Shown piece by piece: positions 1-64,000 of a DNA stretch of 64,000 nucleotides. Position numbers and translations under genes: made by a program. The DNA is from Candidatus Poribacteria bacterium (GTDB lineage Bacteria; Poribacteria; WGA-4E; PCPOR2b): positions 1 through 64,000 of the forward strand of contig PYIZ01000049.1 in NCBI GenBank assembly GCA_003635265.1, given 5' to 3'. How positions within the stretch are numbered: position 1 is the first letter of the stretch; each line of letters starts with the position of its first letter. The notes beneath the pieces were generated by a model, which saw only the letters and a list, made by a program, of their open reading frames with translations, did no database searches and was not told the DNA's origin.

Positions 1-491
1 TTACCCGTCTCACGCTTGGGTGGGGTGTGGACTTTGTAAACCAATGAAAAGTAGTAACTGCCCCGTTGGAAGTACATTTCAACATAGACAGGCTTTACGT
101 CTGATTTGAGAATAATTGGCTGATTACCTGTGCCATTAGACAGTCGGATAACACCATCTTTGAAGGTAATACCATTTTGTATCCAACGCACCTTGTAGAA
201 ATGAGGAGTCCGCTTAGGAGGTTTCGCATCAGGGTTAGACTGGACAGCACGAAAGTAACTCTTGAGTGAGTCAAAATAGGATTGGATTATCGCTTGAATC
301 GTCTGGGAATGCAGATTGTACCCACGCAAACGCATATACTTTTGGACAGCACCTTGTGATAGCCAAAACCCTTTCTTGCGCTTGACTTTCCAGAGTAAAG
401 ACACAACTTTGCAATAGACACGGCCAGACTCATGAGCAAGCATATCCAATTCAGGGGTCTTGTCGCATTTGACTTTCTTGGTGGTATACAT
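1..491 (-). CDS. tnpB: TnpB-family RNA-guided nuclease/transposase, N-terminal part (runs off the window)
   Basis: Reading the minus strand from the ATG at 491 gives an open frame of 163 codons that continues past base 1. It starts MYTTKKVKCDKTPELDML and contains the long basic helical stretch followed by a beta-rich part (YVEMYFQRGSYYFSLVYKV) typical of the N-terminal half of IS200/IS605 OrfB (TnpB) proteins. The RuvC catalytic residues and the zinc finger would lie beyond the window edge, so activity cannot be judged. The upstream flank (510-705) carries the same two-hairpin arrangement as the two complete TnpB genes at 25.3-26.4 and 27.8-29.0 kb, which supports the call. It is not a close copy of either, because the N-terminal sequences differ. 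No tnpA (Y1 transposase) is visible. Confidence 0.75.
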   Translation of the reverse strand, partial: MYTTKKVKCDKTPELDMLAHESGRVYCKVVSLLWKVKRKKGFWLSQGAVQKYMRLRGYNLHSQTIQAIIQSYFDSLKSYFRAVQSNPDAKPPKRTPHFYKVRWIQNGITFKDGVIRLSNGTGNQPIILKSDVKPVYVEMYFQRGSYYFSLVYKVHTPPKRETG

Positions 492-529
492 TGGGATTGT
501 CCTTTCGGTCTTTCGTTTTTCTGTTCGAT

Positions 530-697
530 AGGGTGCGGGAAGCACCACCGGGCGGTGGTGTCGAACCTTCCCACCGAAAGACAATACAAGTATGCCATAT
601 TTCACTATTGGATTCAAGGCTAAAGCCTTGACAAAAACTATGCTAAAGTATGGGTGTATAGGCTTCGCCCCAACTGCTTCCAACCTAAAGCATGGGG
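530..697 (-). repeat. TnpB element left end: two hairpins
   Basis: The inner hairpin at 530-574 has CACCACC/GGTGGTG arms inside longer GC-rich arms. The outer hairpin at 680-697 is CCAACCTAAAGCATGGGG. Between them, on the minus strand, is a TATGGCATACTTGT block that recurs as TATGGTATACTTGT upstream of the tnpB at 26435. The GGCTTCGCCCCAACTGCTTCC stretch overlapping the outer hairpin is shared with 26590-26610. These are the imperfect palindromes expected at IS200/IS605 ends. Confidence 0.6.
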
Positions 698-705
698 AAT
701 TACCC

Positions 706-872
706 CTAAAGTGAGGTTTTGTTAAAAAGTCATAATTGATACAAATAAGATATTAAAGCCACAATTCGTGTATGTCCCGGTAAGCGATACCTCGTGATTT
801 TTAAGCACCTTCGCCGTTTAGCCCGGCTGCCAGAATTTTGCCTTTCACGTTTCGCATTTCGTGCTTCATGCC
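706..872. other. Non-coding gap with TTTCACG-type repeat
   Basis: No gene is seen. Bases 836-872 hold a degenerate run of TTTCACGTTTCGCATTTCG type abutting the stop of the next gene. Similar runs end other genes in this window (14107-14143, 16513-16527, 18808-18822). Confidence 0.4.
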
Positions 873-3800
873 TTAATCATTCTGTACCACAACAACTTTC
901 ATCCCCAGCGCTCCCTCACCCTCAACGGTAACGAAATAAAAATTACTGACAACCCGCCGACCATCATCATCATGTCCGTCCCACTCGAAAACATGTCCGC
1001 CGACTGACAAGGGTTCCGATTCCCTTAGTAACCGTCGCAAACGCCCGGCTTCATTATAGATTTTAATCGTTACGTCCTCAGGACGATTTAATCGAAATGA
1101 GATCCACGTTGATTCCCGACTGGGTGAGAATACTCTCGGTTGGCAGGTTAAATCGGAGATGATTGTGTTTTCATCCGTTTCTACAGCAAGTCTTGTTGTG
1201 ATGGCATACCGTCCAAGCATCGAAACCACCGTTGAAATTGTCCCGCGCTGCACATCAATTGTCCCACCAATAGGAAGCCATATTTTGCCATCCCAGCGAG
1301 CAATAGTCAAAATTTCTCTTATGTCAGAGCGCGAAAGTACCGTTGTATCTTCAATGGAAAATTGGATGGTGGCCGGTTTTAACCGGTGTAACCGCAGATC
1401 TTCAGGGGCAAATTCGTAAGCCCGAAATGAAATAGAGGAAACAGGAGGTACTGATTCTTGTACCGTCGGGTTGACTGTCACGATGGTTGTCCGTGGCAGA
1501 CTATTGGGCGGAAAGGCGACCTTGGCACGGTTGTCATGGCTTTCTACCATGCCGCCAGTTTCGCGATCTACACTCGGATTAAAGAATATACGCACCTGAT
1601 CAACCTCTCTATGTCCCGCTGTATCCTCCACAATCAACCGCAAGGTATATTGCCCCGATAAGCTCGGTGCGTCCCACAGTGCCAATACATTACGGTTGAC
1701 AGGATTTGAAAACGCTGGCGGTTTGGAGATAGGTAACCAAGTATCAGGAGATCCTCCGACCCCATACTCAATAATATATTCCTTGAAATTTGGGTCATCT
1801 GCGGTGCCGCGAATTTCAATTCTCTGTGGCACCTGTTCGTTCTCAGCGGGAGAAAGGATCTCAACCTCCGGACGGAGGCTATCAACTTCAACCGTGACCG
1901 ATGTCGTACCAAGATGTTCCCTATCGTAACTACCAGTCGGAGTATCCCGTGCTATTAACTCAATTGTATATAAACCAGCGGCGACCGTTCGCGTATCCCA
2001 ACGATAAAGTGTGTCGTCTTCGACGGGCACCGTTGAAATGAAAGGAGGCAGGGATTCACCTAAAGTAGAATCACCGGGAAAGATCCGGATCTGGTAGTCC
2101 AGAAAATCGTTTTCATCCTTCGCAGTGCCTTTGATTTCATAGACATCACCAATCACAGCGTTCTCTTTTGGTGCGGTGATACTCACAATCGGAGCGAGGG
2201 AATCAACCACAAACTCTGCACTTGCCCCCGTCAAATCCTGGTTACCTTCCCTATCCATCGCATAAACTGTAAAGCGATGTGTTCCCTCCGTGAGCCTTGA
2301 TAACACCACCTGCTCATCGCTGCCTGAATTGCCAGTGAAAATCAACGGATCGTCGTCGAGTTGGTAGAGGTAACGAAGCGCTCCAATTGGCGTACTAGCA
2401 TCACCGCCTTCAAACTTAAAGACAACGCTTGTAACCCCAACAATTTCACCATTTTTCGGTCCTTCAGTAATCCGTGTACGAGGCGGAACCTTCTCCGGAC
2501 TGAAGATGCTTAACCCACCACTCTCTTTACTGCCAAACCAGAGCAGCCCCTCTACTTCAGCGACAGCAGAAATGTTGTTGCTGTTGAGGCCATGACTTGC
2601 AGTCAGTATTCGTTCAAACCGGTCGTTTTGGAATAAACTGACACCATCTGCGGTTCCGATCCAGATCCGGTTGTCTGCATCGCGGTAAAGTGCCTGCACA
2701 CGGTTATCCACTAATCCCTCGGTGGTTGTCAGTGAAGCAGTGAAATTCAACGTTTGTTTGTCGAAAATCTGAATGCCGGTATCTGTTCCAACCCAGATCT
2801 CACCGTTAGGCACTTCTAAAATCGTGTGAATCGAGAATGGTTTAGGCAGGCTGTAGAAGGGGTCCAACTTTCGTCCATCGTAAACCCACAGATCGCTACC
2901 GCCTTCTTCGTTGCCAACCGTGCCGAAGTAGATTCGCCCCTGCGAGTCTGTGAACATAACAACGATTGTCCGACCAATCTCCAGAAATTGATTCCTTTCC
3001 CACTGTTGCCCATTATAGCGATCTAAACCGGGGAGGTCATCGGTCGGCAAGAAACCTGTGCCAGCCCAAACACCTCCAACTGAATCGACAATAATGGATT
3101 GAACACTATTGACGTTAATATCTGGAATCCGAAAAATTTCCCATGAGGATCCATCAAAAACACCAATACCAGCGTTTGTACCGACCCAGATTCGCCCCTG
3201 AGGATCTTCAGCTAACGTGCGAATCTCATTTCCCGGAGCCCCGTGGACTAGTTCAACCCTATTCTGCGTATAGAGATTCAATCCATTGCGCGTTCCGACC
3301 CAAAGCAGGCCCCGCTGGTCCTTCAGCATCGCCGTCACACTATTGTGACTCAACCCGTTATTTTCATTGAATAAGTTCCATGATCGATCTGAAAAATTGA
3401 CCCCATTATCGCCTGTCCCAATCCAAATCTCGCCGGTTTGTGTTTCAAACAGGGCTTGAATATTGTTGCTTGCCAAACCATTCGCTCTTGTTAGGTGACG
3501 CCAACGTCCTAAATCACGGAGTGCTGCCGGAGAGAACTGTGCCGGTGGGGAAAATTGGCTAATGCCGGCGGTGGTCCCAATCCAAATTGTCCCCTCCCTA
3601 TCGCTCATTATGGATTGCACATTGTTTCCAATCAAAAGTTCATCCTGCGCTGTCGCAACATGCCAAGTTGAACCGTCGTAAATCGCTACGCCAGCGGTTG
3701 TACCGACCCAGAGATTGCCAAGATGGTCCTCCAAAATTGCCTGCACATCACCATTCGGCAAGCCATCGTTCACGCTAAAAATTTCCCACGCTATGTTATC

Positions 3801-4556
3801 GAAACGACTAAGAAGATTTCCATTTTGGAGGCGATTACTCTGCGAAAGACCAAACCAGAGATGCCCAGCATCATCTTCATAGATTACCTGTACACCTTGA
3901 TTGAGTTGTCCAACTTCTGCACTATCCACAGTCTGCCAACCTACGCTATCAAACCAGTTGACCCCAAGCGGCGTTCCAATCCAGATTTCACCATTTTGGC
4001 GTTGGATCATTGTCACAACGCGCCCACCGATATCGATTAATCCCGTCCCCTGGGTATAATGCTGTAGCCAATCAACCTGTCCTCGTGAATTGTCCCATGC
4101 TCCTCGATAAACTCCCGCATCCGTCGCAACCCAAATGAAGCCCGCAATATCCTCAAAAACTTTGAAAACCTCAGCTCCTCGGGGACCTCCATTCGACCTA
4201 CCTGCTTCGTGCCAGAAGCCGTCGAAACGGCTCAACCCCCTGTCTGTCCCCAACCAGATTTGTCCGTACCGATCTTCAGTGATGGTTCTAACATTGTTGC
4301 TAATCAAATTATCGCCGAATCGTGTGAAATTTCGCCATTGGAAGTTTTGCTGGGCAAATGTCGCGTCAGGTGTCAGGAGGAAAAGAGTAAGGAAGAATAC
4401 AACAGGTGCAAGGTGAAACGGGAAGTGAAAACTATATCTGGAAAATAAGACGATGCGTAGATAAAGAAATCGGAAAAAATAGAGAAATGCACTCATTGCG
4501 TAGATGTCCAAACTAACAACGCTGATTGCGTTGTTGACATGTGTTTTCTTAGTCAA
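873..4556 (-). CDS. Secreted Reg_prop beta-propeller protein with Ig-like domains and FlgD-like C-terminus
   Basis: A 1227-residue exported protein. After a hydrophobic signal segment ending near ...TPDATFA, about a dozen propeller repeats of the 'N.V.....D..G.IWVGT..G...FDG' type (two-component-regulator propeller, Reg_prop) fill roughly residues 75-690. They are followed by Ig-like or bacterial cadherin-like modules (PKENAVIGDVYEIKGTA, PAENEQVPQRIEIRGTA). The C-terminal FlgD/T9SS-like beta domain has RPEDVTIKIYNEAGRLRRLL and GHVFEWDGHDDDGRRV. Unlike classical Reg_prop sensors it has no histidine kinase or output domain, so it is probably a surface or secreted protein. The frame opens with TTG at 4556, overlapping the pyrophosphatase stop by 4 nt. 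An ATG at 4496, just before the signal segment, is an equally plausible start. Confidence 0.8.
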   Translation of the reverse strand: MTKKTHVNNAISVVSLDIYAMSAFLYFFRFLYLRIVLFSRYSFHFPFHLAPVVFFLTLFLLTPDATFAQQNFQWRNFTRFGDNLISNNVRTITEDRYGQIWLGTDRGLSRFDGFWHEAGRSNGGPRGAEVFKVFEDIAGFIWVATDAGVYRGAWDNSRGQVDWLQHYTQGTGLIDIGGRVVTMIQRQNGEIWIGTPLGVNWFDSVGWQTVDSAEVGQLNQGVQVIYEDDAGHLWFGLSQSNRLQNGNLLSRFDNIAWEIFSVNDGLPNGDVQAILEDHLGNLWVGTTAGVAIYDGSTWHVATAQDELLIGNNVQSIMSDREGTIWIGTTAGISQFSPPAQFSPAALRDLGRWRHLTRANGLASNNIQALFETQTGEIWIGTGDNGVNFSDRSWNLFNENNGLSHNSVTAMLKDQRGLLWVGTRNGLNLYTQNRVELVHGAPGNEIRTLAEDPQGRIWVGTNAGIGVFDGSSWEIFRIPDINVNSVQSIIVDSVGGVWAGTGFLPTDDLPGLDRYNGQQWERNQFLEIGRTIVVMFTDSQGRIYFGTVGNEEGGSDLWVYDGRKLDPFYSLPKPFSIHTILEVPNGEIWVGTDTGIQIFDKQTLNFTASLTTTEGLVDNRVQALYRDADNRIWIGTADGVSLFQNDRFERILTASHGLNSNNISAVAEVEGLLWFGSKESGGLSIFSPEKVPPRTRITEGPKNGEIVGVTSVVFKFEGGDASTPIGALRYLYQLDDDPLIFTGNSGSDEQVVLSRLTEGTHRFTVYAMDREGNQDLTGASAEFVVDSLAPIVSITAPKENAVIGDVYEIKGTAKDENDFLDYQIRIFPGDSTLGESLPPFISTVPVEDDTLYRWDTRTVAAGLYTIELIARDTPTGSYDREHLGTTSVTVEVDSLRPEVEILSPAENEQVPQRIEIRGTADDPNFKEYIIEYGVGGSPDTWLPISKPPAFSNPVNRNVLALWDAPSLSGQYTLRLIVEDTAGHREVDQVRIFFNPSVDRETGGMVESHDNRAKVAFPPNSLPRTTIVTVNPTVQESVPPVSSISFRAYEFAPEDLRLHRLKPATIQFSIEDTTVLSRSDIREILTIARWDGKIWLPIGGTIDVQRGTISTVVSMLGRYAITTRLAVETDENTIISDLTCQPRVFSPSRESTWISFRLNRPEDVTIKIYNEAGRLRRLLRESEPLSVGGHVFEWDGHDDDGRRVVSNFYFVTVEGEGALGMKVVVVQND

Positions 4557-4942
4557 CAGTAGCTTGAAGTACGTGTCCGAAGAATTTTACAATCGAACCA
4601 CTGTTCTTGAAAGTTGACAGCTTGGGCAATTTCGCTGTCCGTTAAATCTATCCGGGTTTCAGGAACAACAACTAGTTTGTCATCGTCGTCGTTCAACCGA
4701 TGGATAATGGCAATACATTTTCCCTCTGCTGTGTGTAGAGGGCGGCTGACCCCCAGATAATATGCATCTAATTCTTCCCCGTCAGCGGATTGTGTTCCGG
4801 GAACATAGCCGTAATTAACCTCATAGACAAAACCGTGTCTAGGGTGCTTGCTGCCGAGAAGTCTGTCCATGATAATTGAGACCTCCTTACCGAGATATTG
4901 CTCCGCGAGTAATAGAGAACGAGACGTATCCTTCATTGACAT
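4553..4942 (-). CDS. Small inorganic pyrophosphatase-like protein
   Basis: This 129-residue protein resembles the short family-I inorganic pyrophosphatases (PPi hydrolysis, cytoplasmic). The segments GKEVSIIMDRLLGSKHPRHG, VYEVNYGYVPGT and DGEELDAYYLGV match the family's substrate loop and acidic metal-binding signature. The signature reads D-G-E-E-L-D instead of the classical D-x-D-P-x-D, as in the compact subfamily. It is much shorter than the roughly 175-residue canonical enzyme. Its stop overlaps the start of the Reg_prop gene, so the two are probably co-transcribed. A functional link is not obvious. Confidence 0.75.
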   Translation of the reverse strand: MSMKDTSRSLLLAEQYLGKEVSIIMDRLLGSKHPRHGFVYEVNYGYVPGTQSADGEELDAYYLGVSRPLHTAEGKCIAIIHRLNDDDDKLVVVPETRIDLTDSEIAQAVNFQEQWFDCKILRTRTSSYC

Positions 4943-4947
4943 GTAGG

Positions 4948-4980
4948 GTTACGGCACACGGCGTGTGCCTACTACTTTTT
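4948..4980. repeat. Interspersed palindrome, GGTTACGGCAYACGG family
   Basis: A perfect 7-bp inverted repeat GGCACAC-GGC-GTGTGCC (4953-4969) is followed by TACTACTTTTT. The same unit, GGTTACGGCATACGGGGTATGCC then TACTACC and a T-run, lies at 56890-56924. A truncated copy (GGTAGTAGGCATA, other strand) is at 25016-25028. The T-run is on the plus strand while both neighbouring genes read minus, so it is not their terminator. It looks like a dispersed repeat. Confidence 0.6.
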
Positions 4981-4989
4981 ATGTGTCTC

Positions 4990-7311
4990 CTATTTGCTGA
5001 TAATCATCTTCCGGGTTGCATGGAAGGACGTTGCCGAAAGTGTGTAGAAATAGATCCCACTGGCGACCCGTTCACCATATACATTCTTCCCATCCCAGTA
5101 CGCTGCGTTTGCTCGATCCAGATAACGTCCGGGGGTCAGGTATCCCAAGTCAAGTTGACGAATTAGCGTCCCCTCAACATCATAAATCCCAATCGTGACC
5201 TGACCAGCTGAAGTAAGGTGGAAGGGTATCCACGTCTCTGGGTTGAACGGGTTAGGATAGTTTTGCAGCAACCGATCATGCGCCGGAACTGACGAAAAGA
5301 GAAGATACTCTAAGAGCTGCTTAGTTCGAACAACTCCCGGGGAATCTTCAGGCATTAATAAGAGCTCGCGGTAAACAGATTCAAGCTGCTTACGTATCTT
5401 GGGTGAGATTAAGTGTAGGGATTCACTAGTGGATTGCGGGGCAGCACCGGTTTCATCGGTCTGATAAGATTCACCAAAATGTAAACTTACCAACATAAAA
5501 TCCTTGAGATCAATAATGCCGTCACCGTTGACGTCTGGATAAATATCCAAACCTGTTGGAATAGGCTGCCCTAGGTATCGCACGACAGTACTGAGATCAA
5601 AAATGTTCACCACCCCATCGACGTTGACATCCCAAGGTCGGACCAGTTCTTCCACAATCACTTTTAACTCGTGAACCTCACAACCAATCTGCTCTTCATT
5701 TGAGTCAACAAGAATAAGATTTTGTAATTGAATTTTGCTCGACCCAACGGCTTTTGCTCGAAATGAGGCACCTAACATGACACCGCTGCCAGTTACTCCG
5801 CTAGCCCCAATTTTGGCAGCGCTGACATCTTTATATATCCCATTTATCTGATCTGGTGGCTCTGTTGGTTGGTGTCCTAGCCCGGATTCTCCAAAAATAT
5901 TGCGGAACTTGGTGACAGTCACAAACGTAAGGACATCAGGATTGGTCCATTGCAAATCAAATTCAAATCCTCTTAAATCGATGACGGATTCGACGAAAAT
6001 GTCGACTGCAAACTCCTCACCTAAATTGATCCGTCGAGCCGATGGTATTATTCTCACCGAGCAGCTCGGCGCTCGGAAATCCCGGGCCTCAGACCAATTA
6101 CTGACTCGACCAAAGCTGCCTGTACGAACCCGCCACCAATAGTGGGAGATATTGTTCTGAGCCTCTAAAGATAACTCATTTACAGTAACAGTTACAAGCT
6201 GTGTATTTGCTGTGATAAAGTTTGAATCCCTAGAGATTTGGACATCGTAGTAGACTGCATCTTCAACGGCTCCCCATTTCAAGTTGATTTGCGAAGGTCT
6301 GACAGAAGCGCCTCCTTGTGGTTCAACGAGCACGGGTCGTAGATGACTTGAATTCCAGATAGTGATTGTTCCCTCGGCTGCCCCTGCAACTGCAAGTTGG
6401 GGGCGAGTTGGACTGAACGACAAATCGTGTATGATTTGTGTATCGAAAGATTGGAGTTCAGAGCGGGCAGAAACATCCCACAGTTTGAGGGTATTATCCA
6501 GCGGTGAATTTAGCAGACCAATAGCGAGGAGGCGTCCGTTAGGATTAAAACGAACTGACATAACTTGGCGGTCATAGGTTGCAAACGGTTCTGTCTCGTC
6601 GATAACGCCACCGGGTGCTGCCAGATTGATGTTCCAGAGTCGGACAGTTCCATCTCTAGCCCCCGACGCAATGAGATTGCCATCCGGATGGAACGCAACA
6701 GAAAGCACCCCTTGTGTATGTCCATCCAAGCTATGAAGTTGCGAACCATCAGAGGCATTCCAAAGACGCACGGTGCCATCCTCTGATCCGGATGCGATGA
6801 TGCTGCCATCTGGGCTAAATGCAACGGACCAAACAACGTCTGTATGCCCTTCAAGAGTCAATAGAGATTCACCGGTGCCCGCTGCCCACAGTTTGAGCGT
6901 CCGATCGCGCGAGCCAGAAACGATCCGGCTTCCGTCGGCATTAAAATCTACAGACGTGACCTGTCCAGCATGTCCCTCGAACGCACGAATTTCTTGTTGC
7001 GCCTGTATATTCCATAATCGTACTGTTCCATCAAGGGAAGCGGACACCAAATTACCGTCGGAGCGGAAAGCGAGGTCTTCGACCTTTCCTGTATGCCCAA
7101 TCAAGGTATACATCGGTTCATCGACACCAATTTCCCAGATGAGAATTTCATTCGCACCACCAGAAGCAAGCCACTTGCCATCAAGGCTAAATGCAAGTGT
7201 AAGTGCACGTCCGGTGTGCCCAAACAGAAATTGGTGAGGAAACTCGGCATAACCATTTGCACAGAAAAGGACAGCGAAAAGGATTAAAAACGATGAAATT
7301 AAGCGTTTCAT
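4990..7311 (-). CDS. Secreted WD40 - cohesin-like - dockerin protein with C-terminal sorting-like module
   Basis: The ATG at 7311 (MKRLISS) is chosen over the frame start at 7332 because AGGGG lies 9 nt upstream and a signal peptide follows directly. This gives 773 residues. In order: signal peptide; about seven WD40 repeats (GHTGKVEDLAF..., GHAGQVTSVDF..., ...LWN) to about residue 330; an Fn3/Ig-like segment; a cohesin-like domain (RRINLGEEFAVDIFVES); a dockerin type I pair with two calcium loops (DVNVDGVVNIFDL and DVNGDGIIDLKDF); and a C-terminal beta module beginning LLQNYPNPFNPETWIPFHL. The last resembles T9SS/FlgD-like C-terminal domains. It is probably secreted or surface-displayed. Carrying cohesin and dockerin in one chain suggests self-association, which is inference. 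Confidence 0.85.
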   Translation of the reverse strand: MKRLISSFLILFAVLFCANGYAEFPHQFLFGHTGRALTLAFSLDGKWLASGGANEILIWEIGVDEPMYTLIGHTGKVEDLAFRSDGNLVSASLDGTVRLWNIQAQQEIRAFEGHAGQVTSVDFNADGSRIVSGSRDRTLKLWAAGTGESLLTLEGHTDVVWSVAFSPDGSIIASGSEDGTVRLWNASDGSQLHSLDGHTQGVLSVAFHPDGNLIASGARDGTVRLWNINLAAPGGVIDETEPFATYDRQVMSVRFNPNGRLLAIGLLNSPLDNTLKLWDVSARSELQSFDTQIIHDLSFSPTRPQLAVAGAAEGTITIWNSSHLRPVLVEPQGGASVRPSQINLKWGAVEDAVYYDVQISRDSNFITANTQLVTVTVNELSLEAQNNISHYWWRVRTGSFGRVSNWSEARDFRAPSCSVRIIPSARRINLGEEFAVDIFVESVIDLRGFEFDLQWTNPDVLTFVTVTKFRNIFGESGLGHQPTEPPDQINGIYKDVSAAKIGASGVTGSGVMLGASFRAKAVGSSKIQLQNLILVDSNEEQIGCEVHELKVIVEELVRPWDVNVDGVVNIFDLSTVVRYLGQPIPTGLDIYPDVNGDGIIDLKDFMLVSLHFGESYQTDETGAAPQSTSESLHLISPKIRKQLESVYRELLLMPEDSPGVVRTKQLLEYLLFSSVPAHDRLLQNYPNPFNPETWIPFHLTSAGQVTIGIYDVEGTLIRQLDLGYLTPGRYLDRANAAYWDGKNVYGERVASGIYFYTLSATSFHATRKMIISK

Positions 7312-7484
7312 GGTATCCCCTAGAAACATCAAACGTAAAAATACGGTTTTTCAATGCAAGCACAATCTATGCCAACATAAACTGTCAACCGCAAAAATAC
7401 ACTGAGGATGTATCAGGAATTTGTAAATCTGAAAGGAGGTTTCTCGGTTTGAGCGTGAGCGTCTAACAAGCACCAAATGCCACG

Positions 7485-9761
7485 TTAGGGATTCCACCAA
7501 TAAGTCATCTTTCCGACAAATGTGGTTCCCTCCAATTTGGTGCTTGTGCCGCTGCTATCATAGACTTGGTTGAAAACGAGGTAGAAATCACTGCCGGGGC
7601 GGTAGATGTAGTTGAGCAGAAAGTTGGTGGAAATCACTCCGCTATCGCTATTCCATTGGGCAAACAGTTTAGTGAAGAATCTCGTGGACAAGGAACAACT
7701 CACACGCGTACCAAAAATGCTAGCATTGAATGAACCCGTCGGAAGGGTGACTCGATTAAATTGGAAACGCGGTTCAAAACTGAAGTGCCCATTTGGTTTG
7801 AAGTCGGGTCCGATATCAAAACCGACCCTTTCCCCGTCGAAGAACCCGCCAAAATTTGTTCCTAACCGGAGGGACACCTTCTTTGAGTCGTCGGTGTTAA
7901 TCGAAACCCGGAAGGAATTGAAGTGGTATTCGTCAACCGGAATTGTTATATCATCTCGAATTTCAAAATCCTCGTCGAGGCGTTCAAAGGTTCGCTGCGC
8001 CTGAAAGCCAAACCAGCCTCCGCCCTCTAGTTCAAACCAGTTCATGTATGTAAACTCTCGGGTTGCTAGCTCATTATCTCGATTGAGGATGAAGTCAAAT
8101 TCTGGTCCCGCCCAAATTTGACGAATCCCGAATTTAGCAAGCATAGGTGTAAATCGCATTTCACCACGGAAGCGGCGGACATCCTGCCGACGGACAAATC
8201 CGACTTCGGGCTCAAAGTTCTCGCCGATATCTATGTATGAACCCTCCACGCGTAAATTCTCATTCCGCCAATCACCCCCAAAGTACAAAGCATCCCTTTG
8301 GTCTGACACATCATCTTCAAAAGTACGAGCCCAGAGTCCACGGAAGTTGATATTATCGGCAGGGCGATACGCAACGTCAAATCCACCTGCGCGGTTGTAT
8401 GTGTCAGCGTCCTGTTTATTCACCACAATCAGCCCGACAGTAGAACCACTGAACAGATCTCGTCTCATGCGCAATACCGAGTAGTTTGTACGCGGCTCAT
8501 CAACGATTTCATCAGGGTCAGTAACAGACGCATCAGTGTGAAATTTGTCCGTAAACACATTTAACAGACCGATGCCGTAAGGGCCCACTTTGCCGGTAAT
8601 CTTACCGCCTGTAATAATTGGAACAGCATGTCCTTCCGCAAGACCAATGCGACGACTGTAAAAGAGGAGCAATGGAGGCGGTCGCCGAAAACTAGTGCGG
8701 GGGATACCGAAATCAAACAGCCCGGCACCTTCCAAGAAGAAAGGACGCTTCTCCGGGAAAAACAGACTGAAACGGGTTAAGTTGACCTGTTCCTCATCGG
8801 CTTCGACCTGTGCAAAATCGGTGTTAAAGGTAAGATCAGCAGTCAGATTTGAAGTAATTCCATACTTGGCATCAAGACCAAGCTCAAACTCTCCGTTCGT
8901 ATCCTCCTCCGCCTCAATTCGACTCACCCCCGGTAAAACGTAGGGCAATAACTCCAGATTCCGGGAGGGCGCAATTCCTTTCAAACCCACCAAACGACCG
9001 ATGTTGGCAGTGCGATATCTTGCTCGCCATCCATGCGCTCTAGAAACCGGTGTCCATAGCCCCTCCTCCTGATTTCGCATGAGGCTCCGTCCCATATTCA
9101 TCCCCCATGTCATTACATCGCTCCGATTGAAACGAAGTTGACTGAACGGAATACCAATCTCCGCTGTCCAGTACTTCTCATTGGCTTTTGTGCGACAGTC
9201 CCAAACTGCATCCCAGTTTTCGTTCCGACTGTCTCCGCTGTCCATTATAGCGACATCTTCCATTGCCCCCAACGGATTGACGCGGAAGAAAAACCCGCTC
9301 CGTTGATCGTCATAGGTATCTAAAAGCACAAAGACATTGTCGTTGTCCCACAGATTACCATCGCGGCGCATTTCGTTGGCTGCTGCCTTAGAAATATCCG
9401 AGTCGAAACAGGTAAAACCGAAGTAGATGTTTTTGTCATCATAAAGAATGCGGACCTCCGTTGCTTCCGTCATCGGCTTGCCCTCGTCCGGTTCCATCTG
9501 GACAAATTGAGCAATGCGCTTGGCGTTCTGCCAATCAGGTTCAGTAAGATCGCCGTCAATCTCAATGGCTTGAAAGGTCCGATATGCCTCTGCTTTGTAC
9601 TCTATGGCGTCCGGGTTTGCATTCACAATCAGCGGAAATGATAAACAAAAAACAGCCAAACAGATCGCTTTGAAGCCCGATCGCATCGGGGGTAACAATC
9701 CTCGATTTTGAGCGATTCCACAGCGTGGAGGTTGAGGCCAAAGACTAAAATAAGTGGTCAT
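7485..9761 (-). CDS. CBM9-like/DUF5916 outer-membrane protein, paralog 1
   Basis: A signal peptide is followed by a CBM9-like beta-sandwich (EAYRTFQAIEIDGDLTEPDWQNA; LYDDKNIYFGFTCFDSD) over about the first 230 residues. A long DUF5916 beta-barrel region follows, with the conserved block FSLFFPEKRPFFLEGAGLFDFG and a C-terminal strand ending in aromatic residues (MTYWWNP). The family is predicted outer-membrane; the substrate is unknown. The ATG at 9761 has a GGGAG site upstream, giving 758 residues; the frame opens at 9800. It lies downstream of the ABC exporter and DUF1854 genes on the same strand, so it may be co-transcribed with them. Three paralogs are at 14144-21046. Confidence 0.8.
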   Translation of the reverse strand: MTTYFSLWPQPPRCGIAQNRGLLPPMRSGFKAICLAVFCLSFPLIVNANPDAIEYKAEAYRTFQAIEIDGDLTEPDWQNAKRIAQFVQMEPDEGKPMTEATEVRILYDDKNIYFGFTCFDSDISKAAANEMRRDGNLWDNDNVFVLLDTYDDQRSGFFFRVNPLGAMEDVAIMDSGDSRNENWDAVWDCRTKANEKYWTAEIGIPFSQLRFNRSDVMTWGMNMGRSLMRNQEEGLWTPVSRAHGWRARYRTANIGRLVGLKGIAPSRNLELLPYVLPGVSRIEAEEDTNGEFELGLDAKYGITSNLTADLTFNTDFAQVEADEEQVNLTRFSLFFPEKRPFFLEGAGLFDFGIPRTSFRRPPPLLLFYSRRIGLAEGHAVPIITGGKITGKVGPYGIGLLNVFTDKFHTDASVTDPDEIVDEPRTNYSVLRMRRDLFSGSTVGLIVVNKQDADTYNRAGGFDVAYRPADNINFRGLWARTFEDDVSDQRDALYFGGDWRNENLRVEGSYIDIGENFEPEVGFVRRQDVRRFRGEMRFTPMLAKFGIRQIWAGPEFDFILNRDNELATREFTYMNWFELEGGGWFGFQAQRTFERLDEDFEIRDDITIPVDEYHFNSFRVSINTDDSKKVSLRLGTNFGGFFDGERVGFDIGPDFKPNGHFSFEPRFQFNRVTLPTGSFNASIFGTRVSCSLSTRFFTKLFAQWNSDSGVISTNFLLNYIYRPGSDFYLVFNQVYDSSGTSTKLEGTTFVGKMTYWWNP

Positions 9762-9809
9762 CACTTGTCTCCCGTTTTGATTGTCCAAGTTAGCAATCAT
9801 CTGACCAAT

Positions 9810-10385
9810 CTACAGGTGTCGCTGAATCTGATTAAAACTGTGCACATCGAGTCTGTGATAGTCTGGAATATCGTATCGATTTCCACGGACATCTGTTACA
9901 AGCAGTCGGGCAGGTGGAAACTGTCTAACGTTCTGATGGAGCCCCTGTACAGAGAACGTGATCCGGCCGCGCGATGTTTCAACCTCCCAGTCATGGATGC
10001 CGAATCGCTCCTTGACACGGTAAACCTTCTGTATGATAGGTGTAAAGTATCGCTTATCAAGTTCCTCACGAAGGATTTCTCGGCTTTCGGGGTCGAGCCG
10101 TGATGGGTCTTCAATGATACCGATTTCCATCTCTTCCCCAATCCCAAGCGAGATATAACGATTGGGGTCACTCAACGGGAGGATTCGGCGCACCGTCACG
10201 CGGGTGTAGCAGACCTCCTCTAGGATTTCCAGACGAGGAGCCCCCATCGGCGACCGAAACAGGCGTATCTTCTCTGGATCCAAATATCTCGGTGTGAAAT
10301 CATCATCTTCAACTCCGATTGGGAGTGGAGGACCCGATTCCAAAGCGGCAATACCTTTAGACGTTTTTTCTGTTTCCGTGTTCAT
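9810..10385 (-). CDS. DUF1854 protein (cyanophycin-metabolism-associated type)
   Basis: This 191-residue protein ends with the DUF1854 pattern: W-E-V-E-T-S-R-G-R-I-T-F, then LLVTDVRGNRYDIPDYHRLD, then S..QIQ. In annotated genomes this family is named cyanophycin metabolism-associated because it accompanies an ABC exporter and cyanophycin synthetases. Here it starts 2 nt after the stop of exactly such an ABC protein, so the conserved pair is intact. No cyanophycin synthetase or cyanophycinase gene is visible within the window. The biochemical role is unknown. It is a soluble protein without a signal peptide. Confidence 0.8.
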   Translation of the reverse strand: MNTETEKTSKGIAALESGPPLPIGVEDDDFTPRYLDPEKIRLFRSPMGAPRLEILEEVCYTRVTVRRILPLSDPNRYISLGIGEEMEIGIIEDPSRLDPESREILREELDKRYFTPIIQKVYRVKERFGIHDWEVETSRGRITFSVQGLHQNVRQFPPARLLVTDVRGNRYDIPDYHRLDVHSFNQIQRHL

Positions 10386-10387
10386 GT

Positions 10388-12697
10388 TTATCTCTCGACA
10401 ATCTGTGTCTCTGACCGAATCTCGGAAGCTTGCCGTTGTGTTTCAACAAGGTTGTAGTAAATTCCCTTCTTCTCCATCAACTCTTCATGAGACCCACATT
10501 CCACACCCCGCCCTTTATCTATGACAAAGAGGCGATCCGCATTCCGCAGTGTGGAGAGCCGATGAGCAATGGCAAAAGTGGTTCGGTTCTGCACGAGTCG
10601 GTCAATTGCCTGCTGGATTTTGCGCTCCGTCTGAACGTCAACCGACGAAGTAGCCTCATCAAGAATCAGGACGCGCGGATTGTGCAGAATTGCCCGCGCA
10701 ATGGATATCCGCTGTCGTTCTCCGCCGGACAGTCTACCACCTCGCTCACCAACCTCCGTGTCATATCCATCAGGAAACTTCACAATGAATTCATGGGCGT
10801 TGGCAGCCTTTGCCGCGGTAATGACTGCTTCCATCCCCGCGCCCGACTTTGCATAGGCTATGTTCTCCGCAATGGTCCCATTGAAAAGGTACGGTTCTTG
10901 GAGCACTACACCAATCTGCTGCCGCAGGTCTTCAAGGCGAATCCTCGTTATATCTATACCATCAATGGTGATACTCCCTGAATCCGGCATGTAAAACCGG
11001 CAAACTAGATTAATCAGTGTCGATTTGCCTGCCCCAGAATGCCCTACTAAACCAATCATCTCACCCGGTTTGACGTGGAGATTGATGTCTCGGAGGACAG
11101 GTTTATGCGAATCATAACCGAAGGTCATATTGTGGAATTTGACCTCTCCTTGGATTTTCGATTTCGAGACAAGCGTATTATCATCTAACTGCTCCGGCTC
11201 GGAGTCGATGACCTCAAAGATCCGTTCCGCTGCTGTCATCGCCCGAGACGCCCAGTTAACCATTGGACTCAGATGTCGTAACGGTCCATAGAACATCGCC
11301 AAATAAAAGTGGAACGCCATCAACGTACCGAACGTCATTCCGCCGGTGAGAATCTGCAATCCTCCAGCATACCAGACGATAATCGTTCCTAACTGAACAG
11401 CAAACTGCAGTAACGGATAATAGGTTGCCCAAACCTTTTCGGCAACCGTGTCGTAATTGCGGGCATCATCGTTCGTATAGGAAAACCGTCCGACCTCACT
11501 CTTCTGCTGACCAAACGCCCGAACAACACGGATCCCGGAGACCGAGTCGTTCACAATATCGTACATCTTCGATCTGCGCCGCCACGCCCGATGCCAGAGT
11601 CCACGAACCTTCTTCCAGAACCACCTCGCGCCGAGGACTACCAACGGAATTGGAATTAGGATAAAGCACGCCAACCGCCAGTTCATCGAAAATAGGAAGG
11701 CACCAATGCCAAAAAGCATCAATAGGTCGATAACAAGGAACTGAAGCCCATCTAACAGAAACCACTGTAGGCGCGTGCTATCCTCTGTGATATGAGAGAT
11801 AACAGTCCCAGTCTTACGTTTATCGAAGAACCGAAGCGAAAGCCCGTGTAATCGCTCATAAATCTGGTCACGGATGTCTGCTATCATGCGGAAAGTCAAC
11901 CACGCGGCCAAACGTCCACGAAAGATATCAAGGATATGGGTGAGGATATGCGCTACCACGAGACAACCGACGGCAATCGTCAACGCAAGTGCTGCTGTTT
12001 CAAACGATCGAAAGAATTGACCCACCGCCGTTTTTGCAGCACCTTGCGCTGCTGCGAGGTCTTCGTTTAACTTCAACACATCATCAATGAGGATCTTTGT
12101 AAAATAGGGAGGCATGAGCGCAATCAGTGTTGAGACAAGCATGAGCAACACCACCACAGCCGCCCGCTTCTTATGTGGCTTGAGATAGGAGAGAATGCGC
12201 AACATAACACGATGCTTCTTGGTGCACGCCGGACACGGCAAAAACACATCGGGCAGCGGTAAACCACATGCCTTACAGAACTTCTGCTCCTCTTCGTATT
12301 CCCACATTGGCGCTTCGTCGCGTTTCCCTTGGCGGTGCTCGATCTCTTCACTGAGAAATTTCGCTATATATCCGAACTTCGGCATCAACCCGTTTGAGTA
12401 ACGGATGAGATCAAGAGCATCCCCGATCATCTCAAGAACGAGAATTCCTCCGTCAACGACCGCTTCCGAACGCACCTCTACCACTTTACTATATGGTACG
12501 CGATGTAGGACAGCACCTTCTGCATCAAGTGCCAAGATTTCTGTCTCAGTCAGGATGAACCAGCTCTCACCGAACAGACCATCGGGATTGAGATCGCTCT
12601 GTGCAGCAAGCCGCACCTCTTCTGAAGGGATGTCCGCCGCCTTTAAAGCTGTTTCTATTGAGGTAGGTAATGTATCTAACATCTCTTGATTTGCCAA
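10388..12697 (-). CDS. ABC exporter with N-terminal PH-like/zinc-ribbon extension (DUF1854 partner)
   Basis: A 769-residue fused exporter half-transporter. The N-terminal ~180 residues form a soluble extension ending in a zinc ribbon (CKACGLPLPDVFLPCPAC). A six-helix transmembrane domain follows. The ATPase carries Walker A GLVGHSGAGKST, Q-loop LQEPYLF, signature LSGGERQRISIARAIL, Walker B VLILDEATSSVD and H-loop IAHRLSTL. All nucleotide-binding residues are present, so it should be active as a homodimer. The zinc-ribbon extension plus a downstream DUF1854 gene is the arrangement labelled 'cyanophycin metabolism-associated ABC transporter'. The start at 12697 has AGGAGA upstream. The cargo is unknown. 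Confidence 0.85.
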   Translation of the reverse strand: MANQEMLDTLPTSIETALKAADIPSEEVRLAAQSDLNPDGLFGESWFILTETEILALDAEGAVLHRVPYSKVVEVRSEAVVDGGILVLEMIGDALDLIRYSNGLMPKFGYIAKFLSEEIEHRQGKRDEAPMWEYEEEQKFCKACGLPLPDVFLPCPACTKKHRVMLRILSYLKPHKKRAAVVVLLMLVSTLIALMPPYFTKILIDDVLKLNEDLAAAQGAAKTAVGQFFRSFETAALALTIAVGCLVVAHILTHILDIFRGRLAAWLTFRMIADIRDQIYERLHGLSLRFFDKRKTGTVISHITEDSTRLQWFLLDGLQFLVIDLLMLFGIGAFLFSMNWRLACFILIPIPLVVLGARWFWKKVRGLWHRAWRRRSKMYDIVNDSVSGIRVVRAFGQQKSEVGRFSYTNDDARNYDTVAEKVWATYYPLLQFAVQLGTIIVWYAGGLQILTGGMTFGTLMAFHFYLAMFYGPLRHLSPMVNWASRAMTAAERIFEVIDSEPEQLDDNTLVSKSKIQGEVKFHNMTFGYDSHKPVLRDINLHVKPGEMIGLVGHSGAGKSTLINLVCRFYMPDSGSITIDGIDITRIRLEDLRQQIGVVLQEPYLFNGTIAENIAYAKSGAGMEAVITAAKAANAHEFIVKFPDGYDTEVGERGGRLSGGERQRISIARAILHNPRVLILDEATSSVDVQTERKIQQAIDRLVQNRTTFAIAHRLSTLRNADRLFVIDKGRGVECGSHEELMEKKGIYYNLVETQRQASEIRSETQIVER

Positions 12698-13027
12698 TGG
12701 TATGAATTTCTCCTACGGGTAGATTTGTGCTTGCCAAGCAAAAGACAACAGAGGGGTTCACGTTAAAAAATCGTACAATAGAAACCAAGTTTGGGAAAAA
12801 AATTCAGTTTCTTTTAGCATTTTGCACTTTTTTTATCGATCCCACAGTTCGCGCATCAATGAACTCATGCTTTTCACGCTCCGATAGATTGGGATTCTCC
12901 CCGATTGCATCGGGACTCCGACAAGCCGAGAGCAGGCAGGCGGAACGGAACTGGAATGGGAGTTCACGCATCACGTTTTATGTTCTTAGCGTTTTGGGCT
13001 TACTTTTCACATGAATCAACTAAGATC
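12698..13027. repeat. Intergenic region with CCCCGAT palindrome and AGGCGGAACGG repeat
   Basis: No gene is seen in these 330 bases. Bases 12898-12915 read TCCCCGATTGCATCGGGA, and CAGGCGGAACGG follows at 12938-12949. The same pair of motifs recurs at 56842-56871. A TTTCACG-like stretch (12970-13010) adjoins the next gene's end. Confidence 0.5.
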
Positions 13028-13963
13028 TCAAGCCGCTTGTGGCATCTGAACGACAAGGCCACCGAACAACCTCGGATAATCGGCCACCTTTTGCCAATTG
13101 AGTCCACAGTCATCGGTTTGGTATAGGACAGTGTCGTCCACAACAACCAGCGCATTCGACCCACCAACGGTAATAATCTGAAAGGTGTCAATATTTTCAC
13201 CAATCTGCTCCGGCAGACCAGCGACCAACGTCCAGTTTTCGCCTGCGTCATCACTTCGGTAAAGTTGGGCATCCACCCGGCTGTGAGGACCTCGTGATGT
13301 GGAAACTAGATAGACATCACTTTCAGGAAAGCAAGCGCACGCCCGTTGATAATAGTAGGGCATACCACTCCGCTGGTGCGCAAACGTATCGCCATAATCT
13401 CTACTGAGATAGAACCCGCTAGCGGTCGCAGCGAAGACAGTCGCCGGATCCGATGGGTGCGTAGCGACCTGATGCACATCCATCTCCAACCCCTCCTGAA
13501 GATTTTCCCATGTCTCTCCACCGTCGCGCGAGCGGACGACCCAACCGACATGAATGTTCGCGTAGATGGTTCCATCCGCGGAAACCGCCAAAGAGCGCAC
13601 ATCTGGAGGTCCACCCCACGGCGTTTTCCAGAACTTGCGTTCTGGCACTGCGTCAAAACTGTCGATAAAACTCAATTCACCATCGGCGACCCATGCGAGT
13701 CGAGCACGCTCCGTGCCCACGAGTAGCCGATCATCGGACGTCCAACATACGCAGTTCAGGGTGATGTCCGTTGAAACCTGCTGATTCCATGTCCCCGAAG
13801 CATACGTCCAAACCTCATGGTCGTTGGTAATAACAGATAACTGATCTTGTCCCACATCTCCCGCAATGACCGATGCGGGCTGAAATGGAGCATCGTCGAT
13901 TGGTTCGCCGCTGAAGTCTAAGATGCCCTCCTCTGAGAGCAGCCAAACAGTCTCTTGGTTCAT
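13028..13963 (-). CDS. BNR/VPS10-type beta-propeller protein
   Basis: This 311-residue protein has sialidase-type Asp-box repeats: RSRDGGETWENL, LSRDYGDTFAHQ, RSDDAGENWTLV and QTDDCGLNWQKV. These mark a YVTN/BNR-like beta-propeller, as in photosystem assembly-like or exo-alpha-sialidase-like proteins. No catalytic sialidase residues can be assigned and no signal peptide is evident, so it may be cytosolic. AAGGAG lies well placed before the ATG at 13963. It stands alone between DUF5916 paralogs. Confidence 0.7.
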   Translation of the reverse strand: MNQETVWLLSEEGILDFSGEPIDDAPFQPASVIAGDVGQDQLSVITNDHEVWTYASGTWNQQVSTDITLNCVCWTSDDRLLVGTERARLAWVADGELSFIDSFDAVPERKFWKTPWGGPPDVRSLAVSADGTIYANIHVGWVVRSRDGGETWENLQEGLEMDVHQVATHPSDPATVFAATASGFYLSRDYGDTFAHQRSGMPYYYQRACACFPESDVYLVSTSRGPHSRVDAQLYRSDDAGENWTLVAGLPEQIGENIDTFQIITVGGSNALVVVDDTVLYQTDDCGLNWQKVADYPRLFGGLVVQMPQAA

Positions 13964-14106
13964 GGGAAATGCTCCTTTCTCAAAATAGGATACGGGAAGA
14001 AAGAATTGGCAAAAGCCAGGACCTCATTGCATGGAGAATCTTTTACCAAGTCCCGATATTGTCTTCTTGCTCGGAACAAACCGTTTACTTAGAATGTGAC
14101 CTATTC

Positions 14107-14143
14107 AATTATACGCTTCACGCTTTACGTTTCACGTTTCACC
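14107..14143. repeat. Degenerate heptamer repeat (ACGCTTCACGCTTTACGTTTCACG type)
   Basis: Tandem 7-8-bp units of CGCTTCA, CGCTTTA, CGTTTCA and CGTTTCA end directly at the stop of the DUF5916 gene. Shorter forms sit at the 3' ends of the other paralogs and at 836-872, suggesting a mobile or slippage-prone 3'-end repeat. Confidence 0.5.
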
Positions 14144-16396
14144 TTACGGATTCCACCAATACGTTAGTTTTCCAACAAGTGTGGATTCCTCAAGACCGAC
14201 CCCTCCGCCGTTGTCGTCATAAGTCTGGTTGAAAACAAGGTAGAAATCGCTGCCGGGACGATAGATGTAGTTGAGCAGAAAATTAATGGAACCAACTTCA
14301 TCGCTGCTGTTCCACTGGGCAAACAGTTTCGCAAAGAGTTGGGTCGAGAAGGAATAGGCGAAACGACCACCAAAAACATTTGCATTGAAAGGTTCTATCC
14401 CGGGGAGGGTTATCCGGTTAAATTGATATTGAGATTCAAGGGCGAAACGTCCACTCGGTTTAAAGGTCGCTCCGATGTCAAAACCGCGCCTATTGCCGTT
14501 GTAGAACTGACCAAAATCCACATCAAATTCCGCTGCAAGCATTTTACTTTCATCGGTCTGAATTCCTACTCTAGCAGATGCAAAATTATACTCATCAATG
14601 GGTATGATGACATCATCTCGGATTTCAAAATCCTCGTCAAGGTGTTCAGCAGTCTGCCGCACCTCAAATTGTAAGCGACCGCCCTTCTCCAATTCAAACC
14701 AGTTACTGTAGCGGATGCGGCGGGTCTCTAGGCCACCGTCCCGATTGAGGACAAGGTCGAATTCGGGCCCTGTCCAGATGCGGCGAATCCCAAATCTTCT
14801 GGGCCAAGGGGTAAACCGTATGTCACTCCGGATTTGGCGCATACCCTTCCGCCGGATGTATCCAACTTCAGGGTTGAATTCTTCACCGATGTCCGTGTAT
14901 GAACCACCTACTCGAAATCGGTCATTCCGCCAAGTGCTGCCGACGTACCACGCATTGCCACTTCCATCATCCTCGTCCGAATCAGAGGTATACGCCCACA
15001 GTCCACGCACATCAAAATTGTCTACCGGACGGTATGAAAAATCAAACCCGCCGGAGCGATTGTAGGCATCTCCATCTTGCTTGTTGATACCGATTAACCC
15101 AATGCGTGACCCACTGAACAGGTCCCGCGTCAACCGTAGCACGGAGTAATTGGTGCGAGGCACATCAATAATGTCGTCCGGATCCGTCTTATCGTGATAT
15201 TCGTTCGTCAACACATTCAGCATACCGATGCCATAAGGTCCCATTTTCCCTGTAATCTTGCCACCTGTGATAATCGGAATAGCACGTCCTTCTGCAAGAC
15301 CGATGCGGCGGCTATAGAACAGCAGCAGCGGTGGTGGACGGCGGAAACTGGTACGCCCAATGCCGAAATCAAACAACCCCGCCCCTTCTAAGAAGAAAGG
15401 ACGCTTCTCAGGAAAGAATAGGCTAAAGCGACTAAGGTTGACCTGTTCTTCATCAGCTTCGACTTGCGCAAAGTCTGTGTTAAAAGTAAGATCTGCGGTC
15501 AGATTCGAGTTGATACCGTACTTGAGGTCCAAACCGATGTCCAATACTCCATTAGTATCAGCAGCATCTCCTTCCGTCCGACTCATCCCCGGCAAAACAT
15601 AAGGTAACAGTTCCAGACGCCGAGACGGGGTTATGCCCTTTAAACCGCCTAGGCTACCCAGATTACCGAGACGGTATTTCGCCATCCCCCCATACCGCCT
15701 AGGCACTGGCACCCATATCGCTTCCTCGTTGTTCTTTCGGACTCCTCGTCCCACGTTCATTCCCCAAGTCATCTGGTCGCTCTTATCGAAACGGAGCTGG
15801 CTGAACGGGATACCGAGTTCGGCTGTCCAGTGGTCTGAATTAACCTTAGACTGACATGCAACAACTGCATCCCAGCTCCGATTTAAGCTGTCTCCACCGT
15901 TTGTTAAGGCTCTGTCTTGGTATGCCCCCAACGGGTTGATGCGGAAGGCAAACCCGTTGCGTTTATCGTTATAGGTGTCTAATATCAAGAAGACGTTGTC
16001 GTTTTCATGCAGGTCCTGTGCATCATGACGCATGTCGTTGGCAACCAACTTGGACATCTCTGATTCAAAACAGGTAAAACCGAAGTAGATGTTCTTGTCA
16101 TCGTACAGGATGCGGACTTCCGTCGGTTCGCTTATTGATTCACCTTCATCGGGTTCAATTTGGAAAAACTGATTAATCGGAATAGCGTGCTGCCAATCAG
16201 ATTCACTGAAATCGCCATCGACTTCAATGCTCTGAAATGTTCGGTATGCCTCAATCTTGTACTCCATCTGACCGGAGTTGGCACACACAGTGAACGGAAG
16301 TAACAGATAGCAGATTGCTAACAGAAAAAAACATCTTCCGTGTCGCAGAATACTACCATTTGAAAAATGACACCAAAAGTTGAGGTGATAAATCAC
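14144..16396 (-). CDS. CBM9-like/DUF5916 outer-membrane protein, paralog 2
   Basis: A 750-residue paralog of the protein at 7485-9761 with the same order of parts: signal peptide, CBM9-like domain (KIEAYRTFQSIEVDGDFSESDWQ) and DUF5916 barrel with FSLFFPEKRPFFLEGAGLFDFG, ending KLTYWWNP. The start is GTG at 16396 (IYHLNF follows), with AAAGGAG about 8 nt upstream. It belongs to a run of three head-to-tail copies and is separated from paralog 1 by the exporter pair and the BNR gene. Substrate unknown. Confidence 0.8.
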   Translation of the reverse strand: MIYHLNFWCHFSNGSILRHGRCFFLLAICYLLLPFTVCANSGQMEYKIEAYRTFQSIEVDGDFSESDWQHAIPINQFFQIEPDEGESISEPTEVRILYDDKNIYFGFTCFESEMSKLVANDMRHDAQDLHENDNVFLILDTYNDKRNGFAFRINPLGAYQDRALTNGGDSLNRSWDAVVACQSKVNSDHWTAELGIPFSQLRFDKSDQMTWGMNVGRGVRKNNEEAIWVPVPRRYGGMAKYRLGNLGSLGGLKGITPSRRLELLPYVLPGMSRTEGDAADTNGVLDIGLDLKYGINSNLTADLTFNTDFAQVEADEEQVNLSRFSLFFPEKRPFFLEGAGLFDFGIGRTSFRRPPPLLLFYSRRIGLAEGRAIPIITGGKITGKMGPYGIGMLNVLTNEYHDKTDPDDIIDVPRTNYSVLRLTRDLFSGSRIGLIGINKQDGDAYNRSGGFDFSYRPVDNFDVRGLWAYTSDSDEDDGSGNAWYVGSTWRNDRFRVGGSYTDIGEEFNPEVGYIRRKGMRQIRSDIRFTPWPRRFGIRRIWTGPEFDLVLNRDGGLETRRIRYSNWFELEKGGRLQFEVRQTAEHLDEDFEIRDDVIIPIDEYNFASARVGIQTDESKMLAAEFDVDFGQFYNGNRRGFDIGATFKPSGRFALESQYQFNRITLPGIEPFNANVFGGRFAYSFSTQLFAKLFAQWNSSDEVGSINFLLNYIYRPGSDFYLVFNQTYDDNGGGVGLEESTLVGKLTYWWNP

Positions 16397-16474
16397 AAAC
16401 GGTCTCCTTTCAAAAGGGTTCCAGAATTGATTCTAGGCTAAGGATCTGTGGTCATGCGAGTATATCAGTCGTCT

Positions 16475-16491
16475 CCCCGATCAAATCGGGG
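16475..16491. repeat. CCCCGAT...ATCGGGG palindrome
   Basis: CCCCGATCAAATCGGGG, a perfect 7-bp inverted repeat between DUF5916 genes. Members of the same family are at 12898, 51946 and 56842. Confidence 0.5.
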
Positions 16492-16522
16492 GAACGCGAT
16501 ATACCGATCGGTCGTTTCACGT

Positions 16523-18760
16523 TTAAGGATTCCACCAGTAAGTCATTTTTGCGACAACTGTGGATTCATCAAGTGCCGTTTTTGTGCCGCCAGTATCATA
16601 AATCTGATTGAAAACAAGGTAAAAATCGCTGCCGGGACGGTAGATGTAATTCAGCAGAATATTGGTAGCGATTATGTCATCGTCGCTGTTCCATTGGGCA
16701 AATACTTTTGCAAAAAGCGTTGTCGAAAAGGAGTAGCCTACACGGGCACCGAAAATGCTCGCATTAAATGCATCTTGAGGAAGCGTTACACGGTTAAACT
16801 GAAATATAGGTTGAACATTCAAACGTCCATTCGGTTTGAAGCCTGCATTGAGGGTAAATCCCCACCTGCTTCCATTATAGAAGTTGCCAAAATTCACACT
16901 ATATTGCCCTGCAAGCACTTTCGTATCATCGGTGGAGCCCCTGATCATCATTTCAGTGAAGTTGTATTCGCCCAGAGGGATAATAATCCCATCTCGGATT
17001 TCAAAATCCTCGTCGAGGTGTTCTGTAGTTCGTTTAGGTAGAAAACCGATGTAGCTTCCGTTTTCAAACCGAAAATAGTTGGTCAACGTGATTTCTTGAG
17101 TTTCCAGTTGGTTATCTTGATTAAGGATAAAATCAAATTCCGGTCCTGTATAGATTTGGCGAACTCCAAATTTGCCGAGCCGAGGACTGTAGCGCATTTG
17201 ACCATTGATTCGACGGATTCCCTCTCGCTGGATAAATCCGACCTCGGGGTTAAAGTTTTCTCCAATGTCGGTATACGAACCCTCTAAGCGAAGATCCCTG
17301 TTCCGCCAAGTGCTACCGACGTATAAAGCGTTGTTCTGACCGGTGACCTCCGCCTCAAACGTACGCGCCCAGAGTCCACGTATATCAAGGCTCTCAATTG
17401 GGCGATACGTGAAGTCAAATCCAGTTGCTCGGTTGTATGCGTCAGGATCTTGCTTGTTGATGCCGATTAACCCGATACGGGAACCGCTGAAAATGTCCCG
17501 CGTCAACCTTAGTACAGTGTAATTGGTACGGGACACATCAATAATTTCATCCGGATCGGTCTCATCAAGAAACTCATTTGTCAACACATTCAGCATACCG
17601 ATGCCGTAAGGTCCCGCTTTGCCCGTAATCTTGCCCCCACCGATAATCGGGATGGCACGTCCCTCCTCAAGACCGATGCGGCGACTATAAAATAGCAACA
17701 GCGGCGGCGGGCGCCGAAAACTAGTGCGGGGAATGCCGAAATCGAACAACCCAGCACCTTCTAAGAAGAAGGGACGTTTCTCCGGGAAAAATAGGCTGAA
17801 ACGGGTAAGGTTCACCTGCTCCTGATCTGCTTCAACTTGGGCAAAATCGGTGTTAAACGTTAAATCCGTTGTAAGATTAGAGGTAATACCGTACTTGAGG
17901 TCCAAGCCGATGTCGAATACACTATCAGTTTTCTTTTCTTCTTCGATACGATTCATCCCCGGCAAGATATAGGGCAGCAGTTCCAGATTCCGAGAAGGAG
18001 TAATCCCTTCCAGACCAACTAAATTGCCGATGACATCCGTGCGATACCTCGCAAAGAACCCATGCGCTTTGGAGAGCGGTGCCCATGTCGCGTCCTCTTG
18101 GTTTCGCATGAGACTCCGTCCCAAATTCAACCCCCAAGTCATATCGTCACTCTTACTAAAACGAAGTTGGCTGAAAGGAATACCTATCTCCGCCGTCCAA
18201 TGGTTCTCATTGATTTTGGTACGACATTCCCAAATCGCATCCCAAGCCTGATTCCGACTCTCTCCGGTGTTTATTAAAGCTATATCTTCCTTTGCTCCCA
18301 ACGGATTGACACGGAAGTAAAACCCGTTCCGTCGATCGTTATAGGTGTCTAGTAGGATGGACACATGGTCGTTTTCACGCAACCCATCCCGACCACTGCC
18401 GTCTCGGCGCATCTCGTTGGCAACCATTTTGGACATATCAGAGTCAAAACAGGTAAAACCGAAGTAAATCTCCTGAGCGTCATAAAGAATGCGTATTTCC
18501 GTAGGTTGCGAGATTAGCTCTCCCTCGGCAGGTTCATACTGGATAAGTCGAGTGATGGTTTTTGCGTTCTGCCAGTCCTCCTCGTTGAACTCTCCATCAA
18601 TCTCAATACTTTGATAAGTTCGGTATGCCTCAGCTCGGTATTCCATAAAATCCGGATCTGCATTCACAACGAATGGAAACAGCAGACAGCACATAGATAA
18701 AATAAGAAAAGACTTTCCACACCTTGACGTTGTAGGTATTCTGTTAAAATGATAAATCAT
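16523..18760 (-). CDS. CBM9-like/DUF5916 outer-membrane protein, paralog 3
   Basis: A paralog with the usual layout: signal peptide, CBM9-like region (EAYRTYQSIEIDGEFNEEDWQ), and DUF5916 barrel with the FSLFFPEKRPFFLEGAGLFDFG block and the terminal MTYWWNP strand. The ATG at 18760 (MIYHFN) is preferred over the frame start at 18814. It has AAAGGA upstream and matches the N-terminus of paralog 2. This gives 745 residues. The gene follows paralog 4 after 57 bases, so they probably share a transcript. Confidence 0.8.
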   Translation of the reverse strand: MIYHFNRIPTTSRCGKSFLILSMCCLLFPFVVNADPDFMEYRAEAYRTYQSIEIDGEFNEEDWQNAKTITRLIQYEPAEGELISQPTEIRILYDAQEIYFGFTCFDSDMSKMVANEMRRDGSGRDGLRENDHVSILLDTYNDRRNGFYFRVNPLGAKEDIALINTGESRNQAWDAIWECRTKINENHWTAEIGIPFSQLRFSKSDDMTWGLNLGRSLMRNQEDATWAPLSKAHGFFARYRTDVIGNLVGLEGITPSRNLELLPYILPGMNRIEEEKKTDSVFDIGLDLKYGITSNLTTDLTFNTDFAQVEADQEQVNLTRFSLFFPEKRPFFLEGAGLFDFGIPRTSFRRPPPLLLFYSRRIGLEEGRAIPIIGGGKITGKAGPYGIGMLNVLTNEFLDETDPDEIIDVSRTNYTVLRLTRDIFSGSRIGLIGINKQDPDAYNRATGFDFTYRPIESLDIRGLWARTFEAEVTGQNNALYVGSTWRNRDLRLEGSYTDIGENFNPEVGFIQREGIRRINGQMRYSPRLGKFGVRQIYTGPEFDFILNQDNQLETQEITLTNYFRFENGSYIGFLPKRTTEHLDEDFEIRDGIIIPLGEYNFTEMMIRGSTDDTKVLAGQYSVNFGNFYNGSRWGFTLNAGFKPNGRLNVQPIFQFNRVTLPQDAFNASIFGARVGYSFSTTLFAKVFAQWNSDDDIIATNILLNYIYRPGSDFYLVFNQIYDTGGTKTALDESTVVAKMTYWWNP

Positions 18761-18817
18761 GGACGGTTTCCTTTGAGAAAAAATTAAATACTTACAAAAT
18801 GTGCTATGTTTCACGCG

Positions 18818-21046
18818 TTATGGATTCCACCAGTAGGTCATCTTTGCAACAACCGTTGATTCCTCAAGTTCTGTTTTTGTACCATCACTATCATAAGTCT
18901 GGTTGAAAACGAGGTAAAAGTCGCTGCCGGGACGGTAGATGTAATTAAGCAAAAAATTGGTCGAAACCACTTCATCGTCGCTGTTCCATTGGGCGAACAA
19001 CTTCGCAAAAAGGGTGGTGGTGAAAGAATAAACAATGCGACTCCCGAAAATATTCACATTAAAAGGATCCTCGTTCGGGAGATTCACCCGGTTAAATTGG
19101 TATTGCGTTTCAAAGGCAAGGCGCCCGCTCGGTTTGAAGTTTGCTTGAATATTAAACCCACGATTTGTACCGTTAAAAAAGGTGCCGTAATTTGCCCCGA
19201 ATCGACCCGAAATTTTCCGCCCCTCATCCGTATCGATCATGGTTCTGAAAGAGGTCAAATCGTAATCTCCGATTGGTATGATAACGTCATCTCGGATTTC
19301 AAAATCTTCGTCGAGAAACTCGGAGGTTCGTCGAATCTCAACGTTGATCCAACTGCCCTGCTCAAGTTGAAACCAATTGGTGAGAGAAAACTCCCGCGTT
19401 TCCAGTTCATCATCTTGGTTAAGAATATAGTCAACCTCCGGTCCCATGAAAATGCGACGAACCCCAAATTTTCTGGGCCAAGGGGTAAAACGCATTTGTC
19501 CACGGAAGCGCCGGCTGCCCTGACGGCGGACAAACCCAACTTCAGGATTGAAATCCTCACCGATGAACGTATAGGTTCCATTGAACCGGAGTAGACTATT
19601 TCGCCATGTACCGCCAAAGTACATCGCATCATTTTTGCCAGAAACATCCTCCTCATGGGTTCGTGCCCACAGTCCGCGCACATCAATACTGTCGTTTGGA
19701 CGATATGCGAAGTCCAATCCTCCTGCGCGATTGTATATATCCGTGTCCTGTTTATTAATCACAATCGCTCCGATGCTAGAACCGCTGAAGAGATCCCGTG
19801 TTACACGCAGCACGGAGTAGTTTGTCCTAGACAGATCAACCACCTCATCTTCATCCGTAACCGATGAGTCGGTGTGAAACTCATCTGTCAACACATTCAG
19901 CAACCCGATGCCGTAAGGTCCTACCTTGCCCGTAATCTTGCCTCCACCGATAATCGGGATGGCGTAACCTTCCTCAAGACCGATGCGACGACTGTAAAAT
20001 AGTAGTAACGGAGGAGGACTAAAGAAACTATGGCGGGGAATGCCGAAATCAAATAGTCCTGCACCCTCTAAGAAGAAGGGACGTTTCTCCGGGAAATACA
20101 GACTGAAGCGCGTCAAGTTGACCTGTTCCTGATCCGCCTCAACTTGGGCAAAATCGGTGTTAAGCGTCAGATCAGCAGTGAGGTTAGAGGTAATACCGTA
20201 CTTGACATCCAAGCCGATGTCGAATACCCCATCGGTCTCCTTATCTTCCTCCGATTGACTAACCCCCGGCAAAACATAGGGTAGAAATTCAAGGCGCCTA
20301 GACGGAGTAATCCCCGTTAAACCAACGAGGCTGCCAAGGTTGGCAGTTCGATATTTGGATAGACTCCCATACTGCCTTGATACCGGAACCCACGTTGCCT
20401 CCTCTTTCTTTTGTCGGAGGGTTCGTCCGAAATTCACGCCCCAAACCATCGCATCGCTTTTGTTGAAACGGAGTTGACTAAAAGGAATAGCAATCTCCGT
20501 TGTCCAGTGCGTGTCATTAATCTTGGAGCGGCAGTTCCATACGGCATCCCAACTCCGGTTCTGGCTATCTCCGCTGTTTGTCAACGCTATATCCTGCATG
20601 GCACCCAATGGATTGATGCGGAAGAAAACCCCACTCCGTTTATCGTTATAGGTGTCCAAAAGGATGAAAACATTATCGTTCTCACGCAAATTTTCTGCAT
20701 CTCGACGCATCTCGTTAGCAACAATGCTATTATGACCTGAACTCGAACAGGTAAAACCGAAGTAGATGTTTTTCTCATCATACAGGATGCGAAGCTCTGT
20801 CGATTCAGTTATCGGGGCACCTTCATCAGGCTCGGTTTGGACAAACTGGTTTATCAGTTTTGCCTGCTGCCAATCGGTTTCACTGAAATCCCCGTCAATC
20901 TCAATGCTCTGAAAAGTTCGATACGCCTCGGCTCGATATTCTATCGGTTCAGAAGCAGAACTTATGCAAATCGGAAATAAGAATATAAAACTTAAAAGAG
21001 ATAGGGGGCTTCTAATTTCAGTCAATTGATTCAGATTAAAACTCAT
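18818..21046 (-). CDS. CBM9-like/DUF5916 outer-membrane protein, paralog 4
   Basis: A 742-residue paralog, promoter-proximal in the three-gene run. It has a signal peptide ending near SSASEP, a CBM9-like domain (EAYRTFQSIEIDGDFSETDWQ), and a DUF5916 barrel in which the conserved block reads FSLYFPEKRPFFLEGAGLFDFG and ends MTYWWNP. GAAGGAAGT precedes the ATG. The copies differ mostly in predicted loop positions, while the inner-strand core is nearly invariant. This suggests divergence for different ligands or gene conversion of the core (inference). Confidence 0.8.
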   Translation of the reverse strand: MSFNLNQLTEIRSPLSLLSFIFLFPICISSASEPIEYRAEAYRTFQSIEIDGDFSETDWQQAKLINQFVQTEPDEGAPITESTELRILYDEKNIYFGFTCSSSGHNSIVANEMRRDAENLRENDNVFILLDTYNDKRSGVFFRINPLGAMQDIALTNSGDSQNRSWDAVWNCRSKINDTHWTTEIAIPFSQLRFNKSDAMVWGVNFGRTLRQKKEEATWVPVSRQYGSLSKYRTANLGSLVGLTGITPSRRLEFLPYVLPGVSQSEEDKETDGVFDIGLDVKYGITSNLTADLTLNTDFAQVEADQEQVNLTRFSLYFPEKRPFFLEGAGLFDFGIPRHSFFSPPPLLLFYSRRIGLEEGYAIPIIGGGKITGKVGPYGIGLLNVLTDEFHTDSSVTDEDEVVDLSRTNYSVLRVTRDLFSGSSIGAIVINKQDTDIYNRAGGLDFAYRPNDSIDVRGLWARTHEEDVSGKNDAMYFGGTWRNSLLRFNGTYTFIGEDFNPEVGFVRRQGSRRFRGQMRFTPWPRKFGVRRIFMGPEVDYILNQDDELETREFSLTNWFQLEQGSWINVEIRRTSEFLDEDFEIRDDVIIPIGDYDLTSFRTMIDTDEGRKISGRFGANYGTFFNGTNRGFNIQANFKPSGRLAFETQYQFNRVNLPNEDPFNVNIFGSRIVYSFTTTLFAKLFAQWNSDDEVVSTNFLLNYIYRPGSDFYLVFNQTYDSDGTKTELEESTVVAKMTYWWNP

Positions 21047-21208
21047 ACTTCCTTCTTTTGGTGCCTATATGTTGGGATGGAGTGTATATTTAGATATTAG
21101 AATGACGAAAAAGGAGAGGAAGGGATTAACCAAAATTGTATGATAGGAATCCGGGTGGGTCGATTGAATAAATATAAGGAGAGAAAAGATCGAAAATTGC
21201 CGATCCAA

Positions 21209-21727
21209 TTAGGGTGCACTGCTATAAATTGATGCATTTTCCAGAGTATCCTTAAATGGTCCCTGTTTGTCCGTTTGCAACGTGACAGTAATCACGCCCA
21301 TCCTTGTGTCGCGTTCTTCATCTTCTTCAATCAGCCGATGGGGTATTTCCGCAAAAAGGACCCTACGGTTTCCACCAACTGCCCCCCAGCGGAAATCTAT
21401 GAGACGTCCATCATAGACCTTCTTGTTTCTAGTGCCATTCCGCATCGAGTAGATCTCGACATGATGCGTGAATTTTGACTCCGAGAGGCTCCTAGGACCA
21501 GTTCCCGGTGTCAAGATACTTCCAGTCCGGATTAATTCATTACCATTCTCATTCAGCAAAAAAATGTCGAAATCAATTCGATCAAACCGATAAGTAGTTT
21601 CAACCTTAATACCTGCGAAATTGTCTATTATGCCAGTCTCACAACCTAGAATTGCGATTAGACAGCTCCAAGCGAGCCAAGGTAAAATTTTTCCTACTGT
21701 TTTATTTTTTAAGAAATCTACGCTCAA
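21209..21727 (-). CDS. Putative lipoprotein, function unknown
   Basis: 172 residues with an N-terminal hydrophobic helix and a lipobox-like end (CLIAILGCETG), so the mature protein would start at Cys and be anchored in a membrane. The rest looks beta-rich and is not recognised. The start is TTG at 21727 with a strong GGAGATAGGAA directly upstream. It lies 30 bases after the barrel gene at 21758-22471 on the same strand, suggesting a two-gene unit. Confidence 0.55.
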   Translation of the reverse strand: MSVDFLKNKTVGKILPWLAWSCLIAILGCETGIIDNFAGIKVETTYRFDRIDFDIFLLNENGNELIRTGSILTPGTGPRSLSESKFTHHVEIYSMRNGTRNKKVYDGRLIDFRWGAVGGNRRVLFAEIPHRLIEEDEERDTRMGVITVTLQTDKQGPFKDTLENASIYSSAP

Positions 21728-21757
21728 TTCCTATCTCCATTTGCTGATTCATTCTTC

Positions 21758-22471
21758 TCAGAAGTGTAACCCAATCCCCACGCCAATCGCTGTTCCATCA
21801 AAATTAAGGTCGAAAGGAACCGCACCGCTCCCCTTGAAAGTCTTGAGGATCCGCTTTGCTTCAAGGGTGAGGGTAAGCCGATTGTCGAGAAGCAGATAGG
21901 TTAATCCAATCTGTACATTCCCTGTCAAACCAGAATTCCCGTCATCAAGAGTGATTCCTTGTTGCGCTAATAGGACAAGGCCACTGCCACCAACGCTCAA
22001 GTGTGAATACCCAACGCCACCTCCCAAATAAATCGGAAGGAGGTCACTAAGCAGCAGCGGCTGGTATAGCAAATTGAACGAAATAGGGATAAATGTAGCG
22101 GAAAGATCTGCAGCGGTTGGCGGGGGTAGCGCCGTATCATTTGTCCAATATCCAAGTGCTATTTGGGAAGATAACTCCGGCATGTGTTTCAGTTTCACAG
22201 AAACAATAGGCATCAACCCGGCGTTGAGTGCCGGCGCACCGAGACTGTTTAACAGTGTTGTGAGCTGTTCTAAGTTTGGTTTGTAAGAAAGGAAAGAGAG
22301 GTGGAGCGATGTGGATTCAACGCCACGTCTCATAAAACCCGGCAACAAGCTCGTCTGTTCGCCTTCAGTCGGAGTCTCTGAAACAATCGCTGATTCAAGC
22401 GAGATATTTCCCACGAAACACCCAATAAGCACTATGAGCAACAGTGGAGGAACTGTATAAGATCTGTTCAT
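21758..22471 (-). CDS. Small outer-membrane beta-barrel-like protein, unknown function
   Basis: 237 residues with a signal peptide (MNRSYTVPPLLLIVLIGCFVG). Alternating hydrophobic strands follow (IYLGGGVGYSHLSVGG; NVQIGLTYLLLDNRLTLTLEAKRIL), with a terminal strand ending in Phe (GIGVGIGLHF). These features are typical of OmpW/porin-like eight-stranded barrels. No specific family is recognised. It is transcribed ahead of the lipoprotein gene. Confidence 0.6.
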   Translation of the reverse strand: MNRSYTVPPLLLIVLIGCFVGNISLESAIVSETPTEGEQTSLLPGFMRRGVESTSLHLSFLSYKPNLEQLTTLLNSLGAPALNAGLMPIVSVKLKHMPELSSQIALGYWTNDTALPPPTAADLSATFIPISFNLLYQPLLLSDLLPIYLGGGVGYSHLSVGGSGLVLLAQQGITLDDGNSGLTGNVQIGLTYLLLDNRLTLTLEAKRILKTFKGSGAVPFDLNFDGTAIGVGIGLHF

Positions 22472-22534
22472 TTCTTGTTAATTGCCAACGATCCTATTTT
22501 GTTTTTGGTTGTCATTACATCTTACACATCGGTT

Positions 22535-23269
22535 TCATTTCGGTTGGCATTGGTAGATGGCTCTACCTTTTGTTCCGCCGAGCAGCGTCACCACAAAATA
22601 CGTCTCCAACAGCCTGTGAATTGGCTGATTGACTCGGTAACAAATTAGGAGTGTAGCCACATTTGGCGCTTCTGCAACCTGTTGAAGAAACGGCTCAAGC
22701 GGACCAAAATCCGCTGATTCAGATCCGTCTTTCGGCTGCCAATGGTCATTGTGAGCGTAAGGCGGATCTGTGACGAGGGCGACCTCACCATTAATCGAAG
22801 CCAGATGATCCAGAATCCGAGTTGCGTCGTGTTGTAAGAGTTCCACATCAAGGTGAATCTGTTGCGCGTGATTAAAGATTAATCGGCACCGTTCCTGATA
22901 GGATCTTTTCAGTTCATCATTTTCGGTTTTGTACGCTTGGATTGCATGTAATCGTTCCTCAAGAGCGTTCTGTTCCTTCATCCACTGAAAATTTTGCTGC
23001 GCCGTTTCCAACACAACGGGATGCAGGTCTGCCCCGATCAATTTTTTTATCTTCTGCCAAAAAAGAAGGTACGCTGTGCAGAGGATAACGCCGTTACCGC
23101 AGAACGGATCATACACCGTGATTGGCTCCCGCTCCCCTTCAAATAGCGAGTTAAGCATCACATACGCAACACGAGGCGGAAATCGCGGCGTCCGCGTTGA
23201 TACAGTTTGATAGAGTGTCTTACCAACCTCTATATATTTATAAGTGACGGGACCTTGTGGAAGGTGCAT
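22535..23269 (-). CDS. Putative N6A/rRNA-type SAM methyltransferase
   Basis: 244 residues with a Rossmann methyltransferase core: motif I reads VYDPFCGNGVIL and the catalytic motif IV reads TDPPYAHND. DPPY indicates an amino-methyltransferase acting on a base (DNA adenine, or guanine N2 in RNA, as in the TRM11/RlmL-like group). There is no target-recognition domain, so an RNA target is somewhat more likely (inference). No clear ribosome site precedes the ATG. It is followed on the minus strand by plain intergenic sequence before 22471. Confidence 0.65.
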   Translation of the reverse strand: MHLPQGPVTYKYIEVGKTLYQTVSTRTPRFPPRVAYVMLNSLFEGEREPITVYDPFCGNGVILCTAYLLFWQKIKKLIGADLHPVVLETAQQNFQWMKEQNALEERLHAIQAYKTENDELKRSYQERCRLIFNHAQQIHLDVELLQHDATRILDHLASINGEVALVTDPPYAHNDHWQPKDGSESADFGPLEPFLQQVAEAPNVATLLICYRVNQPIHRLLETYFVVTLLGGTKGRAIYQCQPK

Positions 23270-23333
23270 AGTGCGTGAAACAGCAATCGGTCAGTCTAGA
23301 CTAGGTTTGACGTAAAATCCCCTGAAAAGATGA

Positions 23334-23801
23334 TTAAGATGACGCTGACCGCCACGCGCTACAATGCGCAGCAAAACGTTTGAGCGCACCACTTTTAACG
23401 ATAATTGCTTCGGGTCGCAGCACAGTCGCGTACATCATAAGTAACGAAATTGTATCAAGCAGAGACCGGTAGCCGGATAAACCGGATATATCAATATAAA
23501 TCTTGTTAAACTGTTCACCAAAGTCAAGCGCTGCTTTAACATCAAATCCATCTAGCACTTCAAAGTGCAAGTCAGGGTGCATTTCGCGTGCACGCTCAAT
23601 ACACTTAGGACTGATGTCAGTACCAATGACCTTCTTACAATGCGGTGCGATCAGCGCAGTTGTCGTCCCCCATTCACAACCGATTTCTAGCACAACATCA
23701 CTTGCATTCACCCAAACGGGGATGGTCTCACGGTACTCTTTAACGCCGCGTGTGCCGATAAATTCCGTTTTTGTTTCAAATAGTTGGTTCTTGCTCGCCA
23801 T
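23334..23801 (-). CDS. Class I SAM-dependent methyltransferase, small
   Basis: 155 residues with motif I VVLEIGCEWGTTTALIA and an acidic post-I position (VIGTDISPKCIERAREMHP). The substrate is not evident. It is shorter than typical class I enzymes (about 200 or more residues) and ends soon after the fifth strand, so it may be a minimal or truncated form. The ATG at 23801 has AAGG just upstream. It lies in line with the other methyltransferase gene. Confidence 0.6.
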   Translation of the reverse strand: MASKNQLFETKTEFIGTRGVKEYRETIPVWVNASDVVLEIGCEWGTTTALIAPHCKKVIGTDISPKCIERAREMHPDLHFEVLDGFDVKAALDFGEQFNKIYIDISGLSGYRSLLDTISLLMMYATVLRPEAIIVKSGALKRFAAHCSAWRSASS

Positions 23802-23884
23802 GTGCCTTCTAGACGGTCATTTGCAATCCGTACTCTATATGCCACTGAATGTTAGCAGCGCAGGTTTCCTAAACTGAGTTACCA

Positions 23885-23931
23885 TAAAAAAAGGGAAATT
23901 GGGATGAAGCCGATTCCACCCAATTTCCCTT
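23885..23931 (-). terminator. Rho-independent terminator after the OmpA lipoprotein gene
   Basis: A perfect 13-bp stem (AAGGGAAATTGGG, 23891-23903, with CCCAATTTCCCTT, 23919-23931) is followed, reading the minus strand, by a run of T residues (23885-23890). It starts 24 bases beyond the stop of the gene at 23955. Confidence 0.9.
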
Positions 23932-23954
23932 AAAGCTAGGTACAGTGTGAAGCG

Positions 23955-24827
23955 CTACATCATCGAACCAGCCGGCACGATAATGACCTCTGCTCGCCGG
24001 TTCTGGGCGCGACCTGCTTTTGTATTGACTGGACCGATAGGTTCCGTGTGTCCGAGTCCACGCGACCTGATTGTGTTCGTTACGCCTTTGCCCTTGAGAT
24101 ATTGCACAACCGAATCCGCGCGAGCCTGAGAAAGGTCCCAGTTGCTGCGGTATCTGCCTCTTAGTACAGGGCTGCCATCCGCGTGACCCTTGACGAGTAC
24201 CGACGCATCCGCATTCGCTTGAATCTTTGCCACTGCTCCATCAAGGGCTTCCATGGCAGCTGCAGTCAATCCAATTTTTCCACTGGGGAACTGAACTGTA
24301 GCCACCATCATTGGTTTTGCAGCAGCCATCTCTTTAGTTGCATTGAGAGCCTTTTTTGTCTCCATGAGCGCAGCTTCCAAATCGGATATGCTTTGGGACT
24401 GCATTTTGTTTGTGCTTTCAAGTGCAGCAATCTGATCTTGGAGTTTCTGGTCTCCGGACATGGCGGCTTGTTGTGCCTTTTCGCTAACCATATCTGCAGT
24501 CTGCATGAGCTCCTCACGCAGCTTGGCATCTCCACTTTCAGCTGCCTCTTTGGCGGCTGTTATTGTATCCGCATCACCTTGTTGAGAGGCGGTAATGGCA
24601 GCTTCTTTTGCCATAGACACCTCCGACCTCAAAGCATCCCCTTGAGCGTCAACCTTGCCACTAAGCTCAGAAACTTGGTTGCCCAAATCAGTGTGTGATG
24701 CTGCATTTTGTTGGTTGTATTTATCCATTTCCATGGCAAACTCTTCTTTGCTTAATTTGCCACAGCCACTGAGGATGACACTAAATACAAAAATGCTAAC
24801 AATCGCTATTCCTGCTATACTTCTCAT
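23955..24827 (-). CDS. OmpA-family lipoprotein with coiled coil (Pal-like)
   Basis: 290 residues: a lipoprotein signal peptide (FSVILSGCGK, lipid on Cys about 22), an Ala/Gln-rich coiled coil over about residues 30-165, then a C-terminal OmpA peptidoglycan-binding domain. The domain has VKGHADGSP, WDLSQARADSVVQYLKGKGV and GHTEPIGPVNTKAGRAQNRRAEVII. The Asp and Arg positions that hold diaminopimelate in this family are present. It probably tethers the outer membrane to the cell wall. GGAGG lies upstream of the ATG, and a terminator follows the gene, so it is likely monocistronic. Confidence 0.85.
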   Translation of the reverse strand: MRSIAGIAIVSIFVFSVILSGCGKLSKEEFAMEMDKYNQQNAASHTDLGNQVSELSGKVDAQGDALRSEVSMAKEAAITASQQGDADTITAAKEAAESGDAKLREELMQTADMVSEKAQQAAMSGDQKLQDQIAALESTNKMQSQSISDLEAALMETKKALNATKEMAAAKPMMVATVQFPSGKIGLTAAAMEALDGAVAKIQANADASVLVKGHADGSPVLRGRYRSNWDLSQARADSVVQYLKGKGVTNTIRSRGLGHTEPIGPVNTKAGRAQNRRAEVIIVPAGSMM

Positions 24828-25230
24828 TGTTACCTCCTCGGAAAAGATTCATTCTAAAGTGAACGAATATGGTTTATGGTATGACAATTTCCAAAAGTTT
24901 GCCATATTGTAGCACAAACCAAATTTTTATACAAGCAAAATTGTATTGTTCGACATAATTGCTTCAGTAGTCTTGCGTTTTCCCTAAAAATCGATTAAAT
25001 TTAGCTCAAGTCGCTGGTAGTAGGCATATCGTTTTGAAGTTGGTTGCCTTCAGTAGATTTTGAGCATGGAGATTCAACCTACAGGTTGTCTAGCAACCTG
25101 TGTTACTAGATTCCAAATCTACATCCGCAATACGAAATTAAAATGTCATTGTTTGTGATGTTTTGCAATACAAATTGATAATCTATAACACAGTCTTCAA
25201 CACTGAGATGGAAACAATTTTCGCGTTTGA
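24828..25230. other. Intergenic region, no gene seen
   Basis: AT-rich. It contains the truncated GGTAGTAGGCATA repeat (25016-25028) and a perfect hairpin ACAGGTTG-TCTAG-CAACCTGT at 25081-25101. The part next to 24827 should carry the ompA-like promoter, but no convincing -35/-10 pair was assigned. Confidence 0.5.
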
Positions 25231-25235
25231 CATAC

Positions 25236-25420
25236 TCCCACACCCTAAAGGGTGCGGATTCTCACCCGTTCCCGATAGGCTGTCGAATTGCTCTATCAAC
25301 GAAGTTAGCCCGACGAATCAGGACTTACGACCTCTTCTGAGAGGGTAGATGCCCCTACCCTATGGATATTGATTGCGGCATTGCGGTCTCTATCCAACTC
25401 TGTGTGGCAATTTGGACACT
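25236..25420 (-). ncRNA. Putative omega-RNA (reRNA) at the right end of TnpB element A
   Basis: In this family the guide RNA scaffold is transcribed from the 3' part of tnpB through the right end. Here the region after the tnpB stop holds short inverted repeats and finishes with the CACCCTAAAGGGTG hairpin at 25241-25254. The guide would be the flanking sequence below about 25235. Both ends are approximate and the call is by analogy. Confidence 0.35.
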
Positions 25421-26435
25421 GCCATGTTCTGTCACGAAGGTTCAATTCTTGATTAACAGCACCACAGACGTGACAGGTGCGGCTTGATGGATACCACTTA
25501 TCAATGAATCGGACTTCACGATTCTGTTTCTTAGAGTTAATATACTTCAGTTTCTGCACGAAGTCATAGAACCCCAAATCAGAGACCTTACGACCCCAAA
25601 GGCTTTTCATGCCCCCAATGTTGAGCGTCTCCAGTGAAATCCAATCATACCGGTCTGTTAGCTCATGTGCTAGTTGCCAATGGAAGTTAGCTCTTTGATT
25701 GGCAATACACCGGTGTTTTCGTGCAAGATTGAGTCTGGCACGCTCACGGTTGTTTGAACCTTTAACCTTGCGTGAGTGGTTGCGGTTTGCACGTTTGATG
25801 GCGTTGAGACTCCGTTTGAAAAATTGCGGAGAGTCGTAGTCGTTGAAGTCAGAGCCGGTGAGATACCGCTTGAGTCCAAAATCGAACCCCGCGCTGTTAC
25901 CCGTCGTGGGTTGATTCAAGGGTATCTCTATATAATCTGTCACAATGATTAGCCATACGTCTCCAACGCTGTCCCGCTTAATCGTACACCGTTTGGGTGT
26001 GCCAAGTATATCTCGGCTCTTGAAATAGCGGTATATCCGCTTACCGATACGAATATAGTTGCTCTGTAGCAGTTGCCAACCCGCTTGTTTGAGGGTGTAG
26101 GACTTGTAGCTGAAGTGTTTCTTAAAGCGTGGAAGTCCCGAACGCTTACCGCTTGTGCGGTCAGCGAACATTTTAGTGTATGCTTTATCCAGTCGGTCTA
26201 TTACGTCTTGCAACGATTGACTGGGTAATAGATTCCAATGAGCAAAGCGGGATAACCTTTTCAACTTTGTCAAGTGCCGCATCAGGGCTTTTTTGCCCGG
26301 ATATTTACCGTAGATAGCGTAGTACCGGCGACACAACGCCACAAAGTGATTCCACACTTGAGCATGACTATCAATCGTCTGCTGCAATTCACGATTACCG
26401 TGATTGCTATACAACTTGAACTTGTAGGTTTTCAT
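25305..26435 (-). CDS. tnpB: TnpB RNA-guided nuclease (element A)
   Basis: 376 residues, full length. The N-terminal helix-turn-helix/WED-like part is followed by RuvC motif I GFDFGLKRYLT (Asp185), motif II WISLETLNIGGM (Glu269), a four-Cys zinc finger CHVCG...CPNC (Cys321, 324, 340, 343) and motif III DRDRNAAINI (Asp350). All three catalytic acids are present, so it should be an active RNA-guided DNA nuclease with the adjacent right-end RNA as scaffold. No partner transposase is nearby. Its 3' end is shared with the predicted guide RNA. Confidence 0.9.
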   Translation of the reverse strand: MKTYKFKLYSNHGNRELQQTIDSHAQVWNHFVALCRRYYAIYGKYPGKKALMRHLTKLKRLSRFAHWNLLPSQSLQDVIDRLDKAYTKMFADRTSGKRSGLPRFKKHFSYKSYTLKQAGWQLLQSNYIRIGKRIYRYFKSRDILGTPKRCTIKRDSVGDVWLIIVTDYIEIPLNQPTTGNSAGFDFGLKRYLTGSDFNDYDSPQFFKRSLNAIKRANRNHSRKVKGSNNRERARLNLARKHRCIANQRANFHWQLAHELTDRYDWISLETLNIGGMKSLWGRKVSDLGFYDFVQKLKYINSKKQNREVRFIDKWYPSSRTCHVCGAVNQELNLRDRTWQCPNCHTELDRDRNAAINIHRVGASTLSEEVVSPDSSG

Positions 26436-26471
26436 CGGAATTGTCTGTCTGTCATATCCGGTTCAAGGCGT

Positions 26472-26627
26472 GTGGGAGACACCACCGGGCGGTGGCGTGA
26501 AACTCTCCCACGAAAGCCAAGACAAGTATACCATACTTTACCTGCAAGTCACACTTTTTTGATGAATAACGGGCTTGGGCGGGCTACATAGGCTTCACCC
26601 CAATTGCTCCCACCCTAAAGGATGGGG
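26472..26627 (-). repeat. Left end of TnpB element A: two hairpins
   Basis: The inner hairpin (26472-26511) has GTGGGAG/CTCCCAC outer arms and CCACCGGGCGGTGG at its centre. The outer hairpin (26609-26627) is CCCACCCTAAAGGATGGGG. The spacer holds TATGGTATACTTGT (minus strand), also present in the element at 1-705. This stretch probably contains the tnpB promoter. Confidence 0.6.
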
Positions 26628-26680
26628 CATTGCCCGCAAGATTGGTAAAATGTGTAACTTCTACACAAGGGGATAGCACC

Positions 26681-27721
26681 ATGGGAAAAATTGGCGTCGG
26701 TATTATTGGATTGGGAATGGGGAAATCCATGTTCGGGATTCGACAGATCCCCAACACCGATCTGGAAATCCGGGCGATTTGCGACACCGATGCGGATCGG
26801 CTGGAAAGTATTCGTACAGAACATAATGTTCCGTTTGCAACAATGGATTACCAAGAATTGCTTCAGTGTGACGAAATCGATATCGTTGGCATTTACACGC
26901 CGGATCCGCTTCACGCACAACATTGCCTTGATACCCTCGATTGTGGCAAGCATATAATCTGCACAAAAGGCTTTGTTGACAGCCTTGACGATGCGGTTCG
27001 TATATTACAGAGGACACGGAAGACCGGTTTGAAACTCATGGTGGGGCAGACCTGTCGCTTCCGACCAGATTTTATGCACACGCACCGATTAATGGAGGCT
27101 GGCAGACTTGGGAACATCGTCGCAGCCGAAGCCCATTATGTCCATGACATGCGCAGTGTACTTACAGCGACTCCATGGAGACACCAGATGCCTCAGAAAA
27201 CGCTCTACGGTGGACTGTGCCATCCGATGGATCTCATTATCTGGTTTCTCGGTTTCCCCAGTGCCGTACATACAATTGCCCACGAAAGCGGAATTGATGA
27301 GCGATATCCGTCAGGCGAAGGACATTTCAATGATAACTGGATGGTCAATTTGATTTATGAGGATGGACGGCTTGGACGTGTGCTTGGGCTTTATGGTCTC
27401 TGCCATGCACCGATGCCAATGCTGGGGCTATCGGTCTACGGGACTGCTGGCAGCGTTGTCAATGGGGGTGCAATTTTCGATGATGACCATCGCAGCGTCA
27501 TCCCCGTCGAAGATGCTGTTGCTATGGAAGCAGATGACATTGCCGATGTCGGACATATCGGCGAAGTAGTACGCTATATGCTACATTTTGAAGACTGCCT
27601 CAAGCACGACAAACAGCCACTAATCAACGCAGAGGTGGGTACGAAGGTTATCGCTGTGTTAGATGCGTGCGAGCGGTCTGCAAGGAGCGGCAAGACGGAA
27701 AGGGTGCAGTCAGTTTTTTAG
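26681..27721 (+). CDS. Gfo/Idh/MocA family NAD(P)-dependent oxidoreductase
   Basis: 346 residues from the ATG at 26681 (AAGGGGA upstream; the longer frame from 26630 runs into the insertion sequence). The N-terminal Rossmann fold starts VGIIGLGMGKSM, and ICDTDADRLESI carries the acidic residue that favours NAD. The C-terminal alpha/beta domain has LYGGLCHPMDLIIWFLG, whose His-x-x-Asp is typical of the active site. The usual EKP motif is replaced by CTKGF, so the catalytic Lys is present in an altered context. The sugar or inositol-type substrate is unknown. It is the only plus-strand gene in this area and is sandwiched between two TnpB elements. Confidence 0.85.
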   Translation: MGKIGVGIIGLGMGKSMFGIRQIPNTDLEIRAICDTDADRLESIRTEHNVPFATMDYQELLQCDEIDIVGIYTPDPLHAQHCLDTLDCGKHIICTKGFVDSLDDAVRILQRTRKTGLKLMVGQTCRFRPDFMHTHRLMEAGRLGNIVAAEAHYVHDMRSVLTATPWRHQMPQKTLYGGLCHPMDLIIWFLGFPSAVHTIAHESGIDERYPSGEGHFNDNWMVNLIYEDGRLGRVLGLYGLCHAPMPMLGLSVYGTAGSVVNGGAIFDDDHRSVIPVEDAVAMEADDIADVGHIGEVVRYMLHFEDCLKHDKQPLINAEVGTKVIAVLDACERSARSGKTERVQSVF

Positions 27722-27808
27722 CCAACCTGCGAATGCTACGAAAAGTTCAGGGGGTCACAGGTTTATTAGCCCCTTGAACCTCTAGACACAAATCGCAGTT
27801 GTGTGAAG

Positions 27809-29035
27809 TCAGCTACCCCGCCCTGAAGGGACGGTGCTTGTTTGAATCGTCCGCCCAACGGGTCTTACAGAGTTTCGCGCTTCTGTCCCCTGACGGGGGA
27901 TTTCGGGGTCGTTTGCAACCGACGCACCTCCACGCAAGGCTACAGCAGCCTTTTTGATGTTTATCGCAGCGTTATGGTCTCGGTCAATTACCAGTCCGCA
28001 ATGGGGACAATCATGGACACGATCCAACAACGTTTTTGGGACAATTTCATTACAACTGGAGCATTTCTGACTGGTATGGTGAGGTTTCACTTTCGTGAAC
28101 TGCTTGCCGGCACTTGCAGCCTTGCTTTGCAGTTTCAACCGAAAACTGCCCCACCCCGCGTCCGATATGCTCTTGGCGAGGTAATGGTTCTTGAGCATAT
28201 TGGTGATGGTCAAGTTTTCTACAGCGACCTCATCACATCGTTCAAGGATACGATGGGCTGCTTTGAACTGAAAATCCTTGCGCTGGTTCGCTATCCGTTG
28301 ATGGGTGCGAGCGACAATCTCACGTTGTTTTACTCGACGGCGGCTCCCTTTTTTTCGGCGAGACAATACACGTTGATGTTTGCCAAGTCGCTTTTCAGAC
28401 TGACGATAATGGCGGGGGTTTGGGATAGGCTCACCATCAGAATCTACGGCAAACGAGTTAAGCCCCACGTCTACACCGATAGTTGTGTGGATCGGGACTT
28501 CTACTGGGTCTGGCACTTCGACGCAGATGGTTACATACCAGCCACTCGCTCGCTTGAGGATCGTGAGGGTCTTAATCTTGCCGTTGGGTAGCGGGCGGTG
28601 ATACCGAATCTTGAGGTGTCCTATTTTCGGAACAACGACTTTGGCAAACTTATGACGCACATTCCTGATGAGCTGCTTGGACAGGTGGCTAAAGGTCATT
28701 GACCTATATCGACCTTCGCCTTTGAAGCGCGGAAAACCCGGAGCCTCCCCGTTCTGAGCACGACGGAAGAATGCGTTGTATGCTTTATCCAAACGGCGCA
28801 TCGCATCTTGGAGCACATCCGCGTGAAGTCCTGCAAATGCCTTAGATGCTGCTTTCAAATCTGGCAAAGCGTTGGCTTGGGTCGTCCATTTTACTGTGAG
28901 CCCGGCGGTTTGGTATGCTTCAATACGCCACGCAAGGGCTTGGTTGTAAATAGAGCGCAGTAATGCTAACCAGACGGTAAAGAGCTTGCGTTGTTTCGTT
29001 GTAGGATATGCACGATATTCAAATGTCTTTTTCAT
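27809..29035 (-). CDS. tnpB: TnpB RNA-guided nuclease (element B)
   Basis: 408 residues, only distantly similar to the TnpB of element A but with the same architecture. It has RuvC-I TIGVDVGLNSF (Asp189), RuvC-II VAVENLTITNM (Glu273), zinc finger CSSCNE...CPHCG (Cys325, 328, 343, 346) and RuvC-III DRDHNAAINI (Asp353). The catalytic set is complete. The last residues (VPSGRGS) are encoded by the right-end hairpin, as expected when the guide RNA overlaps the gene's 3' end. The open frame of 249 codons on the opposite strand is a shadow. Confidence 0.9.
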   Translation of the reverse strand: MKKTFEYRAYPTTKQRKLFTVWLALLRSIYNQALAWRIEAYQTAGLTVKWTTQANALPDLKAASKAFAGLHADVLQDAMRRLDKAYNAFFRRAQNGEAPGFPRFKGEGRYRSMTFSHLSKQLIRNVRHKFAKVVVPKIGHLKIRYHRPLPNGKIKTLTILKRASGWYVTICVEVPDPVEVPIHTTIGVDVGLNSFAVDSDGEPIPNPRHYRQSEKRLGKHQRVLSRRKKGSRRRVKQREIVARTHQRIANQRKDFQFKAAHRILERCDEVAVENLTITNMLKNHYLAKSISDAGWGSFRLKLQSKAASAGKQFTKVKPHHTSQKCSSCNEIVPKTLLDRVHDCPHCGLVIDRDHNAAINIKKAAVALRGGASVANDPEIPRQGTEARNSVRPVGRTIQTSTVPSGRGS

Positions 29036-29078
29036 TGTGGATTCGGCTTTCTGGCTTCCGTTTCCATCTCACTGGAAC

Positions 29079-29204
29079 GTGGGAGTCCCTATCGTGCGAT
29101 AGGGGTGAAATACTCCCACGAAAGCCACCATAATTATACCATGTTTTAGGGGGGTTATACACAAAAAAAAGGCGGGATTTCCTCCCCTCCCTAAAGGAAG
29201 GGGG
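29079..29204 (-). repeat. Left end of TnpB element B: two hairpins
   Basis: The inner hairpin (29079-29119) has GTGGGAG/CTCCCAC arms around CCCTATCG/CGATAGGG. The outer hairpin (29182-29204) is CTCCCCTCCCTAAAGGAAGGGGG. A TATAAT box (minus strand, near 29130) and GGCTTTCGTGGGAG are shared in position with element A. Confidence 0.6.
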
Positions 29205-29256
29205 CTCCATCCCGAAGATTTGATGATAGAATGAACGAGCTGCACTAGCAGACAAC

Positions 29257-30108
29257 TTATCCACGCGAAGGTTCGGCCATCGTTTCACGCGCTTTGCGAG
29301 AAAGTTGAGCGAGATGCCCATCGTTAGCCATCACCTGTTCTAGGTGCACCAGCCGTTCAGGTCCCGCAGTACCGACCATCTTCGGACCATATTTGCGGTC
29401 AATCCAGAACCGCGCTGAATTGCCAATGTAGGTGCGTAGATCCTCCAAACGGTGTTCAGGATAACGTTCACAGAGGTTCATGGTAAACATCCGTCGGCGT
29501 ATGCCACCGCCAAACGCGGCATGCTTGGTATTATGATTGAAACAAACCACATCCCCCGGCTGCGTCTCGAACGCGATTGCTGGTACATCCTTGCCATGAA
29601 CACCCCAGTCTGCTTCACTCTCCCGAATCTCTGCCTGAAGTCGATCCGCGTAACCATCTCCAAAGAGATGGCTGCCGGGGATAACCCGCAGTGCACCGGT
29701 GTCACGGGTTAAATGATCGAGGTAAAATGCAATTTTGAGATGGGTCGGATCTTCTGGCTTGTGTCCCCCATCAGAATGCCAGCGCGTATCCCCGACGTAG
29801 TAGTTTCCGTCGCTACCCATATAGTTGAAGTCGTCGCCGAGCAGCGTGGTTGCTATCCTCAGTATGCGGGGTTCATCCAACAGAGATGACAAATATTCGC
29901 TCTGATCGATGAACGGAACGATACAGGAGCGTGCTGTCCCCTCGTGGGGTTTCCCGTTATGGCCTCCTCCACGTTCCGCCCAAACCGCTTCAAACGCATT
30001 GATGATTTCCTCGTTACGGTCTGCCAAGAGTCCGGGGAAGCTTAGATAACCAAAGGTCTGAAAAAAATTGATCTGCTGATCCGTCAGTTTGACATCTTGA
30101 TTGTTCAT
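29257..30108 (-). CDS. Phytanoyl-CoA dioxygenase (PhyH) family protein 1
   Basis: 283 residues from the ATG at 30108 (AAAGGAGAT upstream; the frame opens at 30132). It has the double-stranded beta-helix of Fe(II)/2-oxoglutarate oxygenases. The HxD motif is in RWHSDGGH (His111, Asp113), the distal His is in NHNTKHAAFGG (His196), and Arg follows in GGIRRRMF for 2-oxoglutarate. Such proteins hydroxylate small molecules, and the substrate cannot be inferred. It is followed by element B at 29215 and preceded by a second PhyH gene, with which it is probably co-transcribed. Confidence 0.85.
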   Translation of the reverse strand: MNNQDVKLTDQQINFFQTFGYLSFPGLLADRNEEIINAFEAVWAERGGGHNGKPHEGTARSCIVPFIDQSEYLSSLLDEPRILRIATTLLGDDFNYMGSDGNYYVGDTRWHSDGGHKPEDPTHLKIAFYLDHLTRDTGALRVIPGSHLFGDGYADRLQAEIRESEADWGVHGKDVPAIAFETQPGDVVCFNHNTKHAAFGGGIRRRMFTMNLCERYPEHRLEDLRTYIGNSARFWIDRKYGPKMVGTAGPERLVHLEQVMANDGHLAQLSRKARETMAEPSRG

Positions 30109-30171
30109 CGAAATCTCCTTTCCAAGTTTCAACGGGACGAATTGGTATACCTAAAAATCGAAACTGGAACG

Positions 30172-30999
30172 CTACTCAAGCGGGTCATGCGTAACAAAAC
30201 GAGGCGTCGCAAACGGCATATGTGTTGCCCCACGAGCAAGAATGTGGTTCTGATTGCCCTCGCCCCACTCGGTATAAGATCGTGCGTTGGCATAGTGACA
30301 GACATACGACCGTCGAAATCGGTCTTTCGAGCGATTCTGCTTGGATCTGTGGATGAGGTGTCCGTGGAAGAAGATAACATCTCCGGTATTGGCGATCGCT
30401 GGCACCTCGCTACTTTCTTTTACACCTATAATCTCGGTCAGCCTTTCCTGAAAATCCTCGGTATTGTCCGGTAGTGCCACCTCTTCATAGATTGGGTGCA
30501 AGTGGGAACCGGGAACAACATACATACACCCATTGTCCTCATCACAATCGTCGATAGCAATCCAAGCTCCGCACAGCGTGTCCGGGGCAGTTTTGATGTA
30601 AAAGGAATCCTGATGATAAGCCTGACCGGACTTCTTCGGCGGCTTTAGGAAAAGCATTGACTGCATTGCCATTACATCGGGCCCAATCAAGGTTTCAAGT
30701 ACATCGAGGATGCGGAGGTGTAGTATAAACCGTTCATGAATCTCCAGATGGCGGTGGAATTGAATGAAGCGGAAATACTTATCCTCCATATCCGCAGGTG
30801 TATCCCCTTCATTTCTAGGCGTAACCCCTTCCAGTTGGCTGAAGTCGACCTTCCCCAGCGCCATATCCATTGAATGGCGATCGAGTTCACGAAGATCTTC
30901 TTCACTTAGCAATCCTTCAACTTTCAGATAGCCTTGTGTTCCAAAGAAGTGCCGCTGATCAAGGGTGACTTGATATTTCTCTCGTGGTTGCTGTTCCAT
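30172..30999 (-). CDS. Phytanoyl-CoA dioxygenase (PhyH) family protein 2
   Basis: 275 residues from the ATG at 30999 (CAGGAGATTG upstream). Iron ligands are seen as HxD in AYHQDSFY (His129, Asp131) and the distal His in FHGHLIHRS (His217), with Arg in RFRRSYVCHY for 2-oxoglutarate. GCMYVVPGSHLHP is the usual pre-His strand. Sequence similarity to the neighbouring PhyH protein is low, so these are not recent duplicates. Substrate unknown. The gene sits between the M81 peptidase gene and the other PhyH gene. Confidence 0.85.
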   Translation of the reverse strand: MEQQPREKYQVTLDQRHFFGTQGYLKVEGLLSEEDLRELDRHSMDMALGKVDFSQLEGVTPRNEGDTPADMEDKYFRFIQFHRHLEIHERFILHLRILDVLETLIGPDVMAMQSMLFLKPPKKSGQAYHQDSFYIKTAPDTLCGAWIAIDDCDEDNGCMYVVPGSHLHPIYEEVALPDNTEDFQERLTEIIGVKESSEVPAIANTGDVIFFHGHLIHRSKQNRSKDRFRRSYVCHYANARSYTEWGEGNQNHILARGATHMPFATPRFVTHDPLE

Positions 31000-31076
31000 C
31001 AGCAATCTCCTGTTTTGAACTAGTAAAGTTTCTCATTAAACAGCAAACGGAACTGATTACAAATTCTCCCTAGCCA

Positions 31077-32606
31077 CTACACAGACAACGTCCAGTGCAT
31101 AGTCTCATCAATGGGCCAGATTGGGCGGCGTAGATAGCGATAGGGAAGGCTAGCGTAGTCTACGGTGCTGACACCGGGGGTATTTAGTTCAATAGTGCCA
31201 GCGACGACCGGATCAAAGGAGGCACGATGTGCTTGATTGGATTTGACAACGATAATCTGTTTCTCCTCCAATAGGATACCGGCGCTCTTAAAAAAATCTC
31301 GATCTTTGCCGGTGCTTCGTTGGGAGCAGATAACGTCGATTTTATTCCCGGTGCGCAGCACAACCCGCTTACCGACATTCGCTTCACGAAATGTTTCCTC
31401 GTTAACCTCACGCCCCCAACCGCCATGGGTGGGACCACAGATCATGTATCTGCCATCATCAATGGACTTGACCTGAGCCGTTATTTCCAGCGGTTGATAG
31501 AAGCGTTGATCAATCTTGCCTCCCACTGTGATGTTGAGTTCCGCGCCCACTCCGGCTGCTATGCCTGCGCGTACCGCTTCTGCATCACGGATAGTAAGTG
31601 CACAATCCTGCGCCCCACAACGGAGGAGACTTTCCAGCACCGCCGGACTATCGGCGGGACAGGCGCTGCCGGGGTCGTCACCTAAGTCTACCAAGAGTAT
31701 CGGCTTTCGCGGGTCAGCCATTGCCATTTTCACCCCTTCGTCAATGGGATGTATCGGTCGCACGGTTTGCAGTCGCTTTCGTTGCTCCCATAGATCTGCT
31801 GCTAACTCTTGCGCCAGCCGCTTGGCGAGTTCCGGATCGTCGTCAGTTGTTGCTACGATTGACATACCGGCATCTGAAGAATCACCATACCCATAGCCGC
31901 CAAGAATGGTGATGTTGATAACCTTGGGGGTCTTCTCCATTTCCGCACGTTTTTCGTTCAAATGATAGAGCAGCAGTCCTTGCTCCTCTTGGGGCAGATG
32001 TGACCAAGTGCTCTGACCGATATTGGGTCCGATGATCGGCACAAACACCCGATGGGTAATCGGATTGATTTTTTTATCTAACATTTGGAGCAGACATTCC
32101 GCTGCCTCCAATCCCCGCCCGTAACCGTCAATATGGGGATTGGTGTTATTAGGAAACGGAACCAGTGCTTCAGCCTCTTGATCGCTCATGATAGTGTGAA
32201 AGTCGTATGTACCGACCATAGGGATATCCCCTAGGACCCGGCGCGCTTCCTGCACCAATTCGCCTTCGGCATCGGTATAGGGCGCTTCTGCGACCATTGC
32301 CCCATGAAGTGCAAAGTAGACACCATCTAGTGGTCCCGCCTCCTGTAAGCCTGTCACAATCATATCACGACAGCGTTCATAAACTTCGGCATGGATGATA
32401 CCCCCGTGTGCGAAGCCAATTCCGACGGTGGGAACCAATTCTACATCGCATCGCTTGGCACCTTCCACAAAGCCACCGATAAAATTCATAGGCTGTGCAC
32501 GCCTAAGTGTCTCTCCACGCTGGATATGGACGGTGTCCATGCTATCGTTCTGCTCCACAGCAAAGGTGTTAGTCTCGTGCCAGAGACTAGCGATACCAAT
32601 CCTCAT
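31077..32606 (-). CDS. M81 family metallopeptidase (MlrC-like)
   Basis: 509 residues with the M81/MlrC N-terminus RIGIASLWHETNTFAVEQN, the conserved metal-site segment VGTYDFHTIMSDQ and the C-terminal MlrC domain (ILLVDLGDDPGSACPADSP). MlrC of microcystin degraders is the prototype, but most members are uncharacterised amidohydrolase-like enzymes. AAGGAAGGG precedes the ATG. It follows argH by 12 bases and precedes the PhyH genes, suggesting a catabolic unit. The link to argH is probably incidental. Confidence 0.85.
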   Translation of the reverse strand: MRIGIASLWHETNTFAVEQNDSMDTVHIQRGETLRRAQPMNFIGGFVEGAKRCDVELVPTVGIGFAHGGIIHAEVYERCRDMIVTGLQEAGPLDGVYFALHGAMVAEAPYTDAEGELVQEARRVLGDIPMVGTYDFHTIMSDQEAEALVPFPNNTNPHIDGYGRGLEAAECLLQMLDKKINPITHRVFVPIIGPNIGQSTWSHLPQEEQGLLLYHLNEKRAEMEKTPKVINITILGGYGYGDSSDAGMSIVATTDDDPELAKRLAQELAADLWEQRKRLQTVRPIHPIDEGVKMAMADPRKPILLVDLGDDPGSACPADSPAVLESLLRCGAQDCALTIRDAEAVRAGIAAGVGAELNITVGGKIDQRFYQPLEITAQVKSIDDGRYMICGPTHGGWGREVNEETFREANVGKRVVLRTGNKIDVICSQRSTGKDRDFFKSAGILLEEKQIIVVKSNQAHRASFDPVVAGTIELNTPGVSTVDYASLPYRYLRRPIWPIDETMHWTLSV

Positions 32607-32618
32607 TTTTTCCCTTCC

Positions 32619-34136
32619 TTAATTAAAACAGACCTCTGCAATCGCTTTACCACCTAGCACCTGTTCGGTCACTCCAAGCGTTTTCTGGTAAGCGGTATTG
32701 ATTTGCTCCTGTCGCAAGTGGATCTGGTTGTCGATTTGGCTCAGTTTTTCCCCAAGTTCACTCACCATTCGTTTCACTTCCGCGGGCGATGTGCCACCAC
32801 GGCTCCGGTTATTGTGGAGGGAACGTTTCGGATCAAGAATGTGCTGGAGTTGCGTGATGGACAGATCAATACCTTCGGACCGCAACAGTTCTTGCGTTTC
32901 TGCCCAATCTTCAAAGGTTTTCCCCTGTTTCGCCAAGCCTCCCACGATGTTTCCAACTATCTCATGACATTTTCGGAATGGCAACCCCCGTTCGCTAACG
33001 AGGAAATTGGCTAACTCTGTTGCAGTTGCGAAGTTTGCGTTGACGAGCAGTTCCAACCGATCCGTGTTGAAATCAAGTGTCTCAAGGAGACCGGGCAGAA
33101 TCCCCAAGCAGGATTGAACCACATCAAACGCGCCCCACAGTGGCGGTTTGTCCTCTTGAAGATCGCGGTTATATCCCGTAGGCAACCCTTTGAGATTCGT
33201 TAAAAGGTCCATAAGGGCTGCATAAACCTTCCCCGTCCGTCCCCGCGTCAATTCCGCAATGTCGGCGTTCTTTTTCTGGGGCATGATTGAGCTGCCCGTT
33301 GCATAGGCATCATCAAGCGTTGCGATATTAAATTCATAAGTTGTCCAGTAAACGATTTCTTCGCCGAGTCTTGAGAGGGTCGTCATCAGCAGCGTCAGCG
33401 CAAAAAGCGGTTCAGCAATAAAATCGCGGGAGCTAATCACATCCAGCGCATGTTCATGTGTCCCATCAAAGCCGAGCAACTCCGTTGTCAAATTTCGATC
33501 GATTGAGAAAGAGGTTCCTGCAAGCGCACAAGCACCGAGTGGATTGAGATTAGCAAGCTGGTAAGCGGCGTTCAATCGCTTCTGATCCCGGAGGAACATG
33601 CTGACATAGGCTGTCGCCCAAAATCCGAGACTGATCGGTTGTGCGTGCTGTGTATGTGTATAGCCCGGCATCACTGTTTCCGTATGATCTTGCGCGATAG
33701 AGAGAAAAGCACGGCACAAATGCGATACTCCCTGCTGCGTGTCGAGGAGCTGTTCACGAATATAGAGATGTGCATCGACAAGCACCTGATCGTTGCGGGA
33801 GCGTGCGGTGTGAAGCTTTCCACCATACTCACTTCCGGCACCTTCGATGAGGTAGGACTCCACATTCATGTGGACATCTTCCTTTTCAGGTTTGAGGACA
33901 AACTTCCCATCACGAAAATCCGATTCCGCCTTGCTCAACCAGTGTAGAATCTGTTGGAGATCTTCATCAGAGATGATGCCTTGACGCGCTAACATGATTG
34001 CATGGACTTGACTCCCCCAGATGTCATGTGGAATCAAGCGGGAATCGACATCAATGGATTGCGTAAAATCCTCAGTTTCGGTTGACAACTCGGAGCGAAA
34101 TCGACCGCCCCAGAGTTTAGTGGAAGTGTTCATCAT
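32619..34136 (-). CDS. argH: Argininosuccinate lyase
   Basis: 505 residues. Cleaves argininosuccinate to arginine and fumarate (last step of arginine synthesis). Family features: N-terminal LWGGRF, HTARSRNDQVLVD with the catalytic-region His, GYTHTQHAQPI, and the fumarase/aspartase signature GSSIMPQKKN carrying the catalytic Ser. It is about 40 residues longer than typical (about 460). No other arginine gene is adjacent. The first of two consecutive ATG codons is used; the second is equally possible. Confidence 0.95.
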   Translation of the reverse strand: MMNTSTKLWGGRFRSELSTETEDFTQSIDVDSRLIPHDIWGSQVHAIMLARQGIISDEDLQQILHWLSKAESDFRDGKFVLKPEKEDVHMNVESYLIEGAGSEYGGKLHTARSRNDQVLVDAHLYIREQLLDTQQGVSHLCRAFLSIAQDHTETVMPGYTHTQHAQPISLGFWATAYVSMFLRDQKRLNAAYQLANLNPLGACALAGTSFSIDRNLTTELLGFDGTHEHALDVISSRDFIAEPLFALTLLMTTLSRLGEEIVYWTTYEFNIATLDDAYATGSSIMPQKKNADIAELTRGRTGKVYAALMDLLTNLKGLPTGYNRDLQEDKPPLWGAFDVVQSCLGILPGLLETLDFNTDRLELLVNANFATATELANFLVSERGLPFRKCHEIVGNIVGGLAKQGKTFEDWAETQELLRSEGIDLSITQLQHILDPKRSLHNNRSRGGTSPAEVKRMVSELGEKLSQIDNQIHLRQEQINTAYQKTLGVTEQVLGGKAIAEVCFN

Positions 34137-34296
34137 TAATCATCCCTAAAAGTAGGAACTTCTGGATCCCCATAAAATCTCTATCTTACAGCATTGGATT
34201 GGGTGATATTATAGCATGAAGCGGTCTAGGTTGACAAGCGGTGATTGTACCAAATCTATAGCGCGATCACAAGCGTTTCGTTACCCAGATAAAACA

Positions 34297-34334
34297 AAAA
34301 AGCCCACACCAATTCTCGTTGGATATGGGCTTTT
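34297..34334 (-). terminator. Rho-independent terminator after the thioredoxin-TPR gene
   Basis: AAAAGCCCA (34298-34306) pairs with TGGGCTTTT (34326-34334), with an inner CCAA/TTGG stem. Flanking A and T runs make it usable on the minus strand, 56 bases beyond the stop at 34390. Confidence 0.8.
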
Positions 34335-34389
34335 CTCGCGAATATATTCAAGTTGGCAACAAACTGCTTCATCGAACTTATGAGACGTT

Positions 34390-35388
34390 CTATTTGAGAC
34401 GCTCTAGAAGTCTTGCTGTCTCAAGACGAATCACTTCATCTTTAGCATCAGTTAATTTCTCAAGTGTTGCAATTGCTAATTCGGATTTCCCTTGAAGCGC
34501 GTAGGTAATCCCCAAGTAATATTGCGCGTCCTCATAAAACTTGCTGTCGGGATAGGTGTCAATGACTTTCTGGAAAAGCTCTATCGCCTTCTGGAAATAG
34601 TCTTCCTCATTGTCGCCAGCAGCGTTGTTTCCATAATAGAGCGCAAGATTCACATACAACTCCGGCAAAAGACCCGTTTCGTTATCCGGATCGAACTTTA
34701 CAACTTTATCAAGTAGCGGTTTTCCCTGTTCGATCTCACCACGCTTGAGGTAAAAGAGTGCAAAATTCGCATACAACTCCGGTAAAAGACCCGTTTCGTT
34801 ATTCGGATCTAGTTTTGTAACTTTATCGAATAGAGGTTTTCCCTGTTCAAATTTGTCGCGCTTGAGGTAAATTAGTGCGAGTCCAGCGTTAGCCTTTGCA
34901 TCATTTGGATTTTTCTGAGCTGCTACTTTGAACTCCTTAAACGCGTCTTCCCCTTTGAAGATGTTTTCCATCACGCCAAAAAACTCTTCGGGAGGACTAT
35001 AGCCGTGGTTGAGATGGATTAACTCGCCCTCGGCATTAAGAAAAGCAACTACCGGGTACCCATTGACACCGTATTTGATCCGGGCTTCTTCATTTTCAGG
35101 ATGGTTTGCATCTTCAGGATTAACCTTGAGGTTGACAAATTTTTTCGAGAGTGCAACAACCTTTTCATCCGTAAACGTATCGGCATCCAGCCGCTTACAC
35201 CAACCTCACCACTCGGTGTAGAAATCCATCATGACTGGCTTGCCTGTTTTTTGGGCTTCTGCCAGCCCTGTCTCAATTGATTCCGCCCACTGAATCTTGT
35301 CCTTTGCCTGCACCGTCGGGCTTACGACAATCAGCGATAATGTAACAAAAGCGATGAGATGTTTTCGTTTCCAAACAAAATTTAACAT
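34390..35388 (-). CDS. Exported thioredoxin-like/TPR protein, candidate selenoprotein (in-frame UGA at codon 61)
   Basis: The ATG at 35388 (AGGAGAAAAACA upstream) opens a frame with a signal peptide (cleavage near VQA-KD, residue 28) and a thioredoxin fold. The frame meets TGA at 35206-35208 and then continues without another stop to 34390, giving 332 codons. The protein reads KPVMMDFYTEW-x-GWCKRLDADTF; homologous thioredoxins have WCGWCK, so the UGA replaces the first redox Cys, giving UxxC. The fold goes on (VNLKVNPEDA, YGVNGYPVVAFL with cis-Pro). About four TPR repeats follow from residue 149. A stem-loop just after the UGA fits a bacterial SECIS. A plain nonsense mutation is the alternative, but the rest shows no decay. 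A caller that stops at UGA would split this gene into 60- and 194-codon pieces. Confidence 0.75.
35171..35208 (-). promoter_or_regulatory. Possible bacterial SECIS element with its UGA codon
   Basis: Starting 12 nt after the UGA (35206-35208), CGGC-UGGAU-GCCG (35181-35193) forms a 4-bp stem. The 5-nt loop starts 16 nt after the UGA and has G in its second position. GUAA/UUAC arms (35195-35198 and 35171-35174) can extend it below an internal loop. Loop distance and G placement agree with the published general bSECIS model. The stem is short, so this is a supporting rather than decisive feature. Confidence 0.45.
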
Positions 35389-35507
35389 TGTTTTTCTCCT
35401 TACGTAAGGAATTTAGGGATAGAAATTAAAAATCCGAGAAAGTCAATTAATATCTTAAACGAATGGAGACACAAAAAGTGTAACTTGCACTGTAAATTAA
35501 TTGCTAA

Positions 35508-35723
35508 TTATTCTCCAGCAGTCGACTGGTCAGCGGTAGATTCTGTCCGCACCTGTTCAAGAGTTGAGGCACTAACTGTCTTGCTGCTCAGTGTTGTTCG
35601 ACACTTCTGGCAAGTTATGACAAGTCGCACTAGATTGCCGCGTCTACCCAATTTATTCTGCTTTTGTTCCGTCTCAACATAACGTTTGCAGCGAGGACAC
35701 CACTGCTGTTGCTGTGTCAGCAT
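35508..35723 (-). CDS. Small zinc-ribbon protein, unknown function
   Basis: 71 residues from the ATG at 35723 (AAGGAGAGA upstream; the longer frame from 35783 lacks such a site). Two CxxC knuckles, WCPRCKRY and TCQKCRTT, 31 residues apart, suggest a single zinc ribbon. The Ser/Thr-rich tail looks disordered. It lies between mnmE and the thioredoxin gene on the same strand. No family recognised. Confidence 0.55.
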   Translation of the reverse strand: MLTQQQQWCPRCKRYVETEQKQNKLGRRGNLVRLVITCQKCRTTLSSKTVSASTLEQVRTESTADQSTAGE

Positions 35724-35848
35724 TTTATATCTCTCCTTCATCATTCTTCGTCGGTGAGCAGTTGCCCGGTCATGCCTAACCACATTTCAGGGGATTGTAG
35801 TTTGATACCTATTGTGATAACAGTATGTTGGCTTTCTAACGCCTCATT

Positions 35849-37270
35849 TCACTTTCCAACGCAGAATTGGGAGAAAATCTTACCCAAAATATCCTCCGTC
35901 GTTGTTTTGCCAACAATTTCGCCGAGGCAATCCAAACTGCTGTGCAGATCGACCGCCACAAGATCCGGAGGCATCTGCTGAGTGAAACTCTCTATTGCAT
36001 GTCCAAGTGCAAGCCTTCCGCGACGCAGCGCATCATGGTGACGGACATTGGTAACAATCGGAGAATCACCCCATATCGTTTCTCCCTCAAGGAGTTCTTG
36101 GTGAACTGCTGATTTCAACTCCTCAACACCTTTGCCATCAAGACCTTTGCCATCAAGGAGAGAAATCTGGACCACCGGCTTTTGAGGTGCATCGGTGTGT
36201 AGTTCTGCGAGAGATGTAACGATAGGCAGGTCAATTTTGTTTAGAATCAGGATTGATTTACGGACTTTTGATGCGCGGAGTAGCTCTCGATCTTCCTCAG
36301 TTAAAGACCGAGACGAATCAAACATTATCAAGAGTAAGTCGGCACGGTCAAGATAGGCTTTGCTCCGCATTACCCCTTGTTGCTCGACAACATCTGTCGT
36401 TTGATGTATTCCAGCAGTGTCTATTAAATTAAGCGGAATCCCACCAAGGTTCAGTGGTGCTTCTATTGTATCCCGTGTCGTCCCCGGTATTTCCGTGACT
36501 ATCGCTCGATCTTCCTGCAACAAAGTATTTAGTAGACTCGATTTCCCAACGTTTGGTCGTCCGAGTATCGCGATGCTCACACCTTCCCGCAGGAGTTTGC
36601 CATCCGATGTCGTCGCAATCAACCGGTCCAAGTCATCAAGGATGTCTTGGGCAGTTTGTTTCATTACCCTTAAATCCATGAAATCAAGTTCTTCTTCAGG
36701 AAAATCGATAGATGCCTCGACCTCCGCAAGTAGATTTGCAAGTCGATCGTTGAGTGCGTTAATCGTTTGGGACAACTTGCCGGACAACTGATCTATTGCA
36801 ATTTGACGGGTGAGGTCCGTCTTTGATCGAATGAGATCCACAACCGCCTCTGCCTGTGCTAGATCCAGTCGCCCGTTGAGAAAAGCACGTTTGGTAAATT
36901 CCCCCGGTGCCGCGAGACGCGCTCCGGCTTTTAACGTTAGCTCAAGTACACCTCTGAGGGGGACAACACCACCGTGGCAGTTAAATTCAACCACATCCTC
37001 CGCTGTATACGATTTTGGAGCCCGCATGATGCCGAGCATTACTTCATCAATAATCTCTCCTGCGGCTGGGTGGACAACATGCCCGTAATTCAGCGTGTGG
37101 CTCGGCAACTCAGCGACAGAAACGTGACGAGGCGAACGAAAAATCTGGCAGGCAATGGGAATAGCAAGACTACCGCTTACTCGGACAATACCGACACCAC
37201 CTTCGCCTCGCGGTGTCGCAATGGCTGCAATTGTATCCCATTCAATCATACTGCTTTGAGTTTGACTCAT
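35849..37270 (-). CDS. mnmE: tRNA modification GTPase MnmE
   Basis: With MnmG it forms the 5-carboxymethylaminomethyl modification of wobble U34 in tRNAs. The N-terminal folate-binding domain begins DTIAAIATPRGEGGVGIVRVSG. The inserted G domain has GRPNVGKSSLLN (G1), TTRD (G2), DTAGIH (G3) and NKIDLP (G4). The protein ends with the family's C-x-G-K, here FCVGK. The ATG at 37270 is chosen; ATG at 37249 (MIEWDTI) is closer to homologous starts. Both overlap the end of khpB, so translation is coupled. About 470 residues, normal length. Confidence 0.95.
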   Translation of the reverse strand: MSQTQSSMIEWDTIAAIATPRGEGGVGIVRVSGSLAIPIACQIFRSPRHVSVAELPSHTLNYGHVVHPAAGEIIDEVMLGIMRAPKSYTAEDVVEFNCHGGVVPLRGVLELTLKAGARLAAPGEFTKRAFLNGRLDLAQAEAVVDLIRSKTDLTRQIAIDQLSGKLSQTINALNDRLANLLAEVEASIDFPEEELDFMDLRVMKQTAQDILDDLDRLIATTSDGKLLREGVSIAILGRPNVGKSSLLNTLLQEDRAIVTEIPGTTRDTIEAPLNLGGIPLNLIDTAGIHQTTDVVEQQGVMRSKAYLDRADLLLIMFDSSRSLTEEDRELLRASKVRKSILILNKIDLPIVTSLAELHTDAPQKPVVQISLLDGKGLDGKGVEELKSAVHQELLEGETIWGDSPIVTNVRHHDALRRGRLALGHAIESFTQQMPPDLVAVDLHSSLDCLGEIVGKTTTEDILGKIFSQFCVGK

Positions 37271-37892
37271 ACCGTTCGCGTGTGGTGACAGCAACGCGCC
37301 GCATCATTCCTTCGCCCCGGCTGTATGTGCGAATATGCTCATCCGATTGTAAGGTAACGTGAATAATCCTGCGGTCACGAGGGGGCATCGGGTCTAGGAC
37401 AATTTCTTGATGGGTCTGTTTGACCTTTGCAGCAGCACGATAAGCCAGATCTGTCAGCATCTGCTCACGGCGTTCACGGTATCCCTCTGCATCGACAAAG
37501 ACTTTCTTCTTTACGAGGGATGACCTATTTAATATACAATTTAACAAATATTCGACAGCGTTTAGTGTCTGACCATGTTTGCCGATCAGTATGCCGGGGT
37601 TATCAGAACTCACTGTAAGATGTACACTTCCATTGATGATTTGAGATTCAATCTCCGCCTCAAGCCCCATATGACTTAGAATTTCATGAAGCACCGCCTC
37701 TGGTGTCGAGGAAATATCCTCTTTTAGGGTCACACGGATTTTAGCAAGCTTTGCCCCTAAACCAAGGATGCCCTTCGTGGGTTCATGTAGAACCTTCACA
37801 CTCACCTGATCACGACTGACACCAAGTTCTTTAAGAGCTGCCTCCAAAGCCTCCTCTGTTGTATTCTCTTCAACTTCAATATATTGGTGCAC
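37242..37892 (-). CDS. khpB: RNA-binding protein KhpB/Jag
   Basis: 216 residues with the three Jag parts in order. The Jag_N domain is at the start (YIEVEENTTEEALEAALKELGV). The KH-like domain (VSSDNPGILIGKHGQTLNAVEYLLN) has the GxxG loop as GKHG. The C-terminal R3H domain includes MPPRDRRIIHVTLQ and TYSRGEG. KhpB/Jag binds RNA and influences cell-wall synthesis in Gram-positives; its role here is inferred from the conserved position between yidC and mnmE. Confidence 0.95.
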   Translation of the reverse strand: MHQYIEVEENTTEEALEAALKELGVSRDQVSVKVLHEPTKGILGLGAKLAKIRVTLKEDISSTPEAVLHEILSHMGLEAEIESQIINGSVHLTVSSDNPGILIGKHGQTLNAVEYLLNCILNRSSLVKKKVFVDAEGYRERREQMLTDLAYRAAAKVKQTHQEIVLDPMPPRDRRIIHVTLQSDEHIRTYSRGEGMMRRVAVTTRERYESNSKQYD

Positions 37893-37976
37893 GATTCAGT
37901 GTCCTCCCGAATAACCGCATAATATCTATAGTTATTTGAATAGTGTGATTGGAATCTATGATGCGCGTTCCGCATC

Positions 37977-39863
37977 TTATGTCTTACGGTTCGCATTTGG
38001 GGACTGTCGTCTCTTGGATTGAGGTTGTTTCCTTGTCGATGAGGAATTAACAGGGATGGCTTCTTCAGCTTCATCGGACTGCCATAATTTAGGTAAGTAT
38101 TGTTGTCCGATAGTAAAAATATTGTTACATAGCCAGTAGAGCGCCAACCCCGATGCAAAGTTATAAAGGATAAAAACAAAGATCACAGGCATAAATTGCA
38201 TAATCTTCGCTTGCATATTGTCGGTCGTAGGTGCCATACCACCTGACGTTTTCTGTTGTAACCAAGTAGTGAAACCGTTGACGATTGGTAAAAATCGAAA
38301 TGCATCTCCAATGAATGGAATAGTAAAGGGAAGAGTGAATAGGACATCAGGAGCAGCAAGATCATCTATCCATAAACAGAAAGGCGCACCTCGCAGTTCA
38401 ACTGCGCTGCCGAGGAGCGCAAACAGTGCGATGAAGACCGGAATCTGTGGAATCCAAGGGATGCAACCACCGAATGGATTAACGCCGTGTTCTTTGTACA
38501 ATTGCATCGTCGCCTTATTGAGTTTCTGCGGATCATCTCGATGCTTTTCACGGATTTCGGTAAGCAGGGGTTGTAGTTTCTGCATCGCCTGCATAGATTT
38601 GTAACCTTTACGGGTTAGCGGGTATGAAATCACTTTTACGAATAAAGTCAGGAGAATAATGGCGACTCCATAATTTTTGATGATACCATAGAAGAAATTC
38701 AGGAGCCAGAGCATCACCCAAGCAATATACCAAAAGAAACCGAAGTCTATAATATCAGCGAGTTGGAGGTCTTCTTCCTGAGTTCCCGGTGGCTCGATTC
38801 CTTTTAGGACCTTGTACTCCTTTGGACCGATATAGACGCGAAATTGGTCTGTCCGGCTGTTGTTGGAATCCAATGAAAATCCAGGAACAATGAGGCTTGC
38901 GGCTTCCGACGGGGCAGTAATAACCGCCGGTGCCGTTGCTCCATTGTCTGAGAGGTCTTCCAGTTCGTATGTGGCGTTGATCACTCCATCCGGAATCATG
39001 AGTGCAGCAAAATACTTATTATTCATACCTGCCCACAAGACCGGATCCATACTTTGAGAGTCATCAAATTCTTTAGCCGGTTTGCTAGCGCCACTGCTCA
39101 ACGCTCTGGCACCTTCGTTTTTCGAATTGTGTCGTCCACGACCATTTTTGAGTTCATGTGCAAGCAGGTCAGCATTGATCCCCGGGCCCCAACGGAGTTT
39201 ATATCCGTTACGGTTATCACTCATCGTATCAAGAGAAATTAACGGTTGATTGGATAAATTTTGGAACGTCAATTCGAGGTCAACGTAATACCTATCATGA
39301 TAAAACGTAAATTTTTTAAGGACCTTGAGGTTTTCTCCAATCTGTTTGCTAAATATAAGGTTATCTTGCGGATTTTGATCTGTAAGAACGATCTCCGTTT
39401 TGTCCGTTTCCCAGAATGTGTCCATCGCATCAGCCGTCAAGCTCTGATTAAAAAAGTGAACTGACAAACAGTTTTGGGCTGTTTCTGGAATCAGGTTAAA
39501 CAACGATTTATCCACACCGGATCGGTCTGGATATTCTTTAAGTGCCCATTCATGTGCGTAAGCGAATCGTCCAATCAAAAATATAATATGATATTTCGCA
39601 GTTTCAACCTGAACCGTTTGACTCTCTCTAATCGGTTGTCGGGGACGCAATGGGGACTCTACTTGCGCTGATTGAGTTGTATCAACTGTTGATTCACTGG
39701 CAGATGACGATGAATCTGGTGAGGGCGGTGAGGTTTCCCTCGATTGCTCAGTCGCTTGCTCAGTTGTTTCTGTAGGCTTGGGGAGGTTTCGACCATAAAA
39801 CCAACTCCAACCAAACATCACAGCAACCATGAGTACAAGGGCTAAGACATAACGTTTCTCCAT
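37977..39863 (-). CDS. yidC: Membrane protein insertase YidC
   Basis: 628 residues, long Gram-negative form: an N-terminal transmembrane helix (KRYVLALVLMVAVMFGWSWF), a Ser/Thr/Gln-rich linker, a large periplasmic beta-sandwich (about residues 90-370), then the conserved core. The core has the helix with LLTLFVKVISYPLTRKGYKSMQAMQKL, the coiled coil and MPVIFVFILYNFASGLALYWLCNN. The basic tail (RKQPQSKRRQ) can contact ribosomes. It inserts membrane proteins with or without SecYEG. It follows yidD by 40 bases. Confidence 0.97.
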   Translation of the reverse strand: MEKRYVLALVLMVAVMFGWSWFYGRNLPKPTETTEQATEQSRETSPPSPDSSSSASESTVDTTQSAQVESPLRPRQPIRESQTVQVETAKYHIIFLIGRFAYAHEWALKEYPDRSGVDKSLFNLIPETAQNCLSVHFFNQSLTADAMDTFWETDKTEIVLTDQNPQDNLIFSKQIGENLKVLKKFTFYHDRYYVDLELTFQNLSNQPLISLDTMSDNRNGYKLRWGPGINADLLAHELKNGRGRHNSKNEGARALSSGASKPAKEFDDSQSMDPVLWAGMNNKYFAALMIPDGVINATYELEDLSDNGATAPAVITAPSEAASLIVPGFSLDSNNSRTDQFRVYIGPKEYKVLKGIEPPGTQEEDLQLADIIDFGFFWYIAWVMLWLLNFFYGIIKNYGVAIILLTLFVKVISYPLTRKGYKSMQAMQKLQPLLTEIREKHRDDPQKLNKATMQLYKEHGVNPFGGCIPWIPQIPVFIALFALLGSAVELRGAPFCLWIDDLAAPDVLFTLPFTIPFIGDAFRFLPIVNGFTTWLQQKTSGGMAPTTDNMQAKIMQFMPVIFVFILYNFASGLALYWLCNNIFTIGQQYLPKLWQSDEAEEAIPVNSSSTRKQPQSKRRQSPNANRKT

Positions 39864-39903
39864 TTAACAAATCTCCTCGTGGCGATTTTTTGACGATAGA
39901 ATT

Positions 39904-40113
39904 TTACTTCAGGGGATGGTAACCACCAGGGTGATAAGGATGGCACTTACATAACCGTTTGAGCGCAAGCCACCCTCCTTTTATAGTTCCATACTTTGTA
40001 ACTGCCTCAAGGGCATATTGAGAACATGTGGGATAAAACCGGCAGGTTGGCGGAAAGAGAGGTGAAATCAGTTTACGATAGCAGTGTATGGCGTAGATGA
40101 GTAGAATCTTCAT
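39904..40113 (-). CDS. yidD: Membrane protein insertion efficiency factor YidD
   Basis: 69 residues with the full family signature: [27 protein letters not shown] and a C-terminal [15 protein letters not shown]. It is a small membrane-associated protein thought to assist YidC-dependent insertion. It lies between rnpA and yidC as in most bacteria. Confidence 0.97.
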
Positions 40114-40161
40114 GGTATTGGCAAGGTTTGCAGAGCCGATAAGGTTTACATACGCACCGGA

Positions 40162-40512
40162 CTACTTAGATCTGCAAACCTTGGCTCGTTGAAGCAGTTG
40201 CAAGAATGACGCTTGAATTTGCTGACATTTGACACCGACCGCGGCGGACCTACCAACAGCGATAATATCATATCCTTGACATATTTGCTGTTGTGATAGT
40301 CTAAACGATTCCCGGATCAGACGTTTGAGACGGTTCCGTTTAACACTGTTTCCAATCTTTTTACTGACGGTAATACCTAAACGGGTAGAGTATAAAGACT
40401 GTTTGAAAACATAGATAACAAGATGGCGATTCCAGTACTTTTTCCCCTTTTTATACCCCCGTTGAAATTCCCAACGCTGCGTCAGTCTGTCCGGATGAAC
40501 TTTGTGCGCCAT
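40162..40512 (-). CDS. rnpA: Ribonuclease P protein component
   Basis: 116 residues from the ATG at 40512 (MAHKVHPDRLT); the longer frame from 40560 overlaps the upstream gene. The protein subunit of RNase P processes tRNA 5' ends. The signature is LGITVSKKIGNSVKRNRLKRLIRESFR. The usual upstream neighbour rpmH (ribosomal protein L34) is absent; a putative lipoprotein gene ends 2 nt before the rnpA start instead. Confidence 0.93.
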   Translation of the reverse strand: MAHKVHPDRLTQRWEFQRGYKKGKKYWNRHLVIYVFKQSLYSTRLGITVSKKIGNSVKRNRLKRLIRESFRLSQQQICQGYDIIAVGRSAAVGVKCQQIQASFLQLLQRAKVCRSK

Positions 40513-40513
40513 A

Positions 40514-41188
40514 TTAAAATCTCTGGAGTCGAAGTCGCTGCTCCCACTGCTGCCCATCAATTTTCCCTTGCAAATACGCAGTATAATTTACAACTTGAGC
40601 CTCCAAACTCATCTGCGGTGTACCACTTTCTTCCTCTGCCACTACCCGTATGACATCAATCGTATCCGCCTGTGTTTGCGCCGCATGCACAAGCGCAAAA
40701 ATCATCAGGAACTCTTCCTTGATTGCGCGTTCAGAGAATGCCTGCGGAATAAAATTAAGAAGTACAACATTCTGATCGTTCCTCAGACGACCATTCCTTA
40801 GCCGCCAATGAACAACCCGAATTTGTTTCTCATTAAAGAGTTGTCGCAATACTTCACTCCGTAACGCAATTGGCACCTTAGGGGTTGCGATAGTAGGTGG
40901 TTGATCTACCTCCGGTAAATCTGGAACATCATACGGAATAAAACCGAGCAACGCTGTGGGCGGTTCACCAACTTCAAATGCAATCACAAGTGGTTCACTG
41001 TTTTCTGGGTGGCGTATGACTTCATGAAGCTGTCGTCCAGTTTTCTGTCGGTTCGTTTTACCCCAACCCTCCATCAGGGCAAATTCATAGTAATAATCTT
41101 CTGGAGCGTGCAGCGTACAACCTAGCAGTAGGAGTGGAAGGCTCAATATTAACGTATTAGAAATACACACACGAGCACACGAGTGCAT
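40514..41188 (-). CDS. Putative lipoprotein, unknown function
   Basis: The frame extends to 41341, but a lipoprotein signal (NTLILSLPLLLLGCTLH) begins near the ATG at 41188, giving about 224 residues with Cys near residue 23. No good ribosome site supports any start, and GTG codons a few residues on are possible. The mature part (ALLGFIPYDVPDLPEVDQPP; VHWRLRNGRLRNDQNVVLLNF) is not recognised. Its stop lies directly against the rnpA start, implying co-transcription with the rnpA-yidD-yidC genes. Confidence 0.5.
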   Translation of the reverse strand: MHSCARVCISNTLILSLPLLLLGCTLHAPEDYYYEFALMEGWGKTNRQKTGRQLHEVIRHPENSEPLVIAFEVGEPPTALLGFIPYDVPDLPEVDQPPTIATPKVPIALRSEVLRQLFNEKQIRVVHWRLRNGRLRNDQNVVLLNFIPQAFSERAIKEEFLMIFALVHAAQTQADTIDVIRVVAEEESGTPQMSLEAQVVNYTAYLQGKIDGQQWEQRLRLQRF

Positions 41189-41313
41189 GAGCAGAGGAAC
41201 AGAAAAGCGTTCGCAACTTTTTGCGATTTTTGTTAATAGATACAATTTGGTCTCCGCTGAGATGACACCTACTGTTTTCGGCTCACTTTGGCAATTTCCA
41301 TCAAGACAGAACT

Positions 41314-41826
41314 TTAGTTGATGTACAGGTACTTTTTCCAAGACTCATCATAAGACCGACCATTGCGGCTCAAGTGCAGATAGGAAATAATTGAGGGCGC
41401 TTTGGGCGAACGCTTGGGGAACATACGCGCTTCATGAGGTGTGCGATCACCCTTCTTGGCGTTACACCTTTTACACGCGGTCGCTACATTTTCCCACACG
41501 GTCGTTCCGCCTCTCGAACGAGGTTTGACGTGATCGATTGTTAGCGTTGATGGTGGAAAATGTTCTTCGCAATATTGACATGTGTACTGATCTCGAATCA
41601 ACACATTCTTACGTGAAAACTTCACAACACAATGAGGGATATGGACATAGTTCACCAAACGGATTACTAACGGTATCTTCATCGAAATGGTCGGTGAACG
41701 AATATCGAGATCAGAAACTTCTTCCATGCACGCTACACCCTTGACAAGCATCTTCATTGCACGTCTTAGGTTGCAGACGTTGATCGCTTCATAGCTTGCA
41801 TTTAATACCAGTACATTTGATTCCAT
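41314..41826 (-). CDS. HNH endonuclease family protein
   Basis: 170 residues from the ATG at 41826 (MESNVLVLNASYEAINVCN, the conserved N-terminus of this widespread family). The HNH/zinc motif is CQYCEEHFPPSTLTIDHVKPRSRGG...NVATACKRCNAKKGDRTP: two CxxC pairs, the DH pair and the Asn. Members are common single-domain proteins of unknown biological role, not necessarily restriction enzymes. The frame upstream to 41931 is probably untranslated. Confidence 0.85.
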   Translation of the reverse strand: MESNVLVLNASYEAINVCNLRRAMKMLVKGVACMEEVSDLDIRSPTISMKIPLVIRLVNYVHIPHCVVKFSRKNVLIRDQYTCQYCEEHFPPSTLTIDHVKPRSRGGTTVWENVATACKRCNAKKGDRTPHEARMFPKRSPKAPSIISYLHLSRNGRSYDESWKKYLYIN

Positions 41827-41965
41827 GGTTCCCGTTCCAATTATGAAGCTGAAATTACTGAAAACATGAAAATTTGGGATTATTGTAACACACCCATCTT
41901 TGAACCTGCAAGCAAAATATCTATTCTCCACCCCTTGACTAGCTTGGTCTCAAGCGGGATTTTCT

Positions 41966-41994
41966 TTGACATACAGAACGCTTGGTGATAAAAT
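41966..41994 (+). promoter_or_regulatory. Sigma70-type promoter for the VWA gene
   Basis: TTGACA (41966-41971), 17-bp spacer, TAAAAT (41989-41994). The gene starts 33 bases downstream with GAGGAA before its ATG. A close match to consensus in box sequence and spacing. Confidence 0.75.
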
Positions 41995-42026
41995 CGCAGC
42001 GAGCAAATCGGCGAACGAGGAATCCA

Positions 42027-43265
42027 ATGAATTGGCGAACCATTTTTACCCGTCGCATACCACAACCCAGGTTTTATAGAGGCGGTGCCCTGCTTGACTT
42101 TCAACGCTCTAAGCCACACACTGCCCCGCCCACGCCTGACAACCTCCGACGGTCTCCGATGTCCAATCGAGCCAGAGCGAATCGTCGCACAAGTTTGTCG
42201 TTCTTTATCTCCTTGCTACTGCATCTGATAGCGGTCCTTATGGTTAGCATCAATCTGCCGCGATGGTATCGACCACCTCCGCCCCCAGACTCGATTGTTG
42301 CCGAGCTTATCGAGGTCGAATTTCATTCCCAACGCCTTCATCCTGTAGATATCAAAAAGCCGATCTTTCATGCTGACATCCCCAATAAACCTTATGCAAA
42401 TAGTGCACACGCCACACCATTGATGTCCCCAAAGGCTTCCGCAGTGCCGGTAAATCAAGTAGCTTTGCCGGTTCAGTCAACAGCTAAACCGCTGAGTACG
42501 ATGGCCCACTTACTACCCACATCGGACACGCCGTTTGCAGAAGCAGCCGAAGACGATTGGCGCTTGCAGGAATCAATTGGCGAACCGCTGGAAACCGTAG
42601 CCGAAATTCCTCAATCAACATCCACCGAAGTTGAACGTGACCTTTCGCAAATAGACAGACCGCAAACTGACGGCGTCGAGACACCATCGCTTGATCGCGA
42701 TGCACAGATGGGATTGCTTCTTCAGACAATCGCTAGCGGTATCGCGAGCGAGAAAGATTCGCCAACCGTAGATATCGTCTTTTTGCTGGATACCAGTGGG
42801 AGTATGGAAGATAACATTCACGCGGTGGGAAGACATTTAGTTGATATGGTGGAAGTCTTCCAAGCAGAGCAGTTGGATTTTACAATGGCAATGGTGCCGT
42901 TTAAGTATCTGGCACAGCATTTCCATCAACCAACGAAGGACTATCAGAGGTATGAGCGTCTTCTAGAAAACCTCAAATGCAGTGGGGCTGAACGGGCTTA
43001 TAACGCAATCGTTAAATCGATTACGAGGATAAAATTTCGTCCGGAGGCACGACGGCGTTTTATCCTCATCACCGATGCACCGTTTACAGGATCCTATACA
43101 ATTCAAGAGGTATTACAACAATGCTGGGCGGCGGAAATCACATTGGACATAATTGGGGGCGTAACTGATAGAACTGAAGCCGACGATCCACTTAAAGCTG
43201 AACGCGAGCAAAAGGCGCTAGCGAGAAAAACCGGTGGGATGTGGTTTCCGATACCAACTAATTAA
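42027..43265 (+). CDS. VWA-domain protein with TonB-like N-terminus
   Basis: 412 residues from the ATG at 42027 (GAGGAA upstream; the frame opens at 41982). After a basic start there is one transmembrane helix (SLSFFISLLLHLIAVLMVSI) and a Pro-rich PPPPPDSIVAELIEVEF segment as in TonB/energy-transducer N-termini. A Ser/Thr/Pro-rich linker leads to a C-terminal von Willebrand A domain with a complete MIDAS start (DIVFLLDTSGSM) and later Thr/Asp (LITDAP). It is probably an inner-membrane protein with the VWA domain in the periplasm. Its stop codon lies within the target duplication of the following transposon. Confidence 0.8.
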   Translation: MNWRTIFTRRIPQPRFYRGGALLDFQRSKPHTAPPTPDNLRRSPMSNRARANRRTSLSFFISLLLHLIAVLMVSINLPRWYRPPPPPDSIVAELIEVEFHSQRLHPVDIKKPIFHADIPNKPYANSAHATPLMSPKASAVPVNQVALPVQSTAKPLSTMAHLLPTSDTPFAEAAEDDWRLQESIGEPLETVAEIPQSTSTEVERDLSQIDRPQTDGVETPSLDRDAQMGLLLQTIASGIASEKDSPTVDIVFLLDTSGSMEDNIHAVGRHLVDMVEVFQAEQLDFTMAMVPFKYLAQHFHQPTKDYQRYERLLENLKCSGAERAYNAIVKSITRIKFRPEARRRFILITDAPFTGSYTIQEVLQQCWAAEITLDIIGGVTDRTEADDPLKAEREQKALARKTGGMWFPIPTN

Positions 43266-43266
43266 T
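43259..43266. repeat. 8-bp target-site duplication, left copy
   Basis: TAATTAAT directly outside the left inverted repeat. It contains the TAA stop of the VWA gene (43263-43265). Confidence 0.93.
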
Positions 43267-43288
43267 GGGAATTATATACCTTAGTGCC
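43267..43288. repeat. Terminal inverted repeat, left
   Basis: 22 bp starting GGGAATTATATACC and ending TTAGTGCC; identical to the reverse complement of 47015-47036. Confidence 0.95.
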
Positions 43289-43305
43289 GAAGCGTTGAAA
43301 AAAAA

Positions 43306-43647
43306 TTAGGTGTGATTTTCGAGATTAGTTGCTCTGGATTCTATAGCGGAGAATCTAGAGTTTATTTTTCTGACTTCGGTTTCAACGTTTGTAAGTCTTT
43401 TATCAACGTTATCAAGTTTAGATTCAACTTTTTCAAGTCTTGTTTCAACTGCTTCAAGTCTTGTTTCGACTGCTTCGAGTCTTGTTTCGACTGCTTCGAG
43501 TCTTGTTTCAACACTGTTTAGGCTTTTGTTGATTTTGTAAAATTGTGCGTCGAAGTGTTCTATGAGTAAATTGTAAAGTGTAATAAATTCTGGCGGGAGT
43601 TTTTCCGCTTCTTTTAGAAGTGCTATGTTGTTAGCCATTCTACTCAC
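43306..43647 (-). CDS. Heptad-repeat coiled-coil protein (transposon passenger)
   Basis: 113 residues from GTG at 43647, whose GTGA overlaps the preceding gene's stop. An ATG at 43638 (MANNIALL) with AGGTGAG upstream is equally likely. After about 45 residues the protein is an almost pure coiled coil of exact 7-residue repeats (VETRLEA three times, then VETRLEK, VESKLDN, VDKRLTN). In the DNA this is a 21-bp tandem repeat near 43430-43510. No membrane segment. It resembles other small coiled-coil proteins in this element; no known function. Confidence 0.6.
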   Translation of the reverse strand: MSRMANNIALLKEAEKLPPEFITLYNLLIEHFDAQFYKINKSLNSVETRLEAVETRLEAVETRLEAVETRLEKVESKLDNVDKRLTNVETEVRKINSRFSAIESRATNLENHT

Positions 43648-43790
43648 CTCACTTTAGTTTCTTGCGTGTCAGTTTTGGGTTTCACGCCGAAAAGTGCTCT
43701 GGCAACATTTTCGGGTGTATCATGGATTTTGAATAGTTTGTGATACTTGTGCTGTCGTTTCCTCTTGGTAGGTTTCTTTTTGCGTGGCAT
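43644..43790 (-). CDS. Small basic protein, 48 residues (transposon passenger)
   Basis: Reading the minus strand from the ATG at 43790 (AGGAGGATATACC upstream) gives MPRKKKPTKRKRQHKYHKLF followed by KIHDTPENVARALFGVKPK and a polar tail. The stop overlaps the start of the next gene by 4 nt, arguing for real translation. The strongly basic N-terminus suggests nucleic-acid binding (inference); the DTPENVARALFG part may be a short helix motif. Not recognised. Confidence 0.55.
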   Translation of the reverse strand: MPRKKKPTKRKRQHKYHKLFKIHDTPENVARALFGVKPKTDTQETKVR

Positions 43791-43829
43791 GGTATATCCT
43801 CCTTACTTATGTTTTTCGATAATCAGAAG

Positions 43830-44015
43830 TTACCAACAATCTGTGCAGGCTTTATATTCGCATTCTTTAACGCTTTTTAATGACACTTCAAGCACTTTAT
43901 GTGCTATGCGTAACTTGGGGCAGTCCCTATATTTATGATACCTGTCTCCAGTTATAGAGATATAAACTACCTCCGTGATTATATGGTTTTCCCTGTTTTC
44001 TGTAGTAAGCATCAT
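43830..44015 (-). CDS. Small Cys-rich, putative zinc-binding protein (transposon passenger)
   Basis: 61 residues. The body, VVYISITGDRYHKYRDCPKL then VSLKSVKECEYKACTDCW, matches in layout the short zinc-binding module 'VYVT.TG..YH...C..L....I..SL..A...GY..C..C'. That module is usually found at the C-terminus of secreted nucleases and competence-type proteins. Here it is a free-standing protein. AGGAGATA precedes two adjacent ATG codons (44015 and 44012); the second has the better spacing. Confidence 0.6.
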   Translation of the reverse strand: MMLTTENRENHIITEVVYISITGDRYHKYRDCPKLRIAHKVLEVSLKSVKECEYKACTDCW

Positions 44016-44024
44016 TATCTCCTG

Positions 44025-44204
44025 TTATGGGTGTCCTTCAAGGTGCCTGTCTATACGTTGCTCAAGATTTTCAAAACGTCTGTCGAGTCTATTTATATCG
44101 TCTTTAGTTGCTAGACCTCTAGTGAAAGTAAGAACTGCGACGAAAGTGATTATTCCATTTGCAAGGAGTAAACCAAGTGCGATTAAGATTTGTAGATTTG
44201 TCAT
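44025..44204 (-). CDS. Small membrane-anchored coiled-coil protein A (transposon passenger)
   Basis: 59 residues from the ATG at 44204 (GGAGAATATC upstream). One transmembrane helix (ILIALGLLLANGIITFVAVLTF) is followed by a short charged coiled coil that ends DRRFENLEQRIDRHLEGHP. The last 19 residues are nearly the same as the end of the neighbouring protein at 44238-44411 (ERRFENLEKRIDRHLEGHP), so the two genes are tandem duplicates with diverged membrane parts. Confidence 0.65.
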   Translation of the reverse strand: MTNLQILIALGLLLANGIITFVAVLTFTRGLATKDDINRLDRRFENLEQRIDRHLEGHP

Positions 44205-44237
44205 GATATTCTCCTATTGCGTGGCACAATATCTCCT

Positions 44238-44411
44238 TTATGGATGTCCTTCAAGGTGCCTGTCTATACGTTTCTCAAGGTTTTCAAAACGGCGTTCAAG
44301 ACTATCAAAACGCTTGTCTACAGTATCAAATCTGATGCTAAATAATTTCCAGAGTGCTAAGACGATAACGGCTACTTGTCCAATAGCAATTAAAATGCTT
44401 TGGGTATCCAT
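44238..44411 (-). CDS. Small membrane-anchored coiled-coil protein B (transposon passenger)
   Basis: 57 residues from the ATG at 44411, chosen because AGGAGGT lies 6 nt upstream (the frame opens at 44453). N-terminal membrane helix (ILIAIGQVAVIVLALWKLF), then heptads VDKRFDSLERRFENLEKRIDRHLEGHP. It is a paralog of the gene at 44025-44204. The helix-plus-coil layout recalls small holin-associated XhlA-like proteins, but sequence support for that is lacking. Confidence 0.65.
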   Translation of the reverse strand: MDTQSILIAIGQVAVIVLALWKLFSIRFDTVDKRFDSLERRFENLEKRIDRHLEGHP

Positions 44412-44456
44412 GATGCACCTCCTATCAATTTTATTGTGAAGTGACCAATCCAACCT

Positions 44457-45305
44457 TTACCATCCCCCTTTTTTATCCTTGCCGTCCTGTATTGCTTGTA
44501 ATTGGAGTCTGATAAGATTTAATTCACGTTCAATGACTGCGAGCTGTTTAAGGTCATCCTTAATAGATGCAACCCCTATGGTGATGGCTTGATGCCGTTC
44601 CGTGTGTCGCATCCCTTTGCGGTCTAAACGTTGTTCAATGGCAAATAGTCTGTTACTAAGTGCAAGGTCATTCTTTTCATTTTGATCGAATAATATGAGT
44701 GTGGCTTGTTCAAGTGTCTCAAGTCGGGATAAGATTTTTTCAAGCAGCTCAACTGTTACATCTTTCTTGAGAGTTTCCTTCTCAAGTGTTCCAACACGAT
44801 TAACAATATCTTTCAACTGTTTTTCTACACTTATTCGAGTCTGACCTATATCATCGGTAATAGACAATTCTTTGGAAACAATTTCTTCAAACTCAGTCTT
44901 TTGATATTGTGCCTTAGTGTTCTGCCCAAAGCATAGCAAAGAACCTGCGAGAGTAGCACACATAAGGATAATATGTGCCTTGTTTAGCTGTCGATTTCTC
45001 AATGCGTTTGATAGTAGGATAGCAGTAAAGAGTAGAAAGAAGCCCATAGAGATAACGGCAAAAATTATGATAATGCCATTAGTTCTATTATCAAGTGATT
45101 GGCTGAATTGAGTTTGTAGTCGATTTTCTGATTCACGGATTTTTTCGTTTAACCTGAGTTCAGTTTCGACAATATCCGTCTGAATAACAGATACTTGAGC
45201 TTTAACAATAGCTGTGATTTTTCGTAAATCTTCTTCGGTAAGTTCTGAAAAAGCTGTATTGGTAAACACTATCAAAGTTACGGCTACAGTGCAAAGTAAT
45301 TTCAC
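44457..45305 (-). CDS. Exported membrane protein with coiled coils, 282 residues (transposon passenger)
   Basis: A signal peptide (MKLLCTVAVTLIVFTNTAFS) is followed by a coiled-coil segment (about 25-80), two transmembrane helices (GIIIIFAVISMGFFLLFTAILL and AHIILMCATLAGSLLCFG, about 84-135) and a long C-terminal coiled coil (about 145-275). The C-terminus ends in a charged DGKDKKGGW tail. No enzyme motif is visible. It is the largest passenger, and the layout suggests a membrane scaffold or receptor-like protein (inference). It lies 12 bases downstream of the gene at 45318-45578. Confidence 0.65.
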   Translation of the reverse strand: MKLLCTVAVTLIVFTNTAFSELTEEDLRKITAIVKAQVSVIQTDIVETELRLNEKIRESENRLQTQFSQSLDNRTNGIIIIFAVISMGFFLLFTAILLSNALRNRQLNKAHIILMCATLAGSLLCFGQNTKAQYQKTEFEEIVSKELSITDDIGQTRISVEKQLKDIVNRVGTLEKETLKKDVTVELLEKILSRLETLEQATLILFDQNEKNDLALSNRLFAIEQRLDRKGMRHTERHQAITIGVASIKDDLKQLAVIERELNLIRLQLQAIQDGKDKKGGW

Positions 45306-45317
45306 AGATGACCTCCT

Positions 45318-45578
45318 CTAATGATTGTTTTTACCATTGATAAAGACACGCATCATACCTTCAAGTCTTGCAATGCCTTCTTCTAGTCGTGATAGCCTAT
45401 CCTCTACCCTATCAAAGCGTTCATCCACTTTGTCAAAGCGTTGGTCTACTTTGTCAAAGCGTTTATCTATCTTAGCTTCGAGTTTATCATGAGTTTTACT
45501 GTGTATCTGCCAGATTGTAGTGATTATAACTACTGTGGCGAGTATAATCGGGCCTACGTCTCCTAGCCATTCTTGCAT
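45318..45578 (-). CDS. Membrane-anchored heptad-repeat protein (transposon passenger)
   Basis: 86 residues: one N-terminal membrane helix (GPIILATVVIITTIWQI) and then exact heptads IDKRFDKVDQRFDKVDERF, VEDRLSRLEEGIARLEGMM. It starts 14 bases after the transposase stop with AGGTGAAT upstream, so it is expressed from the same transcript. Similar in plan to the two 57-59-residue proteins of this element. Confidence 0.65.
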   Translation of the reverse strand: MQEWLGDVGPIILATVVIITTIWQIHSKTHDKLEAKIDKRFDKVDQRFDKVDERFDRVEDRLSRLEEGIARLEGMMRVFINGKNNH

Positions 45579-45592
45579 GATAATTCACCTCT

Positions 45593-46495
45593 TCAGACTT
45601 CTGCGATTAGGTCTTGATACCGTAATCTTTTTCCGACGCTACCCTTAACGATTATTGCCATCCGTGTGATAGTGTCTAGTGCCTTGCTGTTGTATCTCTC
45701 CTGAAATTCCACAATATACCGTTGAAGGTGTTTTCTACTCATTTTGTGGTAGACGCCCTTATAACCTCGTTTGAGTATCGCCCAAAACGATTCTATGCCA
45801 TTCGTGTGAATCTGGTCATTAACATATTCACCGATTGAATGCCTAACGGATTCATGCTTGCGTGGCATCCCTATATATGCCTTTGCTTCGTCGGTGTAAA
45901 CCGTTGCATCTTGAGTGGTATTCTCTACTACAAACTCTTGCAGTGTGGCTTTCTTAGTATCTTCTGCTACTTCTGCATACACTTGATTCGTTTCTCTATG
46001 CTTGACACCAACGACGGGGATTTTACCGACTGTGCCACGTCCAGCGTGGAGCTTCTTATCAGCGTGTTTGTTACCTTCTTTCCCACCGATATAGGTTTCA
46101 TCAATTTCCACCTCTCCACCAAAGACACTTTTATTCGTTTTCCACGCCTCTCGGATTCGGTGTAGCATATACCACGCTGTTTTCTGTGTAATACCTAGGT
46201 CTCTATGTAACTGCATACTCGATACACCTTTCGGATGAGTTGTCACTAGGTATATCACTATTACCCACTTCTGATAGCCTATATTGCTAGCGTGCATAAT
46301 GGAGTTAGTCTTAACTGAAAATCGTTTATCACAGTCACGACAACGATAAGGCATGGTAGCATGAGCAGCGTGGGTATTAACGTTGTTACTGTCACAATAC
46401 GCACACCGTATTCCATGTTCCCACCTGTTTTCCACAAACCACTTTTCAGCTGTCTCGTCATCAGGGAACCTCTCAAATAATTCTCCAAGATTCAT
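45593..46495 (-). CDS. IS1595-family (ISXO2-like) transposase
   Basis: 300 residues. The N-terminal zinc ribbon CAYCDSNN...YRCRDCDKRF (Cys31, 34, 52, 55) and a helix-turn-helix (VSSMQLHRDLGITQKTAWYMLHRIR) precede the catalytic core. The core has EIDETYIGGK (Asp132), VYTDEAKAY (Asp202) and NGIESFWAILKRG (Glu235, Lys242), the DDE+K arrangement of this family. Length is normal and no frameshift is seen, so it should be active on the 22-bp ends. It is the second gene of the element's operon, unusual in that passengers both precede and follow it. Confidence 0.93.
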   Translation of the reverse strand: MNLGELFERFPDDETAEKWFVENRWEHGIRCAYCDSNNVNTHAAHATMPYRCRDCDKRFSVKTNSIMHASNIGYQKWVIVIYLVTTHPKGVSSMQLHRDLGITQKTAWYMLHRIREAWKTNKSVFGGEVEIDETYIGGKEGNKHADKKLHAGRGTVGKIPVVGVKHRETNQVYAEVAEDTKKATLQEFVVENTTQDATVYTDEAKAYIGMPRKHESVRHSIGEYVNDQIHTNGIESFWAILKRGYKGVYHKMSRKHLQRYIVEFQERYNSKALDTITRMAIIVKGSVGKRLRYQDLIAEV

Positions 46496-46637
46496 GGGGA
46501 TTCTCCCTTCAAAATTATCAGATTTTATGGCACTATTCTACCATAAATAACCGAAGATTGCAAGGGAAAAATCACCCGAAACGTAGTCATAGCAAGGGTT
46601 TGAGACGATTTTGGGTTTTGTGGAAAATACTAAAAAT

Positions 46638-46883
46638 CTACTCATTGTCAGTGGCAATATCGGTTTTTCTCTCAAGGTTGTGCAATCGTCTACGAGTGTT
46701 ATTCATGAAATCGTCGTATAATTCACTTCGTGAATCCAAATCCTCCTTTAACCGATTTATACTGTTATTCATAACGGTAATATTATGCTCAACTGATTCA
46801 AGTCTTGACTCTATAGAATTAAGTCTTGGGACAATAGAATCGTGGAGAAGTTGAAGTTGGGGGTCGGTAAACTTGACTGACAT
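46638..46883 (-). CDS. Coiled-coil protein, first gene of the transposon operon
   Basis: 81 residues, AGGAGGCGAT directly before the ATG. No membrane helix or signal peptide. Nearly all heptads: IVPRLNSIESRLESVEHNITVMNNSINRLKEDLDSR and onward. It lies between the near-consensus promoter at 46953-46981 and the transposase. Function unknown; it may be a soluble partner of the membrane-anchored coils. Confidence 0.6.
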   Translation of the reverse strand: MSVKFTDPQLQLLHDSIVPRLNSIESRLESVEHNITVMNNSINRLKEDLDSRSELYDDFMNNTRRRLHNLERKTDIATDNE

Positions 46884-46952
46884 ATCGCCTCCTATGGCAC
46901 GTTAAAAACCCCTATTATCTTGACTACCATTAAATTGTTGACGCAAAAAGCA

Positions 46953-46981
46953 ATTATAACTATAATGATTATTATAGTCAA
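46953..46981 (-). promoter_or_regulatory. Sigma70-type promoter of the transposon operon with embedded palindrome
   Basis: On the minus strand: TTGACT (46976-46981), 17-bp spacer, TATAAT (46953-46958). The spacer region carries a perfect inverted repeat ACTATAAT-GATT-ATTATAGT (46959-46978), a candidate operator. It is located 34 bases inside the right end, reading into the operon. Confidence 0.7.
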
Positions 46982-47014
46982 GTAAAAAAGATAGATTAAC
47001 CGTCAAGACAAGAT

Positions 47015-47036
47015 GGCACTAAGGTATATAATTCCC
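47015..47036. repeat. Terminal inverted repeat, right
   Basis: 22 bp, GGCACTAAGG...ATTCCC, the exact reverse complement of 43267-43288. Confidence 0.95.
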
Positions 47037-47044
47037 TAATTAAT
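47037..47044. repeat. 8-bp target-site duplication, right copy
   Basis: TAATTAAT directly outside the right inverted repeat. It contains the stop of the enolase-superfamily gene (47040-47042, minus strand). Confidence 0.93.
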
Positions 47045-48209
47045 ACTCCTTCAGTCCCCCATCCGGAGTAATGAGCGGTGGGCGCACATACGGCTCAGGC
47101 GGGTAATGTTTGAAAGCCTCTTCGTTAAGCTCAATCCCAATTCCCGGCGTATTCGGAAGGATTAAGTAGCCTCCCTCCCGTTTGATCGGCTCCTTGACAA
47201 GGTCGCGTTTCGGGGCTTTATCTTCATCCAATGAATACTCTTGTACCGCAAGGTTGTGAATGGCAGCATCAATCTGCACACACGCGGCAGTGAGCACACA
47301 ACTCAACGGGTTGTGCGGGACCACACCGATGTAGCTCGCCTCTGCAAGTGCTGCGATTTTCTTGACATTGGTAATGCCCCCGGCAAGCGCCAAGTCAGGA
47401 CGGACGAATGCAGCACCGTTGTGATTCAGCAAATCTCGGAACTGGTAAATTGTGTAGAGCCGTTCTCCCATGGCAAGCGGCATCGGAACGCTAGCAGCAA
47501 CATACTCCCATGCGTCCATGTTCTCCGGTTCAATCGGGTCCTCGAAAAAGTAGAGGTTATATGGCTCAAGCGCCCGTCCTACGGCGATGGCTTCGGCGGG
47601 GGTGAGCCGGTTGACGACATCAATCATCACGTCTATATCGGGTCCCACAGCGTCTCGAACCGCTCCGACGCGCTGCTCAGCATTGCGAATCATCGCAGTA
47701 TAGCTCATGCTTTCCAGACCACGTCCCTCCTCGAAATCGAATACACCAAAATCACCGAACGGATATAGCCGAACCGCAGTGTATCCATCTTTAACACATG
47801 CGGATGCCTGCTCTGCTAACTCTTCGGGTGTGGTCCCGCCTAGATGCGTATAAAGGCGAATCTTCTCCCGCGTAGGTCCCCCGATCAACTCATAAACCGG
47901 TGCATCGAATACTTTGCCTTTGATGTCCCACAAGGCGATGTCAATTGCACCGATGGCGGACATGACATCTGACCCACCACGGAATAGACAACGACGGAAT
48001 GTATGCTGCCAGTGCCGTTCGATATGCAGTGGGTCTTTGCCAACGAGATATTCGGCACAATATTCGACCCCTGCGATTGGCAAAAATGGCGTGCCGCTGG
48101 TGCCGCTAGCGGGATGGAGTTCACCGACCCCTGTGATGCCTTCATCCGTTTCAACTTTGACGTACATGAACCGGCTCGCCCGAAGTGTCTCAACTTTAGT
48201 AATTTTCAC
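47040..48209 (-). CDS. Mandelate racemase/muconate lactonizing enzyme (enolase superfamily), galactonate-dehydratase-like
   Basis: 389 residues. The N-terminal capping domain (KITKVETLRASRFMYVKVETDEGITGVGE) is followed by the barrel. Metal ligands appear as Asp in DVMIDVVNRLTP, Glu in YFFEDPIEPEN and Glu in LAMGERLYT; a general-base His is in GVVPHNPLS. This ligand set is typical of acid-sugar dehydratases such as galactonate dehydratase, and the exact sugar acid cannot be told. It converges on the VWA gene; the two stop codons overlapped before the transposon inserted. Confidence 0.85.
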   Translation of the reverse strand: MKITKVETLRASRFMYVKVETDEGITGVGELHPASGTSGTPFLPIAGVEYCAEYLVGKDPLHIERHWQHTFRRCLFRGGSDVMSAIGAIDIALWDIKGKVFDAPVYELIGGPTREKIRLYTHLGGTTPEELAEQASACVKDGYTAVRLYPFGDFGVFDFEEGRGLESMSYTAMIRNAEQRVGAVRDAVGPDIDVMIDVVNRLTPAEAIAVGRALEPYNLYFFEDPIEPENMDAWEYVAASVPMPLAMGERLYTIYQFRDLLNHNGAAFVRPDLALAGGITNVKKIAALAEASYIGVVPHNPLSCVLTAACVQIDAAIHNLAVQEYSLDEDKAPKRDLVKEPIKREGGYLILPNTPGIGIELNEEAFKHYPPEPYVRPPLITPDGGLKEY

Positions 48210-48348
48210 AGCCTTACACCTTTCCTTAATCAGTTTTTACGTCGAACTAGCTGTATTTTAACGCGATTGAATCTGAATAACAACAAGTTTCACGCATTTC
48301 ACAGAAATTCCCACGGCGGTTAATTTGGTCGTGGAAATGAGTGACCTG

Positions 48349-48377
48349 ATTGACGATGCAGTGGTTGTATGCTATCA
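48349..48377 (+). promoter_or_regulatory. Candidate sigma70 promoter upstream of the DUF502 gene
   Basis: TTGACG (48349-48354), 17-bp spacer, TATCAT (48372-48377). The gene start is 225 bases downstream, implying a long leader that includes the hairpin at 48458-48493. Confidence 0.45.
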
Positions 48378-48457
48378 TATTTACCAGAGCGGCACCGATC
48401 GGAAATTGAGATATTTTGCATCTTTTTTTGGTGTTTTGCGTTGTATTCACTATCCTC

Positions 48458-48493
48458 CCTCCGCTTAGCTCGGACAGACACGATAAGCGGAGG
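48458..48493 (+). repeat. Perfect 10-bp inverted repeat in the DUF502 leader
   Basis: CCTCCGCTTA (48458-48467) and TAAGCGGAGG (48484-48493) with a 16-nt loop. No T-run follows, so it is not a simple terminator. It could be a leader structure or a dispersed palindrome. Apart from this and the promoter above, the 393-base gap 48210-48602 shows no gene. Confidence 0.5.
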
Positions 48494-48602
48494 CAAAAAG
48501 TGTCAACTTGTCGTATTAAATTCTTGATTCTATGGCGTGATTAACGACCAATGAAAGACATTTGGTATTGTCTCGCCTCACCTTATCAATACAAGCAAAA
48601 AA

Positions 48603-49259
48603 ATGGGAATTAGAAGACATTTCAGGAGTACACTAATCACAGGAATTCTAACCCTGATACCGTTGGGTGTCACCGTCTTTGTGCTAAAGTTCCTTTTCAC
48701 TACGATCGATGGCTGGCTTAAGCCGATAATGTCACCGATATTGTCAGAGGTCTTAGACGAAAAATTTCACATCGGTATGGGGGTCCTAGCGATGATCCTG
48801 CTCGTCTACCTAGTGGGGCTAGTTGTCTCTAATTTTTTGGGACAAAAGCTACTTGGGGCGGGTGAGAAAATTTTAACAAGGATTCCGCTCGTGCGAGAGG
48901 TCTACGCCCCAGTCAAACAGGTGGTGCAAATGGCTTTGATGACCTCAAATGCGAGCAGATTCTCGCGAGCGGTTGCAATTAAGACTCCCGGATCGACGAT
49001 CCGTGTCATCGGCTTCGTTACGGGAGAGTTCCACGAAGAAGGGAATCCCGTCCCAGTTTCTTCTGTATTTGTTCCAACTAGTCCAAATCCGACGACAGGC
49101 GTTCTGCTCTTCTGTGATCCAGAAATCATTTATGAGACAAACATGAAGGTTGAAACCGCCATGAAAATGCTAATTTCAGGCGGAATCGTTGCGCCCGATG
49201 ACTTCACGATTCGGCAGCAGATGCAACAGCAAATTAATCCAAATCACAAATCTGAATGA
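48603..49259 (+). CDS. DUF502 membrane protein
   Basis: 218 residues. Family start RRHFRSTLITGILTLIPLGVTVFVLKFLF, then a second helix (GVLAMILLVYLVGLVVSNFLGQKLL) and the conserved IPLVREVYAPVKQVVQM and FVPTSPNPTTGVLLFCD segments of DUF502. An inner-membrane protein with a soluble C-terminal domain; function unknown in bacteria. No strong ribosome site is visible. The aldolase gene follows after 41 bases on the same strand. Confidence 0.85.
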   Translation: MGIRRHFRSTLITGILTLIPLGVTVFVLKFLFTTIDGWLKPIMSPILSEVLDEKFHIGMGVLAMILLVYLVGLVVSNFLGQKLLGAGEKILTRIPLVREVYAPVKQVVQMALMTSNASRFSRAVAIKTPGSTIRVIGFVTGEFHEEGNPVPVSSVFVPTSPNPTTGVLLFCDPEIIYETNMKVETAMKMLISGGIVAPDDFTIRQQMQQQINPNHKSE

Positions 49260-49300
49260 CCGCACAATCTCTTAACTCATAAACCAATATGGAGATATAA

Positions 49301-50128
49301 ATGGCTGGTATAGATCTACGCAACAAATTAGAAAATGGTGGTATTGTATACGGCACAATGCTGAGTCTATCCCGTAATCCTCGATGGGCAAGAGCTATTG
49401 GTCAACTCAACTTCGACTATGTGATCATTGATAACGAGCATTCCGCATACAGTCGAGGAGAGGTAGCGGATTTTATCTCAGCGATTAATACAACAGGAAC
49501 GACCACAATTATCCGCGTGCCAATTCCCTCACCTCACTATGTAACCATGGCACTCGATGCTGGCGCACACGGTGTCCTCGTCCCATACTGCGAAACCGTT
49601 GAGGAAGTTAAAGAAGTGGTCGCGGCAGCGAGATGGCGTCCGCTGAAAGGGGCACTCGTAGATCGCGCGATGGAAACGGGGGAATTCCCAAGCGAGGCAT
49701 CGAAAGAGTATCTGCAGGAAAGAAATCGCAACACCGTTGTCATGATTGGGATTGAGAGTGTGCCTGCCGCCGATAATTTGGAGGAGATCCTAAACGTTGG
49801 TGGGATTGATGCGATCTTCGTAGGACCCAACGACATGAGCATCACAATGGGCATCCCAGACCAGTACGATCATCCGGACTTTGAAGAGATGCTCCGCTTT
49901 GTTATTCGCACGTCCGGTGAGCGCAATATACCTGTCGCTGTCCATCTGCAATCTGTCGAGTTGTCAACAAAGTGGATTCAAGAAGGGGTTCGATTTGTCC
50001 TGCATAAGACCGACGTGGGGGCTTTACACGAAGGCTTCCAGCGCGACTTTAATCAACTTCGACAGGTTGGGGACGAAATCTCCGGTCAAACAACGGAAAA
50101 GGCAAAAAAATCCGACGTGGTCATTTAA
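49301..50128 (+). CDS. HpcH/HpaI-type class II aldolase (2-keto-3-deoxy sugar acid aldolase-like)
   Basis: 275 residues with the HpaI barrel pattern: DYVIIDNEHSAYSRGEVADF, DAGAHGVLVPYCETVEE with the catalytic-loop region, VMIGIESVPAADNLEEIL with the metal-ligand Glu, and AIFVGPNDMSITMG with the metal-ligand Asp. Members cleave 2-keto-3-deoxy acids to pyruvate or related products. The sugar-acid dehydratase-like gene at 47040-48209 could supply such a substrate (inference). GGAGATATAA lies before the ATG. Confidence 0.85.
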   Translation: MAGIDLRNKLENGGIVYGTMLSLSRNPRWARAIGQLNFDYVIIDNEHSAYSRGEVADFISAINTTGTTTIIRVPIPSPHYVTMALDAGAHGVLVPYCETVEEVKEVVAAARWRPLKGALVDRAMETGEFPSEASKEYLQERNRNTVVMIGIESVPAADNLEEILNVGGIDAIFVGPNDMSITMGIPDQYDHPDFEEMLRFVIRTSGERNIPVAVHLQSVELSTKWIQEGVRFVLHKTDVGALHEGFQRDFNQLRQVGDEISGQTTEKAKKSDVVI

Positions 50129-50155
50129 CCGAGAGAATTTCTTTGAGAGAAAGTG

Positions 50156-50788
50156 TCACGGCGAAATTCGTTCAATCCGCCAATCATTATCGGGCTGGCG
50201 GGTGTAGCGAAGGCGGTCATGTAGACGGCTTGGGCGACCACTCCAGAACTCAATGATGTTGGGAGATAGACGATAGCCACCCCAATCTGACGGTAGCGGA
50301 ACCTCTTTGTTCTGATATTGTTCTGCTAACTGATTGAACCGCTCTTCCAGTATCTGTCGGCCAGGGATAACCTCGCTCTGTTTTGACGCTAATGCAGCCA
50401 AACGGCTATCAACGGGCCGGCTCTGAAAATAGTTGTAGGAGTTCTTACGAGAAACCTTGCTCACCTGTCCGGTGATACGCACCTGCCGATCCAACTCACG
50501 CCAGTAAAAAACTAACGCGGCATTCGGATTTTCTGCAAGTTCCTTCCCTTTTTGGCTTTCGTAGTCTGTATAAAAAACGAAACCCCGCTCGTCATGTCCT
50601 CTGAGCAGTACAATCCTCGCCGAAGGTATGCCATCCTTCGTTGCTGTTGCCAGCGTCATCGCGTCCGGCAGATCAATTTTCGCTTCAACCGCGTCTTGAA
50701 ACCACTTCTCGAACTGCTTAAAGGGATTTGCATCCAAGTCTCGCTCGTCCAAGCCGGCGTCGGCATATTCTCTGCGAAGCTTATCCAT
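50156..50788 (-). CDS. pdxH: Pyridoxamine 5'-phosphate oxidase
   Basis: 210 residues. Oxidises pyridoxine/pyridoxamine phosphate to pyridoxal phosphate with FMN. Family motifs: DAMTLATATKDGIPSARIVLLRGHDERGFVFYTDYESQKGKEL, ALVFYWRELDRQVRITG, YFQSRPVDSRLAALAS, and the C-terminal signature IEFWSGRPSRLHDRLRY...WRIERISP. Complete length. Convergent with the aldolase gene; about 34 bases downstream of leuB. Confidence 0.95.
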   Translation of the reverse strand: MDKLRREYADAGLDERDLDANPFKQFEKWFQDAVEAKIDLPDAMTLATATKDGIPSARIVLLRGHDERGFVFYTDYESQKGKELAENPNAALVFYWRELDRQVRITGQVSKVSRKNSYNYFQSRPVDSRLAALASKQSEVIPGRQILEERFNQLAEQYQNKEVPLPSDWGGYRLSPNIIEFWSGRPSRLHDRLRYTRQPDNDWRIERISP

Positions 50789-50822
50789 ATTTACGAGTCT
50801 CCTCGGGACTATTACTTACGCT

Positions 50823-51908
50823 TCACAAATCGGATTGAATTTCAGCAATAATGGTGTCCGTCATCTCGACGGTGCCAACCGTTTTCAATCCCGGCTGTCG
50901 GATGTCGATTGTGCGGAAACCTTTATTAATCGCGCGGTCAACGGCATTTTCAATATCCGTAGCTTCCGTATCAAGATCGAAGGAGTGCCGGAGTAAAAGG
51001 GCTGCAGACAGAATCTCCCCTATCGGATTGGCAATCCCTTGCCCGGTGATATCCGGTGCGGTGCCGTGAATTGGCTCGTAGAAGCCTTGCTTGGTGTACC
51101 CGTAGCTTGCCGATGGGCACATGCCGAGTGAGCCAACCAATACGCCCGCTTCGTCGGTGAGGATGTCTCCAAAGATATTCCCTGTCACCATGACATCAAA
51201 TTGGCTCGGATTTCGGATGAGATGATAGGCACACGCATCAACTAGGATATGGTCCAATTCGACATCGGGATAATCCTGACTCACCTTTGTCGCAACTTCT
51301 CGCCAGAGTTTCGAGCTTTCTAGCATGTTCTCCTTTGCCACAGAGGTGAGTTTTTTAGACCGTTTCCGTGCGAGTTCAAAGCCAGCGCGCACCACACGGT
51401 CAATCTCCCGCGTTGTGTAAGCAAGTGTATTGCAGCCACGTTCTCCATCTGCGTGTGGCTCAATGCCGCGTGGCTCGCCGTAGTATAACCCGCCAGCCAA
51501 CTCGCGAATCACGATGAAGTCCAACCCCTCACCGATAATTTCGTCCTTAACCGGCATAACGGGTGCCAACGCTTTCCTCCCACGAATCGGGCGCAGGTTC
51601 ACGAAAAGGTCCAGTTCTTTCCGAACTGTTCCAACCGCGCGTTCGGGACGTTCTGCGCTTGGGACATCTTCCCACTCCGGTCCTCCCGCCGCACCGAATA
51701 GAATTGCGTCGGATCTTCGGCATAGATCTAGCGTCTCTTGGGGCAGGGCTGTGCCTGTTTCATCGATCGCACAACCGCCGAGAAGTCCGTATTCGTAGCC
51801 AAAACGATGTCCGTATTTGTCTTGAATAGTATTTAATACCCGAATAGCCTCAGTTGTGACCTCTTGACCGATTCCATCTCCGGGTATTACGGTAATCGTT
51901 GCATTCAT
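50823..51908 (-). CDS. leuB: 3-isopropylmalate dehydrogenase
   Basis: 361 residues from the ATG at 51908 (GGAGAGATTA upstream). Third step of leucine synthesis, NAD-dependent. Start ITVIPGDGIGQEV, FGAAGGPEW, NLRPIRGRKAL, REL-GGLYYGEPRG, and the metal-binding stretch VTGNIFGDILTDEAGVLVGSLGMCPSASYG with EPIHGTAPDI for NAD. No other leu gene is adjacent in the window. Confidence 0.95.
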   Translation of the reverse strand: MNATITVIPGDGIGQEVTTEAIRVLNTIQDKYGHRFGYEYGLLGGCAIDETGTALPQETLDLCRRSDAILFGAAGGPEWEDVPSAERPERAVGTVRKELDLFVNLRPIRGRKALAPVMPVKDEIIGEGLDFIVIRELAGGLYYGEPRGIEPHADGERGCNTLAYTTREIDRVVRAGFELARKRSKKLTSVAKENMLESSKLWREVATKVSQDYPDVELDHILVDACAYHLIRNPSQFDVMVTGNIFGDILTDEAGVLVGSLGMCPSASYGYTKQGFYEPIHGTAPDITGQGIANPIGEILSAALLLRHSFDLDTEATDIENAVDRAINKGFRTIDIRQPGLKTVGTVEMTDTIIAEIQSDL

Positions 51909-51945
51909 TAATCTCTCCTTCAAAACCTTCTATAAATAAGTCTAG

Positions 51946-51961
51946 CCCCGATAAATTGGGG
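51946..51961. repeat. CCCCGAT-type palindrome
   Basis: CCCCGATAAATTGGGG between leuB and htpG; a degenerate member of the family at 12898, 16475 and 56842. Confidence 0.4.
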
Positions 51962-51987
51962 TACGATTCACTAAATCAGAATTCATG

Positions 51988-53847
51988 TTAATTTGTTGCT
52001 CGCTCCATAATCTCCGTCATCCGAGCGACAAATGTGGGTGGGTCCACGGTATTCCCATCAACCAACAACGCGCCTTCGTAAAGCTGTAAAATACAGTTCT
52101 TAATAAGGGTTTCGTCGCCTTGGCTCTGGTTGAGTTGTGCGAGATTCCTTATCAACGGATGGGAAAAGTTGAGTTCCAAGATGCGCTTGGATCCAGTGAA
52201 ATCCTGATTCATCATTTTCATCATCCGTTCCATGTGAGCGTCCATACCCTCTGCCCCGACAACCAACGTTGCCGCTGAATCAACCAGTCTCTTGGAGGCG
52301 ACCACATCTTCTACCCTATCACCGAGGGTCTCCTTGAAAATAGCAATCAGGTTGGTATCCTCGATTAGGGTTTCATCTTGGCTCTCTTCATCTGTCTTGA
52401 GATCTATATCCGCTTTTTCGATGCTTTTCAGCGGTTTCCCCTCATATTCAAGTAGATGGGGAATATTGAACAGATCGACAGGATCGATGAAAAACAACAC
52501 CTCAATCCCACCCTTCCTGAAATATTCCAAATTTGGATTCCGTTCAACTGCCTCTCTGCTGTCACCTGACAGGTAATAGATCTCCTGCTGATCTTCCGAC
52601 ATCCCGGCGACATAATCCTTCAGCGAGGTAAATTTGTCACTTTCAGTTTTGGTCGACTCAAACCGTAAGAGCTCAAGCAGCCGATCTCTGTTGACGAAGT
52701 CCGAACTGAGTCCTGTCTTGAAGAGCAGGCCGAAATTCCTGAAGAATTTCTCATATTTCTCTGAGTCATCTTTCGCCCAGTCTTCTAGCAGAGAAAGTAT
52801 TCTGCCCGTTAAGGTTTCCTGGATACGTGCCATGACGGGACTCGATTGCGTCACCTCACGGGAAACATTCAAGGGCAGATCCTCGGTATCCACCACCCCT
52901 GATATAAATCGAAGGTATTCAGGCAGGAGTTCTTTGCAATCGTCCTGAATAAAAACCTTGCTCGAATACAGGTGCAGCGAACTCAGATCTTCCTCCCTAA
53001 GGAATCTGAGCGGTTGCGTTTCCGGTATAAACATCAACGCTCTGAAATTCACGCGACCTTCAAGAGATAGGTGCAGATGACCGAGCGGCGGATTGAGGTC
53101 GTTAGATATGAATTTATAGAACTCATTTCGTTCCTCCTCTGTTACCTCATTCCTATTCTTATGCCACAAGGCACTGACGGTATTCACCTGTTTTCCATTG
53201 ACCGAAACAGGAAAATCGACAAAATTGGAGTATTTTGTAATCACCTGCTCAACGCGATACGATTGGCTAAATTCCTTGGATTCGTCTTTCAGCTTGAAGG
53301 AGATTTGCGTCCCCCTCTGCAGGCGTTCAATCTCCTTGATGGTAAACTTGCCTTCACCCGTTGACTGCCACCGGAATCCCTTTGAGTCGGCATCTGCGTG
53401 GCGCGTTTCAATTGTGATTTCATTCGTGAGCATGAACACCGAATAAAAACCGATACCGAACTGACCGATCAGGTTGGCGTCGAAAGGCGTGTCTCCTTCC
53501 TTCATCCGCTCCAGAAATTCTAGCGTTCCCGAACTCGCAACGGTGCCAATCCTTTCGGTCAAATCGTCCCTAGTCATGCCGATGCCTGTATCTGTAATCG
53601 AGAATGTCTGTGCATTGGAATCGACAGCGATGTCAATCCGTAAAGGTGCTTCAGGATTTAGGATATTCTTATCCGTCAACTGCCTGAAGCGAATCTTGTG
53701 CAACGCATCGGAAGCATTGGAAATCAGTTCACGGATAGCGACTTCTGGGTGAGTATAAAGCGAATGGACAATAAGATGTAGAAGTTGCTTCATCTCTGCC
53801 TTATACTCAAATTCTTGGATTTCTTCGGTGTTGTTGCTATCAGCCAT
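51988..53847 (-). CDS. htpG: Chaperone HtpG (Hsp90)
   Basis: 619 residues. GHKL ATPase domain with EVAIRELISNASDALHKIRF, the DTGIGMTRDDL lid region and GQFGIGFYSVFML glycine loop; middle domain (LPLNVSREVTQSSP); C-terminal dimerisation domain. Complete and normal in length. The ATG at 53847 has AAAGGAGAATTTTGA upstream. Single gene; neighbours unrelated. Confidence 0.97.
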   Translation of the reverse strand: MADSNNTEEIQEFEYKAEMKQLLHLIVHSLYTHPEVAIRELISNASDALHKIRFRQLTDKNILNPEAPLRIDIAVDSNAQTFSITDTGIGMTRDDLTERIGTVASSGTLEFLERMKEGDTPFDANLIGQFGIGFYSVFMLTNEITIETRHADADSKGFRWQSTGEGKFTIKEIERLQRGTQISFKLKDESKEFSQSYRVEQVITKYSNFVDFPVSVNGKQVNTVSALWHKNRNEVTEEERNEFYKFISNDLNPPLGHLHLSLEGRVNFRALMFIPETQPLRFLREEDLSSLHLYSSKVFIQDDCKELLPEYLRFISGVVDTEDLPLNVSREVTQSSPVMARIQETLTGRILSLLEDWAKDDSEKYEKFFRNFGLLFKTGLSSDFVNRDRLLELLRFESTKTESDKFTSLKDYVAGMSEDQQEIYYLSGDSREAVERNPNLEYFRKGGIEVLFFIDPVDLFNIPHLLEYEGKPLKSIEKADIDLKTDEESQDETLIEDTNLIAIFKETLGDRVEDVVASKRLVDSAATLVVGAEGMDAHMERMMKMMNQDFTGSKRILELNFSHPLIRNLAQLNQSQGDETLIKNCILQLYEGALLVDGNTVDPPTFVARMTEIMERATN

Positions 53848-53902
53848 GATTCAAAATTCTCCTTTCGCCGTAGCTTCGTTACATTATCAAATGTGCGAGA
53901 TT

Positions 53903-54562
53903 TCAGTTGTCTGCCGTATCTAACCCCTTATTCGCCATAACGATATACACAGGATCCGTGTATTCATCGGTCTGCGGGGTGCAATCCGAAAACGTGATTT
54001 CTGTGTAGCTGCCCGCCAAACGGAAGTAATGCTGCACCAATTCGACGTGTTCAGCGTCAGAGGTTACGCGCCAGATGTACACCGCTTTTGTTGGGAACAG
54101 ACGATTGGAGAAGATGACGATGAACGGACTATCTGGCTGAAGAATGCGATGTACCTCACGAAAAACTTCAATTGGCTTTGTCAGGTACTGCATCGAAACA
54201 GTCATGATTACCGCTGCAAATTCCGCATCGTTGAAAGGGAGCGTTGGATCGGCATTGAGATCATGAATTACATATTCGTCAAGGACAGGATTGACCTGAA
54301 GTTCTACCGCGTTCAAGCCCAATCCGACGACACATTGCGCGGGAAACCCCTCGGGAAGGTGGGAAAAAGCACTGCTCATCAGGTCTAATATGGCGGCATT
54401 TCTCGGCAAGATTTGATCGAAAAATTCCTTGATTGCGGCGATTGCGTTGTCATCAATATGAGTGACGATACGGGGTTCGGCGTAAAACAGGCGATCATCG
54501 GTTTCGTCAATTCGTGCAAAGGCTTCAGGGGGGAATGATGTTTTCATTTCGAGAGTCATCAA
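53903..54562 (-). CDS. SAM-dependent methyltransferase-like protein
   Basis: 219 residues with a class I methyltransferase core: AAILDLMSSAFSHLP (motif I, less glycine-rich than usual), VIHDLNADPTLPFNDAEFAAVIMTVSMQYL (motifs II-IV region) and EVFREVHRILQPDSPFIVIFSNR. The HDLNA...LPF pattern is typical of small-molecule methyltransferases of the UbiE-like type. The altered glycine loop leaves some doubt about SAM binding. It is 25 bases upstream of the DUF1028 gene's stop on the same strand. Confidence 0.65.
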   Translation of the reverse strand: MMTLEMKTSFPPEAFARIDETDDRLFYAEPRIVTHIDDNAIAAIKEFFDQILPRNAAILDLMSSAFSHLPEGFPAQCVVGLGLNAVELQVNPVLDEYVIHDLNADPTLPFNDAEFAAVIMTVSMQYLTKPIEVFREVHRILQPDSPFIVIFSNRLFPTKAVYIWRVTSDAEHVELVQHYFRLAGSYTEITFSDCTPQTDEYTDPVYIVMANKGLDTADN

Positions 54563-54586
54563 AAAATTTAGCGTGTATCAACAGCT

Positions 54587-55315
54587 TTACTGCATACTTA
54601 ACCGTATTTTCAACAACCGATGTAGCTCTTTAATTGGCTGCTTGTGGTCATCAACCCGAAGATCGATATACCGATCATTAAAACCACCCTCTCCACCGTT
54701 TTCACGCACAACAAGCAACGCTGCTGCCTGCTGCCCACGCCGATCCCCGCCTTTTTCCTGACCCGCAATGAGTGCAGCCATCAGCTTTTCCGCTAGTTCC
54801 CCCTCTGTTGCCTCGAACGCCTTCCCCATCGCATCGACCACTGCTTCGCCGGTCAGTAAGTTGCCTTGTGCCGAGTAATTCTCTCCGCTACGCGCACCCG
54901 CCCATTCGAGACATTCGGCGCCGGTGTAGTTAGCAACGTTACCATCTGCATCAATAATGCCGACCTGACGCTGCGATCTGCCATCATCGCTGGCAACTAG
55001 CTGATCCAAGGCCTGTTGGGCAGTAAGTCCATTTTCCAGAAGCTCCAACCCTTTTGTCCCATAGGTTGTATTTGTCCACGATTGGGTCGCAACCGCACCG
55101 ACGCCCGCCTTTGCCCAAGGAACAACAGCACCAACGGCGAAAAACTTGGATTGAACGGCAACCCCAAGATCTCCATTCTCTGGATCGCGACCAACAATTG
55201 AAAAGGTTGTGATGGGGCGGTCATACGTTTTAGAATTAGGTTGATCCGATTCCATGCCGACGAAAGCAAGGACGCCGGTGTAGACTGTTGCACAGACAAA
55301 CCGGAGAGGTAACAT
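54587..55315 (-). CDS. DUF1028 family protein (Ntn-hydrolase-like)
   Basis: 242 residues from the ATG at 55315 (AAAGGAGAT upstream; the frame opens at 55405). A short hydrophobic start may be a signal peptide (MLPLRFVCATVYTGVLAFVG). The DUF1028 body begins TFSIVGRDPENGDLGVAVQSKFFAVG and has PWAKAGVGAVATQSWTN and GNLLTGEAVVDAM. The family is thought to adopt a fold like N-terminal nucleophile hydrolases; substrate unknown. The C-terminal LRVDDHKQPIKELHRLL resembles the common tail of longer members. Confidence 0.85.
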   Translation of the reverse strand: MLPLRFVCATVYTGVLAFVGMESDQPNSKTYDRPITTFSIVGRDPENGDLGVAVQSKFFAVGAVVPWAKAGVGAVATQSWTNTTYGTKGLELLENGLTAQQALDQLVASDDGRSQRQVGIIDADGNVANYTGAECLEWAGARSGENYSAQGNLLTGEAVVDAMGKAFEATEGELAEKLMAALIAGQEKGGDRRGQQAAALLVVRENGGEGGFNDRYIDLRVDDHKQPIKELHRLLKIRLSMQ

Positions 55316-55432
55316 GCAAGCAAATCTCCTTTGCGTGAAATGGGAAATAGGGTATTGGAGGGGCAAAAAAGGATTGGCGGGTTGCTCTACCTTCTTCTCT
55401 TCCAATCGTTCGTGTTTGACGTCAAGCCCGTC

Positions 55433-56731
55433 CTAATGTTTATCGGATCGGATCTTCATCGCTTCCGCGTGCCCCTGAAGCCCTTCAATTTGAGCGAGTT
55501 TGACAACAGATGGCGTGACCTTTTCTAAGGCGGTCTTGGTATAGGAGATGATACTTGTTTTTTTTAGGAAGTCGTCAACGCTTAACGGCGATGCATATCT
55601 TGCTGCTCCGCCCGTAGGCAGGATGTGATTGGGACCGGCGATATAGTCGCCGACGGATTCCGGCGTGTAGGGACCTAGCATGATCGCGCCCGCATTACGG
55701 ATAGCACCGACCCATTCGATTGGATTTTCTACCTCCAACTCGACATGTTCAGGTGCGATGTGGTTGGCGATCTCTATCGCTTCAGCTAAATCTGGAACGA
55801 CGAACGCCACGCCGTAGTTTTCAAAAGCACCAGTCAGTTCAGATTGGCGGGGTAGCTTTTGTGCTTGTCGTTCAATCTCTGCACAAACTTGCTCTGCAAT
55901 GTCCCTTGATGTTGTAATGAGAATAGCGGAACATTCCACGCTGTGTTCTGCCTGCGAAATCAGGTCTGCTGCAACATAGGCGGGATTTGCGGTGTGATCA
56001 GCGATAATCAGGACTTCGCTGGGGCCCGCCAACTTGTCAATATCGACGGGACCATAGACCTCTTTCTTCGCAAGCTGGACATACAGATTGCCTGGACCGA
56101 CGATTTTATCCACTTTTGGGATGGTATCTGTTCCATAAGCCATCGCACCAACTGCTTGCGCACCGCCACATTTGTAGATCTCGCGGACATCACATGCTGC
56201 TGCAGCGACAAGCATGTGTGGATCAATCTTTCGATTCCGCATCGGTCCCATGAAGACCGCAATCTCCTCAACACCCGCGACCTTCGCAGGAACCAGATTC
56301 ATAATCAGCGAGGAAACCAACAACTGGCTTACGGACGGGACGCATACACCGACACGTCTTAATGGACGGATGAGGTGTCCTAAAACCACGCCATCTGCTT
56401 CGGTAGACAACCATGAATTTCGTAACTGCTTCTGATGAAAGCGCTCAACGTTCGTCCGCGCAAGCCTGATTGCATCGTGGAATTCCGAATCGACCTGTGT
56501 AGAGGCATCATCAATTTCCGCGTCTGTGACTCGCATTTCTTCAATGGTGATTCGCGGAGCATCCAACTTGCGCGTATACTTAATAACAGCCCTGTCACCA
56601 TCTCTTTGGACATCTTGCAAAGTCTTACGGACAGTCCTCAGAATGTTTGGATCCTCTAATCCCCCACGCAGATTAAGTTTTTCGATAAAAGCCGCCGCTT
56701 CGTCCGAGTGCGCATCAAGAATGGCGATCAC
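55433..56731 (-). CDS. hisD: Histidinol dehydrogenase
   Basis: 432 residues from GTG at 56731, chosen because GAGGA precedes it and the length matches the family; the open frame extends to 56791. Catalyses the last two steps of histidine synthesis with NAD and zinc. Signature GPSEVLIIAD and DLISQAEHSVECSAILIT, with the His pair in HIAPEHVELEVENP. No other his gene is present. It lies next to murA, an adjacency also known from proteobacteria (murA-hisG-hisD). Confidence 0.95.
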   Translation of the reverse strand: MIAILDAHSDEAAAFIEKLNLRGGLEDPNILRTVRKTLQDVQRDGDRAVIKYTRKLDAPRITIEEMRVTDAEIDDASTQVDSEFHDAIRLARTNVERFHQKQLRNSWLSTEADGVVLGHLIRPLRRVGVCVPSVSQLLVSSLIMNLVPAKVAGVEEIAVFMGPMRNRKIDPHMLVAAAACDVREIYKCGGAQAVGAMAYGTDTIPKVDKIVGPGNLYVQLAKKEVYGPVDIDKLAGPSEVLIIADHTANPAYVAADLISQAEHSVECSAILITTSRDIAEQVCAEIERQAQKLPRQSELTGAFENYGVAFVVPDLAEAIEIANHIAPEHVELEVENPIEWVGAIRNAGAIMLGPYTPESVGDYIAGPNHILPTGGAARYASPLSVDDFLKKTSIISYTKTALEKVTPSVVKLAQIEGLQGHAEAMKIRSDKH

Positions 56732-56823
56732 AGAAAAATCCTCGTTTCTCGTCAACGTTCGTACAGATTTAGGACTTACGCAGCTGAACACTCAAAGCTA
56801 ACACCAGAAACGGGCGCGCAAGC

Positions 56824-56924
56824 CCTGATAGATCAGGATCCTCCCCGATTACATCGGGACAGGCGGAACGGGACGTGGCACGTATTTCTGGTTACGGCAT
56901 ACGGGGTATGCCTACTACCTTTTT
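56824..56924. repeat. Cluster of three intergenic palindromes
   Basis: CCTGATAGATCAGG (56824-56837), TCCCCGATTACATCGGGA (56842-56859) followed by CAGGCGGAACGG, and the GGCATACGGGGTATGCC unit (56896-56912) with its T-run. The second is shared with 12898-12949 and the third with 4953-4969. Confidence 0.55.
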
Positions 56925-58190
56925 TTAGTCGCTCACCCGGATAATATCTGCGCCAATACCCGCTAGTTTCTGTTCAATGTTCTCGTACCCACGGTCGATA
57001 TGATAGATACGGGAAACGACCGTTTCGCCCGCCGCTGCCATGCCTGCAAGAACAAGGACCGCACCGGCACGGAGGTCTGACGCCATGACAGGCGCGCCAC
57101 TGAGCCTGAGCTTACCACGTACCACCGCGTGGTTTCCTTCAACACGAATATCCGCCCCCATTCGATTGAGTTCGCTCGCGTGCATGAAGCGATCTAAGTA
57201 AATGCCTTCCGTGATAGTGCTAATACCCGGCGTGATACTAAGAAGTCCCATCATCTGCGCCTGCATATCCGTGGGAAAACCCGGATATGTATCGGTGGCG
57301 ATATGAACTGCTTGGAAGTCTCGCGGTGTCCTCACGCGGACACCATCATCCGCCCAATCCAATTGCACGCCTGCCTCAATTAATTTTTCGGACGTAGCAC
57401 CGAGGTGTTCAGCAGGGGCACCCTTCACAAAGACTTCTCCTTTCGTAACAGCGCCCGCAACCATGAATGTTCCCGCTTCAATACGATCTGGAATGACAGT
57501 ATATTCCGTGCCGTGAAGCTGTTTGACGCCATGTATTGTCAAGGTAGAGGTGCCAACCCCTCCGATATCTGCGCCCATAGCATTGAGGAAATTCGCCAAG
57601 TCAGCGACCTCTGGTTCGCAGGCAGCTCCACGAATAGTCGTTGTGCCGTCTGCCAATGTTGCAGCCATCATGACATTTGCAGTTGCGCCGACGCTTGAGC
57701 CGTGTGGACCTCTCAGGTACATCTCCGCGCCGACTAGTCTATTCGCTCGTGCTATGATATAGCCGCTGTCAATCTCAACCTCTGCACCCAACTGTTGCAG
57801 CCCTTTCAGGTGCAAGTCCACCGGACGGGGACCGATGGCACAACCGCCGGGGAAAGAGACTTTTGCAATACCTAAACGTGCGACGAGGGGACCCAGAACA
57901 TAAATTGATGCCCGCATCTTCCGGACAAGGTCATAGGGAGCTTCGTAAGCACTTCGGTCCCCCGGTTCGATGTAGAGCGTCGAATTCTCTAACTTCGTCG
58001 TCGCTCCCAATACCTCAAGCACTGCACATAGGCTATCAATGTCGTTCAGATTGGGAACGTTGTGAATAACGCTGGAACTGTCTGCCAAAATCGCGGCTGC
58101 AACAGCAATGGGAAGCGTTGCGTTTTTAGAACCACTGACTGAAATTGTGCCTTTGAGCTGCTTGCCACCGTTGATGATTAGTCTATCCAT
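56925..58190 (-). CDS. murA: UDP-N-acetylglucosamine 1-carboxyvinyltransferase
   Basis: 421 residues. First committed step of peptidoglycan synthesis. Start GGKQLKGTISVSGSKNATLPI with the catalytic-site Lys; VSFPGGCAIGPRPVDLHL carries Cys117, the phosphoenolpyruvate-binding and fosfomycin-reactive residue. TYPGFPTDMQAQMMGL and DLRAGAVLVLAGMAA also match. Full length. Shows that the organism makes murein. Confidence 0.97.
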   Translation of the reverse strand: MDRLIINGGKQLKGTISVSGSKNATLPIAVAAAILADSSSVIHNVPNLNDIDSLCAVLEVLGATTKLENSTLYIEPGDRSAYEAPYDLVRKMRASIYVLGPLVARLGIAKVSFPGGCAIGPRPVDLHLKGLQQLGAEVEIDSGYIIARANRLVGAEMYLRGPHGSSVGATANVMMAATLADGTTTIRGAACEPEVADLANFLNAMGADIGGVGTSTLTIHGVKQLHGTEYTVIPDRIEAGTFMVAGAVTKGEVFVKGAPAEHLGATSEKLIEAGVQLDWADDGVRVRTPRDFQAVHIATDTYPGFPTDMQAQMMGLLSITPGISTITEGIYLDRFMHASELNRMGADIRVEGNHAVVRGKLRLSGAPVMASDLRAGAVLVLAGMAAAGETVVSRIYHIDRGYENIEQKLAGIGADIIRVSD

Positions 58191-58370
58191 GATGAATTCT
58201 CCTTAGCGTAAAAATCTATCGCCGTTTAATCTTGCAGCAATTTGAAAATAAACTACTCAGAATAGATTCATGATTTCTATATGCATCAACGATGCCAAGT
58301 TAAAAACCGTTTCGTTACAGGCTTTGTGGGCTGATTTGCCCCAAATCTGGTGTGTTGGGATAACCACATG

Positions 58371-59342
58371 TCATCGCGTTACCTCGCTCATTTCAATGGT
58401 ATATTTCTCGCTGCGCTCGCTTTCTCCATCCTGTTTTTCGGGTCTCCGCCATAACTGCCACTCTTCCCTTACTTCAACAAGCTGCTCCGCCGGTGCATCT
58501 CGGACCTCTAAGACAGTTAGCGTACCCTGTGGAATCTGCGCCAGGATCTCTTCAAAGTCAAGGTCTCCGGATCCCGGAGGGTGATACGCCTCAAGGTCTT
58601 TGAGGTCGTGCAAATTCACGCCGATGAGGTTCTCCGTGTACGCCTCCAGCCAGCGCTTTGACCAACAGAGTCCCACCCGCTCCTGAAGCATGGCATGTCC
58701 GACATCGTGCCAATACCGCATGTTACTTCCCTTGAATTTCTCTAAGAACAAGCCAACCTCGTCAAAATTGGGAATCTGATGGTAACGCGGACGATTCTCG
58801 ATTGCCAAGTAGACCTCCATCCGCAGAGCCATCTCGTTCAACGTATCAAGGCTGAACAGCACGGCGTCCTGATGCTTCGCCTCCTTGCGTTTACGCCACT
58901 CGGTCACTTCCTCCACCTTCGCTCCAAATGCCTCAAATTCCCGTTCACCATATTCGTAGAAATCATACATTAGATAGGAGCGATCGTAGGTATCCACCTC
59001 GCCCAAATGGAGTACAACGATTGGGACTTCGATTTCGACCGCTAACTCCATCGTCCGAATCGTCTGCTTGATAGCTTCGTTCCGCGTATCGGCATCAAGA
59101 CTCGCTAAGTGAATCGGATCATTCTCCGCCTGCAATTGTGGAAAACCGTGCAGAACAGGACAAAAGTTGTGGATAGAGCAGATTTGTGTCGTCGCTAGGT
59201 GGGGCTTAATCTGCTCGACCTGTTCCTGCGCCAGGTGTCGGCTGAGCTCAATCGCATCAAACCCAAGTTCCTTGAGTTCATCAAGCAGTGCCACTCCATC
59301 AGGACGTTTCAAAGCGTTCCACATTGTCGAAATTGCTAACAT
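58371..59342 (-). CDS. Sugar phosphate isomerase/epimerase (xylose-isomerase-like TIM barrel)
   Basis: 323 residues. TIM-barrel AP-endonuclease-2 family: ELGFDAIELSRHL, VEIEVPIVVLHLGEV, LAIENRPRYHQIPNF and WHDVGHAMLQ hold the usual metal-ligand Glu/His/Asp positions. Substrate unknown. AAAGGAG precedes the ATG at 59342, which lies directly after the purN stop, so the two are translated from one mRNA. Related genes are common in sugar-catabolic clusters. Confidence 0.8.
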   Translation of the reverse strand: MLAISTMWNALKRPDGVALLDELKELGFDAIELSRHLAQEQVEQIKPHLATTQICSIHNFCPVLHGFPQLQAENDPIHLASLDADTRNEAIKQTIRTMELAVEIEVPIVVLHLGEVDTYDRSYLMYDFYEYGEREFEAFGAKVEEVTEWRKRKEAKHQDAVLFSLDTLNEMALRMEVYLAIENRPRYHQIPNFDEVGLFLEKFKGSNMRYWHDVGHAMLQERVGLCWSKRWLEAYTENLIGVNLHDLKDLEAYHPPGSGDLDFEEILAQIPQGTLTVLEVRDAPAEQLVEVREEWQLWRRPEKQDGESERSEKYTIEMSEVTR

Positions 59343-59343
59343 T

Positions 59344-59967
59344 TCACGACTCCTTTACTAAGACCTTTCTGCCAACAATTTCGAGTCTGCCCGCTGCACA
59401 CCACCGAACGACCTGCGGATACAGTTTATGCTCTTCAATATGAATCCGCTTGAACAGGCTTTCTTCATCATCATCGTCGAATACGGGCACCGAAGCTTGC
59501 GCGATGATAGGTCCAGTATCAATCCCTTCATCAATAAAAAAAACGGTTACGCCGCTGATTTTAGCGCCATACGCCAGTGTATCAGGTACGGAGTGCGCTC
59601 CCGGAAATGCGGGCAGTAGAGACGGATGAATATTGATAATACGGTTGCGGTACTTCCGCACAAACGCTGGCTGGAACAATTTCATAAAGCCTGCTAGAAT
59701 GATTAATTCCACTTCGTATCTGTCAAGGATTTTGGAAATTTCCGCATCAAATGCATCTCGATCCGGAAAATCCCGTACCCTCACCACATGGGTGGGAATA
59801 CCTGCCTCTTTTGCACGAGTAAGCGCGTAAGCTTTTCTTCGATCACTAATCACCACAGCAATTTCAACCCCACTATTTTTGTCGTGGTGGAGCTGATCAA
59901 TTAATGCCTGTAAATTGGTTCCGCTGCCAGAGGCTAGAACTGCGATTTTCATGTTTGCTGAACTCAT
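59344..59967 (-). CDS. purN: Phosphoribosylglycinamide formyltransferase
   Basis: 207 residues. Third step of purine synthesis, uses 10-formyl-tetrahydrofolate. Start IAVLASGSGTNLQALIDQ, signature IINIHPSLLPAFPGAHS with catalytic His, and DEGIDTGPIIAQASVPV with catalytic Asp. Full length. ATG at 59967; a second at 59952 (MKIAV) matches many homologs. It follows the PD-(D/E)XK-like gene by 5 bases. Confidence 0.95.
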   Translation of the reverse strand: MSSANMKIAVLASGSGTNLQALIDQLHHDKNSGVEIAVVISDRRKAYALTRAKEAGIPTHVVRVRDFPDRDAFDAEISKILDRYEVELIILAGFMKLFQPAFVRKYRNRIINIHPSLLPAFPGAHSVPDTLAYGAKISGVTVFFIDEGIDTGPIIAQASVPVFDDDDEESLFKRIHIEEHKLYPQVVRWCAAGRLEIVGRKVLVKES

Positions 59968-59972
59968 ATCTC

Positions 59973-60575
59973 TTAAATTGAGTGAATCATACTCAACAAA
60001 ATACCCAGAATTTTACCGATATCGTTGATATGATATTCGTCCAAATCGATATAGACGGTTTGTCCCTCTAACTTCAGAAATTTCCAAACGCTTCCCGTTG
60101 TGATTCCCCCGTAGATTGTGGTGATATTATTTTCCTCGCGCTCGTTAAATAATCTGGCGGCAACCATTTCCGCCACGCATTGACCGATACCATTCATAGG
60201 GTTATCATTTTTGGCTTCGACGATCGCAATGACGGGCGTAGTAATAAATAGTTGTTCCGTGGAGAGGCTAATGATAAAGTCGCACGCGCCGCTCAACCCT
60301 CTTTTTCTGTCCACATTAAACGCCTTACCTGAAAACAGACTAATCTGGTGATGTGTCTGTTCCAGAAGTTCAACTAAAACTGGGGCGACAATCAGTTCTG
60401 ATCGTGCCTTTTCCGTATTGATAGCGATCCCCAAAGACAGGTTTCTTTCTAACGTCTGGCGAAGAAAATCGCTGATTTCGACTTCTGCCGCCGCGGAAAA
60501 GAGCCCTCTTGATTCATCAGTAATCAGTTGAAAGACCTTTTTAGCTTCACTTAATGTAAAACGATTATAAGCCAT
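59973..60575 (-). CDS. PD-(D/E)XK nuclease-like protein, unknown function
   Basis: 200 residues. The middle reads GACDFIIS ... VIAIVEAKNDNPMNGIGQCVAEM, i.e. Asp in one strand and E-x-K in the next, with a following Q: the order of the PD-(D/E)XK nuclease core. No methylase or specificity partner is adjacent, so a restriction role is not supported. Families of this type are often found as single genes. The gene is directly upstream of purN. Confidence 0.55.
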   Translation of the reverse strand: MAYNRFTLSEAKKVFQLITDESRGLFSAAAEVEISDFLRQTLERNLSLGIAINTEKARSELIVAPVLVELLEQTHHQISLFSGKAFNVDRKRGLSGACDFIISLSTEQLFITTPVIAIVEAKNDNPMNGIGQCVAEMVAARLFNEREENNITTIYGGITTGSVWKFLKLEGQTVYIDLDEYHINDIGKILGILLSMIHSI

Positions 60576-60883
60576 CTTCCATTTTTCCTTTTCAGATTGA
60601 CTGGATCAACGCGAATGGCACCAAGCGGTCTGACTATGGACATTGCACACCCCTACGATTCAAAGGTTTGTCAGGGCACTGTCAGGTCTAAACTTTGAAG
60701 TGCGTAAGTCCTGGTATAGTTATATTCGGTGTATTTGAGTGGGTGCATTGCCTCCATTATACCCTATTTTCTGACCATGTGCGTCAGTGCTAACTTTGTC
60801 TGAATCGCGGATTATCGCGGATTAAGGGATTATACGGATTAAAAAACATCGGTGATGATTGTCTGAATCTGGATTTACTGGAT
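60576..60883. other. Non-coding region with GGATTA-type short repeats
   Basis: No gene is seen. Near 60805-60880 there are short imperfect repeats (AATCGCGGATTATCGCGGATTA; GAATCTGGATTTACTGGATT). Related sequence (AATCACGGATTA, minus strand) follows the second restriction-methylase relic at 63205-63240. Confidence 0.4.
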
Positions 60884-60985
60884 TCAAGGATTTTCAGGAT
60901 TTTGGGGCGGCGGTTTCTTCACAAGGGCGATTTCTTCAGGAGTCAAGTTGTATAACGAGTAACTGGTCAATCTCATTCCTCGGCT
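60884..60985 (-). pseudogene. Relic of the C-terminus of an Eco57I-type restriction/methylase gene (copy 1)
   Basis: Two minus-strand frames together read R-NEIDQLLV and then, one frame over, SLYNLTPEEIALVKK. This is the family's closing motif, of the form 'LEREIDQLVYALYGLTPEEIALVE'. The break between the two parts is a frameshift. Nothing else of the gene remains, and the 5' side runs into the small gene at 60973-61386. Confidence 0.5.
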
Positions 60986-61386
60986 CCGCCTAAAGCATCC
61001 GGGGATGGCGTTCTTGAAACGAATTTTGACCGTAGTGCGAGTTGAGTCGCTAAAAATAAAATGTCGTCCCGTCCATCTGGCCACGGTATAATATCAGCAT
61101 GTAAAAGATGTATAGAAGTTTCGGGTTCAACCTTTTGCTGGAGAGCGTAAACATCTTTTGCCAAAAGGTCAGCCCGACCGTACAGGGTCTTACCCCTCGG
61201 TTCAGCTACAAACTCATTACCAATTGACCAAATCGCGCTTTCGCTCAGTGTTGAGATACGGTAAACGGACAACCGTTTGTTTTTTGCTGGGACAAATGCT
61301 TTAGCTTTAACAGTCTGATCCGACGGACGAAACTCATTTCTACTCAGCATGAAACGACTAATTCTTTCATTTGGATCAATTGTCAT
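60973..61386 (-). CDS. Conserved-type small protein, unknown function
   Basis: 137 residues, soluble, with FRPSDQTVKAKAFVPAKNKRLSVYRISTLSESAIWSIG and LHADIIPWPDGRDDILFLATQLALRSKFV. Not recognised; looks like a compact alpha/beta protein with complete domain ends. Its start overlaps the TPR gene's stop by 11 nt, so the pair is probably translated together. Its last residues run to the edge of the methylase relic. Confidence 0.55.
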   Translation of the reverse strand: MTIDPNERISRFMLSRNEFRPSDQTVKAKAFVPAKNKRLSVYRISTLSESAIWSIGNEFVAEPRGKTLYGRADLLAKDVYALQQKVEPETSIHLLHADIIPWPDGRDDILFLATQLALRSKFVSRTPSPDALGGAEE

Positions 61387-62974
61387 AATGGAGGTAAAGA
61401 CCTGTAATCATGCCAATAACGGCGATAAGGTGAGGCATTGAGAAGGTTAATATCCCACGCGCTTGATTCCCCGCGCCGAAGATTCCAGCAAAAACAATGT
61501 GCCCGTCGCCACCAAAACTCAAGGTAAATATCTTTTGTCCTTCTCGCCATTCGAGGCAGATTTCACCGTTGTCTAAGGGCATAATATCCGGCAAGGGCAC
61601 GAATTTGTTAACCGTTTTCAAAAACCTGTCCACATCTTCGTAAGCCGTTTCTGGGATGGCATCTAGCTCTTGATCAAGCCTCCTTTCTTCTTCCGCTTCT
61701 GCTCGTACTTTTTGCAGTATCTTCTCTATATCCTTTGGGGTAGGTCCATCTAAATCTGTGTGAATAGAATTTCCCTTTAGCTGAAGTGCTTTTTCCGACC
61801 CTTCCCATGCTCGTGCGTAGTTTCCTAAGAACTCGTCTAAGCCGGTTTTGACAACGACCTGGGGTGTCAACATTGCGGAGATGTTTTCCGGTAATTTAAT
61901 ATCCTTTCTATCTTCAAAGTCCGAGACGCTTTCGTAGTCCCTATGAAACGAAGCAATAATATCCACTTCCATCCCCTTGGCAGCGATTAGGTCCGCTCTC
62001 GCTTTATCCCATTCTTTCAAGTGTAACCACGCCTTACCACGATTGTAATAGGCCCTGGCATCATCGGGATTCAATTCTATCGTTTTGGTATAATCTGCGA
62101 TGGCACGGTTATAGTCGCCTTTTTCACTGTAAGTCAGACCGCGATTGTTATAAGCACTGACACCACTGGGATTGAGCTCTATTACTTTGGTGAGGTCTTC
62201 AATAGCATGGTCATAATCGCCTTTTTGTCCGTACGCCACCCCACGATTACTATAAGCACTAATATCATTGGGATTGAGCTCTATCACTTTGCTACAGTCC
62301 TTGATAGCGCGGTCAAAATCACCCTGGATAATGTAAGCAGCACCACGATTGTAATAGGCATTGGCATTATCGGGATTGAGTCCTATCGCCATATTATAGT
62401 CTGCGATAGCGCAATCAAAATCGCCTTTTTCTCCGTAAATCACCCCGCGGGTATAATAAACTTTGGCAAAATCGGGGTTGAGTCCTATTGCCGTGTTAAA
62501 GTCTTCAATAGCACGGTCATAATCACCCTTGAGCCCGTAAGATACACCGCGATTGTAATAAGCCTTGGCATAATTGGGATTGAGTTCTATTGCTTTGCTA
62601 CAGTCCTTGATGGCCCGGTCAATCTCGCCTTTGTTGATGTAAGCAGCACCACGATTGTTATAAGCATCAGCACTATTGGGCTTGAGTTGTATCGTCTTGT
62701 TATAGCCTTCAATAGCAAGATCATACTCGCCTTTTTCCCCGTAAGCAATCCCGCGATTGTTATAGGCCGCGGCAAAATCAGGTTTGAGTGCTATCGCTCT
62801 GCTAAATTCTGCAATCGCCCTGTCCTGATCTCCGTTTTCGCTGTAAGTGATGCCGCGGGTGTTATGTGTCTCCGCCTCGTCAGGTATCCGGGCTATCGCT
62901 TTGGTAGTATCCCTATTAGGTGCACTTGTATGAGCGTAATCAAAGCTAGCAGGCGCTAAGTTAGGTACTAGCAT
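61376..62974 (-). CDS. Tetratricopeptide-repeat protein
   Basis: About 532 residues from the ATG at 62974 (GGAGAAGAGG upstream). The open frame extends to 63091 through a 22-bp tandem duplication and is less likely to be coding there. Nine TPR units of 34 residues of the type 'AYNNRG.AYGEKGDYDRAIEDYNKAIELNP' (about residues 34-340) form a superhelix for protein binding. The DNA shows a matching 102-bp period. The C-terminal ~200 residues (SLEWREGQKIF-like, LSFGGDGHIVFAGIFGAG) form a separate domain not recognised. No signal peptide. Pairs with the small downstream gene. Confidence 0.75.
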   Translation of the reverse strand: MLVPNLAPASFDYAHTSAPNRDTTKAIARIPDEAETHNTRGITYSENGDQDRAIAEFSRAIALKPDFAAAYNNRGIAYGEKGEYDLAIEGYNKTIQLKPNSADAYNNRGAAYINKGEIDRAIKDCSKAIELNPNYAKAYYNRGVSYGLKGDYDRAIEDFNTAIGLNPDFAKVYYTRGVIYGEKGDFDCAIADYNMAIGLNPDNANAYYNRGAAYIIQGDFDRAIKDCSKVIELNPNDISAYSNRGVAYGQKGDYDHAIEDLTKVIELNPSGVSAYNNRGLTYSEKGDYNRAIADYTKTIELNPDDARAYYNRGKAWLHLKEWDKARADLIAAKGMEVDIIASFHRDYESVSDFEDRKDIKLPENISAMLTPQVVVKTGLDEFLGNYARAWEGSEKALQLKGNSIHTDLDGPTPKDIEKILQKVRAEAEEERRLDQELDAIPETAYEDVDRFLKTVNKFVPLPDIMPLDNGEICLEWREGQKIFTLSFGGDGHIVFAGIFGAGNQARGILTFSMPHLIAVIGMITGLYLHYDN

Positions 62975-63002
62975 GACCTCTTCTCCTTCACGATACGGGT
63001 TT

Positions 63003-63047
63003 CTTTTGGTGTCATGATAAGCTCCTTTTGGTGTCATGATAAGCTCT
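63003..63047. repeat. 22-bp tandem duplication
   Basis: The unit CTTTTGGTGTCATGATAAGC, plus the next two bases TC, occurs twice in direct succession just upstream of the TPR gene. It adds ATG codons in two frames. Confidence 0.7.
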
Positions 63048-63091
63048 TGGTGGATAGGTATCGGCCAAATTTCACAAAACAAACAGAACAC

Positions 63092-63239
63092 GCCCCCTGT
63101 CTGACGCTGGAGACGATTCGGAAACGGTGAACTTGGATTGAAGATGAAGACTCTAATTATTCAGTGCAGTGTATTGTCCACGACAAAATTAGAGCTGACA
63201 CCGATTCAAAAAATCCGCTTCATCTGTTTAATCCGTGAT
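63092..63239. other. Non-coding stretch upstream of the TPR gene
   Basis: No gene seen. The part at 63205-63240 holds the AATCACGGATTA repeat (minus strand) that follows the methylase relic. Confidence 0.4.
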
Positions 63240-63475
63240 TCAGCCAACTGCTGTCCTCTCCACAATAGCGATTTCTTCAGAGGTGAGATCGTATAATAAG
63301 TATACCATCTGGTCAATATCATCTTCAAGGTCGGATACAGCCGCATCTGGGTTGGTGTGTTTGGTGTCAAGGATCTGATTAGGATTTTGTCGATAAGTAC
63401 CTTTTGCTCTGGCTGGGATCGAAAAGCGATCGGGTTGTATCGGTAGGCATCAGGCCATCGCCGCTGGGTTGGAAA
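63240..63475 (-). pseudogene. Relic of the C-terminus of an Eco57I-type restriction/methylase gene (copy 2)
   Basis: Ending at the TGA 63240-63242, the minus strand reads QILDTKHTNPDAAVSDLED and then DIDQMVYLLYDLTSEEIAIVE, the standard end of this methylase family. Upstream the homology jumps to another frame (QPEQKVLIDKIL), showing a frameshift, and no full-length gene precedes it. The 5' limit is approximate. Confidence 0.6.
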
Positions 63476-63576
63476 AGTAGGTTAATGGAGGTCCACTTTG
63501 CTGTCAATGCCCTATCGTGATTTATGGTAGATTTTAGAATTACTTAGACACTCCCAATACCCGCCAACCCCCTAAA

Positions 63577-63594
63577 TCCCCCTTATCAGGGGGA
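63577..63594. repeat. TCCCCC-TTATCA-GGGGGA palindrome
   Basis: A perfect 6-bp-arm hairpin within the common CCCCCTAAATCCCCC intergenic motif. It overlaps the last codons of the serine hydrolase gene. Confidence 0.5.
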
Positions 63595-64000
63595 CTTATG
63601 ACCAACTGCGTAAATCCTCAACTGTTTCATGATTTCACGATCTATCGCCCATGCACCAGAGGACGTATTAGAAATCACTGTTATAACTGAATCCTTTGAC
63701 GGGCATGTGCTTCTGAAAGAAACACCGGCATCCCAACCGATGAGATAGTGAATTGGATCTACTCCCTCCTCATGGTAAATCCAGACCCCGTGACCATAGA
63801 ATCTATCCCCTTTGTCTTTGACCGCCTTTTCCAAAAACAGATTCGTCAACCGTTTAGAAAGGATTTTCTCGTCAAAAAATGCCCTCCACAACTTGTCCAT
63901 ATCTTTTACCGTTGTGAAAGCCCCTGCATCAGATGATCCAATAATTGGTAAGGTAAAAATGTTGGTTCTCCAGCCTTCTTCCCCGTCAATATATCCGAAA
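63586..64000 (-). CDS. Serine hydrolase (class C beta-lactamase-like), C-terminal part, runs off the window
   Basis: The frame continues from the window end: FGYIDGEEGWRTNIFTLP, IIGSSDAGAFTTVKDMDKLWRAFF, then FYGHGVWIYHEEGVDPIHYLIGWDAG and ITVISNTSSGAWAIDREI. The 'G..GA..T..D....' and 'YG.G' patterns followed by an HxxGxxxG-like loop (HYLIGWDAG) match the C-terminal half of the beta-lactamase/D-Ala-D-Ala carboxypeptidase fold. The catalytic SxxK lies outside the window. The last residues are encoded within a repeat palindrome. Confidence 0.7.
   Translation of the reverse strand, partial: FGYIDGEEGWRTNIFTLPIIGSSDAGAFTTVKDMDKLWRAFFDEKILSKRLTNLFLEKAVKDKGDRFYGHGVWIYHEEGVDPIHYLIGWDAGVSFRSTCPSKDSVITVISNTSSGAWAIDREIMKQLRIYAVGHKSP

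What the first reader, a model, noticed from the sequence alone, without database searches (positions are those of the whole stretch)
43259..47044. Complete IS1595-type transposon carrying eight passenger genes
Seen directly: perfect 22-bp terminal inverted repeats (43267-43288, 47015-47036), a perfect 8-bp duplication TAATTAAT on both sides, one intact DDE+K transposase, and eight same-strand small genes. Known: the IS1595 family makes 8-bp duplications, and members with passenger genes have been described. The passenger content here, mostly coiled-coil and membrane-anchored proteins, does not match resistance, methylase or regulator cargo I know of. It could be an undescribed transposon-borne system.
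Basis: partly seen in the sequence, partly recalled or inferred. Interest (0 to 1): 0.9.

Follow-up and report, generated by a model that had tools for sequence, protein, structure and literature searches.

The report
Jumping gene with hallmark small protein
A recently inserted bacterial jumping DNA element carries its transposase plus eight small passenger genes, and one of these encodes a tiny undescribed protein that turns up again at the same end of related elements in many bacteria, so it is probably part of the element's machinery and not random luggage.

Summary
Window 43267-47036 is a complete IS1595-family element: 22/22 inverted repeats, TAATTAAT on both sides, one intact DDE+K transposase, eight small same-strand ORFs. 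A congener holds the empty site with a single TAATTAAT. Passenger-carrying IS1595 elements ("transporter IS", tIS) are already known.

New here: one passenger, the 48-aa ORF at 43644-43790, belongs to an unnamed family, here called TPEN (motif [D/A][TS]PExxAxA, often after an RGRP AT-hook-like core, purifying selection, no Pfam match). TPEN was found in 10 of 14 transposase-found members of one 100/100-supported transposase clade; its stop lies 28-68 bp from the right end in 12 of 17 elements with both ends. Of 34 TPEN places found by profile alone, 29 have a transposase within 6 kb or a right-end-like sequence. The cargo varies: restriction-modification/methylase genes in 5 of the 8 elements whose cargo I scanned, SH3-like proteins in 2, membrane/coiled-coil proteins in the window and a few others.

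Most likely TPEN is an accessory DNA-binding factor of the right end (inferred). The membrane coiled-coil genes are variable cargo of unproven function, possibly envelope or defence. They are not one conserved system.

The parts
43259..43266 (.). target-site duplication TAATTAAT (copy 1)
   Evidence: present once in the empty site of congener L259
43267..43288 (.). terminal inverted repeat, 22 bp; right end in the orientation of the transposase
43306..43647 (-). 113-aa coiled-coil ORF with heptad-long (21-bp) tandem repeats; last gene before the right end; start overlaps the TPEN stop by 4 bp
43644..43790 (-). TPEN: 48-aa basic protein with HDTPENVARALFG motif, hallmark gene of this transposon clade
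43830..44015 (-). 61-aa Cys/His-containing ORF, function unknown
   Evidence: phrog_14556, E 3e-4, unknown function
44025..44204 (-). 59-aa transmembrane + coiled-coil ORF; paralogue of the next; homologue in L137 (E 1e-7)
44238..44453 (-). 71-aa transmembrane + coiled-coil ORF; paralogue of the 59-aa ORF (E 2e-13)
44457..45305 (-). 282-aa ORF: signal/TM, coiled coil, TM; N-terminus related to chromosomal membrane proteins of the host phylum
45318..45578 (-). 86-aa transmembrane + coiled-coil ORF with heptad repeats; homologue L233:10245-10481 (E 5e-6)
45593..46495 (-). IS1595-family transposase, 300 aa, zinc ribbon and DDE+K
46638..46883 (-). 81-aa coiled-coil ORF upstream of the transposase
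47015..47036 (.). terminal inverted repeat, 22 bp; left end in the orientation of the transposase
47037..47044 (.). target-site duplication TAATTAAT (copy 2)

Best explanation
A recently inserted, structurally intact IS1595-family transporter IS. Its DDE+K transposase acts on 22-bp ends and makes an 8-bp AT-rich target duplication (insertion shown by the empty site). It belongs to a transposase clade most of whose examined members carry, usually close to the right end, a small basic protein (TPEN) with an AT-hook-like core in many members followed by a short conserved helix (shown by comparison). Inferred: TPEN binds AT-rich DNA at the right end or target and/or contacts the transposase, acting as an accessory or regulatory factor kept with the element while the cargo is exchanged. 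Inferred, weaker: the membrane-anchored and soluble coiled-coil passengers form a membrane-tethered assembly that changes the cell envelope or excludes other mobile DNA, taking the place that restriction-modification genes hold in sister elements.
For: Ends, duplication and transposase; empty site. TPEN in 10 of 14 clade members found through the transposase. Its stop lies 28-68 bp from the right end in 12 of 17 elements with both ends. Of 34 TPEN places found by profile alone, 20 have the transposase within 6 kb, 19 a right-end-like sequence, 29 either; control small ORFs 95 of 2609 for the end criterion. In the most independent part, 16 places from other genomes of L035's phylum, 13 have one or the other. 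dN/dS 0.07-0.5 for pairs with dS below 2. RGRP in 11 of 27 against 0.09 expected by shuffling. AF2 helix at TPEN residues 26-34. Exchanged cargo.
Against: No biochemical evidence. The window's own TPEN lacks RGRP. AT-rich duplications are equally typical of elements without TPEN (0.91 against 0.87 AT), so TPEN is not needed for that preference. TPEN was not found in the elements L036 and L038, nor in L039 (contig ends before a right end) and L043 (no ends found). Five of 34 profile-found TPEN places show neither transposase nor end. The cargo role is a guess; no defence model matches convincingly.
Confidence: 0.72

Rival explanations
1. TPEN is itself cargo: a regulator, antitoxin or immunity protein for neighbouring passenger genes, which happens to ride at the right end.
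For: In L241 the TPEN start overlaps the stop of the upstream methylase/HNH ORF by 4 bp, and in the window its stop overlaps the next ORF: operon-like coupling.
Against: TPEN stays while the cargo changes: R-M, methylases, SH3-like proteins, coiled coils, and mostly keeps its place next to the end.
Confidence: 0.2
2. The seven non-TPEN passengers are hitchhikers from the host gene pool with no joint function.
For: The 282-aa N-terminus has relatives in 36 of 84 phylum genomes, the window's own included, in varied contexts. Tandem paralogues 59/71 aa suggest local duplication.
Against: All ORFs are open and colinear. Coiled-coil ORFs are about 3-4 times denser inside elements than in flanks by a home-made proxy, on small numbers. 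L035 and L227 carry a comparable class of membrane/coiled-coil plus secreted proteins.
Confidence: 0.35
3. The membrane coiled-coil genes are a phage-defence or superinfection-exclusion module.
For: Sister elements carry restriction-modification genes, and at least 6 of 36 assigned chromosomal relatives of the 282-aa protein lie downstream of type ISP/Eco57I R-M genes.
Against: No convincing PADLOC or PHROG match beyond coiled-coil similarity. The chromosomal relatives also sit by respiratory-complex and other genes.
Confidence: 0.2
4. The conserved TPEN stretch is a DNA-level feature of the right end (binding sites), not a protein.
For: It lies close to the inverted repeat in 12 of 17 elements.
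Against: Synonymous changes far exceed replacement changes. In the window and L035 whole ORFs separate it from the end.
Confidence: 0.04

Closest known systems
IS1595 family of insertion sequences (NF033547, PF12762)
   Same: transposase family, DDE+K, N-terminal zinc ribbon, 8-bp target duplication (family features from PMC8101967, passages read)
   Different: 3.77 kb with eight passengers; the members that PMC8101967 describes usually have a single transposase gene
Transporter IS (tIS), e.g. ISNha5 of the IS1595 family with transcription regulators (PMC11891212, passage read, citing Siguier 2009, which I have not seen)
   Same: passenger genes not needed for transposition, within one pair of IS ends
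   Different: hallmark protein TPEN and membrane coiled-coil cargo; subgroup could not be compared with ISfinder
AT-hook proteins (RGRP core, recalled)
   Same: 15 of 43 TPEN proteins hold RGRP
   Different: the window's TPEN does not; binding untested
Mobile restriction-modification systems
   Same: sister elements L032, L034, L232, L241, L250 carry R-M/methylase genes
   Different: none was found in the window element

Membership tests
IS1595 family | transposase above the family cut-off | tested here: met
   NF033547 187 bits, cut-off 75
IS1595 family | DDE+K catalytic residues | tested here: met
IS1595 family | N-terminal zinc-binding domain | tested here: met
   Cys 31, 34, 52, 55 conserved in 72, 72, 80, 73 of 81 rows; PF12760 matches only below its cut-off, 20.2 against 25.4 bits
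IS1595 family | 8-bp target duplication and terminal inverted repeats | tested here: met
IS1595 family | named subgroup (ISNha5, ISPna2, ISNwi and others) | not testable with these tools
   no ISfinder sequences held
Transporter IS (tIS) | passenger genes between one pair of IS ends | tested here: met
   eight ORFs between the ends; empty site lacks them
Transporter IS (tIS) | moves as one unit with its passengers | tested here: inconclusive
   insertion with duplication is shown, but only one copy is known
AT-hook proteins | RGRP core (recalled) | tested here: not met
   absent in the window's TPEN; present in 15 of 43 family members
AT-hook proteins | binds AT-rich minor groove | not testable with these tools
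   needs an experiment
Anti-phage defence system | match to a known defence protein family | tested here: not met
   only coiled-coil-type similarity in PADLOC

The most novel reading that the evidence does not exclude
TPEN defines an unrecognised, cross-phylum group of IS1595 transporter elements that encode their own DNA-binding accessory protein at the right end, a fixed two-gene core (transposase + TPEN) around an exchangeable cargo slot; in the window the slot holds an unknown membrane-tethered coiled-coil system, possibly a defence or exclusion module.
Probability: 0.3. Interest if true: 0.68.

Novelty: new variant of a known kind. Interest (0 to 1): 0.5.

Why it matters
Most IS elements are thought to need only a transposase. 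A second, conserved gene at one end of a widespread group would show how a simple IS can become a cargo carrier, would give a marker for finding such elements and their unknown cargo in uncultured bacteria, and is small enough to test directly in a transposition assay.

Tried and rejected
(1) The coiled-coil genes as one conserved system: blastp (E <= 0.01) of the nine products against 13,404 mechanical ORFs of the loci held found clear homologues inside other complete elements only for the transposase and TPEN. The 113-aa protein matches L041 weakly (E 0.005) and a chromosomal relative of the 282-aa protein (L143, E 5e-4); the 86-aa protein matches L233 (near a transposase remnant and TPEN, no ends found) and L177 (E 0.004, near a TPEN remnant); the 59/71-aa proteins match L137; the 61- and 81-aa proteins match nothing. 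(2) TPEN as the cause of AT-rich target choice: elements without TPEN show the same. (3) A specific link of the 282-aa protein family to restriction-modification: seen for at least 6 of 36 assigned loci (8 large neighbours scanned; Eco57I in 7 of 50 neighbours), but other contexts are as common. (4) TPEN in plasmids: one family member gave no match. A cultured host: plasmid relatives of the transposase are all below 60% identity; the best (47%, 85% covered) has no annotated gene under the match, the second is a 40% relative; phage records gave 2 matches of 34-36%. (5) Papers: seven searches on IS1595 passengers, ISNha5, AT-hook/transposase, tIS, sponge/Poribacteria, and IS1595 with R-M/small protein listed nothing that names such a protein; I saw listings and abstract openings, plus passages of PMC11891212 and PMC8101967 only. 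(6) Rows dropped by hand: L071 as a chance end pair, of 25 places other than the two of G087, nine whose match lies in a longer or unrelated-looking ORF (L209, L211, L212, L213, L215, L216, L217, L219, L224), L196 and L199, all places with E above 0.003 were left unexamined in the final count.

Biases. The TPEN profile was built from elements I had read, so the 10 of 14 figure is not independent of it. Of the 34 profile-found places, 14 come from genomes chosen because they hold such a transposase, 4 from the window's phylum, 16 from other genomes of L035's phylum. Tree rows found through TPEN inflate the clade count, and L204 and L243 there are one place. Cargo proteins for one search were picked as the larger ORFs and several already looked like methylases; 9 of the 17 TPEN elements with both ends had no cargo scan. 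My notes call some genomes Poribacteria or sponge-derived; those labels are recalled, not from a call.
Full report
What is there. The window holds a complete element at 43267-47036 (3,770 bp). The 22-bp ends are identical, TAATTAAT flanks both sides, and the transposase is an intact IS1595-family enzyme with conserved D132, D202, E235, K242 and four zinc-ribbon cysteines. Eight ORFs run in the same direction. GC is 0.375-0.42 in the four 750-base bins that lie wholly inside the element and 0.44-0.52 in the bins wholly outside. It sits between two convergent genes and leaves the VWA stop codon unchanged.

It moved. In congener L259 (VWA protein 87% identical) the two neighbouring genes are contiguous with one TAATTAAT at the junction. 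In L260, L261 and L263 they are adjacent without the element, with other letters at the site; in L262 other DNA follows the VWA gene. The own genome, a draft of 53 contigs, showed one copy.

Relatives. Transposase searches gave matches at E <= 1e-20 in 38 of 84 phylum genomes, the own included, 43 loci in other genomes and 9 in viral contigs. Of 83 loci examined, many too short to hold both ends, 38 gave an exact 8-bp duplication with >=16/22 inverted repeats; I dropped L071 as chance, leaving 37 including the window. By mechanical ORF calling (45 aa or more), 36 of these 37 have ORFs beside the transposase; L011 (1,218 bp) has none. L077 and L078 appear to be copies of one element. Passenger-carrying elements are thus the rule among these, in line with the published tIS concept (PMC11891212 passage).

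A recurrent small gene. The 48-aa ORF 43644-43790 shares the motif [D/A][TS]PExxAxA with small ORFs of L003, L032, L033, L034, L035, L037, L040, L041, L087 and the decayed L086. No Pfam family reaches E 0.05 for any of 11 members. I call it TPEN. Elements with both ends and TPEN number 17: window, L003, L032 (a contig that runs from end to end, so no duplication can be seen), L033, L034, L035, L037, L040, L041, L227, L231, L232, L235, L241, L244, L249, L250. In 12 of 17 the TPEN stop lies 28-68 bp from the right end: L003 35, L032 36, L033 49, L034 35, L037 61, L041 61, L227 33, L232 68, L235 65, L241 32, L249 52, L250 28. In the other five it lies further in: window 377, L035 674, L244 185, L231 553 and 1,249 (two TPEN ORFs), and L040, where TPEN runs against the transposase inside the element.

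Independent test. The TPEN profile was run without regard to transposase or ends on the 84 phylum genomes, 16 element-bearing genomes and 301 genomes of L035's phylum (18 with a hit at E <= 0.01; after dropping unrelated-looking matches, G087 and 10 others). In all 34 new places were examined: 20 have a transposase within 6 kb, 19 a right-end-like sequence (<=3 mismatches to 13 bases) within 260 bp downstream, 29 have one or the other. Of the 16 places, 13 do. Among 2,609 control small ORFs from the same loci, 95 pass the end criterion (some of these lie by real ends); in another control 1 of 1,390 ORFs has <=2 mismatches within 150 bp. L242 and L254 fail the end criterion but share sequence up to GCTATAAGCCCC downstream of TPEN and then diverge, as at a variant end. 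L175, L177, L246, L248 and L254 show neither feature.

Tree. In a tree of 81 transposases, all 25 TPEN-labelled rows fall in one 30-row clade with 100/100 support; two of these rows, L204 and L243, are one place. The five unlabelled rows are L036, L038, L039, L043 and L184; L184 is the genome place of the L040 TPEN. Of the 14 clade members first found through the transposase, 10 have TPEN (window, L003, L005/L087, L032, L033, L034, L035, L037, L040, L041). Rows found through TPEN inflate the clade count.

What TPEN looks like. Of 43 sequences 15 hold RGRP, the core of the AT-hook as I recall it; in an alignment of 27, RGRP occurs in 11 against 0.09 expected by shuffling. The window's copy is basic but lacks RGRP. 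For pairs with dS below 2, dN/dS is 0.07-0.5; many other pairs are saturated. So it is a protein under constraint. AlphaFold2 gives a basic extended tail and one helix at 26-34 (mean pLDDT 76, pTM 0.32), a low-information model. L241 is a 1,786-bp element with perfect ends and duplication, TPEN and a methylase/HNH gene in two ORFs, without a transposase match.

Cargo. Pfam scans of ten larger cargo proteins picked from seven sister elements and of the window's nine products: HsdR_N/N6_Mtase and Methylase_S in L032, D12 methylase and NotI in L034, N6_Mtase in L232, N6_N4_Mtase in L250 and in L241 (there with HNH), bacterial SH3 below its cut-off in L033 and L035; only coiled-coil-type or sub-threshold similarity for the window's passengers. 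Nine of the 17 TPEN elements were not scanned. L035 and L227, two elements of one genome, each hold a secreted SH3-like protein (by eye for L227), a membrane protein with repeated coiled-coil units and TPEN, the nearest match to the window's class. By a home-made coiled-coil proxy on mechanical, partly overlapping ORFs, 14 such ORFs lie in 145 kb inside 45 elements and 9 in 381 kb of flanks; without the window 0.071 against 0.024 per kb; 8 of 45 elements have at least one.

Window cargo. The 59- and 71-aa proteins are paralogues (E 2e-13), and the 59-aa one has a homologue in L137 that shares the C-terminal RID-HLEGH stretch. The 86-aa protein resembles L233:10245-10481, near a TPEN and a transposase remnant. 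The 113-aa and 86-aa genes contain 21-bp tandem repeats, one coiled-coil heptad each, so stalk length could change by slippage without losing register (inference). The first ~90 residues of the 282-aa protein match a family found in 36 of 84 phylum genomes, the window's own included; of 36 assigned places among 40 fetched, at least 6 lie downstream of type ISP or Eco57I methylases, and 6 of 50 scanned neighbours are NADH-dehydrogenase-like.

Targets. Duplications are AT-rich: 0.87 in 16 TPEN elements against 0.42 in 1-kb flanks, and 0.91 against 0.57 in 29 without TPEN, L077/L078 counted twice. The preference belongs to the transposase group at large.

Conclusion. The element is a new member of IS1595 tIS; the transposase + TPEN core around an exchangeable slot is the new part. 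Shown: structure, insertion, TPEN conservation and usual position. Inferred: DNA binding, accessory role, envelope or defence function of the cargo. The host phylum is not named by the tools and I do not name it.

Noticed in passing
L174:6236-6455 (own genome, contig 53): A second TPEN-like ORF followed by a right-end sequence with no mismatch in 13 bases and no transposase match: probably a remnant of another such element in the window's genome.
   Followed up: partly
L105, L107, L109, L110, L119, L120: Signal-peptide/coiled-coil/TM genes related to the 282-aa cargo protein lie downstream of type ISP or Eco57I restriction-modification genes in the host phylum.
   Followed up: partly
L045, L048, L075, L079, L081: In more distant elements the gene right after the transposase begins with, or is, a basic stretch plus a TPEN-like motif (e.g. 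IEPIKASSEDVVKAI in L079); possibly the same module fused to cargo. Seen by eye; the profile scores it weakly or not at all (L081 E 4).
   Followed up: no
L241 (element of 1,786 bp): Element with perfect ends and duplication, TPEN and a methylase/HNH gene in two ORFs, but no transposase match.
   Followed up: partly
L009, L011, L012, L016, L023: A second group of IS1595 elements in the same phylum with ends like CGCAATAAGTAGTTTTGGGATT, with and without cargo.
   Followed up: no
window 43393-43512 and 45412-45469: 21-bp tandem repeats in coiled-coil genes, one heptad each, able to change stalk length by slippage.
   Followed up: no
L231: Two TPEN ORFs in one apparent element, suggesting nested or tandem insertions.
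   Followed up: no
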